From: Gammaproteobacteria bacterium
GTDB taxonomy: Bacteria; Pseudomonadota; Gammaproteobacteria; Thiohalomonadales; Thiohalomonadaceae
Direction: 5' to 3'
Length of the DNA: 60,772 nt
Assembly (NCBI GenBank): GCA_026196575.1
Contig: JAPHSX010000048.1
Span: forward strand, 1-60,772
Position 1 is the stretch's first letter, and each line of letters starts with the position of its first letter. Of this stretch, positions 1-60,772 are shown one piece after another. A model generated the notes under the pieces. That model made no database searches and was not told the DNA's origin. It was given only the letters and a program-made list of their open reading frames with translations. The translations under genes and the position numbers were made by a program.

Positions 1-357
1 AACCAGCACCGGTTTGTCGAAGACATGCAGCGTACGCACCTCGCCGGGGGCCACCCCCAGCAACAGCTGCACCTCACCCGCCTGCACCAGCACGATACGC
101 TCACGCTGCCCCACCTGAAGCCCGGCCAGCAGCCGCAGCGCACCATTGCGACTGAGCGCGGCGCCAGAGAAACGACGAATAAACCAGGCGGTAAGCACAA
201 TCAGGAGCACCACAAACAGCAGTGAGAGCACCACCTGCAGCAGATCCCCCGCCCCGACCACCGCCTGTACCGGCGCGGCGGGGGTGGCAACACCCGACTC
301 GGCGGCAAACAGCCGGGCCGGGCCACAAGAGAGCAGGATGGGGGCAAGGTAACGCAT
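1..357 (-). CDS. fliO: Flagellar biosynthetic protein FliO (3' end cut by window edge)
   Basis: FliO is a small bitopic inner-membrane protein that helps assemble the FliP-FliQ-FliR core of the flagellar export gate. The reading frame is open from the ATG at 357 to the window edge, giving 119 codons without a stop, so the C-terminus lies outside. Visible are a cleavable-looking N-terminus (about residues 1-19), one strong membrane segment (about 39-60), then an RRF positively charged stop and a short basic cytoplasmic domain containing GLQVGQRERIVLVQAG, typical of the family. The ATG overlaps the fliN stop codon (TGATG), which implies translational coupling and confirms the start. Its position after fliL-fliM-fliN agrees with the usual operon order. 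Confidence 0.88.
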   Translation of the reverse strand, partial: MRYLAPILLSCGPARLFAAESGVATPAAPVQAVVGAGDLLQVVLSLLFVVLLIVLTAWFIRRFSGAALSRNGALRLLAGLQVGQRERIVLVQAGEVQLLLGVAPGEVRTLHVFDKPVLV

Positions 358-752
358 CACCTGAGTTTTTTAACCCGTTCCGTGGCGCTAATCACATCGG
401 TAAGGCGGATGCCGTACTTCTCATTCACCACCACCACCTCACCGTGGGCGATCAGGGTGCCGTTGACCAGCACATCCAGCGGCTCGCCGGCAAGGCGGTC
501 CAGCTCCACCACCGAGCCCTGATTGAGCTGCAGCAGGTTGCGGATATTGATCTTGGTGCGTCCGATCTCCATCGCGATGGTGACCGGGATATCGAGGATC
601 ACATCCAGATTGACATCGCTCTCCGCCAGCGGCCTGGCATCGTCCTGCAAGTCTTTCATCGGCGCAGGCTTTGCACTCTCCTCCTGTTCGGAAAGGGCCG
701 AGGCCCAGTCATCGGCCATCGCGTCCTGATTCACATCGGTTTCATCGTTCAT
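357..752 (-). CDS. fliN: Flagellar motor switch protein FliN
   Basis: FliN forms the lower ring of the flagellar C-ring, taking part in direction switching and in delivering export substrates. The 131-residue product has an acidic N-terminal tail of about 50 residues followed by a C-terminal SpoA domain (roughly 50-130) with LDIPVTIAMEIGRTKI, GSVVELDRLAGEPLDV and the closing GIRLTDVIS block, all standard for FliN. A Shine-Dalgarno-like GGAG lies about 7 nt before the ATG. It is 35 nt downstream of fliM and overlaps fliO by one base. Confidence 0.95.
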   Translation of the reverse strand: MNDETDVNQDAMADDWASALSEQEESAKPAPMKDLQDDARPLAESDVNLDVILDIPVTIAMEIGRTKINIRNLLQLNQGSVVELDRLAGEPLDVLVNGTLIAHGEVVVVNEKYGIRLTDVISATERVKKLR

Positions 753-787
753 CGCTGCACTCCACTTCGTCGGCTGCCGGTAGCTGG

Positions 788-1774
788 TTAGGACCCTTGC
801 GGGCGTTCAATCGGGGAGAGGATCTTGATGGCCATCTGCTCGTGGGAGACGCCAAGCTGTCCCCGAAACACCGGGATCTCCTCGGCCAGCAACGTCACAT
901 GTTCGGGCATCTCAATGGGGATGATATCGCCCGCCTTCATCTTCATCACATCGCGCAGGCTGAGAGTGGCTTCGGTGAGCATGCTGGAGAGCTCCACCCG
1001 GGCGTTTCTCACCTCCTCACGCAGGGAGTTGACCCAGCGATCATCGATATCGGTGCGATCGCTCTGTACCCCGGCGTCGAGGATCTCGCGAATTGGCTCC
1101 AGCATCGAATAGGGCAGGGTGATGTGGATATCGCCCCCGCCCCCCTCCAGTTCAACATGAATCTTGGAGACCACCACCACCTCGGTGGGGCTGACGATAT
1201 TGGCAAACTGCGGATTGACCTCGCGACTGATGTATTCAAAATCGACATCCATTACCGGCGCCCACGCCTTGGTCATGTCGTGAAATGCCAACTCCATCAT
1301 CTTGTGGATAATGCGGGTCTCGGTGGGGGTAAACTCACGCCCCTCGATCTTGGCGTGATAGCGGCCGCCGCCACCAAAAAAGTTGTCCACCAGGATGTAG
1401 ACCAGCCGCGGTTCAAACACCAACAGGCCGGTACCGCGCAGCGGCTTCACCTTAATCAGGTTGAGGCTGGTGGGAACAAACAGGGTATGGATGTACTCGG
1501 AGAATTTGAGCATATCGACGCCACCGACCGAGATCTCGGCGGAGCGGCGCAACATATTGAACAGACTGATACGAAACTGGCGCGCAAAACGCTCATTCAC
1601 CATCTCCAGCGTCGGCATGCGGCCACGGATGATGCGATCCTCGCTGGCGAAGTCGTAATTGCGCGCCTCACCTGCCTCCAGCCCCTCATCGGCCTCGGTC
1701 TCGACATCGCCCCCGCCTACCCCGTGTAACAGGGCATCGATTTCGTCTTGTGAAAGCAGATCCGCGCCGGCCAT
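788..1774 (-). CDS. fliM: Flagellar motor switch protein FliM
   Basis: FliM is the middle C-ring protein; phosphorylated CheY binds its N-terminus to change the rotation sense. The 328-residue product begins with the CheY-binding type segment (LLSQDEIDALLHG, about residues 6-18), followed by the CheC-like middle domain (about 40-230) and a C-terminal SpoA domain (about 245-320). Length matches the family. It lies 9 nt after fliL and 35 nt before fliN in a single transcription unit. No strong ribosome site precedes the ATG, so coupling with fliL is likely. Confidence 0.96.
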   Translation of the reverse strand: MAGADLLSQDEIDALLHGVGGGDVETEADEGLEAGEARNYDFASEDRIIRGRMPTLEMVNERFARQFRISLFNMLRRSAEISVGGVDMLKFSEYIHTLFVPTSLNLIKVKPLRGTGLLVFEPRLVYILVDNFFGGGGRYHAKIEGREFTPTETRIIHKMMELAFHDMTKAWAPVMDVDFEYISREVNPQFANIVSPTEVVVVSKIHVELEGGGGDIHITLPYSMLEPIREILDAGVQSDRTDIDDRWVNSLREEVRNARVELSSMLTEATLSLRDVMKMKAGDIIPIEMPEHVTLLAEEIPVFRGQLGVSHEQMAIKILSPIERPQGS

Positions 1775-1783
1775 GCTGTTAAC

Positions 1784-2284
1784 TCACTGCATCACAAAGT
1801 TGGTAAAGTAGACCGCCTGCGGCCCATCCAGTCCGGCATTCTCCTTGACGATCCTCTGCACCGCCGCCAGCAGCTCACCGCGCAGTAACTCCTTGCCCTC
1901 GCGGCTGCTCAACTGCTCATGGTTCTGACTGCTGAGCAACACCAGAATGTCGTTACGCACCACCGGCATGTGCTCCTCCACCGCCGTCAGCACCTCCGGG
2001 TTGTGTGCCATCAGCTGCATCTCCACCTGCAGATGCTTGACCGGCCCCTTTTGCGCGAAGTTGACCACCATATTTTCCAGCCCGAGATAGTGCGCCTTGG
2101 GGACCTGCACCTTTTCATTTCCCTCAGCAACGGACTCATCTTTCTCACCGCCACCCAGCAGCATCAGCGTGCCGCCGATGCCGGCGGCCACCAGCAACAG
2201 GCCAACCAGCGCAATGATGATAATCTTCTTCTTGTTACCGGAGGCTGGCTTGACGTCCAGATCCAGATCTTCTTTCTCAGCCAT
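1784..2284 (-). CDS. fliL: Flagellar basal-body-associated protein FliL
   Basis: FliL is a single-pass inner-membrane protein next to the stator, where it supports motor torque. The 166-residue product has a short charged cytoplasmic tail, one membrane helix (about residues 20-43, following NKKKIIIIALVG) and a periplasmic domain with the family-typical YLGLENMVVNF and the C-terminal FVMQ. A GA-rich ribosome site (AGAGAGAG) precedes the ATG. It is the first gene of the fliLMNO unit and sits about 45 nt below a sigma-54 promoter. Confidence 0.93.
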   Translation of the reverse strand: MAEKEDLDLDVKPASGNKKKIIIIALVGLLLVAAGIGGTLMLLGGGEKDESVAEGNEKVQVPKAHYLGLENMVVNFAQKGPVKHLQVEMQLMAHNPEVLTAVEEHMPVVRNDILVLLSSQNHEQLSSREGKELLRGELLAAVQRIVKENAGLDGPQAVYFTNFVMQ

Positions 2285-2328
2285 AATCTCTCTCTTCTCT
2301 CTATCCTGCGGAATCCTGCACCAAACTC

Positions 2329-2344
2329 AGCAAGCAGTATGCCA
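2329..2344 (-). promoter_or_regulatory. Sigma-54 (RpoN) promoter of the fliLMNO operon
   Basis: On the minus strand the site reads TGGCATACTGCTTGCT. It has the -24 GG and -12 GC dinucleotides exactly 10 nt apart and differs from the consensus TGGCACRNNNNTTGCW at a single position (T for C at position 6). The predicted start point is about 35 nt above the fliL ATG. In polar flagellates such as Pseudomonas and Vibrio the fli operons of this class are RpoN-dependent, so position and function agree. I did not identify an activator (FleQ/FlrC-type) binding site. Confidence 0.85.
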
Positions 2345-2459
2345 TGACGCAGTGGGAAATAAAGTTTCTTTTATTATTCAGCATGTTAACTTCAAACACT
2401 GCATCCTCGAACCGCCCCCTTCGCGCCCCTGACAAGGGTAACGTCAAAAATCCGCCAGG

Positions 2460-3011
2460 CTAACGCAGCAGCTGCTCGCGATAGTGGCGCAGCTCGCCGA
2501 TCGACTCGCGGATATCATCCAGCGCCAGGTGGCTGCCCTGCTTGGTGAGTGCCGCCAGCACCTCGGGGCGCCAGCGCCGCGCCAGCTCCTTGAGGGTGCT
2601 CACATCGAGGTTGCGATAGTGGAAGAAGGCCTCCAGAACCGGCATGGTGCGGGCGAGAAAACGGCGATCCTGGCAGATGCTGTTGCCGCACATCGGCGAC
2701 TTGCCCCGCTCCACATACTGTTCGAGAAAGGCGATGGTCTGCGCCTGCGCCTCCGCCTCATCCATGCGGCTCTGGCGTACCCTCTCCAGCAGACCCGAAC
2801 CGCCGTGCTGGCGTTGGTTCCACTCATCCATCCGCCCCAGCACCGCCTCACTCTGGTGGATGGCGAAGACCGGCCCCTCGGCCAGGGTATTGAGCTCGGC
2901 ATCGGTGACGATGGTGGCGATCTCGATGATGCGATCGTGGTCGGGATCCAGTCCGGTCATCTCCAGATCGATCCAGATCAGGTTGTCGGGGTCTCTCTCC
3001 ATACCGCTCAT
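2460..3011 (-). CDS. orn: Oligoribonuclease (DEDDh 3'-5' exonuclease)
   Basis: Orn degrades 2-5 nt RNA fragments and pGpG, the linear breakdown product of c-di-GMP, to mononucleotides. The 183-residue protein shows the DEDDh residues D15 and E17 (WIDLEMTG), D115 (CQDRRF), H161 and D166 ([11 protein letters not shown]). Length is normal. A second ATG at 3002 (MERDPDN) is a possible alternative start; the upstream ATG has a GAGCGAG element before it. It is transcribed away from the M48 protease gene. Orn and RsgA are neighbours in many gammaproteobacteria, as here with two genes between them. Confidence 0.96.
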
Positions 3012-3092
3012 CTCGCTCGTGGCATTTGCTTGCGCGCCATTCTAGCAAAAGCTACCCTGCCGCGGCGCAACGATTTTAAGGACGGTCTCTCC

Positions 3093-4364
3093 ATGCACAG
3101 CTTTACCCTGCTCTTTCTCGCCATGCTCGCCGTCTCGCTTGCCCTGCAGCTGTGGCTGGAGCAGCGCCAGCTGCGTCACGTAATCGCCCACCGTGGCGCG
3201 GTGCCGGCCCCCTTTGCCTCGCAGGTCACCCTGCAGGCACACCAGAAGGCGGCCGACTACACCGTGGCCAAGGTGCGCTTATCACGGTTTGAGCTGCTCT
3301 ACGGTAGCCTTATTCTGCTGGGGTTGACCCTGGGCGGTGGCCTGGAGCTACTGGACCAGCTGTGGCACGGCCTGCAGCTGGGGGAGTTATGGGGCGGCGT
3401 CGCCTTCCTCCTGAGTCTCACCCTGCTCACCTCGCTGCTGGACCTCCCCTTCACCCTCTATCGCACCTTTCGCATCGAGCAGCGCTTCGGCTTCAACAAG
3501 GCCACCCTCGCCCTCTTCGCCACTGACCAACTCAAGCAGCTGCTGCTGATGCTCCTCATCGGTGCCCCGATGGCGGCACTGGTGCTGTGGCTGATGGACT
3601 CCTCCGGGGACAACTGGTGGCTCTATGTCTGGGTGGTGTGGAGCGGCTTCACCCTGCTGATGATGTGGGCCTATCCGGCGCTGATTGCACCGCTCTTCAA
3701 CAGATTCACCCCGCTGGCGGACGAGGCGCTGCGCACACGCATCGAGAAGCTGCTGGCACGCTGCGGCTTCACCTCCAACGGGGTCTTTGTGATGGACGGC
3801 TCGCGCCGCTCCAGCCACGGCAATGCCTACTTCTCCGGTCTTGGCAGCAACAAGCGCATCGTCTTCTTCGACACCCTGCTCGACACCCTCAGCAGCGAGG
3901 AGATCGAGGCGGTGCTGGCCCACGAACTGGGGCACTTTCGCCGTAACCACATCAAAAAACGGATCGCACTGATGATGGCGATGAGCCTCGCCGGCCTCGC
4001 CCTGCTCGGTTGGCTGATGCAGCAACCCTGGTTCTACAGCGCACTCGGTGTCACCACCCCCTCGGTTCACAGCGCGCTGGCGCTCTTTTTGCTGGTGCTG
4101 CCGGTCTTCACCTTTTTCCTGCAACCGTTAATGGCGCTGTCGATGCGCCGGCACGAGTTTGAGGCCGACGCCTTCGCCGCCGCACAGGCGCAGGCCAGTG
4201 ACCTTATCACTGCCCTGGTCAAACTCTACCAAGAGAACGCCAGTACCCTCACCCCCGATCACCTCTACTCGGCGTTTCACGACAGCCACCCGCCGGCACC
4301 GGTGCGTATTGCCCACCTCTCCTCTACAATGCAGAGCAATAGATCCTCGGGAGCACTGCCATGA
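3093..4364 (+). CDS. M48 family metallopeptidase (Ste24/CAAX protease-like)
   Basis: A multi-pass membrane zinc endopeptidase of the Ste24 branch of M48; the bacterial substrate is not known. The 423-residue product has an N-terminal multi-helix region (helices near 5-22, 70-90, 100-120, 145-168, 175-200), the zinc motif HELGH at 277-281, the third ligand in HEFEADAFA (E358), and a conserved DSHPP near 398-402. The long frame is open far upstream, but the ATG at 3093 is where a membrane-start peptide and the family N-terminus begin. Its last 4 nt (ATGA) overlap the following cytochrome gene, so the two are probably co-translated. Confidence 0.9.
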   Translation: MHSFTLLFLAMLAVSLALQLWLEQRQLRHVIAHRGAVPAPFASQVTLQAHQKAADYTVAKVRLSRFELLYGSLILLGLTLGGGLELLDQLWHGLQLGELWGGVAFLLSLTLLTSLLDLPFTLYRTFRIEQRFGFNKATLALFATDQLKQLLLMLLIGAPMAALVLWLMDSSGDNWWLYVWVVWSGFTLLMMWAYPALIAPLFNRFTPLADEALRTRIEKLLARCGFTSNGVFVMDGSRRSSHGNAYFSGLGSNKRIVFFDTLLDTLSSEEIEAVLAHELGHFRRNHIKKRIALMMAMSLAGLALLGWLMQQPWFYSALGVTTPSVHSALALFLLVLPVFTFFLQPLMALSMRRHEFEADAFAAAQAQASDLITALVKLYQENASTLTPDHLYSAFHDSHPPAPVRIAHLSSTMQSNRSSGALP

Positions 4365-4672
4365 AACACCTCACAATCGTTGCCCTGCTGCTTGGCGGCC
4401 TCTGCGCCTCGCACACTTATGCCGTCGCCGCCGACGCCAGCCGGGGGGCGAGGCTGCATGGCGAGCAGTGCGTCACCTGCCACGCCGCGCGCTTTGGCAA
4501 CCACGGCAATGACATCTACACCCGCGCCGATCGTCGGGTGCAGAGCCTACACGGGCTGCAACAACAGGTAAACCGCTGCAAGAACAACCTGCAGATCGTC
4601 TGGTTCGACGAGGATGTCAATGACGTGGTCGACCACCTCAACACCACCCACTACCGTTTCCCCCAAAATTGA
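4361..4672 (+). CDS. Small monohaem c-type cytochrome
   Basis: A 103-residue secreted protein with a signal peptide (about 1-24, ending AVAADA) and one haem-binding motif CVTCH (C37, C40, H41). The C-terminal half has NRCKNNLQIVWFDEDVNDVV and ends NTTHYRF, a pattern seen in small periplasmic cytochromes annotated simply as cytochrome c. Its electron partner cannot be read from the sequence. The start overlaps the M48 gene by 4 nt, tying its translation to that protease. The rsgA start lies 41 nt downstream. Confidence 0.85.
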   Translation: MKHLTIVALLLGGLCASHTYAVAADASRGARLHGEQCVTCHAARFGNHGNDIYTRADRRVQSLHGLQQQVNRCKNNLQIVWFDEDVNDVVDHLNTTHYRFPQN

Positions 4673-4712
4673 TGACGCCACTGCAACGGCAGCAACGTCC
4701 CAACCGCTGAAG

Positions 4713-5756
4713 ATGGCTGGACGCAAACTCAACCGGCGCCAGCAGTGGCGTATCGAGAAGATCCAGGATGAGCGGCGCGCCCGCCTGGAGCGCAAACAGG
4801 TGCAACTGGAGCAGCGCCTTCACGATGAGGGGGGGCTGGGCGCCGAGCAGACCGGGCTTGTGATCGCCAGCTTCGGCGCCTCACTGGAGGTCGAGGCATC
4901 AGACGGTGCGCGGTTGCGCTGTCAGCTGCGCCAGAATCTGCCGCTGATCGTGGTCGGCGACCGAGTAGTGTGGCAGACGACGCAGGAGGGGGGAGTCGTC
5001 ACCGCGTTGCTGGAACGCCGCTCGCTGCTGGCGCGCCCCGATAGCCACGGCGCGTTGCGGGGGCTGGCCGCCAACCTCGACCAGATCATCGTGGTCGCCG
5101 CCCCCGCCCCCGCCTATAGCACCGAGCTTATTGACCAGTACCTGGCAGCGGCGGAGCTGACCGGCATCACGCCGCTGCTGCTGTTTAACAAGATCGACCT
5201 CATTGGCAAGGGGGAAGGGGAGAGGGAGGGGGTGGAGCGGCTGCTGCAACGCTACCGCGACATCGGCTACCGGGTGCTCACCGCCAGCACCCGGCTAAGC
5301 CACGGACTGGATGCGCTCGTCGCCGAACTCAGGGACCACACCAGCGTCTTCGTCGGCCAGTCGGGGGTAGGCAAGTCCTCCCTCGGCAACGCCCTGATGC
5401 CGGGGGTCGATATCGCGGTGCAGGCACTGTCGGCGCAAAGCGGGCTGGGGCAACACACCACCAGCACCGCCCGCCTCTACCACCTGCCGCAGGGGGGAAG
5501 TGTGATCGACTCGCCGGGGGTGCGCGAGTTTCGCCTCTGGCCGATGAGCGAGGCGACACTGGCGGAGGGTTTTCGCGAATTTCACCCGCTGCTTGGCCAC
5601 TGCAAGTTTCGTGACTGCAAGCACCAGAGGGAGCCGGGTTGCGCCCTCAAGGGGGCGGTGGAGGCGGGGGTGATCAGCGCCGAGCGCCTGCGCAGCTACC
5701 ACAAGATCGCCGCGCAGCTAAAGGAGTTTGCCGCCGACGCTCAGGGGCGCCCCTGA
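4713..5756 (+). CDS. rsgA: Ribosome small-subunit-dependent GTPase RsgA
   Basis: RsgA is a circularly permuted GTPase that checks late maturation of the 30S subunit. In the 347-residue protein the order is OB fold (about 40-105), then G4 NKID (159-162), G1 GQSGVGKSS (215-223), G3 DSPG (266-269), and a C-terminal zinc knuckle with C297, C302, H304 and C310. The permuted order G4-G1-G3 is diagnostic. The frame is open further upstream into the cytochrome gene; I place the start at the ATG of MAGRKLNRRQQ because it matches the basic N-terminus of homologues. Convergent with motB, which ends 21 nt away. Confidence 0.95.
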   Translation: MAGRKLNRRQQWRIEKIQDERRARLERKQVQLEQRLHDEGGLGAEQTGLVIASFGASLEVEASDGARLRCQLRQNLPLIVVGDRVVWQTTQEGGVVTALLERRSLLARPDSHGALRGLAANLDQIIVVAAPAPAYSTELIDQYLAAAELTGITPLLLFNKIDLIGKGEGEREGVERLLQRYRDIGYRVLTASTRLSHGLDALVAELRDHTSVFVGQSGVGKSSLGNALMPGVDIAVQALSAQSGLGQHTTSTARLYHLPQGGSVIDSPGVREFRLWPMSEATLAEGFREFHPLLGHCKFRDCKHQREPGCALKGAVEAGVISAERLRSYHKIAAQLKEFAADAQGRP

Positions 5757-5777
5757 GCCGCCGCCCCCTCAAGATGG

Positions 5778-6836
5778 TTAACGGGCGGACGGACTCTCCA
5801 GGGCACGCAACAACTCACGTTCCAGATCGGTAGCGGCGTCACCCCCCTCACTTGCCGGCAATGGGGTGGCGGGTAGTGGGGCGGCCGGGACGGGTTTCAT
5901 GACGGGTATCGTGGTCGCGGCAGGGGGTGGCGTCCCGGCCGTCACCCCCATTGCATCCTCCGGCGTCTCATCAACCGCAGTGGTAGCCTCCGGGGTCTCA
6001 AGACCAATCGCCCGCTCGGTGGCGCGATTCAGCACCACGATGCTGATGCGCCGGTTCACCGGGGCGTTGGGATTCTGCTTGTCAAACAACACTGAAGAGG
6101 CGAGCCCCACCACGCGACCAAAGCGCTCTGGCTTCATCCCGCCAATCTTCAACTCACGGCGCGCCGCATTGGCGCGATCCGCCGATAGCTCCCAGTTGGT
6201 GTAGTTGGCGCGACCGCCGGAAAAGGTCGTGGCATCGGTGTGTCCGGTCACGCTGATGTGGTTCGAGACCTGGGAGATGGTCTTTGCCAGCTCGTGCAGG
6301 ATCTCCTTCGTATACCACTTGAGCTGTGCGCTACCCAGGTCGAACATCGGACGGTTCTCCCGGTCGACGATCTGGATACGCAGCCCCTCACTGGTGATAT
6401 CGAGTTTGAGCTGATCCTTGAAGTCGATGAGGGAGGGGGTGTTTTCAATCTGCTCCTTAATCTTGCGCATCAGCTCGTCGAGCTGCGCCGCCTCCTCGAT
6501 GAGCTCGCTCAAATCCTCTGGCGGAATGGTCTCTGCGGGCGGCGTCGTCATCGGATCGCCCTCCCCGCGGGGAACCTCCATCGCCCCGCCCAGCTTGATC
6601 ATGCTGGTGCTGGCGCCGCCCGGCCCCTGGATGGCCGAGGGGTTTTGGAAGATGTCGGCGATTATCTCGCGGTCATTTTCCGAGGTGGAGCCGAGCAGCC
6701 ACATCAAGAGGAAGAAAGCCATCATCGCCGTCACAAAATCGGCATAGGCGACCTTCCAGGCACCACCGTGATGTCCGCCACCGCCCTTTTTGATCTTCTT
6801 GACGACGATGGGCTGTTTTTTATCGTTGACGGCCAT
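5778..6836 (-). CDS. motB: Flagellar motor stator protein MotB
   Basis: MotB anchors the stator to peptidoglycan and carries the ion-binding aspartate. The 352-residue protein starts with a basic tail (VVKKIKKGGGGHHGG), then a single helix with the critical D33 in AYADFVTAMMAFFLLMWLL, a plug/linker region, and an OmpA-like peptidoglycan-binding domain (about 150-275) with TGHTDAT and NRRISIVVL. A proline/alanine/threonine-rich tail of about 70 residues follows and is longer than in enteric MotB. It lies 20 nt behind motA in the same operon. Confidence 0.95.
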   Translation of the reverse strand: MAVNDKKQPIVVKKIKKGGGGHHGGAWKVAYADFVTAMMAFFLLMWLLGSTSENDREIIADIFQNPSAIQGPGGASTSMIKLGGAMEVPRGEGDPMTTPPAETIPPEDLSELIEEAAQLDELMRKIKEQIENTPSLIDFKDQLKLDITSEGLRIQIVDRENRPMFDLGSAQLKWYTKEILHELAKTISQVSNHISVTGHTDATTFSGGRANYTNWELSADRANAARRELKIGGMKPERFGRVVGLASSVLFDKQNPNAPVNRRISIVVLNRATERAIGLETPEATTAVDETPEDAMGVTAGTPPPAATTIPVMKPVPAAPLPATPLPASEGGDAATDLERELLRALESPSAR

Positions 6837-6856
6837 AGCGTCCGCTCGTTACCGGT

Positions 6857-7717
6857 TCAACTCTTGCCGGCGCTCTTGACATACTCCTCCAGCTCCAGGA
6901 AGCCGGGGCGTACATTCGAGTAGAGCGCCTTGCGGCCAAACTCCACCGCCACCTGGGGGGTGTAACCGTTCAGCGTCGCCATGATGCAGATCTTGATGCA
7001 CTCCAGAAACTTCGACTCCTCGCGCTTGATGTGGCCAAGAAAGGTGCCAATCGGCCCCACATAACCGTAGGCCAGCAGGATACCGAGAAAGGTACCCACC
7101 AACGCGGCGCCGATGTGCATCCCCAACACTTCGGGCGGCTCGCTGAGCGAACCCATGGTGATCACCACACCCAGCACCGCAGCGACGATACCAAAGGCCG
7201 GCAGACCGTCGGACATGGTGGTCACCGCATGGCTGGGCAGGTGCGACTCCTCATGGTGGGTCTCCAGCTCGAGATCCATCAGGTTCTCCAGCTCCATCGA
7301 ATTCATGCTGCCACCCACCATCAACCGCAGATAGTCGCAGATAAAATCCACCGCGTGGTGATCGGCCTGGATCTTCGGGTAGCGGCTGAAGATGGCACTC
7401 TCCTTCGGCTCCTCGATGTCGTTCTCCAGCGCCATCAGCCCCTCCTTGCGCGCCTTGGAGAAGAGCTCATACATCAGGGCGAGCAGGTCAAGATAACTCT
7501 GCTTGTTGTACTTGCTGCCCTTGAGCAGCAGGGGAATGCTGCCCAGCACCTGTTTGATGACCACCCCGGGATTGGAGGCGATAAAGGCACCCGTGGCGGC
7601 GCCAAAGATGATCAGGAATTCAAAGGGCTGAAAGAGAACCGCCAAGTGCCCATGCGACAGCACATAGCCGCCAACCACGCTGCCGGTCACCACCAACATA
7701 CCGATGATAAACTTCAT
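6857..7717 (-). CDS. motA: Flagellar motor stator protein MotA
   Basis: MotA is the four-helix stator subunit that surrounds MotB and pushes on FliG. The 286-residue product has the family layout: helices at about 2-20 and 30-50, a cytoplasmic loop with the charged segment SKARKEGLMALENDIEEPKE (about 90-110), and two C-terminal helices near 170-190 and 200-225 with PAFGIVAAVLGVVITMG. Length is normal. It is the promoter-proximal gene of motA-motB; the 177 nt above it are shared with a divergent HDOD gene. Confidence 0.95.
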   Translation of the reverse strand: MKFIIGMLVVTGSVVGGYVLSHGHLAVLFQPFEFLIIFGAATGAFIASNPGVVIKQVLGSIPLLLKGSKYNKQSYLDLLALMYELFSKARKEGLMALENDIEEPKESAIFSRYPKIQADHHAVDFICDYLRLMVGGSMNSMELENLMDLELETHHEESHLPSHAVTTMSDGLPAFGIVAAVLGVVITMGSLSEPPEVLGMHIGAALVGTFLGILLAYGYVGPIGTFLGHIKREESKFLECIKICIMATLNGYTPQVAVEFGRKALYSNVRPGFLELEEYVKSAGKS

Positions 7718-7894
7718 CTACACTCCATTCACAAATCCGCGACACACACTGCACCTCGGGAATAGTCGCATTGGTGCAGGGTGCTTGCAAGCCCCCCTCC
7801 GCCCCCTCGCGGATGAACCACCAGCGGCGCCACAATCGGCGTTGCAGTCTTTAGCGCATACCGGCAAAATCAGCGCTGGCGAGGAGGAGAGGTG

Positions 7895-9349
7895 ATGAAC
7901 GACGCGTTGGCAAAATGGGCGAGGAAGCTGCAGCAACAGCCACTGCCCGCCCTCACGGCCAACTACGAGTTGTTACAACAACTCTCCGGCAGTGAGCACG
8001 CCGACATGGGGCGCCTTGCCACGATTATCGAATCCGACCCCGGCCTCAGCGTCATGCTGTTGCGCCATATCAACCAGCTGCGCCACAAACACCTGCGCAG
8101 CGAGATCACCACCCCGCGCCACGCCCTGATGATGCTCGGCCTGCAGCAGCTGCGCCTGTTGCTGCCGCAGATCAGCCTCGCCGAGGCGCTGCCCCGGGAG
8201 AGCCAGCTGCGCCTGCGCGGCCAGTTCAGCCAGGCCTTCCACGCCGCCTACCAGGCGCGCGACTGGGGGCGCCTGCGCCGCGACCTCAACGTGGACGAGC
8301 TCTATACCGCCGCCCTGCTGAGCAATCTCGGCGAGATGCTGCTCAACCTTTATGCCGCCACGGAGGTCGAGAAGGTCTACGCGCTAATGCAGCAAAAGGA
8401 GATGGAGCCGCAGGAGGCGCAATATGTGGTCTTTGGCTTCAGCTTCGCTCAACTGACACTGGAACTCGCCCGTGCCTGGCACCTGCCCAACCTGCTCTGT
8501 GACAGCATGCAGGCGGAGAACGCCTCACACAACCGCGTTCTCAGTGTCATGCTGGCGACACAGCTGGCACGCTGCGCACGTCAGGGGTGGTACAGCAAGA
8601 CACTCAACAGACTGATTGACGATATTGCCGAGCTTATGCTCAGCGACCCCGGCGCCACCGCCACGCTGCTCCATCGCAATGCGGTCGAGGCGGCGCATGA
8701 ATCGGCGCTCTACGGTGTCGCCCACCCCGCCGCCCTGCTGCTACTGCCCGCAACGCCACCAGAGGAGCTGCCAACCGTCGCGGAGCAGAGCAGCAATGTC
8801 GCGCCCACCGCCACGGAGGAGAGCGACTTCTGCCTCACCCCGCAACGGCGCGTACTGGCGCAGGTGCTGCGCACCCTCAACAACCCTGACCGCACCCTGC
8901 CCCTGAAGGAGGTGCTGCGGCTGACACTTGAGGGAATGCACGATGGCCTCGGACTTAACCGCACCGTCTTCGCCGGTCTCACCCCCAACAGGGATCAGCT
9001 GCGCGCCGGCTACATGCTGGGTGGTGACAACGACCCCGGCTTCAAGCGCTTCGCCATCGATCTCAACGGCCACAACCTGTTTGTGCGGCTGCTGGAAAAG
9101 CCACAATCACTGTGGCTGGACGACAACAACCGCAAAAAACTCTTCCCGCTCATCCCCATCAATTTTCACAAACTGATTAATAATGACAGCTTTTTCGTGA
9201 TGTCACTTTTTGTGCGCAACCGACCGGTTGGCCTCTTCTACGCCGACCGCCATAGCCGCAACTGTCGCCTGGATGAGGAGAGTTACAAGCGGTTTAAACA
9301 GCTGGTGACGATGGCCTCGCATCACCTGGCGGCACGGCAAAGTTCATAA
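7895..9349 (+). CDS. HDOD domain protein with C-terminal GAF-like region
   Basis: HDOD domains are HD-fold relatives that usually lack catalytic residues and act in regulation (cell cycle, motility, c-di-GMP networks). The 484-residue product has an N-terminal HDOD domain (about 15-210; SDPGLSVMLLRHINQLRH, LLSNLGEMLLNLY) and a C-terminal region (about 305-480) that resembles a GAF fold, with a typical FVMSLFVRNRPVGLFYADR stretch. The ATG at 7895 follows GAGGAGGAGAG at good spacing; a GTG directly before it (7892) is in frame but too near the ribosome site. It converges with the hybrid kinase gene with only 8 nt between stops. Confidence 0.85.
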   Translation: MNDALAKWARKLQQQPLPALTANYELLQQLSGSEHADMGRLATIIESDPGLSVMLLRHINQLRHKHLRSEITTPRHALMMLGLQQLRLLLPQISLAEALPRESQLRLRGQFSQAFHAAYQARDWGRLRRDLNVDELYTAALLSNLGEMLLNLYAATEVEKVYALMQQKEMEPQEAQYVVFGFSFAQLTLELARAWHLPNLLCDSMQAENASHNRVLSVMLATQLARCARQGWYSKTLNRLIDDIAELMLSDPGATATLLHRNAVEAAHESALYGVAHPAALLLLPATPPEELPTVAEQSSNVAPTATEESDFCLTPQRRVLAQVLRTLNNPDRTLPLKEVLRLTLEGMHDGLGLNRTVFAGLTPNRDQLRAGYMLGGDNDPGFKRFAIDLNGHNLFVRLLEKPQSLWLDDNNRKKLFPLIPINFHKLINNDSFFVMSLFVRNRPVGLFYADRHSRNCRLDEESYKRFKQLVTMASHHLAARQSS

Positions 9350-9357
9350 CAGTTGCG

Positions 9358-11688
9358 TCACACGCCGTGGGAGGCGAAAGATCCCTTAAAGCGCTGCAAC
9401 TCCTCCAACACCCCGGCCACACCGGCATCGATGCGGGCCAGCGGCAGCGGCTCCTGCCTCAATGCCTCCATCACCCGCCGTGTCGCGCCATGCAGTGCCA
9501 CCGCACCAACAATACCGGCGGAACCCGCCAGCTTGTGCACCGCATCGTAGAGGGTGGCAGGGTCGGCGTCGCGCTGACCCTCGCGAATGGCCGCCACACT
9601 TTCGTCCAGCAGTTCCAGAAACTTCTCCCGCAGCATCTGCACCATCGCCTCATCCCCGCCCGCCGCGGCCAGTGCCGCCGCGTGACTGTAGGTCACCTCC
9701 TCCGCCGATGACTCGACTGGCGACTCTGCGGGTGATTCTACTGGCGGTACCGGCGTCTCGTTGCAGCAACCATCAAGAGAACGGGCAATCACCGCATAGA
9801 GCTGATCGGGTTTGTAGGGCTTGGTGAGCAGCTCGTTCATCCCCGCCGCCAGCACCTGCTGGCGGATCTCAGGGAGGGCGTGGGCGGTAACGGCGATAAT
9901 GGGCAGCGTCCTCTGCGCACCTTGCGACTGGCGCAGCTGGCGCGTCACATCCAGTCCGCTCATGCCCGGCATCTCCAGATCCATCAGCACCAGGTCAAAG
10001 GGTTGCCGCTCCAGCTGTTGCAGTGCCTCGGCACCACTCTGCGCTGTCACCACCGCCACCCCCTCTTGTCTCAACAGGGTAGAGGCCACAGTGAGGTTGA
10101 GGGCGTTGTCATCGACCACCAGAATGGCAAGACCGGCAAGATCGATCAGCCCACTCCCCCGCACGGGGGCCAACCCGGCGATTCTCGCGCAACAGTCGCT
10201 CTCCGCCTCCGCCTCATCCAGGGGCGGCCCGTCCGCCACCTGTAGCGGCACCTCGACGGTAAAGGTCGAGCCCTCACCGGGGCTGCTGACCAGCGAGAGC
10301 TTCCCACCCATCATCACTATCAGCCGCTTGGTGATGACCAAACCCAGCCCGGTACCGCCATAGTGCCGGGTGATGGTTCCGTCCCCCTGCTGGAAGGGTT
10401 GGAACAGCACCGCCTGCTGCTCGGCACTGATACCGATACCGGTGTCACGCACGACCATGCGCAGCGTGACAGACTCACCCCGCGACGGGGCGCACTCAAG
10501 AGACAACACGACCCGCCCACAGGCGGTGAACTTGATGGCGTTGCCCAGCAGATTGATGAGGATCTGACGCAACCTCAGTGGATCGCCCCGCAACAACGGA
10601 GGGAGATCGGCGGCAATGGCGGTCTCAAACGCCAGCCCCTTCTCCGCCACCGCCGGTTCGAACAGCACCCGTACCTCATCCACCAGCCGCTGCAGGCGAA
10701 AGTTTGACTGTTGCAGCCTGAGTTTGCCCGCCTCCATCTTCGAGAAGTCGAGGATGTCATCGATAATGGCGAGCAGGTTCTCGGCCGAGTCGCTGATGTT
10801 GCGCACATAGCCCTGCTGCTCGGCATTCAGTTCGCTTCTCTTCAGCAGACAACTAAAGCCCATCACGCCGTTCATCGGGGTGCGGATCTCATGACTCATG
10901 GTGGCGAGAAAATCACTCTTCGCCTGACTGGCCACCTCAGCCTGCGCCCTGGCCGCTTCGAGCTCACGGGTGCGCTCCGCCACCAGCGCCTCCAGATGCT
11001 GACGATAGTGGAGCAGCTCGCGGCCATACCCCTGTAACTGATCCAGCATGCCGTTGAAACCATCCACCAGCTTGCCCAGCTCGTCATTGCTGACCCGCGT
11101 GGCACGACAACCGAAATCCCGCCTGGCGGCCACCTCGTTCATGGTCTTGAGCAGACGCTCCACCGGCACCGATACCACGCGATGCAGACGGCTGGAGAGC
11201 AGCAGAGCCACCAGCATCGCGACCGCAAAGAGTCCCAGTCCCAGCATGGATTGGCGCCACAGAATATCCCGCGCCCGGCTCATATCCGCGACAATATGGA
11301 AGTGGCCCAGCAACTCCCCGTTGTAGACAATCGGCTCCTCGACCGCCAGCGGGCCAAACAGCCCCGCCTCCGGTGCCCGCCCGGGCGCACGGTATTCGGC
11401 GATAAGTTCATGCCGGGTGTTGTGGATCGCCGCCTGCAGTATGTCGCGTTGCGAGGCGAGGGAGGCGACGATCTCCTGCGCGGCGGCGCGATCCTGAAAG
11501 AGCAGCGCGGCACTGCTGTTGACTCCCAGCACCGTCGCCAGCGCTCGCAACCGGCTGTTCGCCTCATCACGCGCCGATCCCATCTCGACGGCGATAAAGG
11601 CAGAGAGGCTCAGCAGCAGCACGACGGCGGCGGTGAGCAGGATAATCACCTCAAGTTTCTGTTTAATGGAGGCGTTGGCAAGGATCAT
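9358..11688 (-). CDS. Hybrid sensor histidine kinase (CHASE8-like/HAMP/HisKA/HATPase/REC/Hpt)
   Basis: A 776-residue membrane phosphorelay kinase. In order: helix 1 (about 14-36), a periplasmic region (37-147) with [17 protein letters not shown] typical of the CHASE8 sensor of YfiN-type proteins, helix 2 (148-167), HAMP (about 168-220), coiled coil, HisKA with H266 ([12 protein letters not shown]), HATPase with N383 and DTGIGI (415-420), a receiver with phospho-acceptor D570 ([12 protein letters not shown]), a Pro/Glu/Ser linker, and an Hpt domain with H718 (VHKLAGSAG). The ATG overlaps the yfiR-like stop (ATGA), which fixes the start although the frame is open upstream. YfiR controls CHASE8-containing YfiN in Pseudomonas, so the preceding gene product is the likely periplasmic modulator. 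No DNA-binding response regulator is adjacent. Confidence 0.92.
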
Positions 11689-12305
11689 GGTGCCGGCTGC
11701 TGTCCCAGTACCACGCCAAGACGCAGCAGGCGGGAGCTGAGCTCCAGTCCCGACTCGCGGGCCGTCCGCAGATTGATGATAAAGCGCACCCGTCCCTCCT
11801 CGCGAAAGAGCTCGATCACCCCACCGGCGGGCGCAAAGCCGGAGAGACAACTGACCGTCAGCACCGGCTCGCCACGCAGCGACTCCAGGATCTGCGCCTG
11901 GCGATGGCGCTCGGATTCCGCCACATAGAGGAGCTGACAACCGCTGCCATCGCCCCCCTCCTGCAACAACCGGATAGCGAGCGGCGCCCCACCCACCCGC
12001 TTGCCATCGAGCCGCTCCAGCTCGGCGACCAGTGCATCCGTACCGCTGATGCAGAGGGTCAGCGGCGACTCCTCCTGCACGGCTCGCGGCCAGCGGGTGA
12101 ATTTGGCAAAGTTGTAGATAAAGGCGGCCTTGAGCAGCCGCTCCTCCTGATCCTGGATCGCAGACTGGGCCGCCGCGGGGGTGGCGGCAACAGCCGACAA
12201 CCAGAGGGCGATGGCGAAGAGCCAGCCGCCCGTCGACCGGCCGAACCGTCCCCTGACGCCCTGTGTCGGGTAGCCGTCAGAAGAAAAAAGGGGGTGATCC
12301 ATCAC
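11685..12305 (-). CDS. YfiR family periplasmic protein (DUF4154)
   Basis: In Pseudomonas aeruginosa YfiR is a periplasmic repressor of the diguanylate cyclase YfiN and responds to envelope redox stress. This 206-residue protein has a signal peptide (hydrophobic core about 28-46, ending ATPAAAQS) and the DUF4154 signature [17 protein letters not shown] (about 57-73), then cysteines near 84, 121 and 151 and the terminal block [20 protein letters not shown]. Start is GTG at 12305 or the following ATG at 12302. The last 4 nt overlap the hybrid kinase start. It sits between a TonB-dependent receptor and the kinase. Confidence 0.88.
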
Positions 12306-12317
12306 GAGGCCACGCCC

Positions 12318-12383
12318 TCAGAGGTCCTGCGCCGTAAAGGGATAATCCGGCGCCAACACCCTTTCATCACTCAATTCATCCAT
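12318..12383 (-). CDS. Possible 21-residue leader peptide between receptor and yfiR-like gene
   Basis: A 22-codon frame runs from an ATG at 12383 to TGA at 12318-12320, encoding MDELSDERVLAPDYPFTAQDL. It is preceded by GAAGGGAGTCCCACT, a good ribosome site at about 8 nt spacing, while the following yfiR-like gene has a poor one. It ends 12 nt above that gene, so its translation could help initiate the next one. I recognise no family. It could be chance; the evidence is the ribosome site and position only. Confidence 0.25.
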   Translation of the reverse strand: MDELSDERVLAPDYPFTAQDL

Positions 12384-12428
12384 AGTGGGACTCCCTTCCG
12401 TGCGGCCATTTTCGATTTTTTCCGTTGT

Positions 12429-14453
12429 TTAAAATTGATAGCGCAACTCGGCGTAAAGGGTGCGCCCGGGCAGCGGCAGATCATACGGTAGCGAGGTGCC
12501 GGTGCTGGCCGTCGCCGCAACATCGAACAGATTGCGTACCGAGGCGGCAAGCTCCCAGCGGTGCGCGGCGTAGCGCAGCGTGGTGTCGGTCAACAGATAG
12601 TCACTGGCAGCGGGGCGCGTATCGGTGAGCGCCCGCTCCCGCTCGCCCACCCAGTTACCCTGCAGGTTCCAGTTCCAGCCGGGCCGGAACCCCCAGTCCA
12701 GACGCACATAGGCATCCCGATCCGCCTCATCCAGGGTGCGGTAGCTGCTCTCATCCTGCTCGCGCAGGGTCACGTTACCCGACACCCTGAGGTTTCGCGC
12801 CGCCTGCCACTGCGCCTCCAGCTCGATACCGCGAATGGCGTGATCGCCACTGTTCACATACTGCCCGGTCACGACATCGCGCTTTATCAACCCACTCTGC
12901 CGGAAGTGGAACAGATTCATGTTCAGCTGCAGCTTGCGGGAGGCGGCATAGACAAACGCCAGCTCCACCGTCTGTGAGCGCTCCGGTTCAAGATCCGCGT
13001 TGGGCTGGGCATAGGAGGTGCTGGCATAGAGTTCCTGATAGGAGGGGGCGCGAAAGGCCTGGCCATACATCAGTTTGCTGGTGAGCCGCGCCGAGTTCTG
13101 CCACACCAGCGCCAGACGCGGATTGAGGGTGTCTCCAAAATCGCAGTAGTGGTCGTAGCGCGCCCCGGCCGTCAGCTCCAGCGTTTCGGCGAGCGACCAG
13201 ACATCCTGCAGATAGAGGTGTTGAATGGTGCGGGCATTTTCCGGGGCGAAGGCCGCTGCCGTGTCAGAAAGCTCGACAAGCTGCGTGGGATTGTCCGGAT
13301 CGGTCCGCCACTGCTCAACCGAATAGAGATCCTGCTGCGTCACCCCCGCGCCGAGACGAATCGCATGACGCGGCAGGCCGGAGTAAAGGCCGCTCACCTC
13401 AAGGGCGAGCCGGTTCTCGGCCGAGCGCATCCGGTTGATCACCCCGTCGGGGTAGGTGACACTGCCATCATCGTAACCCGGTGGCCGCTCCTGAAAGCCC
13501 TCCCCCGAGGTGTAGTCGAGGTGGTGGTAACGCAACTCGGCATTCACCCCCCAATCTCGGCCGAAGCGCTCATTGTCATAGAGCAGATCGACGTTGTAGC
13601 GGCGATCGCTGGCGCGGGTCAGCGGGTCCAGCACCCCACCACCGGTCAGCCCCACCTCCAGCTCGCTGTGGCGCACATAGTCGGCCAGCAGCCGCCAGTC
13701 ATCCTTGGCCAGCGAAAGGCGCAGATCCTCGCTGCGCCAGCCGTAACCGGCGCTGGCGGGCGCCAGCGAGCTCGCCGGGTCATCCGCCGTCTGCCGATCG
13801 GCAACAATATAGGGGTCGTGGCCATCGCTACTGGAGAGCTCCGCCGTAAAACCGACCTCGTAACCGCGCCAACTGCCGCCATGCTGCGCCCAGGCGGTGT
13901 TGCTGTTAAAGCTGCCGACACGCCCTCCTACCTCGGAGCCCTCGATCCGGCCCGCGGTCTTGGTGATGACGTTGATCACCCCGGCCGAGGCGTCGGCACC
14001 ATACATGGCGGAGCCGGGGCCGCGAATGATCTCGACCCGCTCGACCACGCTCACCGGCAGCCCCTTCCAGAAGATACCAAAGCCCCACATCAGGTCACGC
14101 ATCGGCACGCCGTTCACCATCGCCAGGGTCTGCGTGGCGTTGGCGCCGCGGAACTGGGGCAGCGGGCGGAAGGCGAACTGGTTGGCCCTGACATGCAGCC
14201 CCGGCACCCCCTCCAGCATCTCCATCAGGTTGGTGGCGCCGGTCGCCTTGATCTCATCCGCCGTGATGATCGACACCACCGCCGGTGCCTCGGTAAGGGT
14301 TTGTCGCGCGTGGGTGGAGATGGTGATCTCCTGCGCCATCAACTCCTCCAGACTGAGCGAGAGAAAATGGTTCAGACGGTCACCCTCGGCCGCACGGGCC
14401 GGAGAGAGCGCACAGAGCACCAACAGAAATGGCAGGTGGTGACGACCTCTCAT
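12429..14453 (-). CDS. TonB-dependent outer-membrane receptor
   Basis: A 22-strand outer-membrane barrel with an N-terminal plug that takes up or senses a ligand using TonB energy. The 674-residue product has a signal peptide (about 1-22), a possible TonB box around EITIST (42-47), a plug with APAVVSIITADEIKATGA and PQFRGANATQTLAMVNGVP (about 55-165), and ends in an aromatic residue in YAELRYQF, as outer-membrane barrels do. The plug most resembles the colicin-I/vitamin-B12 type subgroup, but the substrate cannot be told. The neighbours (YfiR-like and hybrid kinase genes) suggest a sensory rather than purely nutritional role. It lies 45 nt behind the TraB/GumN gene; there is no room for a riboswitch. 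Confidence 0.92.
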   Translation of the reverse strand: MRGRHHLPFLLVLCALSPARAAEGDRLNHFLSLSLEELMAQEITISTHARQTLTEAPAVVSIITADEIKATGATNLMEMLEGVPGLHVRANQFAFRPLPQFRGANATQTLAMVNGVPMRDLMWGFGIFWKGLPVSVVERVEIIRGPGSAMYGADASAGVINVITKTAGRIEGSEVGGRVGSFNSNTAWAQHGGSWRGYEVGFTAELSSSDGHDPYIVADRQTADDPASSLAPASAGYGWRSEDLRLSLAKDDWRLLADYVRHSELEVGLTGGGVLDPLTRASDRRYNVDLLYDNERFGRDWGVNAELRYHHLDYTSGEGFQERPPGYDDGSVTYPDGVINRMRSAENRLALEVSGLYSGLPRHAIRLGAGVTQQDLYSVEQWRTDPDNPTQLVELSDTAAAFAPENARTIQHLYLQDVWSLAETLELTAGARYDHYCDFGDTLNPRLALVWQNSARLTSKLMYGQAFRAPSYQELYASTSYAQPNADLEPERSQTVELAFVYAASRKLQLNMNLFHFRQSGLIKRDVVTGQYVNSGDHAIRGIELEAQWQAARNLRVSGNVTLREQDESSYRTLDEADRDAYVRLDWGFRPGWNWNLQGNWVGERERALTDTRPAASDYLLTDTTLRYAAHRWELAASVRNLFDVAATASTGTSLPYDLPLPGRTLYAELRYQF

Positions 14454-14498
14454 ATCACCCCGCCATGTTGGTCGGGAAAGGGGCGGACAGGCACACCC

Positions 14499-15365
14499 TT
14501 AATCCACCGGTTGCAGCTGATAGCCGCGCTGGCGCAGCAGGGCGATCACCCCATCATCACCCGGCAGGTGCAACGCGCCGATGGCGATAAAGAGTCCCGG
14601 CTGGGTCAGCAGCGGCTCCATGCGCTCCGCCATGCGCCGGTTACGCTGTGTCAGCAGGCGGGCCTTCAGCCTTTGCTGCAGGACCGGGTCGTCGCTCATC
14701 GGATTCTCCTCACCAAGCTGCATCAGCAGGTCAAGATCGCCGGCCAGATAGGCCTCGGTCATCTGCTCAAACAGCGCCGGATAGTGCTGGTAGCTGGCAA
14801 GCACATTACGCAACATCAGCCGCTGCTCCTCAAGGGTAAAGGCGGTGAAGATGGCAAGCTGCTCGTTGACGCTCTCCAGCGGCTTGCGCTTTTTGCCCTG
14901 TGCCACGGCCCGCTGGTAGAGCAGTTTGTCGAGATACTGCCCGCTGCGCTGCGCGGGCAGACTGAGGGTGAGCGCCGTGGCCCAGAGCTGCAGCCGCTCG
15001 CTCGCCTCTGGCGGCACGCCGCGTGTGCGCATCGCCTCTTTTACCTCGGCGGCCATCGCCTCACCCACCAACTGCGTGAGCGAACTCTGTGCCGGCAAGC
15101 GCATCTGCACCGCGGCGGCCATCTCGTTGCGCTCGTCCAGCAACACCTCCAGCACCAGGGTGTTGGCGGCGGCGAAGCGCTGCTCCACCTGCAGCGGCAG
15201 CCGGGTCACCCTGGGATCCTCACTGTGCATGGTGCCAAAGAGGTAGCCTTCGGCACCCTTGCCGCTGATCTGCCACAACCGCCCCTGCTCGCCGGCCACC
15301 GCCGCCGAAACCAGCAGTGACCAGAGCAGTAACAGCTTTACCACCATCGAACTACAGACCTTCAT
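14499..15365 (-). CDS. TraB/GumN family protein
   Basis: TraB/GumN (Tiki-like) proteins are putative metal-dependent proteases of the periplasm. The 288-residue product has a signal peptide (about 1-24, hydrophobic VVKLLLLWSLLVSAAVA) and the two diagnostic GxxH motifs: LFGTMHSED near residue 44 and AIGALHLPGDDGV near 265-277. The C-terminal LLRQRGYQLQPV is also typical. It is the first gene of the minus-strand run that continues with the TonB receptor. The link of this protein to the receptor is positional only. Confidence 0.9.
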   Translation of the reverse strand: MKVCSSMVVKLLLLWSLLVSAAVAGEQGRLWQISGKGAEGYLFGTMHSEDPRVTRLPLQVEQRFAAANTLVLEVLLDERNEMAAAVQMRLPAQSSLTQLVGEAMAAEVKEAMRTRGVPPEASERLQLWATALTLSLPAQRSGQYLDKLLYQRAVAQGKKRKPLESVNEQLAIFTAFTLEEQRLMLRNVLASYQHYPALFEQMTEAYLAGDLDLLMQLGEENPMSDDPVLQQRLKARLLTQRNRRMAERMEPLLTQPGLFIAIGALHLPGDDGVIALLRQRGYQLQPVD

Positions 15366-15414
15366 TACCCACTCCCCTTAGATCATTCAGCGCCAATCCG
15401 GTAAGCTGCGCCCC

Positions 15415-16044
15415 ATGTCAGAAACAAATCAAAGTAAAATTGCACAACGCTTTCGCGGTTTCCTGCCGGTGGTGGTCGATGTGGAGACCGGCGGCTTCAA
15501 CGCCCAGACCGACGCCCTGCTGGAGATCGCCGCCGTGACCCTGCGCATGGACGAGGATGGTCGCCTGCGCCGCAGCCAGACCGTCTCCTGCCATGTCGAG
15601 CCCTTTCCCGGCGCCAACCTGGAGAAGCGCGCCCTAGAGTTCACCGGCATCGACCCCTTCAACCCCTTTCGCATGGCAAAAAGGGAGGCGGAGGCGCTGG
15701 AGCACATTTTTGCCCCCATCCGCGAGGAAGTAAAGGCTCAAGGTTGCACCCGTGCCATTCTGGTGGGGCACAACCCCTTCTTCGACCTGGGATTTCTGAA
15801 TGCCGCAGTGGCACGCACCGGCAACAAGAAGAGCCCCTTCCACAGCTTCAGCAGCTTCGATACCGCCACCCTCGGTGGCCTCGCCTACGGCCAGACGGTG
15901 CTGGCCAAGGCGTGCGCCGCGGCGGGCATCGAGTTTGACGGCGGACAGGCCCACTCGGCCATCTACGACACCGAACGCACCGCCGATCTCTTCTGTACCA
16001 TCGTCAACCGCTGGCGCGAGCTGGGCGGCTGTCCGTTGCTCTAA
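15415..16044 (+). CDS. rnt: Ribonuclease T
   Basis: RNase T trims 3' ends of tRNA and other stable RNAs as a DEDDh exonuclease dimer. The 209-residue protein shows D22 and E24 (VDVETGGFN), the middle aspartate in [15 protein letters not shown], and the final His/Asp pair in [16 protein letters not shown]. The basic residues near the N-terminus and the [12 protein letters not shown] block match enteric RNase T. Length is close to that of the E. coli enzyme. Its stop is only 5 nt from the stop of the convergent cytochrome gene. Confidence 0.95.
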
Positions 16045-16049
16045 TCCCC

Positions 16050-16604
16050 TCAATCCTCCCAGCGTCCAATCCCCGGTATGCGAATCTCACGCTCGGCGTA
16101 GGAGCCCTGCTCGGCACGGGTATGGCAGGCGATACAGTTGCTGAAGCTGCCAATCTGCTCGTGTTTAAGCAGCCGTGCCGGCACCTCATCATGCTTGCTG
16201 CGAAAATAGCGCACCTCGGTGATACGTAGCGGCGTGTCCCGTCCAATGGATTGCATAAACTTGGCCGAACGCCGCCCCGCAACGCGATCAGCGGCATTGG
16301 TCACCAGATAGGCCTCAATCGCCTGGCGATCGTCCGCCGCCAGCTCGGCGCTGTCCCCGAAGTGGTCGGCCAACCCGCCCATCAGCTGCCGCCATGAGCG
16401 GGCGGGGAGAAAGCCGGGCTGGAAGGCAAAGTGACAGCTGCCACACTCGCTCTGGTAGAGGGCAAACTCCACCGGCATTACATCCGGGGCGCGGCGACCA
16501 CCCCTCTTATCGTCATCATCATCGGCCAGCACCACACCGCCCAGCACGACCGTACCCAGCGCGATAGCGGCCAGGGCCAGCAGGGAAAACCGTAGCTTAT
16601 TCAT
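16050..16604 (-). CDS. Dihaem cytochrome c (DHC-like)
   Basis: A secreted 184-residue dihaem cytochrome. There is a signal segment (about 5-27), an acidic/basic spacer (DDDDDKRGGRR), and two haem sites CGSCH (C54, C57, H58) and CIACH (C157, C160, H161). The segment FQPGFLPARSWRQLMGGLADHF after the first haem and TPLRITEVRYFRSKHDEVP before the second match the dihaem cytochrome c family found next to SHP. An in-frame GTG lies at 16613, but the ATG at 16604 has GAGGTGAG at proper spacing. It is the last gene of a four-gene cytochrome set and probably passes electrons to SHP. Confidence 0.9.
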   Translation of the reverse strand: MNKLRFSLLALAAIALGTVVLGGVVLADDDDDKRGGRRAPDVMPVEFALYQSECGSCHFAFQPGFLPARSWRQLMGGLADHFGDSAELAADDRQAIEAYLVTNAADRVAGRRSAKFMQSIGRDTPLRITEVRYFRSKHDEVPARLLKHEQIGSFSNCIACHTRAEQGSYAEREIRIPGIGRWED

Positions 16605-16638
16605 CTCTCTCACCTCGTTCAGTCATTACAATCTGTCG

Positions 16639-17055
16639 TTACAGTTGACGCAGATAGCTGAGAAAGTCCCCCTTCTCCTGCGCCGTACACTCCCGCTCCA
16701 GGGTCCACTTGCAGTTACGCTTGAACCACTTCTCAATCTTTGCCGCATCGCCAAACCGCTCGGGGTTGATGGAGGGGGCCATCGGCTCGATCGGCTTGCC
16801 GGTCTTGGCGTGCTTGCCACTCACCCGCGCATTGTCGCCATGGCAACTGGTGCAACGGCGCCCCTTGCCATCCTCGGAGGCGGTAAACTCCCTGAACCAC
16901 ATCTCCTTGCCCCGTTCGGCGCTGAAGTTGGCGGCCCCTTCGGCCTGGTAGGCAGCCAGCCGCTCGTCGATGGTGTCGGCGCCCACCTGTGGGGCGACGA
17001 TAGCTGATAGCACCGCCAGGGCGGTGCCCGTTAGTATCCTGATCGCTCGTCTCAT
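16639..17055 (-). CDS. SHP-like cytochrome c (DUF1924)
   Basis: SHP is an oxygen- and nitric-oxide-binding class I-like cytochrome first studied in Rhodobacter sphaeroides; its physiological role is unsettled. The 138-residue product has a signal peptide (about 1-26), one haem motif CTSCH (C68, C71, H72) and the C-terminal segment FKRNCKWTLEREC. In that segment N114 is the probable distal haem ligand by analogy with the Asn ligand of SHP, and C115/C123 could form the neighbouring disulfide. The ATG at 17055 follows GAGGAGAG; the frame is open upstream but unsupported. Flanked by dihaem and b-type cytochrome genes, as in known SHP operons. Confidence 0.88.
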   Translation of the reverse strand: MRRAIRILTGTALAVLSAIVAPQVGADTIDERLAAYQAEGAANFSAERGKEMWFREFTASEDGKGRRCTSCHGDNARVSGKHAKTGKPIEPMAPSINPERFGDAAKIEKWFKRNCKWTLERECTAQEKGDFLSYLRQL

Positions 17056-17074
17056 TACTCTCTCCTCAACAAAA

Positions 17075-18190
17075 CTACCGGGGGAGGCGCATCGCGCCAT
17101 TCATAAAGCCACCCTGCTCGGCATCGCGGTGGCAGGCGGCGCAGTTGAGCTGCCCCCGTACCTTGTCGTGCCGCCAGACCGCCTCGCCAAGTTCGGCGTG
17201 GGCCTGTTTCCAATATCCGGTTTCGGTGATACGCAGTGGCGTCTCGCCCACATCAAGTGAGCGCAGGGTGCGCCAGGAGAGCTCGCGCACCACCTGTTCG
17301 GCACTGTTGGCGCGGGCATGGGCGAGCAGCGTCGCCACCTCCTCCTCGCCCAGCCCCAGCTCCTCATCGAAGTGATCCTGCTGTGTGGCGAACATCTGCT
17401 CCCAGCTGCGCTGCGGCAACAGGCTGGGGTGGTAGGCAAGGTGACACTCGCCACAGCTCTGCTGCCACAACGCCGACTGCGACAGCGACGGCGCGGGGAA
17501 GGGGTAGTAGGGCTGCTCCTCGCTGGCGCCCAGATGGGGCCATAGATAGCTGGCAGCAAAGAGGATTATCACCAGCAGCATGATGAGGGCCGGCAGCGGG
17601 TAGTTGCGCCCCGACACCGCCACACCAGCGCCCGCCTCGCCACGCTTGTTGCCACTGACCATCGCCAGCGGCAGGCTCTCGCGCTGCAGCAGACTCTCCA
17701 GCGCCACCCCGCTCAGATGCAATCCGACCATCCCCAACAGGGCCCAGGCGAGCCCCTCATGAAGACGGTGGAAGGCAACCCCCTGGGCAATGGAGAGGGT
17801 ACCGGCCAGCGGGCCGAACCCCTCTTCGCCCCCCAGTACCGCGATACCGGAGAGACCAAGCAGGCCCACCAGGGCGAGCAACAGCAGCACCGCCCAGCCG
17901 CCGGCCGGATTGTGGCCGAGGTGACGGTGACGCCGTGGGGTGAAGAGGGTACGCAGGTGGGCCGCCAGCGCGGCCGGGCCCCTAACAAACTGGGTAAAAC
18001 GGGCGTAACGCCCGCCGACCACCCCCCACACCAGGCGAAACCCCAACAGCCCCAGTGCGCTGTAACCGCTGAAGAGGTGCCACTCGGTATAGCGGGCGTC
18101 ATCGCCCGTCACCCAGGCGACGGTGCAGGCGGCGGCGAAGAGCCAGTGAAACATCCGTGTCGGCAGATCCCATACGCGGATCAGTGTCAC
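17075..18190 (-). CDS. Cytochrome b561-type membrane domain fused to a dihaem cytochrome c
   Basis: A 371-residue fusion. Residues 1-180 form a four-helix b561/Ni-hydrogenase-type cytochrome b (VWDLPTRMFHWLFAAACTVAW; LGHNPAGGWAVLLLLAL; FHRLHEGLAWALLGMVGLH; LAMVSGNKR), with paired histidines for b haems. A further helix (about 198-217) exports the C-terminal domain, which repeats the dihaem cytochrome c layout: CGECH (C246, C249, H250), PSLLPQRSWEQMFATQQDHF, TPLRITETGYW and CAACH (C350, C353, H354). The tail is homologous to the separate dihaem gene at 16050-16604. It starts 1 nt after the upstream b561 gene ends and is followed by SHP. A membrane quinol-to-periplasm electron path is the natural inference. 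Confidence 0.9.
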   Translation of the reverse strand: MTLIRVWDLPTRMFHWLFAAACTVAWVTGDDARYTEWHLFSGYSALGLLGFRLVWGVVGGRYARFTQFVRGPAALAAHLRTLFTPRRHRHLGHNPAGGWAVLLLLALVGLLGLSGIAVLGGEEGFGPLAGTLSIAQGVAFHRLHEGLAWALLGMVGLHLSGVALESLLQRESLPLAMVSGNKRGEAGAGVAVSGRNYPLPALIMLLVIILFAASYLWPHLGASEEQPYYPFPAPSLSQSALWQQSCGECHLAYHPSLLPQRSWEQMFATQQDHFDEELGLGEEEVATLLAHARANSAEQVVRELSWRTLRSLDVGETPLRITETGYWKQAHAELGEAVWRHDKVRGQLNCAACHRDAEQGGFMNGAMRLPR

Positions 18191-18191
18191 C

Positions 18192-18818
18192 TTACAGCTC
18201 CCGGCGCTTCTTCCCGGTCACCATGGCACGGGGCAGGTTCTCGTTGTGCGCCAGCGAGCTCACCACCACGCCGGCGATATGCAGCACCACCAGCAGCAGG
18301 GTGAAGTTGGCGAAGAACTCGTGGATCTCCTCCCACACGCCCCCCTCCTTGTGACCCTCGCCCCCGTGCTCATCCTCATCATCATCGGCCCGTGCCATGG
18401 CGACGGGGGCAAGATTGAGCTCAATCCGGGCAAAGGGACCGGCATTCTCCTCCAGCGCGTAGAGCTGCATGCCGCTCAGGGTGGTGGCAGAGAGTGACAA
18501 CAACAGCGCCAGCACCATCGCCCCACCGGCCGGGTTGTGGCCGATATAGCGTTTGGCGCGCAGGGCGACCATATCCTTGAGATAGGCGATGATGGTGGCG
18601 TGGCTAAAGAGAAAGTCGCTGAAACGGGCGTGTTGCGGGCCGACAAAGCCCCACACCAGCCGGAAGGCGATAAGGGCGGCGACGGCATAACCGGCCCAGA
18701 CGTGGAGGTTCTGCCACTCATCCTCAGTGACATAGGCAATGGTAAAGGCCGCCACCAGCGACCAGTGAAAGAGCCGCAGCAGCGGATCCCAGACCTTGAT
18801 TTCAGTTTCGCTATTCAT
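18192..18818 (-). CDS. Cytochrome b561-type membrane protein
   Basis: A 208-residue four-helix cytochrome b. It begins VWDPLLRLFHWSLVAAFTIAY, followed by the HVWAGYAVAALIAFRLVWG helix with its histidine, GHNPAGGAMVLALLLSLS, a loop rich in Asp/Glu/His/Gly (DDDEDEHGGEGHKEGG, about 145-160) and a last helix with VVLHIAGVVVSS, ending AMVTGKK. The His/acidic loop could bind metal and is not usual for the family. The ATG at 18818 has AAGGTG in front; an in-frame ATG at 18836 is possible. It is the first gene of the cytochrome operon and paralogous to the N-terminal half of the next gene. Confidence 0.88.
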   Translation of the reverse strand: MNSETEIKVWDPLLRLFHWSLVAAFTIAYVTEDEWQNLHVWAGYAVAALIAFRLVWGFVGPQHARFSDFLFSHATIIAYLKDMVALRAKRYIGHNPAGGAMVLALLLSLSATTLSGMQLYALEENAGPFARIELNLAPVAMARADDDEDEHGGEGHKEGGVWEEIHEFFANFTLLLVVLHIAGVVVSSLAHNENLPRAMVTGKKRREL

Positions 18819-18903
18819 CGCCATCACCTTTTGCATTGAGGGTATGGCGATGTTATAGCGGAGAAAGCTGAAGCCCTCCTTAACAGACGGTACGACAGGC
18901 GAC

Positions 18904-18926
18904 AAAAAACCGGCTCAGGGCCGGTT
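18904..18926 (-). terminator. Rho-independent terminator after grxD
   Basis: On the minus strand the 7-bp stem AACCGGC/GCCGGTT with a 5-nt loop is followed by a run of six T. It begins about 25 nt beyond the grxD stop and separates grxD from the cytochrome operon. Confidence 0.88.
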
Positions 18927-18950
18927 CTTTACGACAGGGCAGCGACCTCT

Positions 18951-19283
18951 TCAGCCGGCGCTCTCCTCCTTGCCCGCGGCGGCCTGCAGCACGTCGCCAA
19001 GCTCACCCTTTTGATGCATCTCCATCAGGATATCGTGGCCGCCGATGAGCTCGCCGTTGACGTAGATTTGCGGAAAGGTGGGCCAATTCTGGTAGCGCGG
19101 CAGGTTCTCGAAGATCTCCGGATCGGCCAGGACATTGACGTAGGCAAACTCGACGCCGTAGGACTGCAACGCCTGGGAGGCACGGCTGGAGTAGCCGCAC
19201 ATCGGCATCTGCGGGGTACCCTTCATGTAGATCACGATAGGGTTGCTCTTTACCTGCTGGTCGATACGCTCTAGTACATCCAT
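18951..19283 (-). CDS. grxD: Monothiol glutaredoxin (Grx4 type)
   Basis: Grx4 proteins bind and hand on [2Fe-2S] clusters with glutathione and BolA partners. The 110-residue product shows KGTPQMPMCGYS with active cysteine C29, then the TFPQIYVNGELIGGHDIL block with the TFP cis-proline motif and glutathione-binding GG. The usual CGFS site reads CGYS here (Y31). A good ribosome site (GAGGTAAGAG) precedes the ATG. The BolA-family gene ibaG elsewhere in the window (48250-48504) encodes a likely partner. Confidence 0.95.
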   Translation of the reverse strand: MDVLERIDQQVKSNPIVIYMKGTPQMPMCGYSSRASQALQSYGVEFAYVNVLADPEIFENLPRYQNWPTFPQIYVNGELIGGHDILMEMHQKGELGDVLQAAAGKEESAG

Positions 19284-19326
19284 CTCTCTTACCTCATCAA
19301 TTCACTACATAAAGGGGGGGGTTACA

Positions 19327-19356
19327 GCTATATGGTGGCCATTGTACCGATCTCAA
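19327..19356 (-). promoter_or_regulatory. Possible sigma-70 promoter of grxD
   Basis: Minus strand: TTGAGA (19351-19356), 18-nt spacer, TATAGC (19327-19332). The -35 matches 5 of 6 and the -10 4 of 6 consensus bases. A run of eight C lies between it and the grxD start. An overlapping TACAAT could be an alternative -10. Confidence 0.3.
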
Positions 19357-19421
19357 GAGGTCAGAGACAGGGCTGCACGGCGAGAACTCGCATCAGACGC
19401 CACGAAGAGTCGCCGCCACCC

Positions 19422-19449
19422 TTGAATTACCCGACCTCTGACCTAAACT
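19422..19449 (+). promoter_or_regulatory. Possible sigma-70 promoter of the OmpA-like gene
   Basis: TTGAAT (19422-19427), 16-nt spacer, TAAACT (19444-19449), each 4 of 6 matches to consensus, about 45 nt above the start codon. Judged by eye only. Confidence 0.35.
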
Positions 19450-19492
19450 TGTTTCCCACACCCCCGCTATCCATAACGACAAGGATCAAATT

Positions 19493-20296
19493 ATGAAAAA
19501 TAGCAAAGCTTTCTCCCTGCTTGCCCTCGCCTCCCTGCTGCCACTGACGGTACTCGCCGCCACCCCCTACTACTGGGTGGATAGTAACGGCGAGGCCGTG
19601 CGCGACGGCGCCAACAACTGTATCGGCGCCCTCTATCACGGTGCCGATATTCCCGCCTGTCGCGGCGAGATTAAAAAAGAGATCGATAGCGATGGTGACG
19701 GTATCAGTGACGCCAATGACCAGTGTCCCGCGACCCCGGCCGGTACCCACGTCGATGCCACCGGCTGCGCCATGGTGATGGATGCGGATCGGGACGGTGT
19801 CGCCGATGCCGCTGATCGCTGCCCCAACACCCCCGCCAATGCAAAAGTCGATGCGGCAGGCTGTCCCCTCGATAGTGACCGTGACGGTGTGGCCGATTAC
19901 CTTGATCAGTGCGCCAACACCGCCAGTGGCTCGACCGTAGACGAGAAGGGTTGCGCACAGAAGGTTGTGGTGCGCGACCTCAATTTTGCCACCAACAGCG
20001 CGGAGCTCTCTGCCGAGGCAAAGGCGATCCTCGACAAGGTTGCCGCCGGTGTTAGCGGAGACCGCGCGATTCGCCAGGTGATGGTGACCGGCTACAGCGA
20101 TGATCGCGGAGATGCGGGCTACAACAAGGCCCTCTCCGAGCGCCGTGCCAGGTCGGTTGCCGACTACCTCTCGAGCAAGGGACTCAGCGGCCTGCAGATC
20201 ACCAGCCAGGGCATGGGCGAGGCCAATCCGATTGCGGATAACGCCACCGCGGCAGGACGTGCAGAGAACCGTCGGGTAGAGATCGACCTGAAGTAG
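19493..20296 (+). CDS. OmpA family protein with calcium-binding TSP3-type repeats
   Basis: An exported cell-wall-associated protein of 267 residues. After a signal peptide (about 1-22) comes a short N-terminal segment with two cysteines, then three thrombospondin type-3-like repeats (DSDGDGISDANDQC, DADRDGVADAADRC, DSDRDGVADYLDQC; about 64-150), each an Asp-rich calcium loop ending in Cys. The C-terminal OmpA domain (about 158-267) with VTGYSDDRGD and AENRRVEIDLK binds peptidoglycan. There is no membrane barrel domain, so it probably bridges wall and outer membrane or acts as a periplasmic tether. It ends at a strong terminator. Confidence 0.92.
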   Translation: MKNSKAFSLLALASLLPLTVLAATPYYWVDSNGEAVRDGANNCIGALYHGADIPACRGEIKKEIDSDGDGISDANDQCPATPAGTHVDATGCAMVMDADRDGVADAADRCPNTPANAKVDAAGCPLDSDRDGVADYLDQCANTASGSTVDEKGCAQKVVVRDLNFATNSAELSAEAKAILDKVAAGVSGDRAIRQVMVTGYSDDRGDAGYNKALSERRARSVADYLSSKGLSGLQITSQGMGEANPIADNATAAGRAENRRVEIDLK

Positions 20297-20316
20297 GCCG
20301 CGCCCTCACCCACCCC

Positions 20317-20344
20317 AAACGGCGCCCTCGGGCGCCGTTTTTTT
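20317..20344. terminator. Shared terminator between the ompA-like gene and the convergent amidotransferase gene
   Basis: A perfect 10-bp stem (20317-20326 with 20331-20340, AAACGGCGCC/GGCGCCGTTT) with a 4-nt loop. On the plus strand it is followed by a T run of seven bases counting the stem end. On the minus strand it begins within a few bases of the amidotransferase stop but has only three T, so it probably works mainly for the plus-strand gene. Confidence 0.88.
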
Positions 20345-22148
20345 ATGGCTGTTTGGTTAGCGTATCGACGTGGGTCTGCAGCCACAGCTCCAGCAGCGCC
20401 AGGTGCCACAGCTTGGAGCCGCGCAGGCGGGTGAAGTGGGCCGCCTCATCGGGACGGGCCAGCAGCCTCTCCACATAGGTGCGGTTATAGAGACCGCGCT
20501 TGATGCACGCCTCGGAGTTCAAGATGCCGCGCATGAAGGCCAGGAACTCGCCGCGCACATACTTCAGCGCCGGCATCGGAAAGTAGCCCTTGGGGCGGTC
20601 AATGACGCTGTCGGGGATAAGACCGCGGGCGATGCGCTTCAGTACATACTTGGCATCATCGCCATTGGGGCCGAGCTTCATCGACGGCGGCATACTCATC
20701 GCCAGCTCCACCAGTTCGTGGTCGAGGAAGGGGACGCGCGCCTCCAGCCCCCAGGCCATGGTCATGTTGTCGACCCGTTTCACCGGGTCATCGACAATCA
20801 GCGTGGTGGTATCGAGGCGCAGCACCTTGTCCAGGTACTCCTCGGCCCCCGGCTCGGCAAGGCGCGCGGCAATCAGCTCAGAGGTGTGGTCCGCGCCGCG
20901 ATAGGGCTCGGTGACCGTCTGCAGAAACTCCAGGTGGGGACGGTCGAAGTAGTGATCGGCAAAGCGCTCCAGGTCACTGCCCGCGGCGGCCACCATCTGC
21001 GGATACCAGAAGTAGCCGGCGAAGACCTCATCGGCCCCCTGCCCGCTCTGCACCACCTTCACCTCCTTCGCCACCTGCTCGGAGAGGAGGTAGAAGGCGA
21101 CCGCATCCTGCCCCACCATCGGCTCGGCCATCTGCGCCACCGCCTCGGGCAGGCGCGCCAATACCTGCGCGTTGGGGATCTGGTACTTGTGGTGACGGGT
21201 CTGGTACATCGCCACCACCTGGTCGGAGTACTCAAACTCGCTGCCCGACTCCTCGGGCTGGTCCTCAAAGCCGATGGAGAAGGTGAGGATCTCCTTCACC
21301 CCCTGCTCGGCCAAGAGCCCCACCAGCAGGGAGGAGTCGAGGCCGCCGGAGAGGAGCACCCCCACCGGCACGTCGGCGATGTCGAGGCGGCGTTTCACCG
21401 CCTTTTTCAGCGCCTGATGCACTGCAGCGACCCACTCCTCTTCGCCCAACGGCATCACCGGGCGCATCGCATAGAGGGTCCAGTACTGGCGCAGGGCGCT
21501 GGTGCCATCCCTTTCGATAGTGAGGGTGTGTCCCGGCTCAAGCTTGCGCACCCCGTTCAAGATGGTGCGCGGGGCCGGGATCACCCCGTGCAGGGTGAAC
21601 TGGTGGTGCAGCGCCACCGGGTCGATGGTGGTGTCGACCCCACCGGCGGCGAGGATGGATTGAATGTTGGAGCCGATGAGCAGACGCTGCGCATCCCGGC
21701 TGTAGTAGAGCGGCTTGATCCCCAGGCGGTCGCGGGCAAGAAACAGGCGCTGCGCCTGCATCTCCCACACGGCGAAGGCGAACATGCCGTGCAGCCGCTC
21801 CACGCACTCCTCGCCCCAGGCGGCGTAGCTCTTCAGGATCACCTCGGTATCGCCGCCGGAGAAGAAGTGGTAGCCCATCCCCTTGAGCTCCTCGCGCAGC
21901 TCCGGGTAGTTGTAGATGGTGCCGTTGAAGACGATGGCTAGCCCCAGCTCGGCATCGACCATCGGCTGGCTACTGCGCTCGGAGAGGTCGATGATGGCCA
22001 GGCGGCGGTGACCGAAGGCGAGCGGGCCGTCGGCATAACTGCCACCGTGGTCGGGGCCGCGCCGCTCCAGCTTCTGCATCATGCGGTCGACATCGGCCAG
22101 CACCGGGGTAGTGCCATCGAGTCGCAGTTCACCACAGATTCCACACAT
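20343..22148 (-). CDS. asnO: N-acetylglutaminylglutamine amidotransferase (asparagine synthetase family)
   Basis: This enzyme makes the terminal amide of N-acetylglutaminylglutamine amide, an osmoprotectant. The 601-residue protein has the class II glutaminase domain with nucleophile Cys2 (MCGICGELRLDG), RRGPDHGG and FNGTIYNYPELREEL, and the synthetase domain with the ATP loop LLSGGLDSSLLVGLL. The block FSIGFEDQPEESGSEFEYS and the long similarity to the Pseudomonas enzyme support this subfamily over ordinary AsnB. In other genomes a GNAT-type synthetase gene (ngg) and a peptidase gene are adjacent; neither is seen in this window. Confidence 0.85.
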   Translation of the reverse strand: MCGICGELRLDGTTPVLADVDRMMQKLERRGPDHGGSYADGPLAFGHRRLAIIDLSERSSQPMVDAELGLAIVFNGTIYNYPELREELKGMGYHFFSGGDTEVILKSYAAWGEECVERLHGMFAFAVWEMQAQRLFLARDRLGIKPLYYSRDAQRLLIGSNIQSILAAGGVDTTIDPVALHHQFTLHGVIPAPRTILNGVRKLEPGHTLTIERDGTSALRQYWTLYAMRPVMPLGEEEWVAAVHQALKKAVKRRLDIADVPVGVLLSGGLDSSLLVGLLAEQGVKEILTFSIGFEDQPEESGSEFEYSDQVVAMYQTRHHKYQIPNAQVLARLPEAVAQMAEPMVGQDAVAFYLLSEQVAKEVKVVQSGQGADEVFAGYFWYPQMVAAAGSDLERFADHYFDRPHLEFLQTVTEPYRGADHTSELIAARLAEPGAEEYLDKVLRLDTTTLIVDDPVKRVDNMTMAWGLEARVPFLDHELVELAMSMPPSMKLGPNGDDAKYVLKRIARGLIPDSVIDRPKGYFPMPALKYVRGEFLAFMRGILNSEACIKRGLYNRTYVERLLARPDEAAHFTRLRGSKLWHLALLELWLQTHVDTLTKQP

Positions 22149-22172
22149 GGTTCTCTCTACCTCTGGAATAAG

Positions 22173-22502
22173 TTAACGGGCAACGCGCAGCTGGTTGTCG
22201 ACACGCGCCACCCCGGCGATCCCGGCGGCGAGCTGCCCGGCGCGCCGCACCATGGCCGCACTGGGAACGGTGCCGCGCAGAGTCACCACGCCATTAAAGG
22301 TAGTCACCTGAATCGCCATCGCCGATACCTCGCGGTCGCGCACCAGCGCGCTGGTAACCGCCGCGCTGAGGCGATTGTCCGCCCGCGCCGTCTCATAACT
22401 CCGCCCGCTGCTGTCCATGCCGCCCTGGCCATAACCGCTGCTCAGCGCCGAGGCGCAGCCACCCAGCCACAGCAGCAACAGCCCCATCAAGAATAGACGC
22501 AT
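22173..22502 (-). CDS. BON domain lipoprotein
   Basis: A 109-residue lipoprotein with a lipobox LWLGGC (Cys15) after a short hydrophobic signal, a Gly/Ser-rich linker, and one BON domain (about 42-108; SAAVTSALVRDREVSAMAIQV, GVVTLRGTVPSA, GVARVDNQLRV). BON proteins such as OsmY and DolP act at the envelope and bind anionic lipid or other proteins. The ATG overlaps the hydantoinase-B-like stop codon (TAATG), so the two are coupled. Its position just before an osmoprotectant gene may mean osmotic stress induction, which is inference. Confidence 0.88.
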   Translation of the reverse strand: MRLFLMGLLLLWLGGCASALSSGYGQGGMDSSGRSYETARADNRLSAAVTSALVRDREVSAMAIQVTTFNGVVTLRGTVPSAAMVRRAGQLAAGIAGVARVDNQLRVAR

Positions 22503-24061
22503 TACTTACTCCCCCTGCTGCCCCAGCCACCGCCACCGGGGGTGGCGATGGTGAGGCGATCGCCTGTTGCCACCGATACCATCACCTTTCCCGGCAACGG
22601 CACCCCGTTCACATCATTCTTCCCCACAGCCCCTGCGGCGCCACCTGCCAGCCCCCACGGCGCATGGATGCGCCGCTCGGTGAGCAGGGTCACCTCGGCG
22701 GGGGCAAGAAACTCGAACTCGCGAATCAGCCCATCGCCACCCCGGCGCTGCCCCGCGCCGCCGGAACCGCGCCGCACGCCATAGCGGCGCAGACGCAGCG
22801 GATAGTTCATCTCCAGCACCTCGATGGGGGTGTTGAGGGTATTGGTCATGTGGGTCTGCAAGCCTGACAATCCGCCACCGTGCGCCCCCGCCCCCATACC
22901 GCCACCGATGGTCTCGTAGTAGTCCCACTTGCGCTCGCCATTGCTCCCCCTGTAACCCATGGCCAGGTTGTTCATCGAGCCGTGGCTCGCCGCCGGGATC
23001 TGGTCGGGGATCGCCTGCGCCAGGGCACCGCAGAGCACATCGACCACGCGGGTCGAGGTCTCGACATTGCCCGCCGCCACCGCCGCCGGACGCTGTGCAT
23101 TGAGCAGAGACCCCTCGGGGGCGCTAAGGGTGATGGCACGAAAGGCCCCGGCGCAGGCGGGAGTATGCTCCGGCATCAGGCAGCGAAAGAGGTAATAGAC
23201 CCCGGCGGCCGCCACCGACAGCGGGCAGTTGACGTTACCGGCGGTCTGCGCCGCGGTGCCGGCAAAATCGACCTCGATAGTGTCGTGTTCCACCACCAGC
23301 CGCACCGCAATAATCAAATCCTGATTCCCCAGGCCGTCATCATCGAGGCAGTCGGCAAAGCGGTAGACCCCATCGGGGATGGTGGCCAGCGCCGAGCGTG
23401 CCAGCCGCTCCGCATAATCATTGAGTTCAGCCAGCGCCGTGCGATAGACGGCAACCCCCATCCCCTGAATCAGTTCAGCCAACCGCGCCACGCCGCTGCG
23501 ATTGGCGCTCACCTGCGCGGCAAAGTCGCCGTGCAGCGTATGGTCTTTGCCGCCGCCAGGGAGGCGGGCCAGCACCGTCTCATTCAGCTTGCCGCCGCGA
23601 ATGAGATGGGAGGGGGGAATAACGATCCCCTCCTCCTCCAGACTCCTGGAGAGCGGCATCGAGCCTGGGGCATGGCCGCCGATGTCGGCGTGGTGGGCAC
23701 GGTTGGCGACGAAGCCGAGCAGCTCTCCGTGGACAAAAAATGGGGCGATAAGGGTGACATCGGGCAGGTGGGTACCGCCAAGGAAGGGGTCGTTGAGCAC
23801 TACCATGTCCCCCTCGTGCCATTCGATGTCGCTGGCGATGCCGCCGACGATGTCGCGCATCGCAAAGGCCATGCTGCCCAGGTGTACCGGGATGTGGGCG
23901 GCCTGCGCACAGAGCGCCCCCGCCGCGTCGAACACCGCGCAGGAGAAGTCGAGGCGATCCTTGATGTTGGGCGAGAGGGCGGTGCGGCGCAGCACCGCTC
24001 CCATCTCCTCGCATACCGCCTCGATACGGCTGGCAAACAGGCTCAGTTCAATCACATCCAT
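22502..24061 (-). CDS. Hydantoinase B/oxoprolinase family protein
   Basis: The B subunit of ATP-dependent hydantoinase/oxoprolinase-type enzymes that open lactam or hydantoin rings. The 519-residue protein shows FASRIEAVCEEMGAVLRRTA, SPNIKDRLDFSCAVFD, HIPVHLGSMAFAM, NDPFLGGTHLPDVTL and the C-terminal glycine-rich TPGGGGWG, all family hallmarks. The ATG at 24061 gives the usual MDVIELSLFASR N-terminus; in-frame ATGs at 24070 and 24073 are alternatives. The partner A subunit gene, normally adjacent, is absent from the window; neighbours are a GGDEF protein and a BON lipoprotein. Substrate is unknown. Confidence 0.88.
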   Translation of the reverse strand: MDVIELSLFASRIEAVCEEMGAVLRRTALSPNIKDRLDFSCAVFDAAGALCAQAAHIPVHLGSMAFAMRDIVGGIASDIEWHEGDMVVLNDPFLGGTHLPDVTLIAPFFVHGELLGFVANRAHHADIGGHAPGSMPLSRSLEEEGIVIPPSHLIRGGKLNETVLARLPGGGKDHTLHGDFAAQVSANRSGVARLAELIQGMGVAVYRTALAELNDYAERLARSALATIPDGVYRFADCLDDDGLGNQDLIIAVRLVVEHDTIEVDFAGTAAQTAGNVNCPLSVAAAGVYYLFRCLMPEHTPACAGAFRAITLSAPEGSLLNAQRPAAVAAGNVETSTRVVDVLCGALAQAIPDQIPAASHGSMNNLAMGYRGSNGERKWDYYETIGGGMGAGAHGGGLSGLQTHMTNTLNTPIEVLEMNYPLRLRRYGVRRGSGGAGQRRGGDGLIREFEFLAPAEVTLLTERRIHAPWGLAGGAAGAVGKNDVNGVPLPGKVMVSVATGDRLTIATPGGGGWGSRGSK

Positions 24062-24132
24062 GGCGCGCATCATACCCGCTGCAGGACGCTCTTGCGTGGC
24101 AAATTTCCCCTCACATCGCACCAGGAATGGCC

Positions 24133-25938
24133 CTACGGCACTGCCTTGAGAAAATCCATCAGGGCCTCATACCGCAACGGACGACTGGCGTAGCCACCCT
24201 GAATCAGGTGGCAGCCGTGCTGTTGCAGCAGGGCGAGCTGCGACGCCTCCTCCACCCCATCGGCGACCACCTCCAGCCCAAGCACCTCGGCCAGCTTGAT
24301 GACGGCGCGAACCAGGGTGGCGCTTTCGGTATCGCCGACACTATCCTGCACCAGCCCACGCGCAATTTTCAGGTTGCTGGCCGGGAACAGTTTGAGGTGA
24401 CCAAGGGAGGAGGTACCGCTGCCAAAGTCATCCACCGAAAGGTTGACCCCCGCCCCGCAGACCTGCTTGAACCACGCCAACCTCTTCTGCGTATCCTCCA
24501 GCAACAGGGTCTCGCTGATCTCCAGTGTCAGGCTCTGCGGCGGCAGCGAGAGATCTTCCAGCAGGCTGACGATATCCTCCACATTCAACCCCAGCTGAAT
24601 CTGCCGGGCGGAGACATTGACCGCAACGCCAATCTCATGGCCACCCTGCCACCACCGCGCCGCGGCACGGCACGCCTGCTCCAGTATCCACCACCCCAGA
24701 TGGGCGATCAGCCCCGACTCCTCGGCCAGTGGGATAAGCGCCTCCAGCGAGACCGCCTCCCCTTCGGGGTGGTGCCAGCACAGCTGCGCCTCGGCGCGCA
24801 CTGTCTCGCCGGTGCGCACGTCGACAATCGGCTGAAACTCCAGAAAAAACTCATCCCGCTGCAGCGCGTGACGCATCGCATTTTTCAGCCGCGTATGCTC
24901 CTGAATCTGCTCATTCATCCCCTGGGTAAAGAAGCTGTAGCCGTTGCGTCCCGCCTCCTTGGCCCGATACATCGCCAGATCGGCATTGCGCAGCAGGGTC
25001 GTGATCTCCTGTGCATCGTGCGGATAGAGGGTGATGCCAACACTGGCACCGATAAAGATATCGCCCCCGGCGGCCACAAACGGCTCACCAAGGGAGGTGA
25101 CGATCTGCTGCGCCACCATCGCCGCATCATCGGCACTGTGCACATCCTGCAGGATCACCGTGAACTCATCGCCTCCCAGACGCGCCACCGTATCGGCCTC
25201 GCGAATCGCGGCGACGAGTCTGCCCGCCACCTCCCGCAACAGCCAGTCACCCACCTCATGGCCACGACTGTCATTCACCGCCTTGAAGTGGTCGAGGTCA
25301 ATGAACAGCAGCGCGGTGGTCCACCCTTCGCGATGCGAACTGCTGATGCTGGCGCTGAGACGCTCCTGGAACAGGGTACGGTTGGGCAGACCGGTGACCG
25401 TATCGTAATTGGCCTGGCGGCGGATCCGCTCCTCGTCCCGCTTGCGCCGCGAGATGTCGCTGAAGACCGCAACATGTTCGAGCACCGCGCCACTCGCGTC
25501 GCGCACCAGAGAGATCGACAGCCACTCGGGGTAGATCATCCCCTGCTTGGTGCGGTTCCAGATCTCCCCCTCCCAGTGGTCCTGGGCATAGAGGGAACGC
25601 CACATCTCACGGTAAAAATCGGCATCCTGGCGCCCCGAGGAGAGAATATTCGGTGACTGTCCCAACACCTCCTCGCTCCGGTAGCCGGTAATGCGGGTAA
25701 AGCCGGGATTGACCGCCGTGATCCGATTGTCACGGTCAGTGACCATAATACCCTCGCTGCTGGTCTCGAAGACCACAGCGGCAATACGCAACCGCTCCTC
25801 GTCCCCCGCCGCTGCCGTTGCCGTTGTCGCTGTCTCTTGCCCCAGCGCAGACCGGGCGAGCCGCTGGCGCGTCAGCCGCAGATAAGCCGCCCCGAGGAGC
25901 AGCACCAACAACAGGAGCAACAGAATGGATATCAGCAT
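24133..25938 (-). CDS. PAS-GGDEF-EAL membrane protein; EAL domain with altered catalytic residues
   Basis: A 601-residue c-di-GMP signalling protein. One N-terminal helix (2-20) is followed by PAS with a PAC tail (about 50-165), GGDEF (about 170-340) with an intact RLGGDEF site (255-259), and EAL (about 350-600). The cyclase motif, including LFIDLDHFKAVND, looks active. In the EAL domain, EALLRW reads EAQLCW (383-388), KID reads KIA (524-526) and AEGVE reads ADGVE (559-563), although N441, E473, DDFG (503-506) and Q580 remain. I therefore expect cyclase activity and weak or no phosphodiesterase activity; the EAL may bind ligand. It stands alone, 71 nt before the hydantoinase-B-like gene. Confidence 0.92.
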   Translation of the reverse strand: MLISILLLLLLVLLLGAAYLRLTRQRLARSALGQETATTATAAAGDEERLRIAAVVFETSSEGIMVTDRDNRITAVNPGFTRITGYRSEEVLGQSPNILSSGRQDADFYREMWRSLYAQDHWEGEIWNRTKQGMIYPEWLSISLVRDASGAVLEHVAVFSDISRRKRDEERIRRQANYDTVTGLPNRTLFQERLSASISSSHREGWTTALLFIDLDHFKAVNDSRGHEVGDWLLREVAGRLVAAIREADTVARLGGDEFTVILQDVHSADDAAMVAQQIVTSLGEPFVAAGGDIFIGASVGITLYPHDAQEITTLLRNADLAMYRAKEAGRNGYSFFTQGMNEQIQEHTRLKNAMRHALQRDEFFLEFQPIVDVRTGETVRAEAQLCWHHPEGEAVSLEALIPLAEESGLIAHLGWWILEQACRAAARWWQGGHEIGVAVNVSARQIQLGLNVEDIVSLLEDLSLPPQSLTLEISETLLLEDTQKRLAWFKQVCGAGVNLSVDDFGSGTSSLGHLKLFPASNLKIARGLVQDSVGDTESATLVRAVIKLAEVLGLEVVADGVEEASQLALLQQHGCHLIQGGYASRPLRYEALMDFLKAVP

Positions 25939-26234
25939 GCCGGTATGGAATCACCGTCTGGATCACGGCCGATAACCCGCGCAAAGCCCCTTGACTGGGG
26001 CTCCGGTTCAAGACCCGTGCGGGGTTCACAGAGGGGGGCGAACATCAGCCGTGGATGTCCGAACAGGGTAAGGATACCCGGGGATCTCGCGGTCGTCATA
26101 CCATCCTCACAGGTCACGATAGGGCCGACGCGGCACACATAACAAAGGCCGTCACCCCGCGGCTCCTCCCGCGTCCGGTCCAGCCGGCAACTCAACACCT
26201 TTTTTGCGGCCCACTCGATGGGAGGGCAACCCAC
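25932..26234 (-). CDS. Hypothetical cysteine-containing small protein (doubtful)
   Basis: A 100-codon frame from ATG at 26234 whose TGA overlaps the ATG of the GGDEF-EAL gene (ATGCTGA). It has six cysteines, including a CYVC pair, but no signal, no membrane helix and no family I recognise. Codon use is less biased than in its neighbours (AGA, AGG, ATA, GGA all present), which speaks against a long-resident gene. The overlap with the next start is the only positive evidence. Confidence 0.22.
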   Translation of the reverse strand: MGCPPIEWAAKKVLSCRLDRTREEPRGDGLCYVCRVGPIVTCEDGMTTARSPGILTLFGHPRLMFAPLCEPRTGLEPEPQSRGFARVIGRDPDGDSIPAC

Positions 26235-26305
26235 TGCACTGCTGGAAGGCCCATCACCCGTACAGAGCCGGCTGCAATTTATCAGGTAAAACAGTATGTT
26301 ATTGG
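25939..26305. other. 367-nt interval between the GGDEF-EAL gene and sspB
   Basis: Apart from the doubtful small frame at 25932-26234, nothing convincing is seen. There is a 6-bp hairpin AGCCCC/GGGGCT (25985-26002) without a T run, and an AT-richer stretch at about 26275-26310 just below the sspB stop that could hold a promoter for the GGDEF-EAL gene. No clear -35/-10 pair, tRNA or terminator could be defended. Confidence 0.5.
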
Positions 26306-26689
26306 CTACTTTACCACCCGCAACGCAGGTCGCTTGCTCTTCTCCTCCACCGGCTCCGGCGGTGGCTCATCCCCCCCACCATCCTCTTCGGTAAAGACCA
26401 TCCCCTTGCCATTTTCACGGGCATAGATGGCCATCACCGACATCACCGGCACCGAGACATGCATCGGCTGTCCGCTGAAGCGGGCATCGAGCTCCACCAG
26501 TTCATTCCCCAACTGCAGGTTCTGTACCGCCGAGGGGGTAATGTTGAGCACAATGCGCCCGTTCTCCACATACTGCTGTGGCACCACCACACCCTGTCCG
26601 GCCACATCGACCAGCAGGTAGGGGGTGAGGCCGTTATCGAGGATCCACTCATAGAGGGCACGAATGAGGTAGGGGCGGCTAGGGGTCAT
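26306..26689 (-). CDS. sspB: ClpXP protease specificity-enhancing factor SspB
   Basis: SspB binds ssrA tags and hands tagged proteins to ClpXP. The 127-residue product has the SspB fold signature (SRPYLIRALYEWILDNGLTP, GRIVLNITPSAVQNLQLGNE, FSGQPMHVSVPVMSVMAIYA), a flexible acidic Pro/Glu linker and a C-terminal tail RPALRVVK, the conserved peptide that docks on the ClpX zinc domain. Follows sspA with a 44-nt gap in the common sspAB arrangement. Confidence 0.96.
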   Translation of the reverse strand: MTPSRPYLIRALYEWILDNGLTPYLLVDVAGQGVVVPQQYVENGRIVLNITPSAVQNLQLGNELVELDARFSGQPMHVSVPVMSVMAIYARENGKGMVFTEEDGGGDEPPPEPVEEKSKRPALRVVK

Positions 26690-26733
26690 GGTCTGCTATT
26701 TACGCGAAGGATTATCGCCTGGGTTACGCAACA

Positions 26734-27360
26734 TCAGCCGCGCATCTCCCGCTCCAGTTCGGTGAGGCTCTCCTTGAACGAGTCGCGGGCGAATATCCTA
26801 TCCGCGTACTCCAGCAGTGGCGTCGCCTGCTTGGGCAGGGTGACACTGAGGCTAGGCAGGCGCCACAGCAGCGGTGCCAGATAGCAGTCAACCAGTGAGA
26901 ACTCGTCGCTCATAAAGAACGGTTTGTGCTCAAACACCGGACTGACGGCGATGAGGTTGTCGCGAATCACCTTGCGCGCCTTGGTGGCCGCCTTTTCGCC
27001 GCCGTTGAGGATGAGATCCAGCTGATTGTAGAGATCCAGTTCGATGCGGTAGACCATCAGGCGGTTGTTGGCGCGCGACACCGGGTCTACCGGCATTAAC
27101 GGCGGATGGGGAAAGCGCTCATCCAGATACTCCATAATGACCTGTGAACTGTAGAGCACCAACTCACGATCAACCAGGGTCGGCAGTGTGCCGTAGGGAT
27201 TTAGCTCAATCAGATCCTCGGGCATGTTTCCTGCCTCGACACTGACGATGTCGACGTTGATCCCCTTCTCGGCCAGCACCAGGCGGGCACGATGGCTATA
27301 AACATCGGTATCACCCGAAAACAGTGTCATTACTGAGCGTCGGTTAGCGACGGCACCCAT
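26734..27360 (-). CDS. sspA: Stringent starvation protein A (GST-fold RNA polymerase partner)
   Basis: SspA is a glutathione-S-transferase-like protein that binds RNA polymerase and changes promoter choice in starvation and acid stress. The 208-residue product has the thioredoxin-fold half (MTLFSGDTDVYSHRARLVLAEKG, NPYGTLPTLVDRELVLYSS) and the helical C-half ending FKESLTELEREMRG. The frame is open upstream, but the ATG at 27360 follows AGGAGAG and matches the family start MGAVANRRSVM. Confidence 0.95.
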   Translation of the reverse strand: MGAVANRRSVMTLFSGDTDVYSHRARLVLAEKGINVDIVSVEAGNMPEDLIELNPYGTLPTLVDRELVLYSSQVIMEYLDERFPHPPLMPVDPVSRANNRLMVYRIELDLYNQLDLILNGGEKAATKARKVIRDNLIAVSPVFEHKPFFMSDEFSLVDCYLAPLLWRLPSLSVTLPKQATPLLEYADRIFARDSFKESLTELEREMRG

Positions 27361-27386
27361 ATTAAGCTCTCCTAAGATCTTGCTCG

Positions 27387-27416
27387 AAAAAAGAAGGGGC
27401 CTCGCAGCCCCCTCTT
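27387..27416 (-). terminator. Rho-independent terminator after petC
   Basis: On the minus strand a 10-bp stem with one mismatch (27407-27416 with 27391-27400), loop of 6, is followed by a run of six T broken by no other base. It lies between petC and sspA and should end the petABC transcript about 80 nt past the petC stop. Confidence 0.8.
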
Positions 27417-27497
27417 TCACATCATGTTGCCGTGGCGGTGTTCACGCCGCGGCACTGGACCAGGCGCCTATACTAGCACATCCGGCCGCCACCATGA

Positions 27498-28238
27498 TTA
27501 ATGCACATCTTTCCAGTACTCTTTCTTCAGCAGGTAGGCCACGACAAAGAAGAAGAGGAGAAAGATCAACACATAGACGCCGATCTGCTGGCGCTTGAGT
27601 TGAATCGGCTCGCCGGTGTAGGCGAGAAAGGCGGTCAGGTCACGGGCCGCCTGGTCATACTCGGCCTCGTTCATGCTGCCCGGCTTCACCATCTCATAGC
27701 CGGTGATCACGGTGTGCTCATTGCCCTCGGCATCGGTATCGGTTCTCGTTACCGCCTTCTTCATCCCCTCCAGCTCCCACAGCACATGAGGCATGCCCAC
27801 GTCGGGGAAGACCTTGTTGTTGACACCGAAGGGGCGGCTCTCGTCGATGTAGAAGGTCTTGAAGTAGGTATAGAGCCAGTCAACACCCCGGGCCCGGGCG
27901 ATCACGCTGAGATCCGGCGGCGGATTACCGAACCACTTTTTCGCATCGGCGGTGGGCATGGCGATGGTCATCGTTTCGCCCAGCTTGTCGGAGGCCAGCA
28001 TCAGGTGCTCTTTTACCTGCTCATCGCTCAAACCGATATCGCGACCCATGCGGTTATAGCGCTGGTAGGCGGCGGAGTGGCAACTCAGGCAGTAGTTGAC
28101 GAACAACTTGGCACCGCGCTGCAGCGAGGCATTGTCGCGCAGGTCAATGTTCGCCTTCTCCAGGTGGACACCGCCACCCGCCGCCATGCCGAGTACCGGC
28201 AGCACGGCAAATACACATGCAACGATTAGCTTTTTCAT
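27498..28238 (-). CDS. petC: Cytochrome c1 of the bc1 complex
   Basis: Cytochrome c1 accepts electrons from the Rieske centre and passes them to a soluble c cytochrome. The 246-residue protein has a signal peptide (about 1-20), haem motif CLSCH (C50, C53, H54), the Met-ligand region in the TIAMPTADAKKWFG area and GMPHVLWEL, and a C-terminal anchor helix (about 222-240) before KKEYWKDVH. The ATG at 28238 overlaps the petB stop (ATGA); the frame is open upstream but that part is petB in another frame. Confidence 0.95.
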   Translation of the reverse strand: MKKLIVACVFAVLPVLGMAAGGGVHLEKANIDLRDNASLQRGAKLFVNYCLSCHSAAYQRYNRMGRDIGLSDEQVKEHLMLASDKLGETMTIAMPTADAKKWFGNPPPDLSVIARARGVDWLYTYFKTFYIDESRPFGVNNKVFPDVGMPHVLWELEGMKKAVTRTDTDAEGNEHTVITGYEMVKPGSMNEAEYDQAARDLTAFLAYTGEPIQLKRQQIGVYVLIFLLFFFVVAYLLKKEYWKDVH

Positions 28239-29470
28239 CCTGTCACCCTCTCCGGTACCGGCTTGGTCTTCTCGAACTTGGGAATAATGGCCAAGGCGAA
28301 GAAGAATACGAAGTAGTAGATCGTGCCGATCTGCGCAATCATGGTCAGCAGCGCGGTCGACGGCTGCATTCCGAGATAGCCCAACAGGATAAAGTCGAGC
28401 ACGAACAGCGCCAGCAGCAGCTTGAAGCAGAGACCACGGTAACGAATGGACTTGACCGGACTGCGATCGAGCCACGGCAGGAAGAACAGAATCACCACTG
28501 CGGCACCCATCACCACCACGCCGGGGAAGGCGGAACCGGCAATCGACGGCACCGCGCGCAGCATTGCGTAGAACGGGGTGAAGTACCAGACCGGGGCGAT
28601 ATGCGGCGGGGTCTTCATCGAGTTGGCCGGCTCAAAGTTGGGGTGCTCGATGAAGTAGCCACCCATCTCCGGGGCGAAGAAGAGGATCGCGCAGAAGACA
28701 ATGAGGAAACCCACCACGCCCACGATATCCTTCACCGTGTAGTAGGGGTGGAAGGGGATGCCATCGAGCGGCTTGCCGTCCGGCCCCTTGGTCTTCTTGA
28801 TCTCGACACCATCGGGATTGTTGGAGCCGACCTCGTGCAGGGCGATGATGTGTGCCACCACCAGGCCGAGCAGCACCAGCGGCACGGCAATGACGTGAAA
28901 GGCGAAGAAGCGGTTCAGGGTGACATCGGAGATGACGTAGTCACCGCGAATCCAGATCGAGAGCTCCTCACCGACAAACGGCACGGCGGAAAACAGGTTA
29001 ACGATAACCTGAGCACCCCAATAGGACATCTGCCCCCACGGCAACAGGTAACCGAGGAAGGCCTCGGCCATCAGCGCCAGATAGATGAGGCAGCCAAAGA
29101 TCCAGAGCAGCTCGCGCGGTGGCTTGTAGGAGCCATACATCAGGCCACGGAACATGTGCAGATAGACCACGGCAAAGAAGGCCGAGGCGCCGGTGGAGTG
29201 GGCGTAGCGAATGAGCCACCCCCAGTCGACGTCACGCATGATGTACTCGACCGAACCGAAGGCCATGCCGGCATCGGGCTTGTAGCTCATGGTAAGGAAG
29301 ATACCGGTGACGATCTGGATAACCAGCACCAGCAGTGCCAGGGAGCCGAAGAAGTACCAGAAATTGAAGTTCTTCGGTGCGTAGTATTCGGAAAGGTGCT
29401 CTTTCCACATTTTGCTCAGGGGGAAACGGGCATCCACCCAACCCAGAAGTTGCATCATCATGTTATTCAT
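28235..29470 (-). CDS. petB: Cytochrome b of the bc1 complex
   Basis: The quinol-oxidising core of complex III. The 411-residue protein has eight predicted helices; haem-ligand histidines lie in RYAHSTGASAFFAVVYLHM and in FHVIAVPLVLLGLVVAHII. The Qo-site motif reads PVWY (in HIAPVWYFTPFY) rather than PEWY; PVWY is known from other beta- and gammaproteobacteria. The start overlaps the petA stop (29470) and the stop overlaps petC, so the three genes are tightly coupled. Confidence 0.97.
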   Translation of the reverse strand: MNNMMMQLLGWVDARFPLSKMWKEHLSEYYAPKNFNFWYFFGSLALLVLVIQIVTGIFLTMSYKPDAGMAFGSVEYIMRDVDWGWLIRYAHSTGASAFFAVVYLHMFRGLMYGSYKPPRELLWIFGCLIYLALMAEAFLGYLLPWGQMSYWGAQVIVNLFSAVPFVGEELSIWIRGDYVISDVTLNRFFAFHVIAVPLVLLGLVVAHIIALHEVGSNNPDGVEIKKTKGPDGKPLDGIPFHPYYTVKDIVGVVGFLIVFCAILFFAPEMGGYFIEHPNFEPANSMKTPPHIAPVWYFTPFYAMLRAVPSIAGSAFPGVVVMGAAVVILFFLPWLDRSPVKSIRYRGLCFKLLLALFVLDFILLGYLGMQPSTALLTMIAQIGTIYYFVFFFALAIIPKFEKTKPVPERVTG

Positions 29471-30069
29471 CAGGCAGCCACTCCTTCGTCATCACCCACC
29501 AAAATGGTTGTATCGGTCAGGAACTTGTAGGGTGGAACGACCATATTCGAGGGGGCGGGAACACCGGAGTAAACGCGTCCGGCTAGGTCGAATTTGGAAC
29601 CGTGGCAGGGGCAGAAGAAGCCACCCTTCCAGTCGGCGCCCAGATCGGCAGGGGCGATATCGGGGCGATAGGTCGGCGAGCAGCCGAGGTGGGTACAGAT
29701 CCCGACCAGCACCAACAACTCCTCTTTTTGCGAGCGCGCGGGATTTTTGGCCCACGCGGGCTGCTGCGCGACATTGTCAGAGGCCGGGTCCAGCAACTTC
29801 GCCTCCAGGGAGGCCATGTCCTTGAGGTTCTGCCCGGTACGGCGCACGATCCACACCGGTTTGCCACGCCACTCGACGGTCATCATCTGACCCGATTCCA
29901 GCTTGCTGATGTCCGCTTCCACCGGCGCACCGGCGGCCTTGGCACGCTCACTGGGCTGCATTGACAACACGAACGGGACAACAACAGCCGCTGCGCCTGC
30001 CGCACCCACCACACTGGTGGCCGCGGTCAGGAAGCGGCGTCGACCCTTATCTACGCCTTCTGCGCTCAT
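29470..30069 (-). CDS. petA: Rieske iron-sulfur protein of the bc1 complex
   Basis: Carries the [2Fe-2S] centre that takes the first electron from quinol. The 199-residue protein has a Tat-type start (KGRRRFL) with a following hydrophobic anchor (about 14-36), and both cluster boxes: CTHLGC (C125, H127, C130) and CPCHGS (C153, C155, H156). C130 and C155 form the usual disulfide. It is the first gene of petABC. Confidence 0.97.
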   Translation of the reverse strand: MSAEGVDKGRRRFLTAATSVVGAAGAAAVVVPFVLSMQPSERAKAAGAPVEADISKLESGQMMTVEWRGKPVWIVRRTGQNLKDMASLEAKLLDPASDNVAQQPAWAKNPARSQKEELLVLVGICTHLGCSPTYRPDIAPADLGADWKGGFFCPCHGSKFDLAGRVYSGVPAPSNMVVPPYKFLTDTTILVGDDEGVAA

Positions 30070-30138
30070 TAAGCCTCTCCCACTTTAAAGGACTTGAAAA
30101 AAAACCTGCGTGGCATCTCTGCCACCGTTGCCGCACCC

Positions 30139-30168
30139 CCAGCCCGGATGTTCAAACATCCGGGCTGG
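30139..30168. repeat. Long inverted repeat upstream of petABC
   Basis: A perfect inverted repeat with 14-bp arms (CCAGCCCGGATGTT and its complement) around a 2-bp centre, about 70 nt above the petA start. It has no T run on either side. It could be a leader hairpin in the petABC mRNA, an operator, or a terminator-like end for a plus-strand transcript. No known binding consensus was recognised. Confidence 0.7.
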
Positions 30169-30289
30169 AGATCCGACATAAAAAGATTCAGTAGATTAGG
30201 AAGTTATTATTTTCCTGCGATAATAGCCGCACATTTTCATCTAAAGGGGGCGTGCAGGTCAAGCCAATGCTCCCCCCTACCACGTCGCA

Positions 30290-31048
30290 TCAAGCCGGAT
30301 TGGGGAGATCGACAAAATAATTTTCCACGGCAAAATGGTCAGCCAGGTGGTCACCCAGCGCCTGTACGCCGTAACGCTCGGTGGCGTGATGACCGGCGGC
30401 AAGGTAGTGAATACCCAGTTCGCGGGCAATATGCATGGTGGGCTCGGCAAGCTCGCCACTGATATAGGCATCCAGCCCCAGCGCTGCGGCCTGTTCCAGG
30501 TAACCCTCGGCCCCGCCGCTGCACCAGCCAATCCGCCGCACCGGCCGCCCGTCCCCCTCAAGCAGCAACGGTTCACGCCCCAGCCGCTCGCCCAGCCGTG
30601 CCGCCAGATCCGCCGGAGAGAGGGGCTGCGAAAAGGTCCCCCACATGGCGATACCGCCGCCGGGGCCGCTACCAAAGCGACCCTCAACGGTGATCCCCAA
30701 CAACCGCCCTAGCTGCGCGTTATTGCCCAGCGCGGCGTGGCCGTCCAGCGGCAGGTGGTAGGCCAGCAGCGAGATATTGTGCGCCAGCAGCGCCCTGATA
30801 CGCCGCTGTTTGATGCCGGTGATAACCGGCGACTCCCCCTTCCAGAAGTAGCCATGGTGTACCAGCAGCAGGTCGGCCTGGCGCTCGATGGCCGCCTCGA
30901 TCAGCGCCTGCGAGGCGGTCACCCCGCTAACGATACGCCGCACCTCCCCCCGCCCCTCAACCTGCAGTCCATTGGGGGCATAATCCTGGTAGTCGGCTAC
31001 ACCAAGAAGGGTGTCACAGTACTCAACTAGCTGCTGCAGACTGGCCAT
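30290..31048 (-). CDS. Nif3-like dinuclear metal centre protein (YbgI family)
   Basis: A conserved hexameric protein with a two-metal site and unclear function, recently linked to metal homeostasis and GTP cyclohydrolase-like folds. The 252-residue product has the metal motifs LLVHHGYFWKGE near residues 61-72, LPLDGHAALGNN near 99-110 and AAGHHATERYG near the C-terminus. The ATG at 31048 gives the standard start MASLQQLVEYCDTLL; upstream codons in frame are not conserved. Divergent from the DegS-like gene with a 62-nt gap. Pseudomonas has the same gene pair. Confidence 0.93.
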   Translation of the reverse strand: MASLQQLVEYCDTLLGVADYQDYAPNGLQVEGRGEVRRIVSGVTASQALIEAAIERQADLLLVHHGYFWKGESPVITGIKQRRIRALLAHNISLLAYHLPLDGHAALGNNAQLGRLLGITVEGRFGSGPGGGIAMWGTFSQPLSPADLAARLGERLGREPLLLEGDGRPVRRIGWCSGGAEGYLEQAAALGLDAYISGELAEPTMHIARELGIHYLAAGHHATERYGVQALGDHLADHFAVENYFVDLPNPA

Positions 31049-31110
31049 GCGCTCCTCTACTCCTTGCGGTAAGATTGCCGCTATTGCCAAAAGCACAGAG
31101 TATAAAAGAT

Positions 31111-32274
31111 ATGAAGCCATACAAGCCGGTTGTTTTCCTCTTTCAGTCGATCACCATCGGTCTGGCCATCGCCTTTCTGGTGCTGGTGTGGCAGCCGCAG
31201 CTGCTGGATAACGGCAAGAAGGTGGTGGAGTTTATCGAGAGCAGCACCCCCCAACTCCCCGTTACCGCCCTCTCCTCCGGCCCTGTCTCCTATGCCGACG
31301 CGGTAGCCATTGCTGCCCCAGCGGTGGTCAACATCCACACCCGCAAGACAGTGGTGCAGCAGCGCAGTCCACTGTTTGACGACCCCTTCTTTCGCCGATT
31401 TTTCGGCGAACAGTTCGGTATCGGCCCGAGCAAGCGCGAGGAGACCTCGCTTGGCTCCGGGGTCATCGTCAACGCCAAGGGCTACATCCTCACCAATAAC
31501 CATGTGATCGCTGGGGCCGATGCGATTCAGGTGACCCTGCGCGACGGCCGCACCCTGGCGGCGAAGCTGGTCGGCAGCGATCCGGAGGCAGATCTGGCGG
31601 TACTCAAGGTGGAGCAAGAAAATCTCCCCATCCTCACCATAGGCAATGCCGACGCCCTGCGTGTGGGCGATGTGGTGCTGGCCATCGGCAACCCGTTCGG
31701 CGTCGGTCAGACGGTGACCCTCGGCATCGTCAGCGCCACCGGGCGCAGCTCGCTCGGCATCAACACCTTCGAGAACTTCATCCAGACCGATGCGGCAATC
31801 AACCCCGGCAACTCCGGCGGCGCCCTCATTAGCGCGCGCGGCGAGCTCATCGGCATCAACACTGCCATCTTCTCCAAATCAGGAGGCTCGCAGGGGATCG
31901 GTTTTGCCATTCCGATGAGCCTGGCGAAGAACTCGATGGCGCAGATCGTGGAAAAGGGGTATGTCAGCCGCGGCTGGATGGGGGTGGAAATCCAGGAGCT
32001 CACCCCGCAACTGGCCGAGTCGTTCGGCCTGAAAGAGGGGAAGGGGATCATCATCGCCGGGGTGCTAAAGGAGGGCCCCGCCGACAGGGGCGGCCTCAGA
32101 CCGGGTGACATCATCCTCAAGCTTAACGACAAGGTGATAGAGAGCTCCCACGATGCCCTCAACGTCATCGCCCAGACCCCACCCGGCGAGCAGATCCGCA
32201 TCGAGGGGCAGCGTGATGGCAAAGGGCTGGAGCTGAAGATAGTGGTGGGGGAACGGCCTAAGCAGGAGAGGTGA
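31111..32274 (+). CDS. degS: Periplasmic serine protease of the DegS/AlgW type
   Basis: DegS-like proteases start the envelope-stress cascade by cutting the anti-sigma factor (RseA/MucA) when their PDZ domain senses misfolded porins. The 387-residue protein has one N-terminal anchor helix (about 8-27), trypsin-like domain with H131 (LTNNHVIA), D161 (PEADLAVL) and S235 (NPGNSGGAL), and a single PDZ domain (about 280-380). One PDZ plus a membrane anchor separates it from two-PDZ DegP/DegQ. Its location between nif3-like and hisC matches algW of Pseudomonas. The ATG has only a weak ribosome site. The stop codon lies inside the first unit of a heptamer repeat. Confidence 0.93.
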   Translation: MKPYKPVVFLFQSITIGLAIAFLVLVWQPQLLDNGKKVVEFIESSTPQLPVTALSSGPVSYADAVAIAAPAVVNIHTRKTVVQQRSPLFDDPFFRRFFGEQFGIGPSKREETSLGSGVIVNAKGYILTNNHVIAGADAIQVTLRDGRTLAAKLVGSDPEADLAVLKVEQENLPILTIGNADALRVGDVVLAIGNPFGVGQTVTLGIVSATGRSSLGINTFENFIQTDAAINPGNSGGALISARGELIGINTAIFSKSGGSQGIGFAIPMSLAKNSMAQIVEKGYVSRGWMGVEIQELTPQLAESFGLKEGKGIIIAGVLKEGPADRGGLRPGDIILKLNDKVIESSHDALNVIAQTPPGEQIRIEGQRDGKGLELKIVVGERPKQER

Positions 32275-32312
32275 CAGGTGACAGGTGACAGGTGACAGGT
32301 GACAGGTGACAG
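32271..32312 (+). repeat. Heptanucleotide tandem repeat (GTGACAG, six copies)
   Basis: Six perfect copies of GTGACAG beginning at the degS stop codon; the TGA of the gene is part of the first copy. Read as AGGTGAC, the unit is close to AGGTAGC, the unit of the next array on the opposite strand. Confidence 0.97.
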
Positions 32313-32334
32313 GCTAAACCTAAAATCGCACTCC

Positions 32335-32425
32335 GCTACCTGCTACCTGCTACCTGCTACCTGCTACCTGCTACCTGCTACCTGCTACCTGCTACCTGCT
32401 ACCTGCTACCTGTTGCCTGTTACCT
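32335..32425 (-). repeat. Heptanucleotide tandem repeat (GCTACCT on the plus strand, eleven perfect copies plus two variants)
   Basis: Eleven perfect GCTACCT units (32335-32411) followed by GTTGCCT and GTTACCT. On the minus strand the unit is AGGTAGC. With the upstream array it makes an imperfect inverted pair separated by 22 nt. A few degenerate units recur at about 32499-32515. Related short tandem heptamers are known from cyanobacterial and some gammaproteobacterial intergenic regions. Confidence 0.97.
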
Positions 32426-32464
32426 GCAACCGTACCTCTGCAGGCCGTGTGCGGTCGTGGCCTT

Positions 32465-32490
32465 GATGGGCACGCTGCGCTTTGCCCATC
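32465..32490. repeat. Hairpin of a dispersed GATGGGCA...TGCCCATC repeat type
   Basis: Arms GATGGGCA (32465-32472) and TGCCCATC (32483-32490) around a 10-nt centre, followed by CTACGG. This arrangement is a common intergenic dispersed element in many proteobacterial genomes. It lies between the heptamer arrays and hisC. No other copy was spotted in this window. Confidence 0.6.
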
Positions 32491-32521
32491 CTACGGCTGT
32501 TACCTGCTACCCGTCACCCGA

Positions 32522-33604
32522 TCACAGCACCGCCCTTAACGCGGCGAGGAAGGCGTCATTCTCCGCCGGGGTCCCCACCGTCACCCGCAGGCAGTCGGCC
32601 AGCGGCCCCTCACTGGCCCGCATATTCTTGATCAGCACGCCACGCTCCTTGATACCGTCGAAGATGGCATTGGCACGTCCGGCGGGTACCCGAAAGAGGA
32701 TGAAGTTGGCGGCAGAGGGGTAGAGGGTAAGCCCGTCAACCCTCGCCATCTCGCTGAAGAGGCGTCTGCGCTCCTCGCGAATAAGGCGGGTCTGCCCGTT
32801 CAGGACGTCGATATGTTGCAGGGCAAAGGTGGCGGCGGCCTGGGTCAGTACATTGATGTTATAGGGCAGGCGCACCTTGTCGAACTCGTTGAGCCACTCA
32901 CTGGGGCCGGCGAGCAGCCCCAGGCGCAGCCCGGCCAGCCCCAGCTTGGAGACGGTGCGCATCACCAGCAGGTTATCGAACTCACCGAGGCGCGACATAA
33001 AGCTCCTGTCGGCAAAGGCGTGATAGGCCTCGTCCACCACCACCAGGCCGTTGGCGGCGCGAATGATCGCCTCGATATCTGCCTCGGCGAAGAGGTTGCC
33101 GGTGGGGTTATTGGGGTAGGCGAGGTAGATCACCGCCGGGTCGTACTGCTGAATGGCCTGCTCCATCGCCGCCAGGTCGAGGGAAAAGTCAGCATTAAGT
33201 GGCACCCCCACATACTCCAGCGAGCTGAAGGCGGCGATCATCCGGTACATCACGAAACTCGGTTCAGGTGCCAGCACCACCCGCTTCGGCCCTCCCAGTG
33301 CCAGGGCGAGGATCTGGATGATCTCATCGGAGCCGTTGCCCAGCATCACCCCCATCTCATCGGGCACCCCCATCGCGCGGCGCAGCTCGACGGTAAGCGC
33401 CGTTGCCGCCGGATCGGGGTAACGGTTGACCGGGATCTCACCCACCCGCCGCTGCCACTCCTCCAGCATCGCCTCGGGCCACGTGTAGGGATTCTCCATC
33501 GCATCGAGTTTGATCAGCTCACCCGCCGCGGGGACGTGATAGGCGGCGATGTCACGAATCTCGGCGCGAATCCACTGTTCGACCTGTTGCTTGATTGCAC
33601 TCAT
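32522..33604 (-). CDS. hisC: Histidinol-phosphate aminotransferase
   Basis: A PLP-dependent fold-type I aminotransferase making histidinol phosphate in histidine synthesis. The 360-residue protein has LDAMENPYTWPEAM near the N-terminus, GNGSDEIIQILALAL, YPNNPTGNLF, VVVDEAYHAF and the PLP lysine block RTVSKLGLAGLRLG. It starts ATGAGTGCAATC after a GAAGGTATC region without a clear ribosome site. hisC is separated from hisD and hisG by the twelve gsp genes. Confidence 0.95.
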   Translation of the reverse strand: MSAIKQQVEQWIRAEIRDIAAYHVPAAGELIKLDAMENPYTWPEAMLEEWQRRVGEIPVNRYPDPAATALTVELRRAMGVPDEMGVMLGNGSDEIIQILALALGGPKRVVLAPEPSFVMYRMIAAFSSLEYVGVPLNADFSLDLAAMEQAIQQYDPAVIYLAYPNNPTGNLFAEADIEAIIRAANGLVVVDEAYHAFADRSFMSRLGEFDNLLVMRTVSKLGLAGLRLGLLAGPSEWLNEFDKVRLPYNINVLTQAAATFALQHIDVLNGQTRLIREERRRLFSEMARVDGLTLYPSAANFILFRVPAGRANAIFDGIKERGVLIKNMRASEGPLADCLRVTVGTPAENDAFLAALRAVL

Positions 33605-33645
33605 CTGAAGGTATCCGATAGAGATATAGTGTGGGATGTAGCGTC

Positions 33646-33665
33646 GGGCAGGCTACAGCCTGCCC
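33646..33665. repeat. Hairpin at the gspN-hisC boundary
   Basis: Perfect 8-bp arms GGGCAGGC and GCCTGCCC around TACA. The gspN stop codon is inside the hairpin. No T run follows on the minus strand, so it is either a weak terminator of the gsp operon or a dispersed intergenic repeat. Confidence 0.6.
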
Positions 33666-34417
33666 TGCAGATTGATGAGGTGTTTGCCCTGGCCGTCGGC
33701 ACGCCCCAGCAACGCCAGTGACTGGCGCAGTGACGGCTCGGCGGCCCTCGCCTCTCCTGTCAGCTGGTAGGCGCCGTCGGCCCCGAGGGTAAGGGTGGCG
33801 CGCAGCCACAGCGGGCCGCCGCTGTCGCTGATCTCCCCCTTGATGCCCCCCTCATCACGATTTTGCAGGGTCATCTGCAGATCGCCAAAGAGGAGCGGTT
33901 GCGGCGCAGTGACTCCGGCCTGGTGCCACACCAGCCGCCCCTCGGCCTGCTGCAGCCGTCCTTCCGGGCTCAGTCGCACCCCCTCCAGTTTGAGTGACAG
34001 CACCCCCGCCAGCGGCAGCGGCACCATCGTCAGATAGGGTTGAAGTGTGGTCAGTGGCAGCCGCCCCTCCAGCTGCGTCAGCACCGGCTCACCGCTGCCA
34101 AATGGCGCATGGCCCCGCGCCAGCAGGTAGCCGTTATCCTGCGTCACCCGGAGCTCCCCCCCCAGACGCCCCAGCAACAGCCCCCAGGGCGAGAGCTGCC
34201 AGTCGAGATGACCGACCAGGCGCTGGCGGTACTGCAGTTGCTGCGCCTCGCCACGCCACAGGGTGCCCTCGATACCGGCCAGCCGCACCGCTGCCCCCGC
34301 CGCCCCCAGCCTCTCGACCACCATGCCGTAGGCCACCGGCGCCGGGAACCGCCACGCCATAAACAACACCCAGGCAACAACCCCGACCAGCAGATAGTGC
34401 CACCAGCGCCGCATCAC
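33653..34417 (-). CDS. gspN: Type II secretion system protein N
   Basis: GspN is an accessory inner-membrane-anchored protein found in a subset of type II systems. The 254-residue product has one N-terminal helix (about 6-24, HYLLVGVVAWVLFMAWRF) and a repetitive beta-rich periplasmic domain with TLWRGEAQQLQYRQ and LDWQLSPWGLLLGRLGGELRV, typical of this family. Last gene of the operon; it overlaps gspM by 4 nt. Confidence 0.88.
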   Translation of the reverse strand: MMRRWWHYLLVGVVAWVLFMAWRFPAPVAYGMVVERLGAAGAAVRLAGIEGTLWRGEAQQLQYRQRLVGHLDWQLSPWGLLLGRLGGELRVTQDNGYLLARGHAPFGSGEPVLTQLEGRLPLTTLQPYLTMVPLPLAGVLSLKLEGVRLSPEGRLQQAEGRLVWHQAGVTAPQPLLFGDLQMTLQNRDEGGIKGEISDSGGPLWLRATLTLGADGAYQLTGEARAAEPSLRQSLALLGRADGQGKHLINLQGRL

Positions 34418-34893
34418 TGTCCGCCCTCCAGCACCACCGTGGCGTTGACCCGTCCGGGTTGCGCCAGCCGCTCCAGGGTGAGGGTGGTCACCCCTACCCC
34501 CTGCTCGGCAGCGAGCCGCCCCAGCCAGCCCACCAGGGCATCAAAGCCTGCCGTCTCGAAGCGCAGGCGCACCCCGACCCCCTCCGGCTTGACCTGTTTG
34601 AGCGCCGCGCCCAGCCCGCTCTGTTTGGCGCTGGCGTCAAGCAGGCTGAGCAGCGACTGGCCATCGGCGCGCCTCGCAGCGCCGCTGCCACGCAACTGTT
34701 TCACCTGCACCGCGGCCTGCTCCATCCACGCCAGCAGCTCACGATCCTCGGCCACACGCTGCTCCAGGCGCTGCATCTCCTGAGCGAAGGGGTCGAGCAC
34801 CGTGCCATAGAGAAGCAACAGCAGTGTCACCACGCCACCGAGCAGCAGAGTGCGCTGCTCCCGCGCCTGCAGGTTGTGCCAATAGTGCCTCAT
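34414..34893 (-). CDS. gspM: Type II secretion system protein M
   Basis: GspM is a bitopic protein of the inner-membrane platform and pairs with GspL. The 159-residue product has an N-terminal helix (about 16-34, TLLLGGVVTLLLLLYGTVL), a coiled segment, and a ferredoxin-like periplasmic domain (about 80-155). It overlaps gspL upstream and gspN downstream by 4 nt each (ATGA type). Confidence 0.9.
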   Translation of the reverse strand: MRHYWHNLQAREQRTLLLGGVVTLLLLLYGTVLDPFAQEMQRLEQRVAEDRELLAWMEQAAVQVKQLRGSGAARRADGQSLLSLLDASAKQSGLGAALKQVKPEGVGVRLRFETAGFDALVGWLGRLAAEQGVGVTTLTLERLAQPGRVNATVVLEGGQ

Positions 34894-36113
34894 CGTCCCA
34901 TCTCCCGAATCGCCACCCGACCCTCCACCCGGTTATCGCGGCTGGAGGCGTTGCGGATCTCCACCTCCAGCCCCCGCTGCCGCAAGCTCGCCTTGAGGGA
35001 GTCGAGCGTCGGCAGATCCACCAGTTCCAGCTCCAGCTCCAGCTCACCCTGCCGATAGCGCAGGTTCTGCAGCCGCACCCCCTTGGCCTCGCTCAACACC
35101 GGGCCGCTGGCCCCCAACAGGGTGACAAAGGCGCCGCCACCGCCGCCCATCTGCAGTTCGGCCAGCTTGCGCTCCATCTGCACCTTCGGGTTAACCACAT
35201 TTTTCGCCTCGGGAAAGGTGTCACGGTAGAGCTGTTCCACCGCCTGGTAGAGGCGCCTCTCCTCGCCCGCCAGCCGCTGGTAGTCATAGATCGCCTCGCC
35301 GGCGCCAAGCAGCAGCCAGCCAGCCAGCAGTGCTGCGGTGGCGCGCCACGGTCGCCAGATCCGCCCCAACTGCTCCTTACGCCCAAACTCGCCCTGCAAC
35401 AGGTCAATGGCATGGTTGTCGTGGCCCGAGAGCAGCAGCGGCAGGGGATCATCAATCACTGTGTAATGCTGCTCCAGCTCGCCCAGGACGCCCGCCCAGG
35501 CCGGCGCCGCGGCCCCCTCGCCACGGGCGTCATAGATGCGCAGTGCCGTCACCGCCCCCTCACCCTGAGGTAATGGGAACAGGGCCAGCTGCAGCAGCGT
35601 CTCCAGAGTGGCCAGCGGCAGACTGTAGGCCTCGTGGGCAGAGAGGCGCAGCAGCGCGCCGTCGCACTCCAGCAGCAGGCTCGCCTCGCCCGGTTGCCAC
35701 GGCAGCAGCTGTGCCTCGTTAAAACAGGCGTGGGGCCTGATCTCGGCCTCGGTAAATTCCCGCCCCCATGTCTCCATCTGTCCCCGATTGACGGCCAGCA
35801 GAGGTAGCGTGCCGTCCGCCAGACGTTTGCCCAAGGCAAAGTGGTAAGCCTCGACCTCCTCGGCCAACTGCTCCTCCACCGCGTAGGGCACGGCGTGGCG
35901 CAACTTCTGTCCCGGCAGCGGCGGCAGCGTAGTCCGCAGGGTCAGCAGCGAGGTGGCCGGCAGCAACACCACCACCCGCTCGCCCTGACTGCGCACAGCC
36001 GCCTCCTTGAGCTCGCCGCAATGCACCTGATCGCCATCCCGTTTCGAGCGGTGCAACCAGCACACCTCGTTCATGGGTCGGTTTCCCAAACGGATATAGA
36101 GAGTTGTCTGCAT
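34890..36113 (-). CDS. gspL: Type II secretion system protein L
   Basis: GspL connects the cytoplasmic ATPase GspE to the membrane platform. The 407-residue protein has an actin-like cytoplasmic domain (about 1-240; RHAVPYAVEEQLAEEVE), a membrane helix (about 253-272) and a periplasmic ferredoxin-like domain (about 330-405). Starts 4 nt after the gspK stop. Length is usual for the family. Confidence 0.92.
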   Translation of the reverse strand: MQTTLYIRLGNRPMNEVCWLHRSKRDGDQVHCGELKEAAVRSQGERVVVLLPATSLLTLRTTLPPLPGQKLRHAVPYAVEEQLAEEVEAYHFALGKRLADGTLPLLAVNRGQMETWGREFTEAEIRPHACFNEAQLLPWQPGEASLLLECDGALLRLSAHEAYSLPLATLETLLQLALFPLPQGEGAVTALRIYDARGEGAAAPAWAGVLGELEQHYTVIDDPLPLLLSGHDNHAIDLLQGEFGRKEQLGRIWRPWRATAALLAGWLLLGAGEAIYDYQRLAGEERRLYQAVEQLYRDTFPEAKNVVNPKVQMERKLAELQMGGGGGAFVTLLGASGPVLSEAKGVRLQNLRYRQGELELELELVDLPTLDSLKASLRQRGLEVEIRNASSRDNRVEGRVAIREMGR

Positions 36114-36117
36114 AAAA

Positions 36118-37083
36118 TCAGTAGGTTCCCTGCGCCCGCATCAGGGTGCGGCTTGCCCCCGTCGCATCACGCTGTAACACGCTATGGCGCTGCTGCGACA
36201 GCGCCCCGAATTGTACCTGGCCGACGACCAGAAAGTACTCACTCGCCACCGTAAGGCGCTCCGCCTGCAACGCACGGCCCGCCAGCGCCTCCTGGGCGAG
36301 AAAGGCGGCTACGTCGGCGTAGCCCTCCGCGCCGCGCCCCTCGATCAGGGCCTCGGCATCGCCGGGGCTCATCCCCTCGACCAGACTCCTCAGCACCTCA
36401 GGGGTGGCGGTATTCACATTAATCCTGGTACCCGGCGCCCCCTCCACTGGCAGCGCCGTGACGTGGGGGCGCAACAACTGGTAGAGCTGCGCATCCACCC
36501 CCTCCAGCAGCAGCAGCTCCGTGGGGCTGTGCAGCGGGCCGTTGGCGGTACGGTAGGGCTGCTCGTGCCGCATATAGGTCTCATCCTCGGCACCGCCGGG
36601 AAAGGTGATCTCCTGATCGGCATCGATCCAGTCGATCACCACCGCCGCCAGCTCCAGACTGAGCCTCGGCGCCTGTGCAGGATTCCCCTCCCGTAATACC
36701 GCCAGCAGCCGCTGAAACTGCGCCACCGCCTCGGGATCCGGCTGGCCCGCCACCACCAGTGAGTTAAGGTTAAAGCGCCCCTGCAGGTCGTCAATGTAAC
36801 CGGCGATGCTGCCCCCCGCCACCGGCATCGGCGGCAGGATAGTGGCCCACGTCTCCTCGCGGTGATCGCGCCGGTTCTCCTGCCGATCGCGACGCAACAC
36901 CTGCGAGGCCCATACCTCCACCCCGTCGGCGTAGAGTCCCGCCTGCCCCGCCTGCAACAGGTTGCCGGTGCGACGGATATCGAACTGCTGGCGCGAAACC
37001 ATGGCGACCGCCACGCTGGTGGCCAACGCCACCACCAGCAACGCATTGATCAGGGCAACGCCACCCTGTCGCCGGCCACTCAC
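36118..37083 (-). CDS. gspK: Type II secretion minor pseudopilin GspK
   Basis: GspK caps the pseudopilus tip together with GspI and GspJ. From the GTG at 37083 the 321-residue product begins VSGRRQGGVALINALLVVAL: a short basic leader, prepilin peptidase site G/V and hydrophobic helix. As in other GspK proteins it lacks the Glu at position +5 of mature pilins. It has the large alpha domain insert with the SAM-like repeats RINVNTATPEVLRSLV. GTG overlaps the gspJ stop (GTGA). The frame runs on upstream but that is gspJ territory. Confidence 0.9.
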   Translation of the reverse strand: MSGRRQGGVALINALLVVALATSVAVAMVSRQQFDIRRTGNLLQAGQAGLYADGVEVWASQVLRRDRQENRRDHREETWATILPPMPVAGGSIAGYIDDLQGRFNLNSLVVAGQPDPEAVAQFQRLLAVLREGNPAQAPRLSLELAAVVIDWIDADQEITFPGGAEDETYMRHEQPYRTANGPLHSPTELLLLEGVDAQLYQLLRPHVTALPVEGAPGTRINVNTATPEVLRSLVEGMSPGDAEALIEGRGAEGYADVAAFLAQEALAGRALQAERLTVASEYFLVVGQVQFGALSQQRHSVLQRDATGASRTLMRAQGTY

Positions 37084-37694
37084 GGTGTCGGCCCATGGCC
37101 GGCGGTGGGGATAAGACGGCGAAAGGTGCCCCACTCCTCCAGCTCCAGGGTGAGCTCCACCGCCAGCGGCATCACCGGTGACGTTGTGCCCTGCACAGGC
37201 CACTGCTCCTGCCACTCCCGCCCCTGATCGAGAAACCGCACCGTAAAGCCCCTCACCGACTCCAGCAGCACCACCTTGTACGGTTCGTCCCCCTGCACCC
37301 GATCGAGCCGCGACCAGCTGTAACGCTGCAACCTCCCATCCTCCAGGCCGTAGGCGACCCGCTGCAGGGTGCTGCGCGGCTGGTGCAACGGATTCTGCCA
37401 ACCGGCACGGGTGAGGGCGAGACGCACAACCCCGAACCCGGCCGACTCCAGCGGCAGCCTGCTGTCTCCAAACTCATCACGCACCGGGCGCAGCAGATGC
37501 TGACCGATGTCGCGCTCAAACAGCAGCATCGCGCTTTGCAGCTGTTTGAGGTGGTACGCCTGCCGCTCGGTCCCCTCCTTGGCCTTGAGGATCGCCACCT
37601 GACCGCCGTAGACCAGCGCCGAGACCAGGGCAAAGATGGTGATCGCCACCAGCATCTCCAGCAGGGTGAACCCGTGTTGCTGGCCGCCCCTCAC
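37080..37694 (-). CDS. gspJ: Type II secretion minor pseudopilin GspJ
   Basis: A 204-residue tip pseudopilin. It begins with a short leader and the prepilin motif QQHGFTLLEMLVAITIFALV with the Glu at +5, followed by a beta-rich globular domain (RDIGQHLLRPVRDEFGD, GGQVAILKAKEGTERQAY). Start is GTG overlapping the gspI stop (GTGA), the same coupling as between gspJ and gspK. Confidence 0.92.
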   Translation of the reverse strand: MRGGQQHGFTLLEMLVAITIFALVSALVYGGQVAILKAKEGTERQAYHLKQLQSAMLLFERDIGQHLLRPVRDEFGDSRLPLESAGFGVVRLALTRAGWQNPLHQPRSTLQRVAYGLEDGRLQRYSWSRLDRVQGDEPYKVVLLESVRGFTVRFLDQGREWQEQWPVQGTTSPVMPLAVELTLELEEWGTFRRLIPTAGHGPTP

Positions 37695-38083
37695 GGCGAC
37701 ACCTGCGGCGGCGGCACAAAGGCGATGAGTGTCGCCAACGGCGTGGCGTCATGCTCCTCGCTGCCGCGCACCTCCACATCGAGACGGCGCACATCCTCGT
37801 CAAAGGTCTTGGAGAGCCTGGCGCTCCAGTACCAGGTGTGCCGCCCCATCTCCTCCTCGCCGCGCTGGATTTCAAGCTCGCTCCAGCGTCCCAACAGGCG
37901 CTGCTCGGCCACCACATTCATCCCCACCCAGTGGGCCAGGGTGCGGTCACGCAGATAGGTGGCATTACTGGCGTTGGCGGCAACCCCCTTGATCATCGCC
38001 GCCAGGGCAATCGACAGCACCGCCAGCGCCACCATCATCTCCAGCAGGGTAAAGCCGCGTAGGCGGGAGGCCACATGCCACAT
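37691..38083 (-). CDS. gspI: Type II secretion minor pseudopilin GspI
   Basis: A 130-residue tip pseudopilin thought to start assembly of the I-J-K complex. N-terminal leader MWHVASRLRG, then FTLLEMMVALAVLSIALAA with Glu at +5. The globular part is short, as usual for GspI (NRTL-like DRTLAHWVGMNVVAEQRLLG). The ATG follows the gspH stop without a gap. Confidence 0.93.
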   Translation of the reverse strand: MWHVASRLRGFTLLEMMVALAVLSIALAAMIKGVAANASNATYLRDRTLAHWVGMNVVAEQRLLGRWSELEIQRGEEEMGRHTWYWSARLSKTFDEDVRRLDVEVRGSEEHDATPLATLIAFVPPPQVSP

Positions 38084-38665
38084 TTAGTACCGCGCCTCCT
38101 GACGACGTTGTTCCACCGCACCGAAAAGGGGGGCGGTAAGCAGAAATCCGGAGTGATCATCCGCGTACAGGAGCGACAGTTCAAAGGGGGTGCGCTCGCC
38201 ACTGGGCAGGAAGATCACCTGTGGTTTCAGCTCCCCTTCCCCCTCCGTCAATGCAGCCTGCTCACCCAGCGCGACACTGAACCCCTCCACCAGCAACTGC
38301 ATCTGCATGGCGTTATCGAGCTGGCGCGGCTTCAGCATGCCGTCACCACTCACCCCCTGCCACTGCGGTTCGCCATCGTCCATCTGATAACGCATGAACT
38401 CGTAGCCGTTCTCCATAAAACGCAGCCCGATTAGCGACGACTGCAGCACCGCCTCCTCTCCCACCAGCTCCACCAGTGAGGTCAGGCGCTGCGCCTCGCG
38501 CTGGATCAGATCGCGCCGCCCGCCATCCCCCACCGCGCGCACCACGAAGGTGAGGATAATGCCGATAAGCACCACCACCACCATCAGCTCCAGCAGGGTG
38601 AAGCCTTGCTGCCGCGCGGGTCGTGCCACCGCGGACTCAGTCGTTCCAGTTGCCGATGTCGGCAC
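38084..38665 (-). CDS. gspH: Type II secretion pseudopilin GspH
   Basis: A 193-residue minor pseudopilin. The motif QQGFTLLELMVVVVLIGIIL lies at about residues 19-38. The GTG at 38665 is 29 nt inside gspG and has a GAGGGGG element before it; an in-frame GTG at 38629 would give a leader of nine residues, closer to the norm. The C-terminal domain contains FLPSGERTPFELSLLY, typical of GspH. Confidence 0.88.
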   Translation of the reverse strand: MPTSATGTTESAVARPARQQGFTLLELMVVVVLIGIILTFVVRAVGDGGRRDLIQREAQRLTSLVELVGEEAVLQSSLIGLRFMENGYEFMRYQMDDGEPQWQGVSGDGMLKPRQLDNAMQMQLLVEGFSVALGEQAALTEGEGELKPQVIFLPSGERTPFELSLLYADDHSGFLLTAPLFGAVEQRRQEARY

Positions 38666-39077
38666 TCACCCCCTCACCGGAGGGGCGGCCATCGGCGCCG
38701 TAACTGAAGACGTCGATCTCGCCATTCACCCCGGGGTTGAGGTACTGATACTCATTGCCCCAGGGGTCCTTGGGCAGACGATCAAGATAACCACCCTGCT
38801 TCCAGTTGCGCGCCTCGGGTGAACCGGCTGGCTGCTGCACCAGCGCCTGCAGCCCCTGATCGGTGCTGGGGTAGCTGAAGTTGTCGAGCTTGTAGAGGTC
38901 GAGGGCACCCTTCATCGCCTGCACATCGCTCTTCGCCTTGACGATGCGCGCCTTATCCGGGTTGTCCATGATCTTCGGCACCACCACCGAGGCGAGGATA
39001 CCGAGGATCACCACCACCACCATGATCTCGATAAGGGTGAAGCCGCGCTGGGCGCGGCGCTGTCTGTTCTGTTGCAT
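38637..39077 (-). CDS. gspG: Type II secretion major pseudopilin GspG
   Basis: The main subunit of the pseudopilus. The 146-residue product has leader MQQNRQRRAQRG, then FTLIEIMVVVVILGILAS with Glu at +5, and the conserved family blocks VPKIMDNPDKARIVKAKSD, PSTDQGLQALVQQP and YLDRLPKDPWGNEYQY with its calcium-site region GADGRPSGEG near the end. The ATG at 39077 follows AAGGATCGATC. It is the best preserved pseudopilin in the set. Confidence 0.96.
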   Translation of the reverse strand: MQQNRQRRAQRGFTLIEIMVVVVILGILASVVVPKIMDNPDKARIVKAKSDVQAMKGALDLYKLDNFSYPSTDQGLQALVQQPAGSPEARNWKQGGYLDRLPKDPWGNEYQYLNPGVNGEIDVFSYGADGRPSGEGVSADIGNWND

Positions 39078-39107
39078 GATCGATCCTTGTCCTATCGTCA
39101 AAAATAG

Positions 39108-40322
39108 TTAATGAACCAGTTGATTGAGGTCAAATATGGGCAACAGAATGGCCAGCACAATCACAAGTACCACGCCCCCCATCACCAGAATCAGTATCGG
39201 CTCGAACATCCCCATCACCATCGCGATCACCGTCTCCAGCTCCCGCTCCTGGTTATCGGCGGCACGCTCCAGCATCGATTCAAGTTTGCCGCTGGCCTCG
39301 CCGCTGGCAATAAGTTGCAGCGTCATCGGCGGAAAGTAACGGCTCTTCTCCAGGGCGCGGGCGATACCGCTCCCCTCGCGCACCCGATGCGAGGCCTCAC
39401 CCACCGCACCACGCATCGGCAGGTTGCCAATGACCTCGGAGGAGAGGCGCATCGCCTCCAGCACCGGCACGCCGCTGGCGGTAAGGATACTGAAGGTGCG
39501 GGCAAAACGGGCGGTATTGAGTCCGCGCCCCAGCCGCCCGATGAGCGGCAGATGGAGCAACAGCCGGTGCCAGCGAAAGCGCACCGTCTCACGGTGCAGC
39601 AATGAGATAAAGACCCCCAGCAGCAGACCCAGCAGCAGAATAAGCCACAGTCCGTAGCTGCGCAGAAAGTCACTGAGGGCGATGAGGGTTACCGTGAGCC
39701 ATGGCAGCTCCTGCCCGATATTATCGAACACCTGCACCACCTGCGGCACCACATAGGTAAGGAGCCCGCCGGTCACCAGCAGTGCCACCACGGTGAGGAT
39801 CACCGGGTAGAACAGCGCCAGCATGATCTTCTGGCGCATCTGCTGGCGTTTCTCGGTGTAATCGGCGAGGCGCTCCAGCACCACCTCCAGGTGGTCCGAC
39901 TGCTCGCCGGCGGCCACCGTGGTCCGGTAGAGCTCGGGAAAGACGTGGGGGAAATCGCCCAGGCCGTCGGCCAGGGTGTGCCCCTCCATCACCCTGGAGC
40001 GAACCGCCAGCATCATGCTCTTGAGGCGCGGCTGCTCGCTCTGTCTGGCTACCGTCTGCAGACACTCCTCCAGCGGCAACGCGGCACGCACCAGGGTGGC
40101 GAGCTGGCGGGTGATGAGGGCGAGATCCGTCGCACTGATGCCGCGACGCAGCGAAAAGCCCTGTCGCTCGCGCGTCTCGCGCTGCGCCACCTCCTCCACC
40201 GAGAGTGGCGAAAGCCCCTGCTCGCGCAGCTGCTGGCGGATCTGGCGGGCGTTCTCCCCCTCCAGCACCCCCGCCTTTTCGCGGCCGCGCGGATCGAGTG
40301 CTCTGTATTCAAAGGCGCCCAT
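39108..40322 (-). CDS. gspF: Type II secretion inner-membrane platform protein GspF
   Basis: GspF is the polytopic rotor-like core of the platform. The 404-residue protein has an N-terminal basic domain (GAFEYRALDPRGREKAG), two homologous T2SSF domains (about 70-195 and 272-395) and three helices near 168-192, 220-245 and 375-397. Signature GEQSDHLEVVLERLADYTEKR and GEASGKLESMLERAADNQE occur once in each repeat. Lies 10 nt after gspE and 30 nt before gspG. Confidence 0.95.
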   Translation of the reverse strand: MGAFEYRALDPRGREKAGVLEGENARQIRQQLREQGLSPLSVEEVAQRETRERQGFSLRRGISATDLALITRQLATLVRAALPLEECLQTVARQSEQPRLKSMMLAVRSRVMEGHTLADGLGDFPHVFPELYRTTVAAGEQSDHLEVVLERLADYTEKRQQMRQKIMLALFYPVILTVVALLVTGGLLTYVVPQVVQVFDNIGQELPWLTVTLIALSDFLRSYGLWLILLLGLLLGVFISLLHRETVRFRWHRLLLHLPLIGRLGRGLNTARFARTFSILTASGVPVLEAMRLSSEVIGNLPMRGAVGEASHRVREGSGIARALEKSRYFPPMTLQLIASGEASGKLESMLERAADNQERELETVIAMVMGMFEPILILVMGGVVLVIVLAILLPIFDLNQLVH

Positions 40323-40332
40323 TCCCGCGAAC

Positions 40333-41859
40333 CTACTGCGCCTGACTCACGCGCAACACCTCATCCAGCGAGGTCTCACCGGCCAGCACCCGGCGCATGC
40401 CGTCGCTGCGAATACCGCTGGAGTGGCGGCGCGCCTCCAGCTCCAGCTCATGTTCACCGCTGCCGTCGTGAATCATGCCACGCAGGGTCTCGTTAATGGT
40501 GACCACCTCGTAGATGCCGGTACGGCCGCGGTAACCCATATGATTGCAGTGGGGGCACCCCTCCCCCACCCGATAGAGGGTGGGGGGGTGCGCGGCATCG
40601 ACCCCCAGCAGCTCGCACTCCTTCTGGTTGGGTGTGTAGCTGACGCGGCACTTGCCACACAGCAGCCGTACCAGCCGCTGCGCCAGCATGCCGATGAGGC
40701 TGGAGGAGAGCAGATAGGGTTCAACCCCCATGTCGCGCAGGCGGGTCACCGCGCCGACGGCGGTGTTGGTGTGCAGCGTGGAGAGCACCAGGTGGCCGGT
40801 GAGCGAGGCCTGCACGGCGATCTCCACCGTCTCCAGGTCACGGATCTCCCCCACCATCACCACGTCCGGGTCCTGCCGCAGGATGGCACGCAGGCCCCGG
40901 GCAAAGGTCATATCGACCTTGGTGTTGACCTGGGTCTGGCCGATCCCCTCCAGGTCGTATTCGATAGGGTCTTCGACGCTGAGAATATTGCGCTTGGCAT
41001 TGTTGAGGCGGCTCAACGCGGCGTAGAGGGTGGTGGTCTTGCCCGAGCCGGTGGGGCCGGTAACGAGGATGATGCCGTGCGGCTGGTGAATGAGGCGATC
41101 CATCTCCTGCTGGTCGCGGGCGGCCATCCCCAGATGGTCCAGATCGAGGCGCCCCGCCTGCTTGTCGAGCAGGCGCAGCACCACCCGCTCGCCGTGGCCC
41201 GAGGGGAGGGTGGAGACCCGCACATCGACCGCGCGCCCCGCCACCTTGAGCGAGATGCGCCCGTCCTGCGGCAGCCGCTTCTCGGCGATATCGAGTTTGG
41301 CCATCACCTTGATACGCGAGGTGAGGAGCGGCGCCAGGGCGCGCTGCGGGCGCAGCACCTCGCGCAGCACCCCGTCGACACGAAAACGCACCACCATGCT
41401 GCTCTCGAACGATTCAATGTGGATGTCCGAGGCCTCCTCGCGGATCGCCTCGGTGAGCAGGGCGTTAATCAGGCGGATGATGGGGGCGTCGTCCTCACTC
41501 TCCATCAGGTCTTCCGGCTCGGCCAGCTGCAACGCCACGTCATTAAGGTCGAGGCCGCCGTCGAGCTCATCCATCGCCTGCATCGAGTCACTGCCACCCT
41601 GCTCGTAGCTCTGCTGCAGCAGGGCATCAAAGCGCTCGGCACTGACCGGGGTGATGGCGAAATCCCGCTGCAGCAGGCGCCGCACCTCGGCGATACTCGC
41701 CAGTGCCACGCCCTCGCGACAGACGAGCCGGGGGCCATCCTCCCACAACAGCAGCACACCATGACGGCGCACAAAGGCGAAGGGCAGGCGGCGCGGCGCG
41801 GCCTCAACGCCCGCCACCGTCTCTACTGCGCCCGGCCCGGCCTCAAGGGGTGACGACAT
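40333..41859 (-). CDS. gspE: Type II secretion ATPase GspE
   Basis: The cytoplasmic hexameric ATPase driving pseudopilus growth. The 508-residue protein shows Walker [11 protein letters not shown], Asp box and Walker B ([16 protein letters not shown]), His box ([18 protein letters not shown]) and a tetracysteine zinc site (CGKC ... CPHC). The N-terminal domain contacts GspL. The ATG at 41859 overlaps the end of gspD by 17 nt; codons further upstream in frame are inside gspD and lack family similarity. Confidence 0.96.
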
Positions 41860-43894
41860 CACCACGCTCCGTAACGGGCAGTGAGGGCAGGGTCGCCGTC
41901 TCGTCAAAGGGCGGCGGCAACTGCAGGAACTCCTCCATCTCGGGCAGCAGCGGCGAACTCTCATCGGCCATCAGCCGCAGCCCATCCTCGCGAATATTCA
42001 GTTGCAGCGCGCGCATGTAGTTGTACTTCTCGCTGGAGAGCTGCGAACTCTGCTGCTGGTCGCGCATAATGCGCGGGTGGATAAAGACCATCAGGTCCTT
42101 CTTCATCTTTTTGTTTGACTGGTAGCGGAACAACCAGCCCAGCAACGGGATATCCCCCAGCAGCGGCACCTTCTGTTCCGACTCTACCAGCTGATCCTCA
42201 ATCAGGCCGCCCAGCACCACCACCTGACCGTCATCGACCATTACCGTGGTCTTTACCGAACGCTTGTTGGTAATAAGATCGAAGGAGCTGGCCGTGCTGC
42301 CGCTGATGCTGGAGACCTCCTGGGTGATCTCCATGCGAATGGCATTGCCCTCGTTGATCTGCGGCTTGATCTTGAGCGACAGTCCCACATCCTCACGCTG
42401 AATGGTCTGGAACGGGTTGGTCGGGGTGGTGCTGCCGCCGGTCGAGGTGTAGGAGCCGGTGATAAAGGGGACGGTCTGCCCCACCACGATCTCCGCCTCC
42501 TGATTGTCCAGGGTCATCAACGAGGGGGTGGAGAGGATGTTGTTGTTGGAGTTACCACCAAGGGCACGCAACAGGCCGGCAAAGTTAAAGGCGCCACCGG
42601 TAAAATCCCCCGCCGCGACCGTCAGGCCGTTAAGGCTGGGCGGCGTGGCCAGCCCCGCCGCCGCCTGATAGCTATCCACCAGGGTATTGTTAAAGTCGAT
42701 CAACCCCACCGGGTTGTTTTCACTTGAGCCATCGAAGCCCCACAGCACACCCAGCTCCATCGCCTTGTCGGCGCCCACCTCGGCGATCACCGCCTGCACC
42801 ATCACCTGCGCACGGCGCACGTCGAGCTGACGGATCACCGCCTCCAGGTCACGAATCACATCCGGGGGGGCGTTAATCACCAGGGCATTGGTCGCCTCAT
42901 CGGCCTGAATGTTGAGCCGCGCCGCCCCGGCCGCCCCCTTGGCCTGCCCACCGGCCGTCTTCTCCTCGATGATCTCCTTGCCCACGCCACCCAGTACCGT
43001 GACCAGATCGGCGGCCTTGGCGTAACGCAGGTAGATGACGCGGGTATTGCCGCTGGTCTGCAGCGGGGTATCCAGCTCTTTAATGATCTTCTTCAAATGG
43101 TGGCGTTTGGACTTATCACCGCTAAGGATCACGCTGTTGGTGCGGCTATCGGCGATGATCTTGATCTCTTCGCCCGGGATGGCCGCCGCCCCCTTGCCCG
43201 CCGCCCCCTGCTGCAGGGAGTTGAGGATCCGCTCCACCTCGCTGGCCGAGGCGTGCTGCAGCGCTATCAGCTCCGCCTCGGTCTCACTGGAGAGGTCGAT
43301 ACGGCTCACCAGCTCAGCGATGCGCTCGATATTGGCCGCGGTGGCCGAGGCGATCAGGGCATTGGTGGGGGCATAGGCGGCCAGATGCGCCTCCTGCGGC
43401 AACAGCGGACGGAGGATCGGCACCAGCTGCGCCGCCGCCACATTGTTCACCGCAATGACCCGGGTGACAAACTGTCCATCCTCAACGGCGCTGCGTCCGC
43501 TCACCGTGGGAATGGCGTCCTGCTTGGCGTTGACCTCGGGGACGATCTTGATCACATTCTTGCCGGGAACCGCGGCAAAACCATGCACATTGAGGATCGC
43601 CAGAAAGACCTGATAGATATCCTCCGCCTCCATCGGCAGCGAGGAGACCACCGTCACCTTCCCCTTCACCCGCGGGTCGACGATAAAGTTCCGGCCGGTC
43701 ATCTCGGAGACGGTGGCGATCACCGTATTGATATCGGCATCCTTGAGGTTGAGGGTCATCGACTCGGCCCAGGCCACGTTACAGGCCAGCGTCAGGGCGA
43801 GGGAGAGGCACCCCAGCATTTCTCCACCTCGCCCAAAACGGGCAGCCAAAAACCGCTTCACGATAGAGAGTCCTTGCATCACACTATTGCCCAT
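41843..43894 (-). CDS. gspD: Type II secretion secretin GspD
   Basis: The outer-membrane channel of the type II system. The 683-residue protein has an export signal (about 20-43, ending CNVAWAES), N0-N3 periplasmic domains (about 44-350; [21 protein letters not shown]), the secretin core (about 400-610; [38 protein letters not shown]) and a C-terminal S-domain-like tail. Its ATG overlaps the gspC stop (TAATG). Confidence 0.96.
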
Positions 43895-44784
43895 TATTTT
43901 TCCAAATCGATAGTCAGGCTGGTCGTCCGTCCACCACGCTGCACCACCAGGTCAAACCGGCTTGCCGACTGGAACTGGCTATAGAGCGCGGCCAGTTGCG
44001 AGGTGTCACTCAGCGCCACGCCATTGACACGGGTCACCACATCGCCGGCCCGCAACCCGGCATCATGGAACAGCTTGCGCTCCTTACCCGGAGTGACACG
44101 GTACCCCTTTATTGCCCCGCCCTCCATCACCGGTTGCATCTTAACCAGGCTAAAGGCGAGCTGCGGGTCGTTAATGACGCTCTGGCGCAGGGTGCGCAAC
44201 TGCTGGCTAAGCGCACCGCCCGCGCCCCCCTGAGCATTGGCAGCAATGGCCGGCACGCCGTCCGCAACACCGACCCGCTCACGCGGCAGGGTCAGGGTCT
44301 CCAGGCGCTCACCCCGCTTGAGGATCACCTTATCGGTCAACACCTCATGCAACACCGCCCCACCAATGAGGGCATCCCCTACCTTGTAGAGCCGATCCTC
44401 CTGCGTCCCCTCGGCGATGAGGGCACGCCCCACGCCACCGTCCGAGACCGCGACAATGCCGCGCAGGGTCAGACTCAGGCGCGTCTCCGGGGCATCGATA
44501 ACAGGTGTTGGCGGCGCGGTGGCGGCAACCTCCACCTCACCGAAGAGGTGCAGCGCGGCGAGCGCCGACAGACCGGGTGTCGTCGTCGTGGTCGGACTCG
44601 CTACCGGCAGGGGAAGAACGGTGGTATGAGGCAATTGTGGCCAGATCCGCCAGCCAATACCGGCCATCGTGTAGGCCAGCAGCAGCACCAACAGCAGATT
44701 GCACCACGGCACCAACCGCTGCGCCAGCGCTCCCCACTGCAGGGCAAAGAGAGGTAACTGCAAGTTATGCCGATACAAGATCAT
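43894..44784 (-). CDS. gspC: Type II secretion protein GspC with PDZ domain
   Basis: GspC links the platform to the secretin and helps choose substrates. The 296-residue product has one helix (about 28-46), a homology region (about 95-165; LTLRGIVAVSDGGVGRALI, YKVGDALIGGAVLHEVL) that binds GspD N0, and a C-terminal PDZ domain (about 205-295; GLRAGDVVTRVNGVALSD). The ATG at 44784 has no ribosome site, only an A-rich run, so the true start could differ. First gene of the operon; a TTGACA lies about 20 nt above it but no well-spaced -10 precedes the start. Confidence 0.92.
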   Translation of the reverse strand: MILYRHNLQLPLFALQWGALAQRLVPWCNLLLVLLLAYTMAGIGWRIWPQLPHTTVLPLPVASPTTTTTPGLSALAALHLFGEVEVAATAPPTPVIDAPETRLSLTLRGIVAVSDGGVGRALIAEGTQEDRLYKVGDALIGGAVLHEVLTDKVILKRGERLETLTLPRERVGVADGVPAIAANAQGGAGGALSQQLRTLRQSVINDPQLAFSLVKMQPVMEGGAIKGYRVTPGKERKLFHDAGLRAGDVVTRVNGVALSDTSQLAALYSQFQSASRFDLVVQRGGRTTSLTIDLEK

Positions 44785-44860
44785 TTTTTTATTGGCAACT
44801 TCAATATGTCAATCAATCGTCCTTTTGGCTGCGCACACGACCCTGTGTGCCAGCCGTTAC

Positions 44861-44880
44861 CGCTGCGGCGCGCCGCAGCG
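44861..44880. repeat. 20-bp perfect palindrome below hisD
   Basis: CGCTGCGGCGCGCCGCAGCG reads the same on both strands. It begins 6 nt beyond the hisD stop and is followed on the minus strand by a second hairpin (GCACAC...GTGTGC). Neither has a T run, so a factor-dependent end or RNA-stabilising structure for hisD is possible. Confidence 0.6.
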
Positions 44881-44886
44881 GGTATG

Positions 44887-46185
44887 CTACTTGATACGAA
44901 ACTCGGCGGAGCGGGCGTGGGCGGTAAGCCCCTCGCCGCGCGCCAGCACCGAGGCGCTCTTGCCCAGACCGGAGGCCCCCTCGGCGGAACACATAATGAG
45001 GCTGGAGCGCTTCTGGAAATCATAGACGCCGAGCGGCGAGGAGAAGCGCGCGGTGCGCGAGGTGGGCAGCACATGGTTGGGGCCGGCACAATAGTCACCC
45101 AGCGCCTCGGCGGTGTAGCGCCCCATGAAGATCGCCCCGGCGTGCTTGATCTGTGGTGCCATGGCGAGCGGATCCTCCACCGAGAGCTCCAGGTGCTCGG
45201 GGGCGATGAAGTTGGCCACCGCGATCGCCTCCTCCATGTCCCTGACCTTGACGAGGGCGCCGCGCTCGCGCAGCGAAGTGGTGATCATCTCGCGCCGCTC
45301 CATGGTCGGCAGCAGCCGCTCGATGCTCGCGGCCACCTGGTCGAGGAAGGCGCCATCAGGCGAGACCAGGATCGACTGCGCATCCTCGTCGTGCTCGGCC
45401 TGGGAGAAGAGGTCCATGGCGATCCAGTCCGGGTCGGTCTTGCCGTCGCACACCACCAGGATCTCGGAGGGACCGGCGATCATGTCGATGCCGACCGTGC
45501 CAAAGACCATCCCCTTGGCGGTAGCCACATAGATGTTGCCGGGACCGACGATCTTGTCGACCTGTGGCACACTCTCGGTGCCGTAGGCCAGTGCCGCCAC
45601 CGCCTGTGCCCCGCCGATGGCGAAGACCCTGTCGACACCGGCGACGGCGGCGGCGGCCAGTACCAGCTCATTCACCTCGCCATCGGGGGTGGGCACCACC
45701 ATGATAAGCTCTGCCACCCCGGCCACCTTGGCGGGGATGGCGTTCATCAGCACCGAAGAGGGGTAGGCGGCCTTGCCACCCGGCACATAGAGGCCGGCGC
45801 GCTCCAGCGGGGTCACCTGCTGGCCAAGGAGGGTGCCGTCGGCCTCGGTATAGGACCAGGACTCCTGTCTCTGATGCTCGTGGTAGCCACGCACCCGTGC
45901 CGCCGAGAACTCCAGTGCCTCGCGCTGCGCGGCGGGGATGGCCGCCAGCGCCCGAACCAACCGCTCCTGCGGGATGATGAGTTCCGCCATGGCGGTGGCG
46001 CTCATGCGATCGAAACGGTTGGTATACTCCAGCACCGCGGCATCACCCCGGCGCTTCACATTCGCCAGGATGTCACGCACCGTGGCGTTGACCTGCTCGT
46101 CGCTGACCCCGTCCCAGGCGAGAAGCCGCTCCAGCGCGGGCCAGAAATCGTCGTTTGCACTGTCGAGTCGGGTAATATCAACCAT
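44887..46185 (-). CDS. hisD: Histidinol dehydrogenase
   Basis: A zinc enzyme doing the last two oxidations of histidine synthesis. The 432-residue protein has [47 protein letters not shown] and the terminal [26 protein letters not shown] block with zinc and catalytic residues. Length matches the family. Lies 60 nt after hisG. Confidence 0.97.
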
Positions 46186-46245
46186 TGCTCAAATCCCAGA
46201 AGTTGTAACCAAAAGAGGGGGGCCGAATGGCGCGGGGCGACAACT

Positions 46246-48504
<2,259 letters not shown>

Positions 48505-48580
48505 CGATACTCACCCGGTGAATGGAAAGGAATCGCGCATGATACCGCCTGGGGGGAGAGGCTGCCACCCTCGGCAGCCG

Positions 48581-48892
48581 CTAGCCGGCCACCGGCAGCA
48601 ACCCCTCCAGCTCACCGGCACGGGCGATCGCCAGCAGCTGCTCCGGCAGATGGTGAAAACGGATCTCGCAGTGGGCGGCACGGGCCATGCGCATCCACTG
48701 GATCAGCAGCGCCAGCCCGGCGCTGTCGGCGCGGTTGACACCGCCCAGATCCAAATCCAGCTGACCGGCAGGGTGGGCAAAGAGGGTCTCCCGGCTCTGC
48801 GCGAGCACGTCGTTAACGGTAGCAAAACTCAGCTCGCCGCTCACCTGAAACGCGCCGCTCTCACCCTGACCCTGTATGGCGTAGCGGCTCAC
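48581..48892 (-). CDS. mlaB: STAS domain protein MlaB
   Basis: MlaB is the cytoplasmic STAS subunit that stabilises the MlaFE transporter. The 103-residue product has NRADSAGLALLIQWMRMAR, the usual STAS helix with a Thr/Ser-type motif (SAG). It overlaps mlaC by 4 nt (ATGA) and ends the mlaFEDCB set. Confidence 0.92.
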   Translation of the reverse strand: MSRYAIQGQGESGAFQVSGELSFATVNDVLAQSRETLFAHPAGQLDLDLGGVNRADSAGLALLIQWMRMARAAHCEIRFHHLPEQLLAIARAGELEGLLPVAG

Positions 48893-49530
48893 TGCGGGCC
48901 ACCCTCGACCGGGTCACCGCCCTGATTCATCCGCACCAGCTTGTCGAGCAGCCTGGGGATACCGCCGTTGCGGATCTCGGTGGCAAAGGAGCTGCGGTAG
49001 TTGCTCACCAGGCTGATGCCATCAACCTTGATGTCGTAGACCTTCCACTCCCCTCCCTTGTTCAGATACATGCTGTAGTGCAGCGGGATGCTGGGGCCGC
49101 CCGACTGCTCGATCTCGGTCTTGACGGTGACCCTGTCGGCCCCCTCCTCGGCGTGAAACGGCAGGTAGCGCAGCTGCTGATCGGTATACTCCAGCAGCGC
49201 CTTGGCGTAGGTGCGCACCAGCAGGGTGCGAAACTCGGTGGTGAACTGCTGCTGTTGCGCCTTGTCGGCGCCGCGCCAGTTCTTGCCCAGCACCCAAATC
49301 GACATGCGCTCAAAATCGAAGTGGGGCAGCACCAGATCCTCCACCAGCGGATAGATCAGACTGGCATCACCCTTGAGCCGTTCGCTGTCGGCCTTGAGGC
49401 GTGCCAGCACCCTGTCGGTGGTGTCGATCACCAGCTGCTCCGCCGGGTGGGCGGCAAGGGCCGGGCGCATCAGCGCGGTCAGCAGCAGCGCCGTGGCCAG
49501 CGGCCAGAAGAGGGCGAGGCGCCGCATCAT
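48889..49530 (-). CDS. mlaC: Periplasmic phospholipid carrier MlaC
   Basis: MlaC ferries phospholipid between MlaA in the outer membrane and MlaFEDB in the inner membrane. The 213-residue protein has a signal peptide (about 1-26) and the Tol-Tol-Ttg2 fold (VEDLVLPHFDFERMSIWVLG, FRTLLVRTYAKALLEYTDQ, WKVYDIKVDGISLVSNYR). Overlaps mlaD and mlaB by 4 nt each. Confidence 0.95.
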   Translation of the reverse strand: MMRRLALFWPLATALLLTALMRPALAAHPAEQLVIDTTDRVLARLKADSERLKGDASLIYPLVEDLVLPHFDFERMSIWVLGKNWRGADKAQQQQFTTEFRTLLVRTYAKALLEYTDQQLRYLPFHAEEGADRVTVKTEIEQSGGPSIPLHYSMYLNKGGEWKVYDIKVDGISLVSNYRSSFATEIRNGGIPRLLDKLVRMNQGGDPVEGGPQ

Positions 49531-50000
49531 TTTGCCTCCCCCTCCGCGCCCTTGCTGAAGAGAAACTGGCCGATCAACTGCTCCAGCACCAGTGCGCTCT
49601 GGGTCAACATAATCTCGCTCCCCTGGCGCAACACCTCCTCCTCGCCGCCCGGCTCCAGCCCCACATACTGCTCACCAAGCAGGCCGGCGGTGAAGATGTT
49701 GGCGCTGGTATCGCCCGGCAGGCCGTCATAGGCACTGCTGATGTGCAGCGTCACCACCGCCTCGAAGCTCTGCGGGTCAAAACCGATGTGGCTGACCCGC
49801 CCCACCCGCACCCCGGCCATGGTCACCGGCGAGCGCACCTTCAGCCCGCCGATATTCTCAAAGCGGGCGGTGACATCGTAGCCGGCGTCGTCATTGAGCA
49901 TACTGAGATTGCTCACCTGCATCGCCAGCATGAAGAGGGCGGCGAGGCCAGCGGCCACAAACAGGCCGACCCAGATTTCGACACTGCGTGAATGCATCAT
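49527..50000 (-). CDS. mlaD: MCE domain protein MlaD
   Basis: MlaD forms the hexameric lipid-binding ring of the Mla transporter. The 157-residue product has one anchor helix (about 8-27) and an MCE domain (about 38-118; FENIGGLKVRSPVTMAGVRVG, GLLGEQYVGLEPGG). Two adjacent ATGs (50000, 49997) are possible starts; GGAG lies 9 nt before the first. Starts 1 nt after the mlaE stop. Confidence 0.95.
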   Translation of the reverse strand: MMHSRSVEIWVGLFVAAGLAALFMLAMQVSNLSMLNDDAGYDVTARFENIGGLKVRSPVTMAGVRVGRVSHIGFDPQSFEAVVTLHISSAYDGLPGDTSANIFTAGLLGEQYVGLEPGGEEEVLRQGSEIMLTQSALVLEQLIGQFLFSKGAEGEAK

Positions 50001-50001
50001 C

Positions 50002-50784
50002 TTAGTTGTCTCCAAACATCAAAGCGGTAAGGATAAAATCGAGCCCCAGCACGGCCAGCGAGCTGTGCACCACGGTGCGGGTGGTGGCACGGCTCACCCC
50101 CTCGGAGGTGGGAACCGCATCGTTGCCCTCGAAGATGGCGATCCAGGTCACCACCACACCAAACACCAGGCTCTTGATCACCCCATTGTAGATATCGTCG
50201 TGCAGATCGACCTTGGCCTGCATCTGCGACCAGTAGGCCCCCTCATCGACACCGAGCAGACCGACGCCGACAAAGTAGCCGCCGATCACCCCCACCGCGC
50301 TGAAGATGGCGGCAAGCAGCGGCATCGAGATAAAACCGGCAAGAAAGCGTGGCGCCATCACCCGCTTGATCGGGTCGACCGCCATCATCTCCATCCCCGA
50401 TAGCTGCTCGGTCGCCTTCATCAGGCCAATCTCGGCGGTGAGCGCCGATCCGGCGCGCCCGGCAAAGAGCAGCGCGGTAACCACCGGCCCCAGCTCGCGC
50501 ACCAGGGTCAGAGCCACCACCGTGCCGAGCGACTCCTCGGCACCAAAATCGACCAATGTATTGTAGCCCTGCAGCCCCAGCACCATGCCGACAAAGAAGC
50601 CGGAGACCAGGATAATCAGCAGCGACAGCACCCCCACCGAGAAGAGTTGCTGCAGCAGCAGGCGCGGGCGCACCAGCACGCTGGGGATGCCAAGCAGAAG
50701 GTAGTAGAAGAGGATATGGCCGCGCCCCAGCCGCTCGAAGAAGCCCAGGGCGGTACGGCCAAGCTGCTGCAAGGCATTGAGCAT
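50002..50784 (-). CDS. mlaE: Phospholipid transporter permease MlaE
   Basis: The membrane subunit of the Mla ABC transporter. The 260-residue product has about five helices and the permease signature [29 protein letters not shown] region (split here between [15 protein letters not shown] and [14 protein letters not shown]) plus [14 protein letters not shown]. The ATG at 50784 overlaps the mlaF stop (TGATG); a GTG one codon earlier is possible. Confidence 0.95.
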
Positions 50785-51617
50785 CACCCCCTCCCCGCCT
50801 CGGTGCCCAGTAACAGGTCCTCGGCATAATCATCGGCGCTATAGTGAAAGGGTACCGGCCCGTCGGGCAGACCCCGCAAAAACTGCTGGGCCCACGCCGA
50901 GTCGGAGCGTCCCAGCTCATCGGGCGTGCCCTGCCCCACCACCTTGCCACCGGAGAGCAGGTAGATGTAGTCGGAGATCGCCACCGTCTCGCCGACATCG
51001 TGCGAGACCACGATGCTGGAGAGGCCAAGGGCATCGTTGAGGGTACGAATGAGCTTCACCAGCACCCCCATGGAGATCGGGTCCTGTCCGGTAAAGGGTT
51101 CGTCATACATCATCATCATCGGGTCGAGGGCGATGGCGCGTGCCAGCGCCACCCGCCGCGCCATGCCGCCGGAGAGCTCGCTCGGCATCAGGTGGCGCGC
51201 ACCGCGCAAGCCCACCGCCTGCAGCTTCATCAACACCAGGTCACGCAGCATCGGCTCGGGCAGGTTGGTGTGTTCGCGCAGCGGAAAGGCGACATTTTCA
51301 TAGACATCAAGGTCGGTGAGCAGGGCGCCGCTTTGAAACAGAAACCCCATGCGCTTGCGCAGTTCATAGAGCTGCACGCGCGAGAGCCGGGGCACCTCCT
51401 CGCCATCGACGCGAATGGTTCCCTCCAGCGGTCGCAGCTGACCGCCAATGAGCTTGAGCAGGGTGGTCTTGCCGGTGCCGCTGGGGCCCATGATGGCCGT
51501 GATCTTGCCGCGCGGGATATCGAGGTCAATACCGTCGAAGATGAGACGGTTACCGCGCGCGAAGCGCAGGCCGCGGATCTCCACCAGCGGTGAGGCGTCG
51601 TGTTGGGACATTACCAT
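50784..51617 (-). CDS. mlaF: Phospholipid transporter ATPase MlaF
   Basis: The ATP-hydrolysing subunit of the Mla transporter. The 277-residue protein has Walker [15 protein letters not shown]-loop [20 protein letters not shown], signature [14 protein letters not shown], Walker [19 protein letters not shown] and the switch histidine in VVSHDVGE. Start at 51617 or the ATG two codons later (51611). First gene of mlaFEDCB. Confidence 0.96.
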
Positions 51618-51689
51618 TCCGTTTATTTTGTTACATACCGTTCAGGCCCCGTCTGGGTGCCGCAAGTGTCGGCGAAAGGAGAGACAAGA

Positions 51690-52229
51690 TCAACCGCCGC
51701 CCGCACCACCCGCCAGCAACCACGCCAGATCGCGCGCCGGGCGCAGGCTGGCGGCGGCCGGGGCCGCCACCACCAGCAGCAGGGAGTCCGCCCCCTCTTG
51801 CCGCGCCGACGTCACTGCCCCCTGCATCGCCTGGCCCAGCGGTCGCAGCGCCAGCGGCTCCAACAGCCACAACAGGGCAAGCCGCTGCTGGCTGAAGGGG
51901 GATTCGGAGAGGGACCGGAACGCCACATCGTCCACCACCCCGCCCCAGTGGGCGGCAAACTCCGCCGTCTCCCGCAGCCGCTGCAGACGGGCGCGGGCGG
52001 CCGCGTCCCGCAGCGGCAGCTCCCAGTAAAAACGAAACTCCGCCTTCACCTCCCGCAACCACGCCAGCAGCGCTTCGTCGCCCGCCGCCGCCCACTCTTG
52101 ATAGGGAACCACCACGGCAAAAAACTCATTGGCGTAATACGCCAGACGCCACTCGGCAGGGAGATCGAGGGGATAGAAGTGATCCCACTCAGGCCCCTGC
52201 CAGCCGCGGGCGGCGATCACTATCTGCAT
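51690..52229 (-). CDS. DUF72-like hypothetical protein
   Basis: A 179-residue protein resembling the N-terminal part of the YecE/DUF72 TIM-barrel family (IAARGWQGPEWDHFYP, PAEWRLAYYANEFFAVVVP, FRFYWELP) but much shorter than YecE (about 270 residues) and poorly conserved later on. The ATG at 52229 begins at the recognisable domain start; upstream codons in frame look non-coding. A TATAAT lies about 35 nt above the start on the minus strand. Function unknown; it may be a reduced family member. Confidence 0.65.
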   Translation of the reverse strand: MQIVIAARGWQGPEWDHFYPLDLPAEWRLAYYANEFFAVVVPYQEWAAAGDEALLAWLREVKAEFRFYWELPLRDAAARARLQRLRETAEFAAHWGGVVDDVAFRSLSESPFSQQRLALLWLLEPLALRPLGQAMQGAVTSARQEGADSLLLVVAAPAAASLRPARDLAWLLAGGAGGG

Positions 52230-52262
52230 CGGCACTGATTCTCGTCTGACCTTGGGCGCGCT

Positions 52263-52268
52263 ATTATA
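52263..52268 (-). promoter_or_regulatory. Possible -10 element above the DUF72-like gene
   Basis: A perfect TATAAT on the minus strand, 34 nt above the start codon, in the gap between two divergent genes. No good -35 hexamer is found at 16-18 nt, so only the -10 is offered. Confidence 0.35.
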
Positions 52269-52320
52269 GTCGAAGTCACGCCACATAAGTGCGTCACACC
52301 AACAAACCAAGGAGTGCCTG

Positions 52321-52506
52321 GTGGGAGAGATCATCGCCTTCAAACGCCCGCGCCCCAAGGCGGCGCACAAGGGCCGCACCCTCTGCAACAGCGGCTTTCA
52401 CAAATGGGAGGTGACCGCGGGCACCCCGTTCGATGTGAAGAGCGGCAAGCTGGTCACCCGCTACCGCTGCCCACGTTGCGGCGCCACCCGCACCGAGGCG
52501 CGCTAA
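52321..52506 (+). CDS. Small zinc-ribbon protein
   Basis: A 61-residue basic protein beginning at GTG after a strong AAGGAG ribosome site. It has a possible zinc site from C22 and H27 (CNSGFH) with C50 and C53 (CPRC), surrounded by Lys/Arg-rich segments, suggesting nucleic-acid contact. Function unknown. Divergent from the DUF72-like gene. Confidence 0.75.
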   Translation: MGEIIAFKRPRPKAAHKGRTLCNSGFHKWEVTAGTPFDVKSGKLVTRYRCPRCGATRTEAR

Positions 52507-52591
52507 TCCGCACCACGGGGCAGACTTGATCTTCTGCCCACCGGTTACCGATAATCGCCCTCCACTTTTCCCATCCAGCCAAGGATCACGC

Positions 52592-53368
52592 GTGCCACAG
52601 CTACGGAAGCGCCCCCCCATTGCCACCCTCCTCGCCCTCACCTGCCTGCTGGCCAGCGGCTGCGCCACGCTGCAGGGGCCGACCGAGGAGAAGGATCCCC
52701 TGGAGAGCTTCAACCGGGCGGTCTTCGAATTTAACGACGGCTTTGATCGCCATGTATTCAAACCGGTGGCCGAGGGCTACGAGGCGGTGGTGCCCGCACC
52801 GGTCAGCAACAGTATCTCCAACCTCTTCAGTCACCTCGATGATGTGGTGGTGATCCTTAACGATCTGCTGCAGCTGAAGCCCGAACAGGCCCTCCAGGAT
52901 CTCGGCCGCTTCACCTTCAACACCACCTTCGGCCTGCTCGGCCTGTTCGACGTGGCAAGCCACATGGAGCTGCCGAAGCACAACGAGGACTTCGGCCAGA
53001 CTCTGGGCCGCTGGGGGGTGGGCAGCGGCCCCTATCTGGTGCTGCCGCTGCTCGGTCCCAGCACCGTGCGTGACGGCACCGGCCTGTTGGCCGACTGGCA
53101 GCTCGACCCCATCGCCCGCATCGAAGGCACCCCCGCGCGCTGGGGCACCATCGGCCTGAAGGCGGTCGATACCCGCGCCGGGCTGCTGCGGGCCAGCCGC
53201 ATCCTCGACACCGCGGCGCTGGATCCCTACGTCTTTCTGCGTGACGCCTACCTGCAACGGCGCAACAACCTGGTTTACGATGGCAACCCGCCCGATCTCG
53301 AAATGGATGAGTTCGACCCCTTCGCCGAGGATCCTGACGAAGCCGGCAGCACCGGTCCCGCCGAGTAA
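52592..53368 (+). CDS. mlaA: Outer-membrane lipoprotein MlaA (VacJ)
   Basis: MlaA removes phospholipid from the outer leaflet and gives it to MlaC. The 258-residue product starts at GTG (AAGGA ribosome site 6 nt before), with lipobox LLASGC, then the family blocks DPLESFNRAVFEFNDGFDRH, NDLLQLKPEQALQDLGRF, FNTTFGLLGLFDVASHM and WGVGSGPYLVLPLLGPSTVRD. It ends with an acidic tail (DEFDPFAEDPDE). It lies close to, but divergent from, mlaFEDCB, with two small genes between. Confidence 0.94.
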   Translation: MPQLRKRPPIATLLALTCLLASGCATLQGPTEEKDPLESFNRAVFEFNDGFDRHVFKPVAEGYEAVVPAPVSNSISNLFSHLDDVVVILNDLLQLKPEQALQDLGRFTFNTTFGLLGLFDVASHMELPKHNEDFGQTLGRWGVGSGPYLVLPLLGPSTVRDGTGLLADWQLDPIARIEGTPARWGTIGLKAVDTRAGLLRASRILDTAALDPYVFLRDAYLQRRNNLVYDGNPPDLEMDEFDPFAEDPDEAGSTGPAE

Positions 53369-53452
53369 TTCGGCGTAATCCGGGGCTTGCATTGTCCGCT
53401 GGCAGCCGATTTAATGCCCCTCTCCCGCAACCCGAACGGATAACCGCACCCT

Positions 53453-54436
53453 ATGTTCTCCACGCTTTGGCCCTCGTTTATTGCCATCGCCGGCGGCTTT
53501 GCCCTGCTGGTCTGGGGCGCCGACCGTTTCGTCATCGGCGCCTCCGCCACCGCCCGCAACCTCGGTGTCTCCCCCCTCATCATCGGCCTCACCATCGTCG
53601 GCTTCGGCACCTCGGCCCCGGAGATGCTGGTCTCGGCCATCGCTGCCGCGGCGGGCAATCCCAACATGGGTATTGGCAACGCCATCGGCTCCAATATCAC
53701 CAATATTGGCCTGGTGCTGGGGATCACCGCGCTGGTCACCCCGCTGGCGGTGCGCTCCGAAACCCTGAAGCGCGAATTTCCCGTACTGTTCCTCATCATG
53801 CTGTTAACCCTGCTGTTGCTGCTGGACAGTGCGATGGGGCGCCTCGATGGCATTATTCTGCTCGCCGGTCTGGGAGCAATGATCTACTGGATGGTGCGGC
53901 TGGGGCTGCGCGAGCGTCGTAACGGCGACCCGATGGAGAGCGAATTTATCGATGAGATCCCCGCCCATATGCCGATGAAGATAGCGCTCCTCTGGCTGGT
54001 GGTGGGGATGGTGATTTTGCTCGGCAGCTCACGCCTGCTGGTCTGGGGCGCGGTGAATGTGGCGGAGTGGTTTGGCATTAGCGACCTTATCATCGGCCTC
54101 ACCATCGTCGCCATCGGCACCAGCCTGCCGGAGCTGGCCGCCTCGGTGATGAGTGCGCTTAAGGGTGAGCACGACATCGCCATCGGCAACGTGCTCGGCT
54201 CCAACATGTTCAACCTGCTGGCAGTGCTCGGCATGCCAGGGCTGATCATGCCCACGGCTACCCCCCCCGAACTGTTGAGCCGCGACTACCCGGCAATGTT
54301 CGGCCTGACCATTGCGCTGCTTATTATGGGTTACGGCTTTCGGCGGCCGGGCCGTATCACCCGTGCCGAAGGGGGGGTACTGCTGGTGGGTTATCTCATC
54401 TATATGGGCTTGCTGTATCATGCCGCTACGGCCTGA
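53453..54436 (+). CDS. Calcium/sodium antiporter of the CaCA family (YrbG-like)
   Basis: A 327-residue membrane exchanger with ten helices arranged as two inverted halves. The alpha repeats are visible as GLTIVGFGTSAPEMLVSAIA with GNAIGSNITNIGLVLG in the first half and GLTIVAIGTSLPELAASVMS with GNVLGSNMFNLLAVLG in the second. YrbG lies beside kdsD in E. coli too, so the position is conserved. Likely Ca2+/Na+ or Ca2+/H+ exchange; specificity not shown. Confidence 0.93.
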   Translation: MFSTLWPSFIAIAGGFALLVWGADRFVIGASATARNLGVSPLIIGLTIVGFGTSAPEMLVSAIAAAAGNPNMGIGNAIGSNITNIGLVLGITALVTPLAVRSETLKREFPVLFLIMLLTLLLLLDSAMGRLDGIILLAGLGAMIYWMVRLGLRERRNGDPMESEFIDEIPAHMPMKIALLWLVVGMVILLGSSRLLVWGAVNVAEWFGISDLIIGLTIVAIGTSLPELAASVMSALKGEHDIAIGNVLGSNMFNLLAVLGMPGLIMPTATPPELLSRDYPAMFGLTIALLIMGYGFRRPGRITRAEGGVLLVGYLIYMGLLYHAATA

Positions 54437-54450
54437 ACGAGGAACCAACG

Positions 54451-54651
54451 ATGCAAACTGAGCAATTCACCGTGAAAAACGTCAAGTGTGGCGGCTGCAT
54501 CAGCAACATTGAAACCGGCCTCAAGTCGTTGCCGGGGGTGAGCGCGGTCAGCGTCACCATCGAGAGCGGTCTGGTGGTAGTGAGTGGTGATGCCCTGGAG
54601 CGTGCGCAGCTGGCGCAGAAACTGGCGACGCTGGGCTACCCCGAGGCGTAG
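54451..54651 (+). CDS. Heavy-metal-associated (HMA) domain protein
   Basis: A 66-residue single-domain protein with the ferredoxin-like HMA fold and metal site KCGGCISNIE (C13, C16), in which the GMxC start of copper chaperones reads NVKC. Probably a small copper or other soft-metal carrier. It lies 14 nt after the exchanger gene and ends 4 nt before kdsD, so it is part of this transcription unit; that is an unusual place for it. Confidence 0.88.
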   Translation: MQTEQFTVKNVKCGGCISNIETGLKSLPGVSAVSVTIESGLVVVSGDALERAQLAQKLATLGYPEA

Positions 54652-54655
54652 CGGC

Positions 54656-55642
54656 ATGACGCGTGACCTCGACCCAAAACGCCTCATCGAACTGGGACGT
54701 GCGGTACTTGAGACCGAGGCGGCGGCGATCACCGCCCTCACCCAGCGCCTGGGCGAAGAGTTTGTCACCGCCTGCCGCCACCTGCTTCACTGCGAGGGAC
54801 GCATCGTGGTCACCGGCATGGGCAAGTCGGGCCACATCGGTGCCAAGATCGCCGCCACCCTGGCCAGCACCGGCAGCCCCGCCTTCTTCGTCCACCCCGG
54901 CGAGGCGAGCCACGGCGATCTGGGCATGATCACCGCCAAAGATGTGGTACTCGCCCTCTCCAACTCCGGCGAGACCGACGAGCTCCTCACCATCCTGCCC
55001 ATTATCAAGCGTCTCGGCATCCCGCTCATCACCCTTACCGGCAGCCCCGACTCCCGCCTGGCACGCGCCGCCGAGGCGAATATCGATGTCAACGTCGCCC
55101 GCGAGGCGTGCCCGCTGGGGCTCGCCCCCACCGCCAGCACCACCGCGGCCCTGGCGATGGGTGATGCGCTGGCGGTGGCACTGCTGGAGGCACGCGGTTT
55201 TACCGAAGAGGACTTTGCCCGTTCCCACCCGGCGGGCAGCCTCGGGCGCCGCCTGCTGCTGCGCATCGAAGAGCTGATGCACAGCGGTGCCGCCCTGCCC
55301 AAAGTGGGGGCCAGTGCGACACTGAGCGAGGCACTGCTGGAGATGAGCCGCAAGGGGCTCGGCATGACCACCGTGGTGGACGACGACGACAAGCTGCTCG
55401 GCCTCTTTACCGATGGTGACCTGCGCCGCCTGCTCGACCACGGCGAGGTGGCGGTGCGGCAGCTGCGGATCGGCGAGGTGATGCAGCGCCACATCACCAC
55501 CATCGAGGGGGGGTTGTTAGCCGCCGAGGCGCTGCGCATTATGGATGAGAAGCGCATCAACGCCCTGCCGGTGGTCGATGCCAGCGGTACCCTCATCGGT
55601 GCCCTCAATATGCACGACCTGCTGCGCGCGGGCGTGGTCTAG
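54656..55642 (+). CDS. kdsD: Arabinose-5-phosphate isomerase
   Basis: Converts ribulose-5-phosphate to arabinose-5-phosphate, the first step to KDO of LPS. The 328-residue protein has a SIS domain (about 35-165; VVTGMGKSGHIGAKIAATLAS, ALSNSGETDELLTILP, APTASTTAALAMGDALA) and two CBS domains (about 210-325; LFTDGDLRRLLD, ALNMHDLLRAGVV). The ATG at 54656 gives the normal start; upstream codons in frame are inside the HMA gene. Confidence 0.96.
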   Translation: MTRDLDPKRLIELGRAVLETEAAAITALTQRLGEEFVTACRHLLHCEGRIVVTGMGKSGHIGAKIAATLASTGSPAFFVHPGEASHGDLGMITAKDVVLALSNSGETDELLTILPIIKRLGIPLITLTGSPDSRLARAAEANIDVNVAREACPLGLAPTASTTAALAMGDALAVALLEARGFTEEDFARSHPAGSLGRRLLLRIEELMHSGAALPKVGASATLSEALLEMSRKGLGMTTVVDDDDKLLGLFTDGDLRRLLDHGEVAVRQLRIGEVMQRHITTIEGGLLAAEALRIMDEKRINALPVVDASGTLIGALNMHDLLRAGVV

Positions 55643-55669
55643 CCAAACAGCATTCAGGAGCCTGCCCCG

Positions 55670-56194
55670 ATGCAAGACATTCTCGAAAAAGCACGCGATA
55701 TCCGCCTGGTGATCTTCGATGTGGACGGTGTGCTCACCGACGGCAGCCTCTTCATCGGCGATGGCGGCGAGGAGTACAAGGCCTTCAACTCACGCGACGG
55801 CCACGGCATGAAGATGCTGCAACAAAGCGGCGTCGACATTGGCATTATCACCGGACGCACCTCTGCGGTGGTACGCCACCGCATGGAGAGTCTCGGCATC
55901 CAGCACGTCTATCAGGGGCAGCTCGACAAGCTTCCCGCCTTCGAGGAGCTGGCCGCCAAACTCGGCGTCACCCCCGCGCAAGTTGCCTACATCGGCGATG
56001 ATGTGGTCGATCTGCCCATTCTGGTGCGCGTCGGCCTGGCGGTTGTCGTGCAGGACGCCCACCCGCTGGTCAAGCAGCACAGCCACTGGATCACCCCGAG
56101 TCCCGGCGGCCGCCACGCGGCACGGGAGCTCTGTGAATTCATCATGCAGGCCCAGGGCACCCTCGATGGCCAGCTCAACCACTACCTGCAATGA
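55670..56194 (+). CDS. kdsC: 3-deoxy-manno-octulosonate-8-phosphatase
   Basis: A HAD phosphatase that frees KDO from KDO-8-phosphate. The 174-residue product has DVDGVLTDGSLFIGD with nucleophile and acid/base aspartates, IITGRTSAVVRHR, and YIGDDVVDLPIL. A GGAG lies before the ATG. Its last 4 nt overlap lptC. Confidence 0.96.
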   Translation: MQDILEKARDIRLVIFDVDGVLTDGSLFIGDGGEEYKAFNSRDGHGMKMLQQSGVDIGIITGRTSAVVRHRMESLGIQHVYQGQLDKLPAFEELAAKLGVTPAQVAYIGDDVVDLPILVRVGLAVVVQDAHPLVKQHSHWITPSPGGRHAARELCEFIMQAQGTLDGQLNHYLQ

Positions 56195-56757
56195 ACCGTA
56201 AGAACCTGCTCATCGCCGCCTTTGCCCTGCTGCTGGTGCTGCTTGGCAACTGGCTTGCCGAGCAGGGGGTCAAGCGGGTCGACAAGGCGCTGGCGCCAGA
56301 GCCGCTGGTGCAGCGGGACTACTATCTCAATGATGTAACCATTACCGAGCTGGACGAACAGGGGCAGCCACAACACCGCCTGCAGGCCCGACAGCTCAAC
56401 CACTTCAGCGCCACCGAACAGACCGAGCTGCAACAACCCGATCTGGAGATCTTTGAAAAAAATAAAGTGATCTGGCATGTGATGGCCGACCACGGCAGAC
56501 TCGACCAGCTGCACGACGAGGTGCTGTTGCAGGGCAAGGTGCGGCTGACCCAGAGCGGTGTGCAGGCACCGCTCCGCCTCACCACCCCGGCGCTGCGTAT
56601 CCAGCCAAAACGGGGGCGCGCCGAGACCGATCAGCCGGTCACCCTGACCCAGGGAAACAGCCGGGTGCGGGCGGTCGGCATGCAGCTTGAACAACCAGAA
56701 CAGCGCCTGCTGCTGCTCTCACAGGTACGGGGGCGTTATGAAGCACCGGCTCCTTAG
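56191..56757 (+). CDS. lptC: LPS export protein LptC
   Basis: LptC is a single-pass protein that receives LPS from LptB2FG and passes it to LptA. The 188-residue product has one N-terminal helix (about 5-20) and a beta-jellyroll domain (DYYLNDVTITELDEQGQPQH, LQARQLNHFSATEQTELQQP). It overlaps kdsC by 4 nt and lptA by 20 nt. Confidence 0.92.
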   Translation: MNRKNLLIAAFALLLVLLGNWLAEQGVKRVDKALAPEPLVQRDYYLNDVTITELDEQGQPQHRLQARQLNHFSATEQTELQQPDLEIFEKNKVIWHVMADHGRLDQLHDEVLLQGKVRLTQSGVQAPLRLTTPALRIQPKRGRAETDQPVTLTQGNSRVRAVGMQLEQPEQRLLLLSQVRGRYEAPAP

Positions 56758-57282
56758 TCTCCTGCTGCTGTTGCCACTGCCACTGCCACTGGCCGCCGAG
56801 CAGCCGGCAGCTACGGACAAGACTGCACCGGTCACCATCGAGGCCGACCGCATGGAGCTCGATCAGAAACTGGGCACCAGCCACTACCAGGGGCGGGTGA
56901 TCATGGTACAAGGGGCGCTGCGCATTGAGGCCGAGGCAATCACCCTCTACAGCGTGGAGAAAAAACTGCGACGGGCGGTTGCCGAGGGCGGCCCCGCCAC
57001 ACTGCTGCAACAGGGCGACGATAAGACGGGACCTATCCGTGGCGAGGCGGCACACATGGAGTACCGGCCACTAGCGAGGACGATAGCGCTCAGCGGCCAG
57101 GCCCGGCTGTGGCGTGGTGGCGATGAGTTCAGCGGCGAGCAGATCAACTACAACCTGGAACAGCAACTGGTAACGGCCAGCGGTGCCCCCCAAGAGAGTG
57201 GCCAGGATAGTGGACAGGGAGGTGGTCGGGTACGGGTGCTGCTGCAGCCCGAGGATAACAACCCGCCACAACAGGAGACGCC

Positions 57283-57286
<4 letters not shown>
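56738..57286 (+). CDS. lptA: LPS transport periplasmic protein LptA
   Basis: LptA forms the periplasmic bridge for LPS. The 182-residue product has a signal peptide (about 1-21, ending PLAAEQ), the jellyroll blocks [40 protein letters not shown] and [19 protein letters not shown], and a glycine/glutamine-rich tail. The ATG at 56738 is inside the 3' end of lptC; overlap with lptB is 4 nt. Confidence 0.93.
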
Positions 57287-58005
<719 letters not shown>

Positions 58006-58087
58006 ATGCCATCCAAAATCTGTGCCATTCACCAATTAAATACGCTAGAATGACGTGGAAATGGCATTTTTCACAACCAGAACCTGA

Positions 58088-59545
58088 ATGAAGCAATCCC
58101 TACAGCTCCGTCTCGGGCAACAGCTCACCATGACGCCGCAGTTACAGCAGGCGATCCGCATGCTGCAGCTATCGACGCTGGAGTTGCAACTGGAGATCCG
58201 CCAGGCACTGGAATCCAACCTGATGCTTGAAGAGGGAGAAGAGTTCGAGTCCGAGTTTCCGGAGGAGGCGGATACCGGCGAGGCCGAAGAGTACGAGGAG
58301 GAGGCCGAGCTGAGCGAGGAGATGCAGCAGGAGGTCATGCCTGACGAGCTGGTGATCGACAGTGTCTGGGATGACATCTACGACTCCATGGTCAGCACCC
58401 CCTCCGCCGCCCCCAGCGGCGATGAGGAGCGCGACTTCGAACACGGCAACAGCACTCCCGAGGATCTGCGTGACTACCTGCTCTGGCAGCTGCGCATGAG
58501 TCCCATCAGCGAGGAGGATATGGTGATCGCCGAGTCCATCATTGATGCGATTAACGACGATGGCCTCCTCTCCCTCACACTGGAGGATCTCCTCGAAAGC
58601 CTGCGCCGGCAGCTACCCGAACTTGAACTCGACGAAGTGGTGGCGGTACTACATCGCGTACAGCAGTGCGATCCCCCCGGGGTGGCCGCACGCGACCTGC
58701 GCGAGTGCCTGCTACTGCAACTTAACGCCCTCCCCGCAGATGTACCGTGGCACGCCGAGGCCATCGCCCTGCTCAGTGAACACTTTGAACTGCTGGCCGC
58801 CCGCGACTACACTCAACTCAAGAGGGTGACAACACTCAATGAGCAGCAACTCACCGAGGTGATCCAACTGATTCAGAGCCTCAATCCGCGTCCCGGCGGC
58901 CACATCGCCAGCGACAAGACCGAATATATCGTCCCCGATGTGATCGTCAGCAGGACACCAAAGGGGTGGCGCGTGGAGCTCAACAGCGATAATGTGCCGA
59001 GCATTCGCGTCAACAACTACTACGCGGGACTGATCAAACAGACCAATGGCAACGACGCCGCCACCATGAAAAATCACCTGCAAGAGGCACGCTGGTTCAT
59101 CAAAAGCCTGCAGAGCCGTAACGACACCCTGCTCAAGGTCGCCAGCAGCATCATCACGCATCAACGTGACTTTCTTGAACAGGGTGAGGTAGCCATGAAA
59201 CCGATGGTGCTGCACGACATCTCGGAGGAGCTGGGGATGCACGAATCGACCATCTCCCGCACCACCACCCGTAAGTATATGCACACCCCGCGCGGCATCT
59301 TCGAACTGAAATATTTCTTCTCCAGCCATGTGAGCACCGCCAGTGGCGGCGAGGCCTCCTCCACCGCCATTCGCTCCATGCTGAAGAGCCTTATTGCCGC
59401 AGAGTCACCCAAAAAACCGCTAAGCGATAACAAGCTGGCACAGATCCTCTCGGAGAAGGGCATTAACGTTGCCCGCCGCACGGTAGCCAAATACCGTGAG
59501 GCGATGGCCATCCCGCCATCAAACGAGCGCAAACGCCTGGTCTGA
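58088..59545 (+). CDS. rpoN: RNA polymerase sigma-54 factor
   Basis: Sigma-54 directs RNA polymerase to -24/-12 promoters, which then need an enhancer-binding ATPase. The 485-residue protein has the Gln/Leu-rich region I (LRLGQQLTMTPQLQQAIRML), an acidic region II (about 50-110), a core-binding domain, the helix-turn-helix (SEELGMHESTISRTTTRKY) and the RpoN box ARRTVAKYRE near the end. A TAGAAT lies about 40 nt before the start but no good -35 could be found. A predicted target promoter lies in this window (2329-2344). Confidence 0.97.
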   Translation: MKQSLQLRLGQQLTMTPQLQQAIRMLQLSTLELQLEIRQALESNLMLEEGEEFESEFPEEADTGEAEEYEEEAELSEEMQQEVMPDELVIDSVWDDIYDSMVSTPSAAPSGDEERDFEHGNSTPEDLRDYLLWQLRMSPISEEDMVIAESIIDAINDDGLLSLTLEDLLESLRRQLPELELDEVVAVLHRVQQCDPPGVAARDLRECLLLQLNALPADVPWHAEAIALLSEHFELLAARDYTQLKRVTTLNEQQLTEVIQLIQSLNPRPGGHIASDKTEYIVPDVIVSRTPKGWRVELNSDNVPSIRVNNYYAGLIKQTNGNDAATMKNHLQEARWFIKSLQSRNDTLLKVASSIITHQRDFLEQGEVAMKPMVLHDISEELGMHESTISRTTTRKYMHTPRGIFELKYFFSSHVSTASGGEASSTAIRSMLKSLIAAESPKKPLSDNKLAQILSEKGINVARRTVAKYREAMAIPPSNERKRLV

Positions 59546-59580
59546 TCCAGGCATTACCTACCAACCATCAGGAGCCGATA

Positions 59581-59913
59581 ATGCAATTAAATCTCACCGG
59601 TCATCACGTCGACATCACCACCTCCATGCGTGACTACGTCACCGAAAAACTGCAGCGTCTGGAGCGCCACTTCGACCACGTCACCAACGTGCATGTCATT
59701 CTCAGTGTGGAGAAGCTACGGCAGAAGGCCGAGGCGACCATTCAGATCACCGGCAACACCATCTTCGCCGACAGCGAGAACGAGGATATGTATGCCGCCA
59801 TTGATGCCATGATCGACAAACTCGACCGTCAGGTAAAAAAACACAAGGAGAAGGTCACCAACCACCACCGTGCCGAAGGCGGCCTGAAAGACCAGCCCGT
59901 TGACATCGAGTAA
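59581..59913 (+). CDS. hpf: Ribosome hibernation promoting factor
   Basis: Short HPF binds the 30S subunit and promotes 100S dimers in stationary phase. The 110-residue product has the family start MQLNLTGHHVDITTSMRDYV, HFDHVTNVHVILSVEK and DNMYAAIDAMIDKL-like segment EDMYAAIDAMIDKLDRQVKK. An AGGAG ribosome site is at good spacing. Located after rpoN as in most gammaproteobacteria. Confidence 0.95.
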   Translation: MQLNLTGHHVDITTSMRDYVTEKLQRLERHFDHVTNVHVILSVEKLRQKAEATIQITGNTIFADSENEDMYAAIDAMIDKLDRQVKKHKEKVTNHHRAEGGLKDQPVDIE

Positions 59914-59949
59914 CCCCGACTCCACCAACCAACCCGTAGCGAAACAGAC

Positions 59950-60411
59950 ATGCAGGTAGCAGAACTACTCGACCTTGATCGCATCAGCTGCGACAACCAC
60001 TCCGCCAGCAAGAAGCGGGTACTGGAACAACTGAGCCAACTGCTGGCCGCCAATCAGGAGACGCTGACACAGAACCAGGTTTTTGACAGCCTCATCTCCC
60101 GCGAGCGGCTCGGCAGCACGGGTCTGGGCCATGGGGTGGCGATCCCCCATGGTCGTCTCAAAGAGAGCAACACCACCCTCGCTGCATTCATAAAGTTGCA
60201 GGAGGGTATCGATTTTGATGCCAGCGACAACCAGCCGGTCGACCTGCTGTTTGCCCTGTTGGTACCGGAGGAGGCCACCGACGAACATCTGCAGCTGCTG
60301 GCACAGCTGGCTCGCATGTTCAGCGACGAGGCACTGGTGCAACAACTGCGCACCGCCCCCGATGCGCAGAGCCTGCTCGCCACCATTCAGGAGTGGCAGA
60401 GGCAGCACTAA
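59950..60411 (+). CDS. ptsN: Nitrogen-regulatory EIIA protein (PTS-Ntr)
   Basis: EIIA-Ntr is a phosphorylated regulator affecting potassium transport and nitrogen-carbon balance. The 153-residue protein has SRERLGSTGLGHGVAIPHGRL with phospho-acceptor H67, and DLLFALLVPEEATDEHLQLLA. Its stop overlaps the hprK start (TAATG). Confidence 0.96.
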   Translation: MQVAELLDLDRISCDNHSASKKRVLEQLSQLLAANQETLTQNQVFDSLISRERLGSTGLGHGVAIPHGRLKESNTTLAAFIKLQEGIDFDASDNQPVDLLFALLVPEEATDEHLQLLAQLARMFSDEALVQQLRTAPDAQSLLATIQEWQRQH

Positions 60412-60772
60412 TGCGCACCGGCGGCGTCACCCTGCAGCGGTTTATCGAGAGCTACCGGCAGCGCCTTGGCCTGCAGTGGCTAACCGGTCATCACGGGGGG
60501 GAGAGCCTGCTCGCCCCCCTCGCCGGGGATGATGGCGATGTCTCGCTCGTCGGCCACCTCAACTTCATCCACCCGCACCGCATTCAGCTGCTGGGGCGCT
60601 CCGAGCTGCGCTACCTGGCAGAGCTGGGCAAGAACTCGCTGCACGATGCCCTGACACAACTATTCGATGGCGCCTCGCAACTGGTGATTATCGCCGATGG
60701 CGAACAGCCCCCCGCCGAGCTGCTGGCCACGGCACGGCAGAGCGCCATTCCACTCTGCACCTCGACCCTCTC
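60411..60772 (+). CDS. hprK: HPr kinase/phosphorylase, N-terminal part (cut by window edge)
   Basis: HprK phosphorylates HPr on serine. Only the first 120 codons are in the window: LQRFIESYRQRLGLQWLTGH, NFIHPHRIQLLGRSELRYL and the PPAELLATARQSAIPL block, which match the HprK N-terminal domain. The Walker A kinase site lies beyond the edge. The start overlaps ptsN by one base (TAATG). In Pseudomonas rapZ takes this position instead, which helps to place the organism outside that genus. Confidence 0.88.
   Translation, partial: MRTGGVTLQRFIESYRQRLGLQWLTGHHGGESLLAPLAGDDGDVSLVGHLNFIHPHRIQLLGRSELRYLAELGKNSLHDALTQLFDGASQLVIIADGEQPPAELLATARQSAIPLCTSTL

Follow-up and report, generated by a model that had tools for sequence, protein, structure and literature searches.

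Why would a cluster built around a single sphaeroides haem protein (SHP) hold two membrane cytochromes b and two dihaem modules? A preliminary description of a gammaproteobacterial stretch of 60,772 nucleotides (hereafter, the window) drew attention to such a cluster, in which a b561-dihaem cytochrome c fusion is accompanied by a separate dihaem cytochrome and a second b561, and Pfam matches bear out this content (Table 1). SHP has been known for decades, and an agreed cellular role is still missing from the literature; oxygenase and NO dioxygenase are candidate roles that have been cited (Meyer, Kyndt and Cusanovich, 2010; PMC2909971). The novelty implied for the fusion did not hold, as it was already named the CytB/mDHC chimera in that paper, for Rhodobacter sphaeroides and others, six species in 2010. 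The same paper gives the gene order in Rhodobacteraceae (CytB/mDHC, SHP, sDHC) and an electron path from quinol via CytB, mDHC and sDHC to SHP. Since chimera, order and route are all described there, the architecture of the fusion and the mechanism proposed for it are already known and have been rediscovered here. Thus, the observation is confirmed, and its interpretation is broadly right but known. What is added is the four-gene form with two b561 proteins that are not sisters, the frequency of the fusion and, within the groups sampled, evidence that favors a single origin of the fused dihaem domain. The less usual point is that a separate membrane cytochrome b561 is kept alongside the fusion.

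The four-gene run

The four genes form a compact run on one strand, in the order stand-alone b561, fusion, SHP and soluble dihaem cytochrome c (sDHC). With gaps of 1, about 19 and about 25-34 nt between them, a single transcript is likely. The frame of sDHC is opened by a GTG at 16613 (16050-16613), the ATG at 16604 being the likelier start.

Table 1. Genes of the SHP cluster and flanking open reading frames, in window coordinates.
Feature	Position	Strand	Basis
Glutaredoxin-like ORF	18951..19283	minus	judged by eye
Stand-alone cytochrome b561 (CytB), 208 aa	18192..18818	minus	PF01292, E 1.4e-25 (Pfam)
CytB/mDHC chimera (b561-DHC fusion), 371 aa	17075..18190	minus	PF01292 + PF09626 (Pfam)
SHP (sphaeroides haem protein; monohaem c)	16639..17055	minus	PF09086, E 3e-41 (Pfam)
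Soluble dihaem cytochrome c (sDHC), signal peptide predicted	16050..16604	minus	PF09626, E 2.4e-41 (Pfam)
Exonuclease-like ORF	15415..16044	plus	judged by eye

The top PDB match of the SHP is 1dw0 (2.1e-22), the R. sphaeroides protein, whose WLGRNC...C segment aligns with WFKRNC...C in the window. The Asn that forms the sixth ligand is retained, with a Cys pair nearby and a Trp four residues before, which makes this SHP one of the Asn-ligand type; these are the features named for the O2-binding SHP of R. sphaeroides (PMC2909971). The sDHC matches 2fw5 in the PDB (1.6e-32). Its mature part starts, just past the predicted signal peptide, with an acidic run (ADDDDDKRGG) that resembles a loop of the stand-alone b561 discussed below.

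None of the two-component regulators SK1, SK2 and SK3 directly adjoins the four-gene run. They are found beside the SHP operon in the majority of species, not in all, and their absence is compatible with membership of this operon class, because the R. sphaeroides operon is also without them (PMC2909971). When the fusion was used as query against the genome of the window, one remote b561 was found outside the cluster, and no further dihaem-domain matches. Across the entire window, the FNR-type site TTGAT-N4-ATCAA has 29 two-mismatch matches vs. 10 expected; one of them, at 18814-18827, lies at the start codon of the stand-alone b561 and was given no weight.

Among known systems, the R. sphaeroides operon contains the same fusion, in the same order as the fusion-SHP-sDHC part of the window, with an Asn-type SHP and without regulator genes alongside, but the window adds a stand-alone b561 gene upstream and belongs to a different lineage (PMC2909971). 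Other published chimera operons have the same two domains fused within an SHP operon, but, when compared by their description, SHP precedes CytB in four of them (PMC2909971). SHP operons without a fusion also occur in the window's own family (e.g., L091, L092, L097, L098, and L100). These have a stand-alone b561 directly 5' of SHP and sDHC, and their CytB groups with the stand-alone b561 of the window, whereas the window has the fusion between CytB and SHP. As to dihaem content, one dihaem cytochrome had been taken as usual for SHP operons, and the published range is one or two (PMC2909971). A second, stand-alone b561 beside the fusion was not encountered in that paper's text, and no description of the four-gene form was found in an open-access collection that lacks most subscription papers.

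The fusion protein and its frequency

Whether the fusion results from a sequencing error could be judged at 17540-17600, where a missed stop had been considered. This region codes for a fifth membrane helix (residues 198-220), which leads into the dihaem domain. The reading frame is without internal stop, and an alignment of 26 fusions, i.e., a subset of all those found that comprises the window protein and 25 from other loci with 35-63% identity to it, is continuous through the junction. With an intact frame and 25 other fusions aligning across the junction, a sequencing error was rejected.

Pfam assigns residues 6-180 of the fusion to PF01292 (Ni_hydr_CYTB, E 2.5e-22) and residues 242-362 to PF09626 (DHC, E 2.6e-31). 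The fused dihaem domain repeats the layout of its free neighbor, as had been noticed, with 36% identity over residues 238-370, and the fused and free b domains are 44% identical over residues 2-131. Invariant in all 26 aligned fusions are the b-haem ligands H15, H38, H144, and H158, the CxxCH motifs at 246-250 and 350-354, and the distal histidines H273 and H331 of the dihaem domain. The AlphaFold model (mean pLDDT 86.3, pTM 0.84) contains five helices of membrane length (9-28, 32-58, 95-121, 134-169, and 198-220). The dihaem domain is predicted to be located on the periplasmic face, a sidedness that we infer, and to be tethered there by the fifth helix, which may derive from the signal anchor of a free DHC ancestor. 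In Foldseek, the dihaem part of the model is found on R. sphaeroides DHC (2fw5, E 1.7e-6). The b part gives weak matches to formate dehydrogenase N gamma (1kqf_C, E 0.039) and hydrogenase-1 cytochrome b (6g94_B, E 0.21), with which it shares the four-helix cytochrome b fold. Formate dehydrogenase N gamma and the Ni-Fe hydrogenase cytochrome b are separate dehydrogenase subunits and are not known to carry a dihaem c domain. A Foldseek search with the predicted fold found no solved relative of the whole fusion.

In an even draw of the window's class, SHP scored above the Pfam cut-off in 42 of 274 genomes. An intact full-length fusion was found at E values up to 1e-30 in 12 of the 274, one of them being the window's genome, and SHP is above the cut-off in every one of these 12. 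Thus, the fusion recurs regularly but as a minority form, and the possibility that it is the usual form across all SHP operons, which the preliminary description had named as a refutation, was rejected. It is nevertheless far commoner than the 2010 list of six species would suggest (PMC2909971). The frequency counts rest only on this draw and on a search of the window's family (20 genomes); the 80 loci also used in this work are the best 80 of 450 retrieved by querying with the fusion, and the share of fusions among them is biased.

Some variants were observed as well. In one genome of the class draw (G141), the fusion is broken over two frames. At another locus (L176, in G052), b561 and DHC are encoded by two separate neighboring ORFs, which match the fusion end to end, and SHP is found on a different contig; possibly, this is an unfused or re-split form. 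In a draw from the phylum, the DHC family was present in 109 of 299 genomes, and the fusion was present in 18 of 20 fetched stretches, which had been chosen for a long open frame. At six of these 18 loci (L196-L201), SHP is absent within the 3.5-5 kb fetched, and the fusion may therefore also serve another partner.

Relationships of the b561 and dihaem modules

The two b modules of the cluster had been described as paralogous. Paralogous they are, but neither is a recent duplicate of the other: constraining them to be sisters lowered the log-likelihood by 145.8 (AU p 0.00024, on 51 of 130 b561 rows, partly drawn at random), and a recent tandem duplication within the operon was rejected. In the tree of 130 rows, the stand-alone b561 belongs to a starred set of 38, of which 7 lie beside a fusion, 12 come from other SHP operons and 19 from loci without SHP; given the latter, it could serve another process. 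If two rows from beside fusions are set aside, it lies nearest to CytB proteins of SHP operons, mostly of the same family and including operons without a fusion. As the stand-alone b561 is closest to the CytB of ordinary CytB-SHP-sDHC operons, the cluster combines two known operon forms.

A phylogeny of the dihaem domains, which had been suggested as a check, grouped all 45 fused domains in a single branch (SH-aLRT 96; 93 in an earlier tree with 20 fused domains), from which all 81 free domains are separate. The 45 domains come from loci that are gamma- and alphaproteobacterial and magnetococcal, as judged by record title or kinship, and the published epsilon (Wolinella, Campylobacter, and Arcobacter) and Rhodoferax fusions are not among the rows of these trees. 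In b561 trees without constraint, the fused domains need 3 to 4 changes (4 on 130 rows), and one clade of fused b561 domains is compatible with the data (p 0.49, 51 rows). Multiple origins of the fusion are unsupported by the dihaem tree, the b561 tree being less clear. Judged from the dihaem tree, the fused dihaem domain looks like it had a single origin in the groups sampled, which argues against repeated fusion and runs counter to the several origins suggested for the chimera in 2010 (PMC2909971). In the simplest scenario, a CytB-SHP-sDHC operon gained an old fusion gene; it is just as possible that the ancestral operon had four genes and that losses followed. Fragments below 140 (b561) or 90 residues (DHC) and exact duplicates were excluded from these comparisons, as were copies of the window (L001-L004) and of other loci (L086, L094-L096) from the earlier sets, L176-L183 from the 45-domain tree, and L005, with its very long branch, from the b561 tree and the AU tests.

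Electron route and alternative readings

With a probability of roughly 0.7, the cluster belongs to the known SHP electron-transfer operons, in which the fusion relays quinol electrons to SHP and the stand-alone b561 is a second entry. The fusion itself would most likely act as a quinol:periplasmic cytochrome reductase, giving electrons to sDHC and, from there, to SHP. In a route built on the domains, gene order, conserved ligands, model helices, and relationships computed here, membrane quinol would reduce the b561 part of the fusion, and the electron would cross two b haems, from His15/His158 on the cytoplasmic side to His38/His144 on the periplasmic side, a pairing suggested by helix order. 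It would then pass on to both c haems in the tethered dihaem domain at the periplasmic face, and free sDHC would take it onward to SHP, whose haem, once reduced, could bind O2 or NO. The original reading of the cluster as a quinol-to-periplasm relay is sound, and it agrees with the published proposal (PMC2909971). The stand-alone b561, in which the alignment shows all four haem-ligand histidines to be retained, would be a second quinol entry point, as in ordinary CytB-SHP-sDHC operons, and would have to pass electrons straight to the free carrier. An operon with both entry points is a natural test of whether dihaem tethering matters. A more specific proposal, which we regard as doubtful, is that the two non-sister b561 proteins, one with a tethered dihaem carrier and the other lacking it but having an acidic/His loop that may bind metal, feed the same SHP with switchable input (e.g., by metal load), and that the fusion had a single origin and then spread, as a cassette, into CytB-SHP-sDHC operons.

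Alternatively, the two b561 proteins might form a heterodimer, in which the stand-alone one stabilizes or regulates the fusion and the tethered dihaem domain is the sole exit. Their genes are only 1 nt apart, with the stand-alone b561 first, and within the window's family the fusion occurs in 5 of 20 genomes, each of which also has a stand-alone b561: directly upstream in three (the window, G008, and G015), whilst in G007 and G002 the stand-alone b561 ends one contig and the fusion starts another. In ten other genomes of the family, b561 adjoins SHP, and the fusion is absent in the loci seen. Beyond the family search, the pair was encountered at two Sedimenticola-labelled loci (L009, L011) and in G086; G141 has a stand-alone b561 beside its broken fusion, and at L014 a second b561 lies on the opposite strand. 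In the class draw, however, a stand-alone b561 accompanies only 2 of the 12 intact fusions, one of the other ten (G197) having only about 0.5 kb upstream, too short to judge. The fusion thus seems capable of working alone, and a heterodimer is unlikely.

The stand-alone b561 might also share only a transcript with its neighbors and serve another, metal-related redox process. Its predicted periplasmic TM3-TM4 loop of 43 residues carries an acidic/His-rich stretch, ADDDEDEHGGEGHKEGG, with a possible role in metal binding or docking. Runs of at least four D, E, or H residues are found in 4 of 6 b561 proteins beside a fusion and in 12 of 32 from loci without SHP, vs. 1 of 46 from the remaining SHP operons and none of 20 fused domains. 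Moreover, heavy-metal transport genes adjoin some SHP operons (PMC2909971), and at one locus (L084, 1578-4643 and 4983-5597) an acidic-loop b561 related to the stand-alone one adjoins an ORF that, by eye, resembles an RND metal-efflux pump. However, CytB proteins from fusion-free SHP operons of the same family are among the nearest relatives of the stand-alone b561, and a separate metal-related role appears improbable. A sensor-kinase-like ORF was also seen near the acidic-loop b561 of L084.

A clue of a different kind comes from Allochromatium vinosum, in which Alvin_0020 to 0025 were strongly induced on pyrite vs. sulfide, with a log2FC of 7.10 for the DUF1924 gene (PMC11267869). By annotation, these genes look like the published SHP cluster of A. 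vinosum. The term "sphaeroides heme" is absent from the main text of that paper, and the link between DUF1924 and SHP thus points to an apparent SHP cluster, unnamed there, among the top-induced genes of the pyrite transcriptome (PMC11267869). This induction might suggest a reversed flow, from a periplasmic donor via the cluster to the quinone pool, but it says nothing on direction and may reflect iron stress, and such a flow is very improbable, as SHP must be reduced to bind O2 and as the direction reported in vitro, for R. sphaeroides, is from the dihaem cytochrome to SHP (PMC2909971).
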